DNA of 20,899 nucleotides from an uncultured Clostridia bacterium (GTDB taxonomy: Bacteria; Bacillota_A; Clostridia; Oscillospirales; Oscillospiraceae), in assembly GCA_947307375.1 (NCBI GenBank), contig CAMZIX010000010.1, forward strand, positions 1 to 20,899, read 5' to 3'. Each line of letters begins with the position of its first letter. Within the stretch, counting starts at the first letter, position 1. Below the pieces are notes generated by a model. The model saw only the letters and a list, made by a program, of their open reading frames with translations. It searched no databases and was not told the origin of the DNA. Positions 1 through 20,899 of this stretch are shown piece after piece. The translations under genes were made by a program, and so were the position numbers.

Positions 1-408
1 ATGGGCAGCCCGGTCAAGATCGACACGCTGGCGCGGAACCTGATCCGCCTGTCCGGCCTGAAGCCGGACGTGGACATCAAGATCGAGTATACCGGCCTGC
101 GTCCCGGCGAAAAGCTGTACGAGGAAAAGCTGATGGCCGAGGAGGGCCTGAGGCGGACGGACAACAAGCTGATCCATATCGGCTGCCCGATCCCCTTCGA
201 TACGGAGACCTTCCTGGACAATCTTTACGAGCTCAACGAGATCGCCTACCGCAACGACGAGAGCATCCGCAGCTATGTAGAGCGCATCGTGCCTACGTAC
301 CATCCCACCTACAACAGCCAGAAAATCATCCCCGACCCGGTCCTGATCCCGGAGGAGGAAGGGACGCGGGAAGAGAAGACTGAGCAGGAAGCCGCGATGG
401 CAACCTGA
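1..408 (+). CDS. CapD/FlaA1-type nucleotide-sugar 4,6-dehydratase, C-terminal end (partial)
   Basis: This is the last 135 residues of a membrane-linked UDP-sugar dehydratase/epimerase; the rest lies left of the window. The segment MGSPVKIDTLARNLI, then GLRPGEKLYEEKL at about residues 32-44, is the conserved C-terminal signature of the CapD/FlaA1/PglF-like family. The ATG at base 1 is almost certainly an internal methionine, because family members have several hundred residues before this point. Family members typically convert UDP-GlcNAc to a 4-keto-6-deoxy sugar, the usual substrate of a DegT/PglE-type aminotransferase such as the one at 18092-19402. The reading frame ends in TGA just before a bidirectional terminator, and the gene converges on the Wzz-like gene. 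Its GC-rich codon use matches the backbone rather than the central cassette. Family assignment is firm; the exact sugar is not known. Confidence 0.9.
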   Translation: MGSPVKIDTLARNLIRLSGLKPDVDIKIEYTGLRPGEKLYEEKLMAEEGLRRTDNKLIHIGCPIPFDTETFLDNLYELNEIAYRNDESIRSYVERIVPTYHPTYNSQKIIPDPVLIPEEEGTREEKTEQEAAMAT

Positions 409-420
409 TCCGAAAGAACA

Positions 421-459
421 AAAAAACATCCATCGGCACTAAGCCGATGGATGTTTTTT
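421..459. terminator. Bidirectional intrinsic terminator
   Basis: The arms at 421-437 and 443-459 are fully complementary around an ACTAA loop. The outer part is A on the left and T on the right, so each strand reads a GC-containing stem followed by a run of six T. It serves the convergent dehydratase gene (+) and the Wzz-like gene (-). Confidence 0.93.
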
Positions 460-465
460 GTCATA

Positions 466-1935
466 TTACAGGAGGATAACGCCTTCGATCTGCTTGCCGA
501 GCGACCGGATGCGCCGGGCCTCGGCGTCGATCAGGTCGAAGCGGGAGGTCCCGCGCTTTTCGACCAGAGCAAAGCCTTCATAATCTTTGGCGGCCTTCAC
601 GGCTTCGGCGTCCCGCAGCAGATCGCCGCAGGCCGGGACCCGTTCGCCGACAAAGGGCAGGAATTCCTGAACGAGCTCAGGCCCGACGGAGGAGACCAGC
701 GCAATCTTGCGTTCGCCGATCACGGAGAACAGACTTTGCGCGGTGGCCTTGCCGGCCGTCTCAAAGTCAAAGTCGGGCTCGCCCTCCAGCTTGCGGATGG
801 TTTTGTCAAAGAGCCGTTTCTTTTTCGACGGCAACGTGCCGATGAGAGGGAAGGGGTAGCGCGTCAGCACATCGTTGATGTCCTGGAGCTTCCCGCTGAG
901 CACCTTGTCCAGGCAAACCAGGAAGCAGGCGCCGAAGAGACCAACCACAAAGAACACCGCGGCAAAGAGGATGCCCTTCTTCAGAATATTTTTCGGCGTA
1001 GGCCTGGCGCTGGCATAGCGTTCCTGCAGCTTCTGCAGATCCTTTTCAGCCTCTGCAGCGACGACCTTGTTATCCTCGATCGTCTGCTCCGCGCTGGCCC
1101 TGGTGTTGTTTTGCAGGGTCTGCAGATTCTGCTCGGCGGTAAACAGGGCGGCTTGTGCGTCCGAGAGACTGTTAGCTTCCTCAAGCTGCCTGTCGCTCAT
1201 TTCCCAGTCGACCTCGTAGCCGACGAAATAGCTGATCACGGAGGCGCGGAAATCGGCGACTGTTCCGGACAGGCGGTCCGGAAGCGTTTGGAGGAGATAA
1301 TCCGTAACCTGTTTGGCGACCTCGGCATCTGGATGGTATACGCTGATCACCACAATGGGACCGGCTTCGTTCGTGATGCGCACGAGCTCGTTGAGATAGG
1401 CCGGTTCTGCATCCGTGTTCATGATCTTCCGAATACCGTCCAGCAGCTCCGTATCCAGGGGATGGAGCTTGGCGCAGGCCAGGGCGGCGCTGTTCTGCGG
1501 CTCGGCGCCCGAAAGGGTCGTCTCGGTTTCGACGGGCGTGCCGCTCTCCACATACAGCGTCACGCGGGAGACGCCGCGGTGTAGCGGATCCATCGCGTTG
1601 TAGAGGCTGTTTTCCGCGTAGCTCTGCCCCCTCTGCACCTGAAGCCCGGCGCGCTCCACGGCGGCTTCCGCATTCGGAATGTCCAGCTTTAGCAGCTTGT
1701 CCAGCGCGCCTTCCGCCGCGGCGACGCTGTTTTTCGCCTCGACCAGCACGGTTTCGGCAGCTCTGAGATCTTCCTCGCTGACACCGGCTCCGGCATGCAT
1801 GGCTCTGTGAATGCCAAGCAGAGCGCCCAGCAGGGTAAAAACAAGCACCAGGAAAATCAGGGGCTTGAACTTTTTCAAAAAAGCAGCAAAAAGATCAGAG
1901 ATCCGAATAGATATTACTGCCTGTTCGTTGTTCAT
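466..1935 (-). CDS. Wzz/CpsC-like polysaccharide chain-length regulator with a degenerate BY-kinase-like C-terminus
   Basis: Predicted inner-membrane polysaccharide co-polymerase, 489 aa. Membrane segments lie at about residues 25-42 and 321-342. Between them is a long extracytoplasmic region with helical, coiled-coil-like stretches (about 55-100 and 245-310), which is the Wzz topology. After the second membrane segment comes PFPLIGTLP, typical of the linker to a BY-kinase. The last ~90 residues resemble a BY-kinase Rossmann fold (KIALVSS near 410, ending KQIEGVILL), but there is no Walker A lysine loop and no C-terminal tyrosine cluster. I chose the ATG at 1935, with GAGGTG six bases upstream; an in-frame GTG at 1944 overlaps that binding site. 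The gene has its own promoter and is GC-rich like the backbone. It probably sets chain length for the Wzy-made polymer. Family confidence is high; activity of the C-terminal domain is doubtful. Confidence 0.85.
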   Translation of the reverse strand: MNNEQAVISIRISDLFAAFLKKFKPLIFLVLVFTLLGALLGIHRAMHAGAGVSEEDLRAAETVLVEAKNSVAAAEGALDKLLKLDIPNAEAAVERAGLQVQRGQSYAENSLYNAMDPLHRGVSRVTLYVESGTPVETETTLSGAEPQNSAALACAKLHPLDTELLDGIRKIMNTDAEPAYLNELVRITNEAGPIVVISVYHPDAEVAKQVTDYLLQTLPDRLSGTVADFRASVISYFVGYEVDWEMSDRQLEEANSLSDAQAALFTAEQNLQTLQNNTRASAEQTIEDNKVVAAEAEKDLQKLQERYASARPTPKNILKKGILFAAVFFVVGLFGACFLVCLDKVLSGKLQDINDVLTRYPFPLIGTLPSKKKRLFDKTIRKLEGEPDFDFETAGKATAQSLFSVIGERKIALVSSVGPELVQEFLPFVGERVPACGDLLRDAEAVKAAKDYEGFALVEKRGTSRFDLIDAEARRIRSLGKQIEGVILL

Positions 1936-1950
1936 CAGGATCACCTCGCA

Positions 1951-1976
1951 AACTGTTCTGAGATATTATAACAGTT
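1951..1976. promoter_or_regulatory. Inverted repeat over the Wzz promoter, possible operator
   Basis: AACTGTT (1951-1957) and AACAGTT (1970-1976) are perfect inverted 7-mers separated by 12 bases. They flank the -10 box and the expected start site of the Wzz-like gene, where a repressor would block transcription. The regulator is not identified. Confidence 0.4.
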
Positions 1977-1993
1977 CCACCAGTGAAATACAA
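1965..1993 (-). promoter_or_regulatory. Sigma-A-type promoter of the Wzz-like gene
   Basis: On the minus strand the -10 is a perfect TATAAT (1970-1965). The -35 is TTGTAT (1993-1988), a 3/6 match, with a 17-base spacer. The predicted start lies about 20-25 bases before the chosen ATG. This separates the Wzz-like gene from the transporter operon, which ends at the terminator upstream. Confidence 0.7.
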
Positions 1994-2057
1994 GGAGCTT
2001 TTCCGGGCGCTGCTACCCGCCGATAGTTCTGCATAGACAGTTATTTGCCGATGGAAA

Positions 2058-2109
2058 AGACGATCCCGGGCAGGAAAACCTGTTACTGCGATCAAGACAA
2101 GAATCGTCT
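2058..2109. other. Nested inverted repeats in the 305-base gap between the permease and Wzz-like genes
   Basis: AGACGAT (2058-2064) pairs with ATCGTCT (2103-2109), and inside them CAGG-AAAA-CCTG (2071-2082) forms a small hairpin. The gap 1936-2240 otherwise holds only the Wzz promoter and the transporter terminator; no convincing gene is visible. The structure may be a backup terminator or chance. Confidence 0.25.
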
Positions 2110-2169
2110 CAGAGAAGGCTTTTGCCCCTTGTCTGCTCTTTTTGCGCTTCAATTCGATCTGACAGAGGG

Positions 2170-2204
2170 AAAAAGCAGGCCGGGATCAGATTGATCCCGG
2201 CCTG
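2170..2204 (-). terminator. Intrinsic terminator of the transporter operon
   Basis: A perfect 13-base-pair stem (2176-2188 with 2192-2204) and a three-base loop are followed on the minus strand by C and five T (2174-2170). It lies about 35 bases downstream of the permease stop codon and marks the end of the long minus-strand gene series. Confidence 0.92.
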
Positions 2205-2240
2205 AGAAATCAGTGTATTTTCGAATAATCCGTACTTCTT

Positions 2241-3836
2241 CTATCTTGCGATTCTCTTTTTCGTTACAAAAACGATGTATTTCATCAGAATATTGACAAG
2301 AAGAATAACCAAAGAAACAAAGGCCGCACACTCCAACTGCATCTGTCCTTCAAACTGGGTGATCATTAAAGCGATCGGCTTATTGCTTACTTTGCTCAAG
2401 AAGGAGACCGCAGAGATTGTCATCATGCAGTTGACGAAAAAATAGCTCATCATTTCCAAGATCGTCCCCATCGACTGGGGAAGAAGGACGTCCAGGATGA
2501 CCTTCCATCTGCTGATTCCCAGGGTCGAGCCCACATCTTCAAGGTTTTCGTTGATTTTCCCGAAGGTGTTATATGCCATCAGATAGGGCGAAGAGAAGAA
2601 ATGCATGGAGTTTACCAGAAAAATGATGGCAAAGGTTCCGTAAATCGGGGTCGACTTAAAAAACATTACATAAGACAGACCGAGAACAAGGCCGGGGATC
2701 GCAAGGGATGTGATCGACATCAGATGAAGCAAATAACTAAGCTTTGTCTTCAGTCTTGCGGTCATGTACGCGTTCACGACTGCCAAAGCCGTCCCGAGGA
2801 AGGAGACAACAACAGCGATGACCAGGGAGTTGCGCAGGTATTTCAGGGCGCCCATATTGACAGCCTGATAGGTGTTCTTTAGGGACAAGGTCATATCAAT
2901 AGGATATTTGTTTACAAAGCCCAGAATAGCAAAGGAGCCGATCGGCAGAAAAACGCCAATGATTATAAGCAGACAGATCAATCTGGCAAATCGGTCTCGC
3001 GCGACATTCTTTTTGATCCCATAAGGTTTCCCGACAAACGAAGCGTTTCCCTTGTCTCTGTTTGCCATGTCCAAAATACAGGCGATCAGCGCGGGCGCAA
3101 GGAGGATCATGCCGATGACAGAGCCCTTTCCGAAATCCAGCATGCCAATAACATCCTGATACATCATGACGGGCAGCGTCATGTATTTTCCGCCGACCAT
3201 GAGGGGAACGCCATAGTCGGTGATAATCATTGTAAATGTGGCAAACACAACCGAAATAAGAGGTTTCCGAAGATACGGAAGCGTGATTGCCAGGAATTTG
3301 TTCTTTGCTGAAAGACCCATTACATCCGCTGCTTCGTACGGCGTGCCGTCCTCATAGCGGAGGACGTCGTAAAGCATCAAATAAGCAACGGGGAACGAAT
3401 ACATGACTGACCCGATAACGATCCCCCAGAAGCCATAGATTCCGGCTTCAAGCCCAATGATTCTGGACAGCCAGCCTTTGGCTCCGAGGATAATAATCAG
3501 ACCCATGCCGTGCGAAATGGACGGGATCAGCATCGGAACCGTGAGGAGCGTATTCAGGATCGTCTTATGCTTGATGTTCGTTCTGGCAACCGCCCAGGAA
3601 AGCAGTCCGGCAAGGCAAACCGAAATCAAAGTGGCTGTAAAGCTAACGGTGAGAGACTGTCGCAAAGCTCTGGAGAATTTCGGCGCGCTGATTACGGCCA
3701 AAACATCTACGGAAGCCATAGTGGAGAGCATCCGAAGCAGCGGCAGAATAATTGCAACCAGCCAAAATACGCACAAAAGGATCTTCAAGGCGCTCGATGG
3801 TGTCCATGTATTCTTTTTCACATGGTTTCCCGTCAT
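2241..3836 (-). CDS. Fused double ABC permease, 2-aminoethylphosphonate/ferric-type importer family
   Basis: Inner-membrane channel of an ABC importer, 531 aa. Two homologous permease domains are fused in one chain, with about 12 hydrophobic segments. Each half carries an EAA-type coupling loop that docks on the ATPase: around residues 168-190 (EAADVMGLS, then ITLP) and 431-453 (NLEDVGSTLGISRWKV, then LLP). This fused layout is typical of the PhnU/PhnV-like and FbpB-like permeases. The start overlaps the ATPase stop as ATGA, with GGAGG seven bases upstream, so the two are translationally coupled. It is the last gene before the operon terminator. The importer class is clear. The substrate cannot be read from the permease; 2-aminoethylphosphonate or another small phosphorylated amine is inferred from the neighbouring cytidylyltransferases. 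Confidence 0.85.
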   Translation of the reverse strand: MTGNHVKKNTWTPSSALKILLCVFWLVAIILPLLRMLSTMASVDVLAVISAPKFSRALRQSLTVSFTATLISVCLAGLLSWAVARTNIKHKTILNTLLTVPMLIPSISHGMGLIIILGAKGWLSRIIGLEAGIYGFWGIVIGSVMYSFPVAYLMLYDVLRYEDGTPYEAADVMGLSAKNKFLAITLPYLRKPLISVVFATFTMIITDYGVPLMVGGKYMTLPVMMYQDVIGMLDFGKGSVIGMILLAPALIACILDMANRDKGNASFVGKPYGIKKNVARDRFARLICLLIIIGVFLPIGSFAILGFVNKYPIDMTLSLKNTYQAVNMGALKYLRNSLVIAVVVSFLGTALAVVNAYMTARLKTKLSYLLHLMSITSLAIPGLVLGLSYVMFFKSTPIYGTFAIIFLVNSMHFFSSPYLMAYNTFGKINENLEDVGSTLGISRWKVILDVLLPQSMGTILEMMSYFFVNCMMTISAVSFLSKVSNKPIALMITQFEGQMQLECAAFVSLVILLVNILMKYIVFVTKKRIAR

Positions 3837-4636
3837 GTCAAATCCTCCGCAGCGCCTTGAACTTCAGAAGAGCGGGCAAACTGAATCAGGCTGTCGATCT
3901 TCGTATTGATATTCTTGATCACAAAACGTCTCACATAATCATCCGCCGGATGATCGATAATATTGTGCGGCGTATCCAGCTGGTGGATCACGCCTGCGTC
4001 CATAACCATAATCCTGTCAGACATGGCGAAGGCCTCTTCCTGGTCATGGGTGATGTAGATCATCGTCGTGCCAAACTTTTTCTGAAGCTCTTTCAGTTCG
4101 GAACGAAGGCTGAGCCTCGTGTCGACGTCCAGCGCAGACATGGGTTCGTCAAACAGAATAACATCCGGATTCAAAGCAAGCGTTCTTGCAATCGCCACAC
4201 GCTGCTGCTGCCCGCCGGAAAGCTGACGCGGCTTCTTGTCAAGATGGGCCTCCAGGCCGACCAGTTGAAGCATCTCCGTCGCCTTTTTGGCAGCCTCCGC
4301 TTTATTATACTGTCCTTTTATCGACGCGCTGTTCAAAAGCGCATAGGTCACGTTTTTGAGGACGGACATATTTTCAAACAGAGCGTAGTTCTGGAATACG
4401 ATACCCATATGTCTTTGCGAAGAAGGAAGGTTTGTGATTTCCTTTCCGTCTTTGAAGATCGTACCGCTTTCGGCAGTCTCCAACCCGATCAGGATGCGCA
4501 GGATCGTTGTCTTTCCGCACCCGGAGGGACCAAGAATGGACAAAAATTCCCCATCGTTAACGGAAAAGCTGACATCATGCAGTACGCCAGCGTGTCCGAA
4601 TGCTTTTGACAAATGCTCCACTTTAATTTTTTCCAT
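3833..4636 (-). CDS. ABC importer ATPase
   Basis: Cytoplasmic ATPase that powers the adjacent importer, 267 aa. All catalytic motifs are present: Walker A GPSGCGKT (36-43), Q-loop VFQNY (Gln82), signature LSGGQQQR (139-146), Walker B VILFDEP (159-165) and the switch histidine in THD (His197). At 267 residues it is shorter than the ~350-residue spermidine/iron-type ATPases and lacks most of the C-terminal OB-like regulatory region, so it may lack that form of substrate inhibition. An AGGGG sequence lies seven bases before the ATG. Its stop overlaps the permease start by four bases, and it follows the lipoprotein gene after a 72-base gap holding a hairpin. It resembles the PhnT/PotA/FbpC group; the cargo is inferred from context only. 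Confidence 0.9.
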   Translation of the reverse strand: MEKIKVEHLSKAFGHAGVLHDVSFSVNDGEFLSILGPSGCGKTTILRILIGLETAESGTIFKDGKEITNLPSSQRHMGIVFQNYALFENMSVLKNVTYALLNSASIKGQYNKAEAAKKATEMLQLVGLEAHLDKKPRQLSGGQQQRVAIARTLALNPDVILFDEPMSALDVDTRLSLRSELKELQKKFGTTMIYITHDQEEAFAMSDRIMVMDAGVIHQLDTPHNIIDHPADDYVRRFVIKNINTKIDSLIQFARSSEVQGAAEDLT

Positions 4637-4662
4637 ATCTTTGCCCCTTGTAATTTTTAAAA

Positions 4663-4687
4663 GGGAGGAAGGACTTACCTTCCCCCC
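4663..4687 (-). terminator. Intra-operon hairpin, possible partial terminator or mRNA stabiliser
   Basis: On the minus strand a ten-base-pair stem with one G-U pair (4687-4678 with 4672-4663), loop TAAGT, is followed by TTTT. It lies between the binding-protein stop and the ATPase start. Such elements often raise binding-protein expression over the membrane components. Confidence 0.6.
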
Positions 4688-4708
4688 ATGATTGTGTCTT
4701 GTAAAAAC

Positions 4709-5746
4709 TTAGTACTGCCAGTTGTCCAGCAGACGGGTTTTTTCCTCAGTAGTATTGCCATGCATATCCGCATAGTTGATACCCGTAGGATAGTTCTCGA
4801 TATTGTTCACCTGGTTAACAAACACCTGCTCCGGGTAGTAGAGCTCTTTGTCTTCCATAACAAGCGTGGTATAGAAGAAGTTGAACACGTCAACAACGGC
4901 TTTGCGATTCTGCTTTCCTTCGGGGATGGCATATCCGTACAGGGAGTAGGGAGAACCCTCTTCGAAGAACAGGATTTTCAGATTTGCGCCATTGTTGATT
5001 GCGGTGACCGCCTGGGCAGTCATGCCGAGGCCAACGGCAACCTCGCCCTGAACCAGCGCATTCACAGGGCCGGAACCGGATTCGGTGAACTGAAGGATGT
5101 TCTCGGCAAGGGCATCAAAGTACTCAAATGCCTTCTCCTCGCCCCATGCATTTACCAGGCTCTTTACGAACATGTATCCCGTGCCGGAAGACTTGGGGCT
5201 GGGCATGGAAACCAGGTTTTTAAACTCAGGCTTAAGAAGATCCGCATAGCAGGTCGGCTCAGCGATGCCCTTTTCAGCGAGGACATCAGGATTCACAATG
5301 ATCGCGCCGCCGTTACGGGTTGCGGCCAGATAATGCGCATTCTCAACCTTGCAGTCATCCACATAGATGGACTGGTCGTAGGAAGAAACATCGGCAAGAT
5401 ACTGTTCCACGAGACCGGCATAGCTGAAGTCCAAATCGTAGAAAATATCCATATCCGTGTCGGTGCCTTCCGCGGCGAGCTTTGCCGCGAGGTTACCGGT
5501 CGGCATATACTCGATGGTCACATCATAGTCCGGGAACTCTTCCTTGATCCGTTTGAGGAAGTATTCGTTGCGGTACTCTTCTGCGCCGGAGTATATAACG
5601 ACCTTATTGCTGCTTTCGTCAAGAGCGGCGACGGCTTCCGGTTCGGACGTGGGCTGCGTTTCGCTGGCAGGCGCGGTACCACAAGCCGAGAGCACGATCG
5701 ACATCATAAGGACAAATGCGATAATCATGTAAAGCTTTTTCGTCAT
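4709..5746 (-). CDS. Substrate-binding lipoprotein of the ABC importer
   Basis: Extracytoplasmic solute-binding protein, 345 aa, anchored by a lipid. The N-terminus has KK, a hydrophobic stretch and lipobox LSAC with Cys22, then a Ser/Thr/Pro/Glu-rich linker to about residue 45. The mature domain begins with KVVIYSG, typical of the ferric/2-aminoethylphosphonate cluster of binding proteins. It holds SSGTGY (186-191) and TESGSGP (221-227), small-residue loops of the kind that can hold a phosphate or phosphonate group. In ferric-binding FbpA proteins a Tyr-Tyr pair binds iron near the second of these positions. I do not see one there, which weighs against iron. GGAGG lies nine bases before the ATG. 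The gene has its own strong promoter and heads the importer genes. 2-Aminoethylphosphonate is my leading guess, with phosphocholine or a related phosphoamine as alternatives. Confidence 0.8.
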   Translation of the reverse strand: MTKKLYMIIAFVLMMSIVLSACGTAPASETQPTSEPEAVAALDESSNKVVIYSGAEEYRNEYFLKRIKEEFPDYDVTIEYMPTGNLAAKLAAEGTDTDMDIFYDLDFSYAGLVEQYLADVSSYDQSIYVDDCKVENAHYLAATRNGGAIIVNPDVLAEKGIAEPTCYADLLKPEFKNLVSMPSPKSSGTGYMFVKSLVNAWGEEKAFEYFDALAENILQFTESGSGPVNALVQGEVAVGLGMTAQAVTAINNGANLKILFFEEGSPYSLYGYAIPEGKQNRKAVVDVFNFFYTTLVMEDKELYYPEQVFVNQVNNIENYPTGINYADMHGNTTEEKTRLLDNWQY

Positions 5747-5798
5747 TTACTATTTCCTCCAAAAAATTATACGTCCCTGTTTGTTCGTGGACGAGAGA

Positions 5799-5827
5799 AT
5801 AATACCTCGGTTTTGAACATTTGTCAA
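5799..5827 (-). promoter_or_regulatory. Strong sigma-A-type promoter of the importer operon
   Basis: On the minus strand: TTGACA (5827-5822), a 17-base spacer, TATTAT (5804-5799). The -35 is perfect and the -10 matches five of six. The predicted start gives a leader of about 45 bases to the lipoprotein ATG. The spacer contains the 9-mer AATGTTCAA, also found at the promoter of the upstream cytidylyltransferase gene. Confidence 0.85.
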
Positions 5828-5839
5828 TATGATTTGAAC
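5812..5839. promoter_or_regulatory. Direct repeat around the importer -35, possible operator
   Basis: TTTGAAC occurs at 5812-5818 and 5833-5839 on the plus strand. The copies are 21 bases apart, about two helical turns, so they sit on the same face of the DNA on either side of the -35 box. The binding factor is unknown; the wHTH-cytidylyltransferases next door are candidates. Confidence 0.4.
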
Positions 5840-5906
5840 GAAAAAATCACCAATATTGTTCTTTTTTACGCCGCTGATTCTGTTGAAATGAACTATCAAG
5901 GCGTTT

Positions 5907-6800
5907 TCAAACGTCATAAGTCTTATCCAATTGCTTCAGTTCCCTAAAGGTGTCGATTTCGGTAACATCCTCATCCGTGCAAGGACGGATCTCGACGCGA
6001 TAATGGTCTTTGCAGTAGTGCAGCGGGACCTGCTCCCAATAGCGTTCCTTTCCGCCCGGCGCCTGATAGGTTTCCAGCAGATCGTTTGCCAGTTTATGTC
6101 CGTCATCCTCAGACCAATAGGAGATACCCAGCAGACGCCAGATATTGTCTCCTTCTCCGCCAACCTTCTCTTCAACAATCACGCCATCCTTGACGACAAC
6201 GCACCAGTCATCTGTTCTTTGCATCTTGATGCCGAGAATATTGGAATTGTACTGATACCGCTTGATGAGCTCAGGATTCGCGATCAGCAGATCGGCCTCG
6301 AACACATAGGCATTGGATAGCATATACCTGGCGACCATCGCCGAGGAAATATTATTCGACTCGTTATAGATCGGGTTCTCCATGAATTTGATCATGGGGT
6401 ACTTATACAGAAGCTGGTCAAACTGATCCGGCAGGTAGCCGCGCACAATATAGATCTCCGTTATCCCGGCATCCAGGCAAGCGTCCAGCAGTCCCTCGAT
6501 GATACGTTTTCCCTTAACCCGCACAAGGGGTTTTGGCGTGTTGAGGGAAATGGGAAGAAGCCGCGCACTGAAGCCTGCAGCAAGAAAAACAGCCCGTTTA
6601 ACGCGGTACGGCTCCAAAGCCTGGATCCCAGCAGGAGTGATTTTACCCTTATTGATATAGCCGGCTTCCGTCAGTTCTTTTACAAGCCGGTTGACATTGC
6701 CCAGTGACTGATTCGTGATATCGCAAAGCTGCCTTTGTGTAAGGCTTCCCTTGATCGAATAGCTTTCCAGTATTTCAAATTGCTTTTTGCTCAGTTCCAC
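5907..6800 (-). CDS. LicC-type cytidylyltransferase with N-terminal winged-helix domain (copy 1)
   Basis: Predicted nucleotidyltransferase, 297 aa. Residues 1-60 form a MarR-like winged helix, with a recognition helix near SLGNVNRLVKEL and a short wing ending ITPAG. From about residue 67 it matches LicC (CTP:phosphocholine cytidylyltransferase) and PntC (2-aminoethylphosphonate cytidylyltransferase): LAAGFSARL (73-81), NTPKPL (87-92), the acidic EAD motif (about 159) and TEIDTFREL near the C-terminus. The first motif usually reads AAGxGxR; here the second glycine is serine. No choline-kinase domain follows, unlike some Clostridial fusion proteins. I chose the GTG at 6800, with GGAGG eight bases upstream; TTG and ATG codons further upstream lack a binding site, and the ATG overlaps this GGAGG. 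The gene has its own promoter and lies just before the importer. Enzyme class is well supported; substrate and DNA binding are inferred. Confidence 0.85.
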   Translation of the reverse strand: MELSKKQFEILESYSIKGSLTQRQLCDITNQSLGNVNRLVKELTEAGYINKGKITPAGIQALEPYRVKRAVFLAAGFSARLLPISLNTPKPLVRVKGKRIIEGLLDACLDAGITEIYIVRGYLPDQFDQLLYKYPMIKFMENPIYNESNNISSAMVARYMLSNAYVFEADLLIANPELIKRYQYNSNILGIKMQRTDDWCVVVKDGVIVEEKVGGEGDNIWRLLGISYWSEDDGHKLANDLLETYQAPGGKERYWEQVPLHYCKDHYRVEIRPCTDEDVTEIDTFRELKQLDKTYDV

Positions 6801-6851
6801 AGATGTTACCTCCATGTTCTGTTTTGGCTGCGTGCACACCAAACATTGAAC

Positions 6852-6880
6852 ATTATGGACGATACAGGCGGTTTTGTCAA
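6852..6880 (-). promoter_or_regulatory. Sigma-A-type promoter of cytidylyltransferase copy 1
   Basis: On the minus strand: TTGACA (6880-6875), a 17-base spacer, CATAAT (6857-6852). The predicted leader to the GTG start is about 45 bases. The 9-mer AATGTTCAA overlaps the -10 (6854-6846). A related inverted half-site, AATGTTCAG, lies upstream at 6907-6915 on the plus strand. Confidence 0.78.
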
Positions 6881-6965
6881 TGAGTTTAATCCTGTTTGGA
6901 GAGAAAAATGTTCAGAATATCAGAAACCATGCCGTCCGATGAACTGCCGCGGGAAGGATGGGCAG

Positions 6966-7853
6966 TCATACGTCATAGCTCTTGTCGATTTTCCTCAGTT
7001 CCTTAAAGGTGTCAATCTCGATAATATCGCCTTCCTTGCATTCTCGAACTTCGATTTTATAGTTATCATGAAACACGGTCGTTGGGATCTGCGTCCAGAA
7101 CCATTCTTTACCGCCCGGCATCTCAAACGCTTCCTTCAGATCGGTAGCCAGCTTCTTTCCGGATTCTGCATCCCAATAGGATATACCGTATTCCTGATAG
7201 CAATCGATCCCGCCGACCTTGTGCGTGGCGATATATCCGTCCTTCAGGGTAAAACACCAGTCATCAGAACGCTCTTTGTAGAAGCCGAGGAAGTTGGAGC
7301 AGTACTGATATTTCTTGATCAGTTCCGGCTTTTGGAGAAGCAAGTCCGACTCGAAAAGATAGGCATTGGAGAAGAGATACCTGGCGCAAAGAGCGGAGCT
7401 GATGTTGTTTGTCTCATTATAAGCAGGATTTTCGATAAACTTGATCATCGGGTATTTATAAAGAAGTTGATCAAATTGCTCCGCCAGATAGCCGCGTACG
7501 ATGTAGATTTCTTCGATCCCGGCGGCGAGACAGGCGTCGATCAAGCCGTCAATAATCCTCTTTCCGTGCACGCGAACCAGCGGCTTCGGGGTATTGAGCG
7601 TTACCGGAACAAGGCGGGTACCGAATCCGGCGGCGATAAACACAGCCCGTTTTGCACGATAGGGTTCGAGGGCTTCTTTCCCTGCCTCGGTAATCCGATT
7701 GTCCTTTAAGTATCCGCTTTGTTCAAGAGACTCAATTTCTAGAAGGATAGACGCCAACGAGTTCTTTGATGATCCGGATATCTCATCGGGCGACTTCAAG
7801 AACCCGGACGAATCCACCGAAGTCAGAATATCAAACTCCATTCGAGATAGCAT
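6966..7853 (-). CDS. LicC-type cytidylyltransferase with N-terminal winged-helix-like domain (copy 2)
   Basis: Predicted nucleotidyltransferase, 295 aa, a close paralogue of copy 1. The two are nearly collinear over the catalytic domain, with identical runs such as EQ/DQFDQLLYKYPMIKF and ELIKxYQY. Motifs are IAAGFGTRL (73-81), LNTPKPL (86-92), ESD (158-160), SDDWCF and IEIDTFKEL near the end. Unlike copy 1, the glycine-rich loop is canonical. The N-terminal ~60 residues keep the winged-helix length and the closing ITEAG, but the middle is much diverged, so DNA binding is less certain. No kinase domain is present. I chose the ATG at 7853, ten bases after AGGAGG; upstream in-frame starts lack a binding site. 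There is no clear promoter of its own, so it may be read through from the flippase gene. It may activate the same phosphoamine as copy 1 or a related one. Confidence 0.85.
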   Translation of the reverse strand: MLSRMEFDILTSVDSSGFLKSPDEISGSSKNSLASILLEIESLEQSGYLKDNRITEAGKEALEPYRAKRAVFIAAGFGTRLVPVTLNTPKPLVRVHGKRIIDGLIDACLAAGIEEIYIVRGYLAEQFDQLLYKYPMIKFIENPAYNETNNISSALCARYLFSNAYLFESDLLLQKPELIKKYQYCSNFLGFYKERSDDWCFTLKDGYIATHKVGGIDCYQEYGISYWDAESGKKLATDLKEAFEMPGGKEWFWTQIPTTVFHDNYKIEVRECKEGDIIEIDTFKELRKIDKSYDV

Positions 7854-7889
7854 TGGGCAATAGCCTCCTTGTTTTTTGTGAGCATGATC

Positions 7890-7907
7890 GCCGCTGTTTT
7901 CAGCGGC
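7890..7907. other. Small hairpin ahead of cytidylyltransferase copy 2
   Basis: GCCGCTG and CAGCGGC form a seven-base-pair stem around TTTT. It sits about 30 bases before the ribosome binding site of the gene at 6966-7853. No T-run follows on the minus strand, so it is an mRNA leader structure rather than a terminator. Confidence 0.35.
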
Positions 7908-7969
7908 CACGCAAAAACCCCGATTGTCGGTTGGGAAAAAGATGATATCGGCGCTTTTCTCCGATCGTT

Positions 7970-9424
7970 TCAGACTTTCATTTTTGCCAAGGCCTCAAAC
8001 AAAAGCTTTCGCTGTTTGAACAGATAAATAACAATTCCTATGGCAGGGATGTATCGAATATAAATGGGCGCTTTATACAGGAAATTACATGCCAGGCAGG
8101 CAAGTGTTACGACGCTTAAGGTCAGCACAATGACTTTATCGTCGTAAACCTTTTCTTTTTCGATCTTAGCAATATTAAAATAATGCATGAGGATCAAAAT
8201 GACATGGGAAACATAGGTCGTATATCCGGCTGCAACATATCCGAATCGTTTGATGGCAACGTAATTCAAAATAATATTGGTAACAGCCGCCGTAAAAGAG
8301 GCCAGCATAATATTGACAGATTTTTTGTGGAAGAACGACACCGCAGCAAAAGCGTCATACATGGAATATGTAAAAATGCCGGCCGCAATAGGAGGGATAA
8401 TGTAGATGCCTTCGAGGTAGTCGTCAGTAGCAAAGATTTTAATGAATTCTGGGGCGATGATGGAGCCCAAAATGCAAAACGCACCGACAAACATCCATAA
8501 AGGCTTCACCGCTTCTCTTATTTCTTTAAATGCGCGCTCTCCCAGCTTTGCATTAACGAATGGACTGAAAGCAATCATCAGCGCGCGCCAAAACAGGATC
8601 CCGATGGAAGACAAGATGGAAACAAGGCCGTATATTCCGGCTTTATCTATCCCGACCATTTTCCCGATCATGATTTTATCGGTACCGTTCAATACGACAA
8701 AACTGACATAATGAGGAATAAGCGGGATGGCAAATATCAGCGTGCTTTTCCAAAGAGGCGGATCGTAAAAGTTTCGTCCTTTGCTGAGGATATAAAAATA
8801 CAAAACCAATGCGACCAGCAGGTTTACAATACCTGCGCTCCACAATCTAACCTCGGCAAGGTTTGCTTCTTTATCCTTACAGTACATTACTAAGGCGATT
8901 GATACCAACTGCGCAACCAAAGCAGAGCCCACGGTTACCAGCAGCGTTATCTTATAATTGTATTCGTACCGTTGCTTCATGGTCCACAATTCAGTTGCAG
9001 GCTGAATCATGCCGGTGAGAAGCATAAGGATCATAAGGGAAGAAGGAATCCCGACCCAACTATTGACCTGTTTGCGCAGAGCAAAATAAACGACAAAAAT
9101 GCCCAATGAAACGGCCGTTATCAGGCCCAGCATGCTGGAGAGAAATTTCCACCTTTCATTTTTGTGCTCATACAGCCCTACGTTCAGGATGCCTGGATTT
9201 GTCAAGGTGACCGACATGATTACAGAAAGAATCGTCAGCCATGAATTGTAGATATTGATTACACCATACTCGCTCGTGGTAAGGAGACGTGTAAAAATAG
9301 GCGTTGTAAAATACTTTAATCCACTGATTGAAAAAGCCGCAATTCCAAAATAAAAGGTAGCCTTAACATTGATGGGCGCTTTTTTTATTGATGCAATGAA
9401 TTCCTTTATCTTTGTTAGCTGCAC
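7970..9424 (-). CDS. Wzx-type polysaccharide flippase
   Basis: Integral membrane protein, 484 aa, of the polysaccharide transport branch of the MATE/MVF superfamily. It would flip undecaprenyl-linked repeat units across the membrane. It has many hydrophobic segments over its whole length, consistent with 12-14 helices. The N-terminal region FTRLLTTSEYGVINIYNSW is the family hallmark (xxRLLxxxEYGxxxxxxS). The IMIGKMVGIDKAGIYG stretch in the middle is equally typical. The start is a GTG, seven bases after GGAGG. The gene follows the Wzy-like polymerase after 140 bases in which I see no clear promoter, and it precedes the cytidylyltransferases. Together with Wzy and Wzz it defines a Wzx/Wzy-dependent pathway. 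The family is secure; the substrate is unknown. Confidence 0.9.
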   Translation of the reverse strand: MQLTKIKEFIASIKKAPINVKATFYFGIAAFSISGLKYFTTPIFTRLLTTSEYGVINIYNSWLTILSVIMSVTLTNPGILNVGLYEHKNERWKFLSSMLGLITAVSLGIFVVYFALRKQVNSWVGIPSSLMILMLLTGMIQPATELWTMKQRYEYNYKITLLVTVGSALVAQLVSIALVMYCKDKEANLAEVRLWSAGIVNLLVALVLYFYILSKGRNFYDPPLWKSTLIFAIPLIPHYVSFVVLNGTDKIMIGKMVGIDKAGIYGLVSILSSIGILFWRALMIAFSPFVNAKLGERAFKEIREAVKPLWMFVGAFCILGSIIAPEFIKIFATDDYLEGIYIIPPIAAGIFTYSMYDAFAAVSFFHKKSVNIMLASFTAAVTNIILNYVAIKRFGYVAAGYTTYVSHVILILMHYFNIAKIEKEKVYDDKVIVLTLSVVTLACLACNFLYKAPIYIRYIPAIGIVIYLFKQRKLLFEALAKMKV

Positions 9425-9564
9425 TATGCATCCTCCAGAGTCGCATGCGGATCATCGCAATTGATTGTTGCCTGAATCGGATCTTCCGACCCGATCTGCC
9501 TCAATAGAGCCTCCGCAATGATATGAGCTCACAATGGTTCCGCAAAGGAGTCGTCTGCTGCAGA

Positions 9565-10923
9565 TCAGGCCCTTGCGGACGGGAAAAACAATGAGGCAGA
9601 AGACAAATAAACCGACGCGCAATAGAATAACCAAAACTGAACGAGAGAGAAGGTTTGATCAAAGAAAAATAAAAACGCAAAGAAAATCTGCATGAAAAGC
9701 GATACGGCATTAATGCAGATCGTTTTATCTATCGCTTCAGTATGCCCGCCGTCAGCGCGAATTCCCGTCAGTCGAATATATTGCTGACCGGTTTTTACAA
9801 ATATATATCCCATGGGAATTAAAAGCAGGAAAAAACCGACGATGCCGTATTCACACAGAATATGTAAATAAACAATATGCGGACTTAATACCTGCGTGCC
9901 CGCGCCCGTTATTCTTGCCGATTGCGGAATATACTTGCTGTATGAATCCAGACCGGCACCGAATACAGGGCGTTGGAGGAATAATTCCCAACCCCACTTC
10001 CATAACTGGACTCTGCCGCTGGTTACGTCTCGCCCACTGTCAATATTTTTAAAAAATGAAATATAGCGGTCCATAAGACCGGCGCTAAGAAAAATGGGCA
10101 GCAAATAAAAGACTGCGATAATGAGAACGATGAGTATGGCCAATGCGGCACTTAAGTGACGCTTATTGATTTTTCCGCGTTTTTGAAAGCTGTCTATGAT
10201 CCAAATCAGCATAAAGGCAAACAGCATGGACACCAATTCACCTTTGCGCCCTAAAAAAAGCAATGCTATCAACAATATCCCGCACAGAAGCAACTGCATG
10301 AAGTAGGTCTTTCCGGTCTGCTTCTTGTGCCTGTTAATATATCCATTTAAAACAGCAAGCCCCATAACCAACAGATAAGCTGTATACGTGACGCCGCCAA
10401 GCGATACTCCATATCCGTTCGCAGAGGTCAAGTCGGCATACTGTTTTCGATTCTCGCCCAATATTGGATAAATCAAGCTGCGGTATAGGTGAGGGAACAG
10501 AGAAAAAAAGATAGTATAAACAGCAACAGCCAATGCGGCAGTCAGAAGGATTTTCAGCATTTTTTCTGCACTGGCCTGTTCGGGATTTGAGAAAAACAAC
10601 ATGAACGCGCAAAAAAGAATAATCCCGATATAATATATATTTGCGTTGTTTTTCTCGCTATCAAATCTTAAAAAGTTGAAAAGCATGACGACGGCAATCC
10701 AAACGAAAGAGAATCTGATCGGATCTACGCGAAGAAAACCGCCCCTTTTTTCTCTCAGTAATTGATAAATAAAGCTGGCAGCAACGAGAATCAGGCAAAG
10801 ACCCATGGAAACATAGGCGGAAAGGCTAAGATCATAATAAATGAAATAGGTACAGGAAAAGAGAACGAAGAAAAGAAACGGAGGGTCTTGAACTTTGTTT
10901 ATTCTAACCCGACTGATCCTCAT
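9565..10923 (-). CDS. Wzy-like polysaccharide polymerase / O-antigen ligase family
   Basis: Integral membrane protein, 452 aa, with about 11-12 hydrophobic segments and short hydrophilic loops. The large periplasmic loop carries the Wzy_C hallmark: SGRDVTSGRVQLWKWG at about residues 296-311, then RPVFGAGLDSY (318-328), with HIVYLHILCEYGIVGF near 349-364. FLGRKGE (223-229) corresponds to the conserved arginine turn before the loop. These features fit the polymerases and ligases that join undecaprenyl-linked glycan units. In a Gram-positive setting beside Wzx and Wzz it is most likely a polymerase. GGAGG lies nine bases before the ATG. It follows a LicD gene after 109 bases. A ligase to another acceptor, such as peptidoglycan or protein, is the main alternative. 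Confidence 0.88.
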   Translation of the reverse strand: MRISRVRINKVQDPPFLFFVLFSCTYFIYYDLSLSAYVSMGLCLILVAASFIYQLLREKRGGFLRVDPIRFSFVWIAVVMLFNFLRFDSEKNNANIYYIGIILFCAFMLFFSNPEQASAEKMLKILLTAALAVAVYTIFFSLFPHLYRSLIYPILGENRKQYADLTSANGYGVSLGGVTYTAYLLVMGLAVLNGYINRHKKQTGKTYFMQLLLCGILLIALLFLGRKGELVSMLFAFMLIWIIDSFQKRGKINKRHLSAALAILIVLIIAVFYLLPIFLSAGLMDRYISFFKNIDSGRDVTSGRVQLWKWGWELFLQRPVFGAGLDSYSKYIPQSARITGAGTQVLSPHIVYLHILCEYGIVGFFLLLIPMGYIFVKTGQQYIRLTGIRADGGHTEAIDKTICINAVSLFMQIFFAFLFFFDQTFSLVQFWLFYCASVYLSSASLFFPSARA

Positions 10924-11032
10924 GCGATTATTCCTCCAAATATACTTGCCGTTGTTTCTCTTCCTTCGTCACGGGCGTCTTTCCCGATTCACGCCAAGAA
11001 ACGGCGCAAAAACGTCTCGCTGCCAAGCTTGA

Positions 11033-11851
11033 TTATTTGTTAAACTGAACTTCCCAAACATCCAGATGCGTTGTTTCTTTCGGCCCGTCAGGAACCACCA
11101 TATAATCTTTCCCATACAGGTTGCTCAGATACCGGTCGTAACCGGAGGGAACGGGAAATCTGGAGTCATTGAAATCCATATACACAGGGTCTGACATGTA
11201 TTCTTTTTCTATCGTCTCGCGTTCCCCATAATGGGCTGGCAAACTGCACGCTACCAATCGGGAGGTATTATAGTCATGAGCTCTGGCCAGGGAATTCATT
11301 AATGACGCGAAGAAATGAACGCCAAAGAGCCTGGCGATTCGCCCGACGATCTTCCTCAAAACAATAAATCTGTGCTCCGGCAGATACATCCGTCTTGTCG
11401 CCTCAGAGCACACAGTATCAAGCACCTTCAAGGTCCAATAGAAGACTTTCCTTTTCCAGGCCGCATCCGATACCCCGTCAATGGGAAAAACATCCACGCT
11501 TACCCCAATGTCAGGAGAATAGACTGTTTTATGAATCACCCGGGTGTTGGGGTCCCACACCCGCGCGTAGGATAAATTGCAATTCTTGTCGTTATCCAGC
11601 GTGCAAATGCGAAACCGGCTTGTGGTCTTTGCTTCAAATAGCCGGATGAATTTTTCATAATCATCCCGGGGCATCATGACGTCTCCGTCGTCATCCCAGG
11701 GGATAAAGCCATGGTGGCGCACTGCCCCGAGGCAGGTCCCTCCGGAAAGAAAGTATTTGATGTCATTCTCCCGGCAGAAGGAATCAATTTCACACAGAAT
11801 CTCATACACGATCGATTGCATTTTTGCAACCGTTTCATCCTTGACATACAT
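11033..11851 (-). CDS. LicD-family phosphotransferase (copy A)
   Basis: Predicted LicD/fukutin-family enzyme, 272 aa. These transfer phosphocholine, or polyol phosphates in relatives such as FKRP, from a CDP donor to a sugar. The core signature is intact: GGTCLGAVRH (37-46), GFIPWDDDGDVMMPRDDYEKF starting at 48, and SVDVFPIDG in the middle, supplying the acidic metal-binding residues. I chose the ATG at 11851, just after the stop of the upstream LicD gene and behind AAGGA at 11 bases; an upstream start would overlap that gene by over 60 bases. Copies A and B share an insertion-free layout and the segment NLYGxDYM near the C-terminus, so they look like a tandem duplication. The transferred group may be CMP-activated phosphoamine or a polyol phosphate. 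Family is secure; donor is unknown. Confidence 0.88.
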   Translation of the reverse strand: MYVKDETVAKMQSIVYEILCEIDSFCRENDIKYFLSGGTCLGAVRHHGFIPWDDDGDVMMPRDDYEKFIRLFEAKTTSRFRICTLDNDKNCNLSYARVWDPNTRVIHKTVYSPDIGVSVDVFPIDGVSDAAWKRKVFYWTLKVLDTVCSEATRRMYLPEHRFIVLRKIVGRIARLFGVHFFASLMNSLARAHDYNTSRLVACSLPAHYGERETIEKEYMSDPVYMDFNDSRFPVPSGYDRYLSNLYGKDYMVVPDGPKETTHLDVWEVQFNK

Positions 11852-11858
11852 ATCGCAA

Positions 11859-12692
11859 TCATTCCTTGTTAAAAACGAGTTCCCAGTCATCAATCTGCAT
11901 GTAACAGTGCTCGACTGCATTCTCGGGGATCTTCATATAATCTCCATACAGGTTCGTCAGGTAGCTCTTGTAATCCGCAGGGACAGACATTTCCACCCCA
12001 TTAAACGGGAGCAGGGTCGAATTCTCAAAAATCGACCTGTCCATGATCTCTCGCTTCCCATACCCGGGATCGATGCCTACTCCGGCGTATTTCGATGTGT
12101 TATAGGGGTATTTCAAAGCCAGCTTATCCATCATTAGGGAAAAAAACCGCCATCCGAGAGGCTTTAAAAATACACGCAAAAGCTTTTTCAGGAGGATCAG
12201 ATGCTCTTGCGCATGATAATTCACCTTTTCCGAGTTGAAGGCCAAGAATTCTAACAGGCGCATACGTTTTAAGAAAAACACCCTTGCCAGGCCGCTTTCC
12301 GGAAAGCCGTCGATCGGAAAGAGATCGACACATGCGCCGACTTCTATATCCTGCAGGTTTTTATGCTTTAAAACCGTGTTTCCATCCCACACTCGGCCGA
12401 ATTGCCGCTTCCATTTCGGATCGATCTGCAAAGCTGCAATCTCATATTTTCGGTTTGGATCATTTTTGTATTCGCGGAGGAACCGCTCGTAATCCGGCCG
12501 GGGGAACATGATGTCGGCATCGTAATCCCAAGGAATAAAACCCTGGTGTCTGGCTGCGCCGAGACAGGTTCCGGCGCATAAAAAATACCGGATACCCTTC
12601 TCCTTGCAGAATCTGTCAATCTCGCACATGATGGGAAAAATGCATTCCTGAATGCGCTCGATCGCCTTTTTTTGATTGGAATAGTCCTTCAT
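11859..12692 (-). CDS. LicD-family phosphotransferase (copy B)
   Basis: Predicted LicD-family enzyme, 277 aa. It carries AGTCLGAARH (40-49), then PWDYDAD (54-60) and MFPRPDYERF, and ACVDLFPIDG in the middle. The usual run of three aspartates after the tryptophan is D-Y-D here, so one acidic position is lost. Related enzymes tolerate other residues at that site, so it is probably still active. GGAG lies seven bases before the ATG. The stop is seven bases before the start of copy A, so the two are cotranscribed and probably coupled. It follows the SDR gene by 45 bases. It may use the CDP-polyol made by the IspD-like and SDR pair or the product of the LicC-like enzymes. The family is secure; substrate is open. 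Confidence 0.88.
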   Translation of the reverse strand: MKDYSNQKKAIERIQECIFPIMCEIDRFCKEKGIRYFLCAGTCLGAARHQGFIPWDYDADIMFPRPDYERFLREYKNDPNRKYEIAALQIDPKWKRQFGRVWDGNTVLKHKNLQDIEVGACVDLFPIDGFPESGLARVFFLKRMRLLEFLAFNSEKVNYHAQEHLILLKKLLRVFLKPLGWRFFSLMMDKLALKYPYNTSKYAGVGIDPGYGKREIMDRSIFENSTLLPFNGVEMSVPADYKSYLTNLYGDYMKIPENAVEHCYMQIDDWELVFNKE

Positions 12693-12737
12693 TGCAAGTC
12701 TCCACTCAACAAGATGAAAGCCTTGACGGACAGCCGC

Positions 12738-13808
12738 TCATCTCTGTGCGCTTCGGTCTAACTCTTTCAATATTTCGACGGTGTGTGAAAAACCGCCTTG
12801 GGCATCAAACAGTCCTTTCCAGCCAAGAGAAAGAAGTTCTGTGCTATCGAGCGACGAATTGCTCATCGGATTGAACCCTTTTTTCTCTGTCTCCGTAGGA
12901 AGCTCCATTTTCAGTTCTACACCTGCGGTTCTGACAAGGATCTCGGCCATTTGCCGAATGTTGATGATAGAATCGGGGTTTGAAATATTATAGGCGTGAA
13001 TGGGCTGGCCTTTCAGGAGCACCTTCAGAATTGCCGATGCACAGTCAAGGCAGTAGCAATAGCTCCTGATCTGCGATCCATCGCTCTTCATGACGATGTC
13101 TTCTCCGCGGGCCACAGCATAAACCCACGCAGATGAGACCCTGTTATCCGACTGCACTGCCGTTGGACCATAGATGTGCCCCGGCCGGACAATCACGGAC
13201 TCCACTCCGTATTCGTCATAATAGGAAGCGCACATGGTTTCCGCTGCGCACTTTCCGATAGAGTACGAGTTCCTGGGATTCAGAAGATCAATCCAACCAT
13301 ATTCGTCTGCTTTGCTCGGCCCATCGTGTTCCTTCCTGCCGTAAACCTCGGAGGAAGAAATATAGAGAACCCGCTTGGTTCCCATTTCCTTTGCATAATC
13401 CAACAGATTCTTCATCCCGAGGAAATTGCTCAGCATGGTCTCAACAGGTTCTTTGACGATCTTATTCGGAGAAGCATTGCTCGCTCCGTGAATAATATAA
13501 TCGCAAGGAAGGTTCAGTGCGTTTCCTGCTGCGGACGCGTCATAGGGCACAAACGTAAACCACTCTCTGCCGGAATAGGGGGCGAAGCGACTATCGGCCT
13601 TTTTTTCACTCCGTCCGGCGGCCAGAAGCTTTATCTTTGCCTCGTGCGTCTCATTCCATCGGATGAGGATATCCGCTACAGCTGAGCAGATGAGCCCTGT
13701 GCAGCCGGTAATCAGCACACGTCTGCCCGCTAACTCGTCCAGCTCCGGCAAGGCGGCTATTTCCTCATCCAGATCTGAAATCCACAGTTTGCTGTCGTAA
13801 ATACTCAT
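12738..13808 (-). CDS. NAD-dependent epimerase/dehydratase family (extended SDR)
   Basis: Rossmann-fold nucleotide-sugar enzyme, 356 aa. The cofactor loop TGCTGLIC (34-41) has cysteine where the third glycine of TGxxGxxG normally sits. Catalytic elements are present: ISSSEVYG (150-157) and YSIGK with Tyr182 and Lys186, followed by RPGHIYGP. The SDR starts four bases after the IspD-like stop, with AAGGA nine bases before its ATG, so the two genes are coupled. In some pneumococcal capsule loci, as I recall, an IspD-like enzyme and an epimerase-like enzyme make a CDP-pentitol together; that pairing would explain this one. Reduction of a CDP-ketose or epimerisation of an NDP-sugar are the two main readings. 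The fold is certain; the reaction is not. Confidence 0.85.
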   Translation of the reverse strand: MSIYDSKLWISDLDEEIAALPELDELAGRRVLITGCTGLICSAVADILIRWNETHEAKIKLLAAGRSEKKADSRFAPYSGREWFTFVPYDASAAGNALNLPCDYIIHGASNASPNKIVKEPVETMLSNFLGMKNLLDYAKEMGTKRVLYISSSEVYGRKEHDGPSKADEYGWIDLLNPRNSYSIGKCAAETMCASYYDEYGVESVIVRPGHIYGPTAVQSDNRVSSAWVYAVARGEDIVMKSDGSQIRSYCYCLDCASAILKVLLKGQPIHAYNISNPDSIINIRQMAEILVRTAGVELKMELPTETEKKGFNPMSNSSLDSTELLSLGWKGLFDAQGGFSHTVEILKELDRSAQR

Positions 13809-13812
13809 AAAC

Positions 13813-14529
13813 CTAATCCTTCAGCCAGTCAGAGCGTTTGGCCGCCAGCAAAGCCTTAAAGATGTCGATATCCTCTACCGTTGTCAGTTTGATGTTTTTC
13901 TCGGAGCCGATGGAGAAGTACACCTGCTCGCCCATTTCAATTTTCAGTGTGCAGGACGCTACGGAATTTGTAATCCCGGCTTCCAGCGCACGTCTATGCA
14001 GATTACAAATATCACCGAGATAGAAGGCCTGCGGCGTCTGCGTCCGTTTAAGCCGGTCGCGAGGATAAGACCCCGTGGACACTATGCCGTCCTCCGTCTG
14101 CATCATGGCTTCGGCACACGGGATAACCGTTATAGCGTTCCCGTACTTGCGAGCAACGCGGATGTTGTCTGAAATAATTTCCGCGCTGACCATCGGCCGG
14201 ATAGCATCGTGAATCAAGACGATGTCATCCTTTTCAAAATGCTTTTCGAGCTCGAAAACACCATTGCGGATGGAATCCTGCCCATTCTTTCCGCCGGGAA
14301 CGATATACTGCAGCTTTTTGATACTAAACTGCTTTGCGTATGCCCAAAGCACCTGCTCCCAACCACTGATGCACACGACCGCGATCGCATCGATCTCCGG
14401 ATGCTTTTCAAACGCCTCAAGAGTATAAACGATTACCGGCCGCTCATTCACGGTGATAAACTGCTTCGGGATATCCTGGTGCATACGGTTTCCTGAGCCG
14501 CCCGCGATTAATAGCGCAATATTAGCCAT
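13813..14529 (-). CDS. IspD/TarI-like cytidylyltransferase
   Basis: CTP-dependent cytidylyltransferase, 238 aa, the normal length for IspD and TarI. Motifs in order are AGGSGNRM (9-16), PKQF (21-24), GGKNGQDSIRNG (79-90), HDAIRP (107-112) and RTQTPQAF (162-169), with TTVEDIDIF near the end. It activates a sugar- or polyol-phosphate, or methylerythritol phosphate, as a CDP derivative. Setting it between a LicD gene and an SDR gene in a surface-polymer cluster argues for a dedicated CDP-polyol enzyme rather than the isoprenoid housekeeping IspD, which would be expected elsewhere. GAGGAG lies nine bases before the ATG. It is four bases upstream of the SDR gene and 27 bases after the LicD gene. 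The class is firm; the substrate, for example ribitol-, ribulose- or xylulose-5-phosphate, is inferred. Confidence 0.87.
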   Translation of the reverse strand: MANIALLIAGGSGNRMHQDIPKQFITVNERPVIVYTLEAFEKHPEIDAIAVVCISGWEQVLWAYAKQFSIKKLQYIVPGGKNGQDSIRNGVFELEKHFEKDDIVLIHDAIRPMVSAEIISDNIRVARKYGNAITVIPCAEAMMQTEDGIVSTGSYPRDRLKRTQTPQAFYLGDICNLHRRALEAGITNSVASCTLKIEMGEQVYFSIGSEKNIKLTTVEDIDIFKALLAAKRSDWLKD

Positions 14530-14556
14530 TTCTCTTCGCTCCTCATTTTTCTGTTA

Positions 14557-15300
14557 TCAATGCTCCGTTCGAACAGGTGTCATATAATCCCCGTACTGTT
14601 CCTTCAAATAATTATCCCAGTTTTTTATTGCCATGAGTTCTGTGTTCTCAAAAAGAAGGATCGAGTAATCATCCATAAGCGCCGGGTCATATTCACAATC
14701 CAGGCTCTGGAAAATATCATTGCAGATCATAAGCGGCTGATTCGTATTTGTATTTCCCCAGGCAGAGAGAGAAGTGTACATTTTCTGTTTCCGCTCTTTT
14801 GAGAACAGCCTTCCCATTATCCGGGTTACCATGAGGGCAACTCGATATGCGAATGAAAAATCCTTCTTCTCATTCGTCTTGGTTTTCATCATTCCCTGAA
14901 GGAATTTCAGCCCAATGACTTTTAGCTTCTTCCTGAATTTCCCGGAAGGAACTCTGTCAACAATAAAGATGTCTAAGACCGGCGTGTCATCTTCGATTCC
15001 GTGCTGATTATAAACATCTTTCTCTACAATTTTATAAACCCACAACGGCGCCGTCAAAACATACCGCTCCATTTTCGGGAATGCTTGTCTCAACAAATCA
15101 AAGTTTTTCCTGTCCATGAGAATGTCTACATCATCATCCCACGGAATAAACCCCTTTTCCCTGACGGCTCCCAATAAAGTCCCACCTATCATGGAATAGG
15201 CGATACCGTTTTTCATGCAGAAAGCATGAAAATCTTTCATCATCGACAATAATATCCGCTGCTTTGAGGCAACATTATATTGATCATTGATATCTATCAT
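14557..15300 (-). CDS. LicD-family phosphotransferase (copy C)
   Basis: Predicted LicD-family enzyme, 247 aa, shorter and more divergent than copies A and B. It has the full canonical core GGTLLGAVREKGFIPWDDDVD (39-59), then DILMDR, and PVLDIFIVDRV in the middle instead of the VDVFPIDG of the other two. The C-terminus has YLKEQYGDYMTP, the family's usual ending. It sits directly upstream of the IspD-like and SDR genes with a 27-base gap, so it is the best candidate user of their CDP-polyol. AAAGG lies about 11 bases before the ATG, a weak site. It starts 24 bases after the FemAB-like gene. Phosphopolyol transfer is my preferred reading, phosphocholine or phosphonate transfer the alternative. 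Confidence 0.88.
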   Translation of the reverse strand: MIDINDQYNVASKQRILLSMMKDFHAFCMKNGIAYSMIGGTLLGAVREKGFIPWDDDVDILMDRKNFDLLRQAFPKMERYVLTAPLWVYKIVEKDVYNQHGIEDDTPVLDIFIVDRVPSGKFRKKLKVIGLKFLQGMMKTKTNEKKDFSFAYRVALMVTRIMGRLFSKERKQKMYTSLSAWGNTNTNQPLMICNDIFQSLDCEYDPALMDDYSILLFENTELMAIKNWDNYLKEQYGDYMTPVRTEH

Positions 15301-15324
15301 TTCAAGTATCGCCTTTCCTGTTGC

Positions 15325-16377
15325 TCAGGCCCTGTATCTCGGGAAGAAATTGCTCTCCGGGAGTTCTCCTCTCATATTTACGAGTTCATCATATCGCTGA
15401 GGATTCCAGATCTTTCTCCCAACATGAAACAGCTTGTCATCGCCCTTTTTATAGAAGCTCTTTTTAAAATCGTATAAAGGCCCTTCCTGGGCGCCAAGGC
15501 CGCCGCCGAGGTGAAGCCAATCAAATCCGTGCGCGCATCCCCATTTTGCAGCCTCATATAGAATGATGTTTGTCCCGGCGTACCGTCTGTAGTCAAACAG
15601 CTGTCCGCTCAGGTGATAGTTCATGTACTTTCCGGCAAAAAGCATGATTGAGGACGCGATGGCTGTCTCCCCAAGATACGCGGTGAACAAGGTATAATTG
15701 CCCTCGAGATCGTTTCTGATGCTGTCAAAGAAGGCCTTGTCAAAGTAGTAATATGATGATGCGCCGTCGTGATTCATGGTAGTCTCATAAATGCCGCGGA
15801 AAACATCAAATGCGTCCTTGGTGGTTTCGGTCCTGACCGTTACACCTTCCTTAATGGCAACACGGATGTGCCCACGGTTTTTAGAGCTGAACCGCTCCCA
15901 TATCTTCTCCTCAGAATCGAGTTCGATAGCTACGGTGTTTCCCAGAAAGGACGTATTATAAACCTCGAGATTCAGCCCGGATGCGTTTTCCAGCACGGGG
16001 TGGAATCGGACAAATTCGCTTACGACCTTGTTAGCTGCACACCATGCTGCGTATTCGCCTCGAAAAGCCTCTGCATCGGCTCCGGCTTGATTCCCTTCGA
16101 AATACCAGCCGCCATAGCCATATGGAGTTGCGATATCGAAGAATTCGCCTTCTCCGATTTTTCCTTCAAAATGCTTGTCGTGGGCAATGTCGCGCTTCAT
16201 CACAACGTTTATCCCGCGGAGAGTTTCGGAACAGTAGTATAAGAGGAGCGGCTCTCCGTCGCCATGCAATTCAAACGCTTTCACATACCCGCTAAAATAA
16301 TAAATATCGTATTTTTGGAAGCTCTTTACTATGGAATCCCAATCGTCTCTTTGACTCAATGAAAAAACTTTAAGCAT
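15325..16377 (-). CDS. FemAB/CelD-like acyltransferase (GNAT-fold)
   Basis: Predicted GNAT-superfamily transferase, 350 aa, the size of FemX/FemAB or CelD/BioF2-like (Acetyltransf_6) enzymes. Two GNAT-like halves are suggested: an N-terminal half with aromatic stretches such as IATPYGYGG near 82-90, and a C-terminal half starting near RFSSKNRGHIRVAIKEGV (162-179), the basic helix typical of FemAB proteins. LHLGGGLG and YDFKKSFY near the C-terminus match family patterns. FemAB proteins add aminoacyl groups from tRNA to peptidoglycan; CelD-like members in polysaccharide loci probably acylate amino sugars. An amide substituent on the bacillosamine-type sugar or on a phosphoamine group is plausible here. 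The start overlaps the GNAT stop by eight bases, and a GAGG site precedes the ATG by nine bases. The fold is well supported; donor and acceptor are unknown. Confidence 0.75.
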   Translation of the reverse strand: MLKVFSLSQRDDWDSIVKSFQKYDIYYFSGYVKAFELHGDGEPLLLYYCSETLRGINVVMKRDIAHDKHFEGKIGEGEFFDIATPYGYGGWYFEGNQAGADAEAFRGEYAAWCAANKVVSEFVRFHPVLENASGLNLEVYNTSFLGNTVAIELDSEEKIWERFSSKNRGHIRVAIKEGVTVRTETTKDAFDVFRGIYETTMNHDGASSYYYFDKAFFDSIRNDLEGNYTLFTAYLGETAIASSIMLFAGKYMNYHLSGQLFDYRRYAGTNIILYEAAKWGCAHGFDWLHLGGGLGAQEGPLYDFKKSFYKKGDDKLFHVGRKIWNPQRYDELVNMRGELPESNFFPRYRA

Positions 16378-16849
16378 CTATTTTTTCCTCATTACGAACC
16401 GTCTTCATCATGAGATATCGTTCGGGTTGGTAATTAGCCTTTTGATAAAACTTGAAAGCACTCTGATTGCTGGCTGTCACAAGCAAATCTATTTCGTTGT
16501 ACCCGTTTTCCATCGCGTATTGTTCAACTTTGTCCAACAGCCGGCTGCCCACGCCTTGCCGATGCCATTTGTCCGCCACGGCGATTTCTGCAATATGAAT
16601 CCTTTTCCCCTTGAGCCGATGAATTTGATGGCACCAGACCCATCCGGCCAGCTCATTGCCTTCAACAGCAGCAAAAACGATGGCAGACCCGTCCTCCAAA
16701 AAACCGGCTACTTCCTTGCATTTATCTCTGCCGTAGGAGTCGTCCGGTTCGGCGTACGGGAAGTTGATCCTTACCGAACTGTTGAACAGCTTCTCTATCT
16801 GATTTCTCCACAGGGAGAAGCTTTCATGGTTCAACCTTGTGATTTGCAC
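16370..16849 (-). CDS. GNAT-family N-acetyltransferase
   Basis: Small acetyltransferase, 159 aa, about the size of a single GNAT domain. The acetyl-CoA-binding loop HRQGVGSRLL (96-105) follows the beta-strand IHIAEIAVADKW, and ASNQSAFKFYQKANY (about 128-142) is the usual C-terminal helix and strand. I chose the GTG at 16849, nine bases after AAAGGA. An upstream ATG would overlap the phosphoglycosyltransferase gene by over 90 bases; with the GTG the overlap is 26. The eight-base overlap with the FemAB-like gene indicates coupling. In a locus with an aminotransferase it could N-acetylate the 4-amino sugar as PglD does, although PglD itself is a beta-helix enzyme. The overall fold is clear; substrate unknown. 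Confidence 0.8.
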   Translation of the reverse strand: MQITRLNHESFSLWRNQIEKLFNSSVRINFPYAEPDDSYGRDKCKEVAGFLEDGSAIVFAAVEGNELAGWVWCHQIHRLKGKRIHIAEIAVADKWHRQGVGSRLLDKVEQYAMENGYNEIDLLVTASNQSAFKFYQKANYQPERYLMMKTVRNEEKIDA

Positions 16850-17465
16850 GATTTGATTTCCTTTCCTGGTCAAGATCCAACATTTCAAAGCAGCCGGCGT
16901 CCACAATGTCTTCACTCTTTACGACCTTGACTATTGTCATCAGAACAATTCTCAGGTCTTCCAAAAATGAAATGTTTTCGGCATACTTGACATCCAATGC
17001 CAATCTTGAATCCCATGCCAGTGCGTTTCTTCCGCTTATCTGGGCAAGACCTGTCAGGCCCGGTCTGACTGTGTGGCGCTTTCTCTCCGTTTCCGTATAG
17101 AAGGGCAGATACCTTTTCAGCAGAGGTCTCGGGCCGACGATCGCCATATCTCCCTTCCAAATATTCAGCAGCTCCGGAAGCTCGTCGAGCGAGGTCTTTC
17201 TTAAAAACCGCCCATAGGGGATCATGCGCTGTTCATCCGGCAGGAGCTGCCCGTTCTCGTCCTTTTCGTTGGTCATCGTGCGGAATTTAATGAGCCGGAA
17301 AATCTTTTCGTTCAGTCCGGGCCGGTCCTGCATAAAAAACGGATTGCCCTTCATGGCAAGAGCCCCGGCAGCCGTCAGTACAACGAGCAGTGGGCTCAAC
17401 ACGATCAGCGCGCAGGTGGACAAGAGCCAGTCCAGCGCTCTTTTTATGTATTTTGCGTAAACCAT
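16824..17465 (-). CDS. PglC-type initiating phosphoglycosyltransferase
   Basis: Monotopic membrane enzyme, 213 aa, that transfers a sugar phosphate from a UDP-sugar to undecaprenyl phosphate and so starts each repeat unit. The N-terminal hydrophobic re-entrant helix (about 10-38) contains the Ser-Pro pair of SPLLVVL. Motifs are KFRTM (60-64), the catalytic Asp94-Glu95 in SLDELPEL, GPRPLL (111-116) and RPGLTG (134-139). The length matches the small PglC/EpsL group, which lacks the extra membrane domain of WcaJ/WbaP. The GGAGTG site lies right before the ATG. It follows the beta-helix acetyltransferase by 22 bases. With the dehydratase and aminotransferase of this window the sugar is probably UDP-diNAc-bacillosamine or a related 4-amino sugar, but PglC-like enzymes also use other sugars. 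The family is secure. Confidence 0.92.
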   Translation of the reverse strand: MVYAKYIKRALDWLLSTCALIVLSPLLVVLTAAGALAMKGNPFFMQDRPGLNEKIFRLIKFRTMTNEKDENGQLLPDEQRMIPYGRFLRKTSLDELPELLNIWKGDMAIVGPRPLLKRYLPFYTETERKRHTVRPGLTGLAQISGRNALAWDSRLALDVKYAENISFLEDLRIVLMTIVKVVKSEDIVDAGCFEMLDLDQERKSNRANHKVEP

Positions 17466-17487
17466 AGCTCACTCCGTCGAAGATAAA

Positions 17488-18072
17488 CTATTCCTTTCCG
17501 TCTGCCGTCTCATGCGTCCGGTAGAACTCTTTCCAGCACCATTCTGCCGCCTCGTCGCTGAGCCTCTCCTGCCCGGGTGACAGCTCGGCCGGATATTTCG
17601 GCTCGCTTCTGCGTTTTGCAACATAGTCGTCGAAAGTCCCAATGACCCTGGCAGGAACGCCTGCAGCTACAGAATTTGGCGGGATGTCTTTGTTGACAAG
17701 GCTCCCCGCGCCAATAATCACGTTCGAGCCGATCTTAACTCCATAGAGGATACTTGTCCCGCTGCCAACAAACACGTTGTCCTCGATCAAAATACACCCA
17801 AGCTTTTCCTGGAACGATTCTCCCTTAAGCGTCGGATTGGCATTAAGCATTACATGCGTCACATCATGCGTTACAAAGCTGACCCTTGACGCAAGCCGGA
17901 CATTGTTCCCCAGCCGAATCAGCTTCGCATAAAGAGGGACGGTCCTGCTCATCACGTTGCAGTCTTCTCCGATAGCTCCGAAGATGTGCTTGCTTTTTAG
18001 GTACTTGGTCCGATTCGTGCTGGACAATATCGTACACAGGCGTAAGGTCTGCCACATTCTTTCCCCGCGCAT
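17488..18072 (-). CDS. Left-handed beta-helix (hexapeptide repeat) acetyltransferase
   Basis: Trimeric acyl-CoA-dependent O- or N-acetyltransferase, 194 aa. Hexapeptide repeats run from about residue 30 to 140, with IGEDCNV, LGNNVRL, IEDNVFVGSGTSIL and IGSNVIIGAGSLV, closing with the typical NSVAAGVPARVIG. A histidine in FVTHD (about 69) is the likely catalytic base. The fold matches the Maa/CatB/WecH group; the N-terminal Rossmann part of PglD is absent, so it is not an orthodox PglD. I chose the ATG at 18072 because GAGGAG lies nine bases upstream; other in-frame starts overlap the aminotransferase gene or lack a site. It begins 19 bases after the aminotransferase stop. It may acetylate the 4-amino sugar or another hydroxyl of the repeat unit. 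Confidence 0.85.
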   Translation of the reverse strand: MRGERMWQTLRLCTILSSTNRTKYLKSKHIFGAIGEDCNVMSRTVPLYAKLIRLGNNVRLASRVSFVTHDVTHVMLNANPTLKGESFQEKLGCILIEDNVFVGSGTSILYGVKIGSNVIIGAGSLVNKDIPPNSVAAGVPARVIGTFDDYVAKRRSEPKYPAELSPGQERLSDEAAEWCWKEFYRTHETADGKE

Positions 18073-18091
18073 CTGATCTCTCTCCTCAGAA

Positions 18092-19402
18092 CTAATTGAA
18101 GCACCGGCGGATGATCTCAATGATCACGTCCTGCTGGGCCGGGGTCATTTTGTTGTCGCTCGGCAGGCAGAGGCCGCGCCGGAAGACGTCCGCGCCGACG
18201 TCGACGCCGGTGCCGCTGATATAGGCGTTGGTCCTCCCGCGCCCGTTGCCCTCGATCGTCACAAAGTCGTTGGCCCGGTAGATCGGCTGCAGGTGCATCG
18301 GCTTCCAGATCGGACGGCCCTCCGCGTTGAAGGCGGCGAGCGCATCGAGGATCTCGTGCGGCGAGCTCTTGCCGCTCTCGTGCTGGTACATATAATCCTT
18401 CTCGCCCCGGACCATGGGCGCCATCGCGTCCTCGTCGATCAGCAGGCAGCTCAGCCAGAAGTTGGGGACGGACTTTTCCGCGTCGTAGGGATTCATCCAG
18501 ACCGGCAGATCCTTCAGGCCCTCGCGGTAGCGCTCATAGATGGCGCGCTTCTGGGCGATGTGCTCGGACAGGTAGGGGATCTGGCCGCGGACGACGCCGG
18601 CGATGATGTTGCTCATGCGGTAGTTGTAGCCGATCTCCTCGTGCTGATACCAGGGGGCGGCTTCCCGGGCCTGCGTGCTCCATTTGCGCACCTTGTCGGC
18701 GTCCTCCTTGGAGTCGGTCAGGAACATGCCGCCGGACGAGCCGGTGATGATCTTGTTGCCGTTGAAGGAAATGCAGTTATAGTTGCCGAGCGTGCCGGTC
18801 TCGACCCACTGACCGTTCAGCAGGTACTTGGCGCCCAGAGATTCCGCAGCGTCCTCCACGATCAGCGCGCCGTGCTTTTCGCAGATGGCCTTGATCTGCT
18901 CCATCTTGCCGGGGGTGCCGTACAGATGGGCGACGACCACAAGACGGACCTCCGGATACAACTCAAAGGCTTTTTCCAGGGCCTCCGGGCTCATGTTCCA
19001 GGTGTCGTACTCCGTGTCGATGAAGACGGCCTCTCCGTCCTCATAGGCGACGGGGTTGACGGAGGCGTCAAAGGTCATGTCCGAGCAGAAGGCCTTGTGC
19101 CCGGCCAGGGTGCCGCGATCGGGCCGCGCCTGACCGTAGAGCGTCTCGCCGGCCAGCTTGGTCGCCAGATGAAGGGCGGCCGTTCCGGCGGACAGGGCGA
19201 CGGCGTATTTTACGCCGATGAATTCGGCCATCTGGCGCTCGACTTCGTTGATATTTTCCCCGAGCGTGGAGACCCAGTTGGTCAGAATGGCATCGTCCAC
19301 CCAGTGCTGCTCATCTCCGTGCATGGTGGGGCTGCTCAGCCAGATCTTGCTGCCGAACGGTTCAATGCCGGCAAATCTCGGATCGTTCAAATAATCGTAC
19401 AT
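18092..19402 (-). CDS. DegT/DnrJ/EryC1/StrS aminotransferase (PglE/EpsN-like)
   Basis: PLP-dependent nucleotide-sugar aminotransferase, 436 aa. SAGTAALHLA (71-80) contacts the phosphate of PLP, VEDAAESLGA (182-191) supplies the aspartate that binds the pyridine nitrogen, and SFNGNKIIT (212-220) carries the catalytic Lys217. These proteins convert a 4-keto-6-deoxy sugar nucleotide to its 4-amino form, using the product of a CapD/PglF-type dehydratase such as the gene at the left edge. GAGGG lies six bases before the ATG. The gene heads the minus-strand operon behind a strong promoter and a leader of about 115 bases. Its codons are GC-rich, unlike the genes that follow, so the cassette boundary falls just after it. 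The family is secure. The sugar is inferred as UDP-4-amino-4,6-dideoxy-GlcNAc from the pathway fit. Confidence 0.92.
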   Translation of the reverse strand: MYDYLNDPRFAGIEPFGSKIWLSSPTMHGDEQHWVDDAILTNWVSTLGENINEVERQMAEFIGVKYAVALSAGTAALHLATKLAGETLYGQARPDRGTLAGHKAFCSDMTFDASVNPVAYEDGEAVFIDTEYDTWNMSPEALEKAFELYPEVRLVVVAHLYGTPGKMEQIKAICEKHGALIVEDAAESLGAKYLLNGQWVETGTLGNYNCISFNGNKIITGSSGGMFLTDSKEDADKVRKWSTQAREAAPWYQHEEIGYNYRMSNIIAGVVRGQIPYLSEHIAQKRAIYERYREGLKDLPVWMNPYDAEKSVPNFWLSCLLIDEDAMAPMVRGEKDYMYQHESGKSSPHEILDALAAFNAEGRPIWKPMHLQPIYRANDFVTIEGNGRGRTNAYISGTGVDVGADVFRRGLCLPSDNKMTPAQQDVIIEIIRRCFN

Positions 19403-19466
19403 AAGGATCCCTCTGTTTCTTGGTAAGCATAGATGCTGCTGTTTTCCTCGTGGCTGATGAATTTCT

Positions 19467-19496
19467 GCCGGCTTTTTCGCCGCGGCAAAAGCCGGG
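19467..19496 (-). other. Hairpin in the leader of the polysaccharide operon
   Basis: CCGGCTTTT (19468-19476) pairs perfectly with AAAAGCCGG (19487-19495), giving a nine-base-pair stem around a GC-rich loop. It lies about 20-50 bases downstream of the predicted start and about 65 bases before the aminotransferase ATG. No T-run follows on the minus strand, so it is not an obvious terminator. It could be an mRNA stabiliser or an antitermination target. Confidence 0.45.
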
Positions 19497-19523
19497 CATA
19501 AAAAGCCAATATAAATTCATGTT

Positions 19524-19552
19524 AGTATACCATAATGTTTTCCGGATATCAA
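19524..19552 (-). promoter_or_regulatory. Sigma-A-type promoter of the polysaccharide operon
   Basis: On the minus strand: TTGATA (19552-19547), a 17-base spacer, TATACT (19529-19524). Each hexamer differs from consensus by one base. It is the only strong promoter I see for the tightly packed genes from 19402 down to about 11033. The predicted leader is about 115 bases. Confidence 0.82.
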
Positions 19553-19644
19553 CAAAAAAGCGGTAACAAGTACCCCGATCGATCCCGGCGCGGCGCTTTC
19601 GGCCGAAAGGATCGCGTGTCGGCGTTTTCTTTTCGTTTTCTCTG

Positions 19645-19653
19645 TGCTATAAT
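19645..19653 (+). promoter_or_regulatory. Extended -10 promoter of the LOG-family gene
   Basis: TGCTATAAT is a perfect extended -10 (TGn plus TATAAT). The -35 position is T-rich but poor (TTTTCT), as often seen with extended -10 promoters. The start lies about 35 bases before the ATG. It diverges from the polysaccharide operon promoter about 100 bases to the left. Confidence 0.7.
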
Positions 19654-19695
19654 GGGAAAAAAGCCGGGCGGCGCGGCCGCGGGAAGGAGAGCGAC

Positions 19696-20277
19696 ATGAG
19701 GATCTGCGTTTTTGCGGCCTCCAGCAATCATCTGGAGGAACGGTATCCGGCGGCGGCGGAGGAACTGGGCCGTCTGCTCGGACAGGGCGGCCACACGCTG
19801 GTTTTCGGCGGCGGCCGGACCGGGCTGATGGGCGCCTGCGCACGCGGAGCGGCTGAGACCGGCGCGGAGATCATCGGCGTTGCGCCGCGCTTTTTCGACG
19901 AGCCCGGCGTGCTGTACGAGCGCTGCAGCCGCTTCGAATGGACGGACAGCATGGCCGAGCGCAAGACCCGGATGGAAGAGGAGGCGGAGGCCTTCCTGAT
20001 CCTCCCGGGCGGCATCGGCACGATGGAGGAGTTCTTCGAGGTGCTGACGCAGAAGCAGCTCGGCCTGCACGCCAAGCCCATGGCGCTGCTGAACACCGCC
20101 GGCTATTTTGACAGCCTGGCCGCCTTTCTGCGCCGCATGACGGACATGGGCTTCGCCGGGCGGGATGTCCCGGGGCTCGTATCGCTCTGCGATACGCCGG
20201 AGGAGGCGCTGCGTGCGCTGACCGAGGCGCCGCCCGCGGAGACGCGGCGCCGATCCAAAGCGGAATATTTCCGATGA
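19696..20277 (+). CDS. LOG-family protein (TIGR00730; nucleotide phosphoribohydrolase-like)
   Basis: Rossmann-fold enzyme, 193 aa, of the lysine-decarboxylase-like/LOG family. Characterised members cleave nucleoside 5'-monophosphates, including cytokinin nucleotides, to base and ribose 5-phosphate. The nucleotide-binding part VFGGGRTGLMG (36-46) and the hallmark PGGIGTMEE (104-112), which carries the catalytic glutamate, are both intact. An arginine in AERKTRM (about 89) matches the other conserved site. AAGGAG lies six bases before the ATG. It has its own promoter and its own terminator, so it is a single-gene unit independent of the polymer cluster. The cytokinin-type role is not implied in this organism; a nucleotide-recycling role is more likely. 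Confidence 0.9.
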   Translation: MRICVFAASSNHLEERYPAAAEELGRLLGQGGHTLVFGGGRTGLMGACARGAAETGAEIIGVAPRFFDEPGVLYERCSRFEWTDSMAERKTRMEEEAEAFLILPGGIGTMEEFFEVLTQKQLGLHAKPMALLNTAGYFDSLAAFLRRMTDMGFAGRDVPGLVSLCDTPEEALRALTEAPPAETRRRSKAEYFR

Positions 20278-20280
20278 ATC

Positions 20281-20316
20281 AAAACGCCCGGAGTACGAAT
20301 ACGCCGGGCGTTTTTT
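20281..20316 (+). terminator. Intrinsic terminator after the LOG-family gene
   Basis: AAAACGCCCGG (20281-20291) pairs with CCGGGCGTTTT (20304-20314). The loop holds a further GTA-CGAA-TAC hairpin, and six T follow the GC stem. It begins four bases after the stop codon. Confidence 0.92.
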
Positions 20317-20360
20317 CACATGCTGTTCCCGTCGGCATAGAATGACCGGGAGGTGGGAAC

Positions 20361-20899
20361 ATGGAAGAGACATTTTTTCTCGGCGCGAACAGCCGCGCGG
20401 GCTTCTTTTCGCTGTACCGGGGCTTCTGCGCCGCGGCGGGCGACACGCTTCACGTGATCAAGGGCGGCCCGGGCACCGGGAAATCCGGCTTCATGCGCCG
20501 CATCGCCGAGGCGGCCCGGGCGCGCGGCCTCGACGTGGAAACCGTACTCTGCTCGGGGGATCCGGATTCGCTGGACGGCGTGTACATCCCGGCGCTGCGG
20601 CAGGGCTGGGCGGACGGCACGGCGCCGCATACGATGGATCCGGCGCATTTCGGCGCGGACGGGAACTATGTGGATCTGGGGCGCTTTTGCCGTCTGCCGC
20701 TGTCGGACGCCGAGCGGGCGCGGGTGCTCGCGCTGAACGAAGCCTACAAGGACCGCTATGCCGCCGCCTATCGCTGGCTGGCCGCGGCGGGCGCGCTCCG
20801 GGAGACGGCGCCGGGAGCCGTACTGCCGGAGACAGCGGAGCAAATGCTGCGGCGGCGCATCCGCGGCGTCCTGCGGCGGAATGCGCCGTGCGGCGGGGG
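20361..20899 (+). CDS. PRK06851-like P-loop ATPase/nucleotide kinase, N-terminal part (partial)
   Basis: The open frame runs without stop from the ATG at 20361 off the right edge, giving 179 residues of a protein usually about 370 long. GGPGTGKS (35-42) is a Walker A motif. The start, MEETFFLGANSRAGFFSLY, and the segments CSGDPDSLDGV (64-74), DGTAPHTMDP (85-94) and YVDLGRF match the conserved protein known as PRK06851, which I know from Bacilli and Clostridia. Its function is not established to my knowledge. GGAGGT lies six bases before the ATG. The codons are extremely GC-rich, marking backbone DNA. Assignment rests on my memory of the family pattern; the P-loop itself is certain. Confidence 0.8.
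   Translation, partial: MEETFFLGANSRAGFFSLYRGFCAAAGDTLHVIKGGPGTGKSGFMRRIAEAARARGLDVETVLCSGDPDSLDGVYIPALRQGWADGTAPHTMDPAHFGADGNYVDLGRFCRLPLSDAERARVLALNEAYKDRYAAAYRWLAAAGALRETAPGAVLPETAEQMLRRRIRGVLRRNAPCGG

What the first reader, a model, noticed from the sequence alone, without database searches (positions are those of the whole stretch)
2241..7853. Kinase-less lic-like module: ABC importer plus two LicC-type cytidylyltransferases
Seen: an ABC importer of the 2-aminoethylphosphonate/ferric type lies directly after two LicC/PntC-like enzymes, with three LicD genes upstream on the same strand. No LicA-type kinase, no LicB-type transporter and no PEP mutase is in the window. Known: LicC activates phosphocholine and PntC activates 2-aminoethylphosphonate as CMP derivatives; LicD transfers the headgroup. 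Inference: the cell imports a ready-made phosphonate or phosphorylated amine, activates it directly with CTP and puts it on its surface polymer. Surface phosphonylation by salvage rather than by biosynthesis would be a new variant.
Basis: partly seen in the sequence, partly recalled or inferred. Interest (0 to 1): 0.85.

Follow-up and report, generated by a model that had tools for sequence, protein, structure and literature searches.

The report
Importer-fed phosphonate activation for surface glycans
A gut bacterium seems to import a ready-made phosphonate (most likely 2-aminoethylphosphonate), activate it with CTP and attach it to its surface polymer, in place of making the phosphonate itself; related gut bacteria swap this importer for the genes that make the compound.

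Summary
Window 2241-7910 (minus strand), in a capsule operon, encodes two tandem LicC/PntC-like cytidylyltransferases and a three-gene ABC importer; LicA, PepM and AEP transaminase were sought in the window and not found. In 80 genome loci with the same enzyme family the neighbour is an ABC importer (33), an amino-acid-type permease (19), AEP-making genes (22, three also with the permease) or none of these (6). Importer and AEP transaminase nearly exclude each other (1 of 80 genomes has both), but the phylogeny-controlled test is underpowered. In the 33 importer genomes no phosphonatase or C-P lyase passes its cut-off; 11 have PepM, 3 choline kinase. The binding protein keeps most of the phosphate pocket of organophosphate binders and loses their sugar residues. 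Both enzymes have PntC's Glu at LicC Asp105. Best reading: AEP salvage for surface decoration. Weak points: no assay; window genome not held; the only two other tandem-pair loci carry pepM next door; LicD in only 14 of 33 importer genomes.

The parts
6966..7910 (-). LicC1: LicC/PntC-like cytidylyltransferase; N-terminal region aligns with the winged helix of relatives but has no Pfam hit (314 aa; ATG at 7853 gives 295 aa)
   Evidence: PF00483/PF12804; 1jyk E 5e-26; Glu187 at LicC D105 position, Thr273 at D192 position
5907..6842 (-). LicC2: winged-helix (HTH_24) + LicC/PntC-like cytidylyltransferase (311 aa)
   Evidence: PF13412, PF00483; Glu at both PntC-type positions; Ser for Gly in the nucleotide loop; in a starred 29-row clade with 10 AEP-linked enzymes
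4709..5746 (-). Substrate-binding lipoprotein (LSAC lipobox read by eye)
   Evidence: SBP_bac_6; best NCBIfam PhnS2 below cut-off; AfuA/P5PA closest solved relatives
3833..4636 (-). ABC ATPase
   Evidence: PF00005; PhnT2 best, below cut-off
2241..3836 (-). Fused ABC permease
   Evidence: PF00528; PhnU2 best, below cut-off
11033..11920 (-). LicD a, candidate phosphotransferase
   Evidence: PF04991 2e-42
11859..12692 (-). LicD b, candidate phosphotransferase
   Evidence: PF04991 2e-40
14557..15300 (-). LicD c, candidate phosphotransferase
   Evidence: PF04991 4e-30
13813..14529 (-). IspD/TarI-like third cytidylyltransferase
   Evidence: PF01128 1e-37; below NCBIfam cut-offs
12738..13808 (-). NAD-dependent epimerase/dehydratase next to the IspD-like gene
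   Evidence: PF01370
7970..9424 (-). Wzx-like flippase of the host operon
   Evidence: PF01943
9565..10923 (-). Wzy/O-antigen ligase-like polymerase of the host operon
   Evidence: PF04932

Best explanation
The cassette is a salvage branch of the phosphonyl-tailoring (Pnt) pathway. The lipoprotein and ABC importer take up a ready-made phosphonate, most likely 2-aminoethylphosphonate (AEP); at least one of the two LicC/PntC-like enzymes (LicC2 is the better candidate) joins it to CMP using CTP; a phosphotransferase, here probably one of the three LicD proteins, moves it to the capsule repeat unit. No kinase and no AEP biosynthesis are needed. Shown here: gene content, adjacency, exchange with AEP biosynthesis genes among relatives, lack of detectable AEP breakdown genes in nearly all importer genomes, a largely retained phosphate pocket, PntC-type residues. 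Inferred: the ligand, the enzyme reaction, the transferase, and that the window's own genome behaves like its relatives.
For: Neighbours among 80 loci: importer 33, permease 19, AEP synthesis 22 (3 with the permease too), none 6. AEPT (TIGR03301) over cut-off in 1 of 33 importer genomes, 0 of 19 permease genomes and 2 of 6 others; importer SBP in 0 of 22 AEP-making genomes; Fisher p 7.5e-8 over 80 genomes (phylogeny ignored). Contexts interleave on the enzyme tree (importer label at least 8 changes forced by starred branches, AEP label at least 5). Over cut-off: phosphonatase 0 of 33, PhnJ 0 of 33. SBP: AfuA phosphate residues S37-G38, S148-G149-T150 and G185 correspond to T83-G84, S187-G188-T189 and G224; sugar residues Y103, H205, D206, E229 correspond to T143, A244, Q245, S268 (my reading of the alignment with residue roles). 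The LicC D105 position is Glu in 82 of 82 stand-alone family members of the 80 loci and in both window copies; the D192 position is Glu in 21 of 22 AEP-linked copies and in LicC2, as Glu104/Glu196 in Tde-PntC (PMC6697681 section 8).
Against: PepM is over cut-off in 11 of 33 importer genomes, and the only other loci with the tandem enzymes (L001, L010) carry PepM directly after the permease. LicC1 has Thr at the D192 position; LicC2 has Ser for Gly in the nucleotide loop. 26 of 35 importer-linked copies have LicC-type Asp at D192, and 4 of 6 choline-linked rows have Glu there, so that position discriminates poorly. AfuA Thr60, also a phosphate contact, has no counterpart in the aligned window SBP, and T83-G84 vary among the 33 aligned SBPs. 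All importer genes fall below the curated AEP-family cut-offs. The phylogeny-controlled test has only 4 independent pairs, median p 0.5. One importer genome (L053) has both importer and AEP transaminase. LicD in only 14 of 33. Most genomes are MAGs, so single absences mean little.
Confidence: 0.62

Rival explanations
1. The importer takes up a phosphate ester of a small amine (phosphocholine or phosphoethanolamine), which a true LicC activates directly.
For: Best solved relative is pneumococcal LicC, ahead of PntC; the aromatic positions W136, Y190 and W191 of LicC are kept or conservatively changed in nearly all stand-alone rows, but the AEP-preferring Ari-PntC has the equivalent aromatic residues too (PMC6697681).
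Against: Choline kinase over cut-off in 8 of 80 genomes; of the four loci opened at such hits, three hold winged-helix-LicC-LicA fusions and one a separate LicC beside the kinase gene, so the choline route has its own LicC. Glu instead of Asp at D105 in 82 of 82 stand-alone members. The same enzyme family sits beside AEP synthesis in 22 of 80 loci.
Confidence: 0.15
2. The importer brings in AEP or another organophosphate as nutrient and is only a neighbour of the surface genes.
For: Known AEP importers serve catabolism (recalled; PMC8316502 seen only in a reference list).
Against: No phosphonatase and no C-P lyase over cut-off in the 33 importer genomes, AEPT in 1 of 33 (nine weak sub-cut-off hits to the phosphonatase model and one to the AEPT model exist); the importer lies beside the activating enzyme in 33 of 80 loci, and only 5 of the other 47 genomes hold the SBP, one of them partial and three distant.
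Confidence: 0.1
3. The phosphonate is made in the cell and the importer carries something else, such as a second phosphonate or a precursor; the two LicC copies serve two different headgroups.
For: PepM in 11 of 33 importer genomes; L001, L010 and L050 have PepM and Ppd in one cluster beside the importer, without AEPT in the genome. The tandem pair occurs in the window, L001 and L010 only, among window and 80 loci.
Against: 22 of 33 importer genomes show no PepM, among them L015's, whose importer genes are 76-81% identical to the window's.
Confidence: 0.13

Closest known systems
Phosphonyl-tailoring (Pnt) pathway with PntC (Rice et al. 2019, PMC6697681; abstract and results sections 6-8 read)
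   Same: CTP activation of a phosphonate by a LicC-related cytidylyltransferase, next to LicD or glycan genes; the two Glu residues of Tde-PntC are present in LicC2, one of them in LicC1.
   Different: Pnt clusters make AEP with PepM; here an importer takes that place. The words transporter, salvage, uptake and ABC do not occur in that paper's main text.
lic operon (LicA-LicB-LicC-LicD)
   Same: Import, CTP activation and LicD transfer logic; LicC relative.
   Different: No kinase and no LicB found; multicomponent ABC importer; Glu instead of Asp105.
2-aminoethylphosphonate ABC importers (PhnS2/T2/U2; PhnSTUV)
   Different: All below curated cut-offs; catabolic genes nearly absent in relatives.
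AfuABC and P5PA importers for organophosphates (PMC4546632, PMC8427247; passages read)
   Different: Sugar-ring residues replaced; linked to a cytidylyltransferase.
AEP on C. difficile flagellin type A glycan (PMC8861647, discussion read)
   Same: AEP on a surface glycan in a Clostridia species reported to lack pepM; uptake suggested there.
   Different: Genes for uptake and activation not identified there; C-P lyase genes reported in that species.

Membership tests
LicC (CTP:phosphocholine cytidylyltransferase) | NTP-transferase domain with acidic residues D107, E216, D218 | tested here: met
   Conserved in both copies; PF00483
LicC (CTP:phosphocholine cytidylyltransferase) | Asp105 and Asp192 in the substrate pocket | tested here: not met
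   Glu/Thr in LicC1, Glu/Glu in LicC2
LicC (CTP:phosphocholine cytidylyltransferase) | LicA choline kinase in the same cluster | tested here: not met
   No hit in the window; genome not held
PntC (CTP:AEP cytidylyltransferase) | Glu at both LicC D105 and D192 positions (Tde-PntC E104, E196) | tested here: inconclusive
   Met in LicC2, half met in LicC1; Tde-PntC aligned here only up to residue 112, E196 taken from the paper
PntC (CTP:AEP cytidylyltransferase) | Linkage to PepM/AEPT | tested here: inconclusive
   Not found in window; AEPT beside the family member in 22 of 80 loci
PntC (CTP:AEP cytidylyltransferase) | Preference for AEP over phosphocholine | not testable with these tools
   needs enzyme assay
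PhnS2/PhnT2/PhnU2 AEP importer (TIGR03261/65/62) | Scores above curated cut-offs | tested here: not met
   161/393, 322/458, 378/593 bits
Organophosphate-binding SBP of AfuA/P5PA type | Phosphate-binding residues | tested here: inconclusive
   T83-G84, S187-G188-T189, G224 aligned to AfuA S37-G38, S148-G149-T150, G185; Thr60 has no counterpart
Organophosphate-binding SBP of AfuA/P5PA type | Ring-binding residues Y103, H205, D206, E229 (AfuA) | tested here: not met
   T143, A244, Q245, S268
Ferric-binding FbpA type | Paired iron-ligand tyrosines (recalled) | not tested
LicD phosphotransferase | PF04991 over gathering score | tested here: met
   106-146 bits against 22.6
LicD phosphotransferase | Transfers phosphocholine or AEP | not testable with these tools
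   Only the sequence was tested: NCBIfam Mf1 equivalog cut-off not reached

The most novel reading that the evidence does not exclude
Gut Clostridia decorate their surface with phosphonate taken from neighbours (ciliates or other bacteria): a CTP-activating enzyme module is repeatedly re-plugged between an importer and the AEP-making genes, so that surface phosphonylation becomes a cross-fed trait without pepM; in the window's lineage a duplicated activating enzyme handles two different imported or made phosphonates.
Probability: 0.45. Interest if true: 0.85.

Novelty: new variant of a known kind. Interest (0 to 1): 0.68.

Why it matters
Genome surveys of phosphonate producers look for pepM (for example the survey cited in PMC8861647 that scored C. 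difficile negative). If import can replace biosynthesis, pepM-negative gut Clostridia may carry C-P bonds on their surface. It would also give candidate genes for an open question in print: where C. difficile gets the AEP found on its flagellin. It makes AEP a possible exchanged good in the rumen and gut, where AEP was first isolated from protozoa (Horiguchi and Kandatsu 1959, seen only as a citation).
Full report
1. What is there. The window holds a capsule-type operon on the minus strand running from a DegT aminotransferase (18092-19402) to a Wzz-like gene (466-1944; no Pfam hit, named from position and look only). Near its end lie, in transcription order, LicC1 (6966-7910), LicC2 (5907-6842), a lipoprotein (4709-5746), an ABC ATPase (3833-4636) and a fused permease (2241-3836), with gaps of 123, 160, 72 and -4 bp. 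tblastn with AEP transaminase, PepM, decarboxylase, three LicA domains and an APC permease against the window gives no credible hit (best E of these 0.37; a DUF6564 query gave 0.039), while the transaminase, PepM, decarboxylase, LicA and DUF6564 queries find their targets in control loci (the permease had no control there). No whole genome is held for the window.

2. Relatives of the enzymes. By tblastn annotation, the enzyme is next to an ABC importer like the window's in 33 loci (SBP 39-80% identical), next to an APC-type permease in 19, next to AEP synthesis genes in 22 (three of them also with the permease), and next to none of these in 6. In L011 the neighbours pass the curated cut-offs of AEP transaminase (TIGR03301, 449/361 bits), PEP mutase (TIGR02320, 423/320) and phosphonopyruvate decarboxylase (TIGR03297, 462/313). 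So one enzyme family has three kinds of neighbour that could supply a substrate.

3. Exchange of supply genes. In the 33 importer genomes the AEP transaminase is over cut-off in 1 (the L053 genome), phosphonatase in 0 and C-P lyase PhnJ in 0. The PhnJ search rings over cut-off in its E. coli control; the transaminase and phosphonatase searches ring over cut-off in none of their 14 controls. Below cut-off there are nine phosphonatase-model hits and one transaminase-model hit. In the 22 AEP-making genomes the importer's binding protein is found in 0; in the 6 'none' genomes in 2, one of them partial. In the 19 permease genomes the transaminase is over cut-off in 0 and a distant binding protein is found in 3; 2 of the 6 'none' genomes have the transaminase. 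Fisher's exact test on 80 genomes gives p 7.5e-8, or 1.2e-6 when the four partial or distant SBP hits are counted as absent. These genomes are related: on the enzyme tree only 4 independent pairs on well-supported branches differ in the transaminase, and the sign test cannot be significant (median p 0.5), though the direction is opposite in 1.8 and the same in 0.1 pairs on average. The tree interleaves the contexts (importer label 17 changes, at least 8 forced by starred branches; AEP label 8, at least 5), and LicC2 falls in a starred clade of 29 rows with 10 AEP-linked, 9 importer-linked and 5 permease-linked enzymes.

4. PepM and choline kinase. PepM is over cut-off in 11 of 33 importer genomes and 2 of 17 permease genomes; of the remaining 30 genomes, 24 are over cut-off, among them one of the two permease genomes left for that list. 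Domain scans of the L001 and L050 clusters show metallophosphoesterase, epimerase-like, DUF6564 and saccharopine-dehydrogenase-like genes between PepM and decarboxylase; for L010 only PepM, DUF6564 and decarboxylase were identified, by tblastn. None of these three genomes has an AEP transaminase hit, so that cluster should make a different phosphonate, and the importer could still bring in AEP. Choline kinase is over cut-off in 8 of 80 genomes (6 of 50, 2 of 30), 3 of them importer genomes. Of four loci opened at such hits, L082-L084 hold winged-helix-LicC-LicA fusions and L081 a LicC gene beside the kinase gene: the choline pathway, where opened, has its own LicC. Of the 33 importer genomes, 20 show neither PepM nor choline kinase. 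Most are MAGs, so absences are statistical.

5. Residues. Reading the LicC alignment (chain numbers minus 20 give the published numbers), the position of LicC Asp105 is Glu in 82 of 82 stand-alone family members of the 80 loci and in both window copies, against Asp 2, Ser 2, Pro 2 in the six choline-linked rows. Tde-PntC has Glu104 there and Glu196 at the position of LicC Asp192 (PMC6697681, section 8). At the second position 21 of 22 AEP-linked copies have Glu; importer-linked copies have Asp 26, Glu 8, Thr 1; LicC2 has Glu, LicC1 Thr; but choline-linked rows have Glu in 4 of 6, so this position alone does not discriminate. D107, E216 and D218 are kept in both window copies. LicC2 has Ser for the second Gly of the nucleotide loop, as do the second copies of L001 and L010 and no other of the 82 rows. 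Ari-PntC, with 440-fold preference for AEP, also keeps LicC's aromatic residues, so overall LicC-likeness does not argue for choline.

7. Transferase. LicD is over cut-off in 14 of 33 importer genomes. In 16 of 80 loci, 12 of them importer loci, a YidC-like/CDP-glycerol glycerophosphotransferase-like fusion lies upstream of the enzyme (domains scanned in L002 only) and may do the job. The window has three LicD and three cytidylyltransferases (LicC1, LicC2 and an IspD-like enzyme with an epimerase), so which LicD serves which headgroup is open. In L001 much of the upstream operon is conserved (DegT 71%, IspD-like 86%, epimerase 78%, two LicD 50-53% identical).

8. Literature. Rice et al. describe PntC with PepM-made AEP, and the words transporter, salvage, uptake and ABC do not occur in the main text. 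PMC8861647 reports AEP on C. difficile flagellin, states that pepM was not found there and leaves uptake open. Among the searches I saw no paper on an importer-PntC cassette; the library holds open-licence papers only.

9. Verdict. I rate it a new variant of a known kind.

Noticed in passing
L086:1136-7372; L089:10177-16422; L088:960-7261: PepM - metallophosphoesterase - epimerase-like - DUF6564 - saccharopine-dehydrogenase-like - phosphonopyruvate decarboxylase cluster beside the importer (domains scanned in L086 and L089; in L088 only PepM, DUF6564 and decarboxylase identified), with no AEP transaminase hit in those three genomes: candidate for an undescribed phosphonate.
   Followed up: partly
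L082:1334-3105 (-), L083:568-2331, L084:565-2325: Winged-helix-LicC-LicA fusion proteins of about 590 aa in genomes that also hold the stand-alone winged-helix LicC.
   Followed up: partly
L002:11080-12630, L022:8449-9945, L061:2616-4067 and 16 further loci by tblastn: APC-type amino-acid permease next to the same enzyme, in L025, L064 and L076 together with AEP synthesis genes: possible single-gene importer of the same substrate.
   Followed up: partly
L002:7346-9415 and relatives upstream of the enzyme in 15 further loci: Fusion of a YidC-like insertase domain with a CDP-glycerol glycerophosphotransferase-like domain, possibly the transferase where LicD is missing.
   Followed up: no
window 5907-6842: LicC2 has Ser in place of the second Gly of the nucleotide-binding loop, shared only with L001's and L010's second copies among the 82 rows compared.
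   Followed up: no
window 12738-15300: IspD-like cytidylyltransferase with an epimerase-like enzyme between LicD genes: a second CDP-activated headgroup likely; 86% and 78% identical in L001.
   Followed up: no
window 19696-20277 (+): Stand-alone lysine-decarboxylase-like (PF03641) gene next to the operon start.
   Followed up: no
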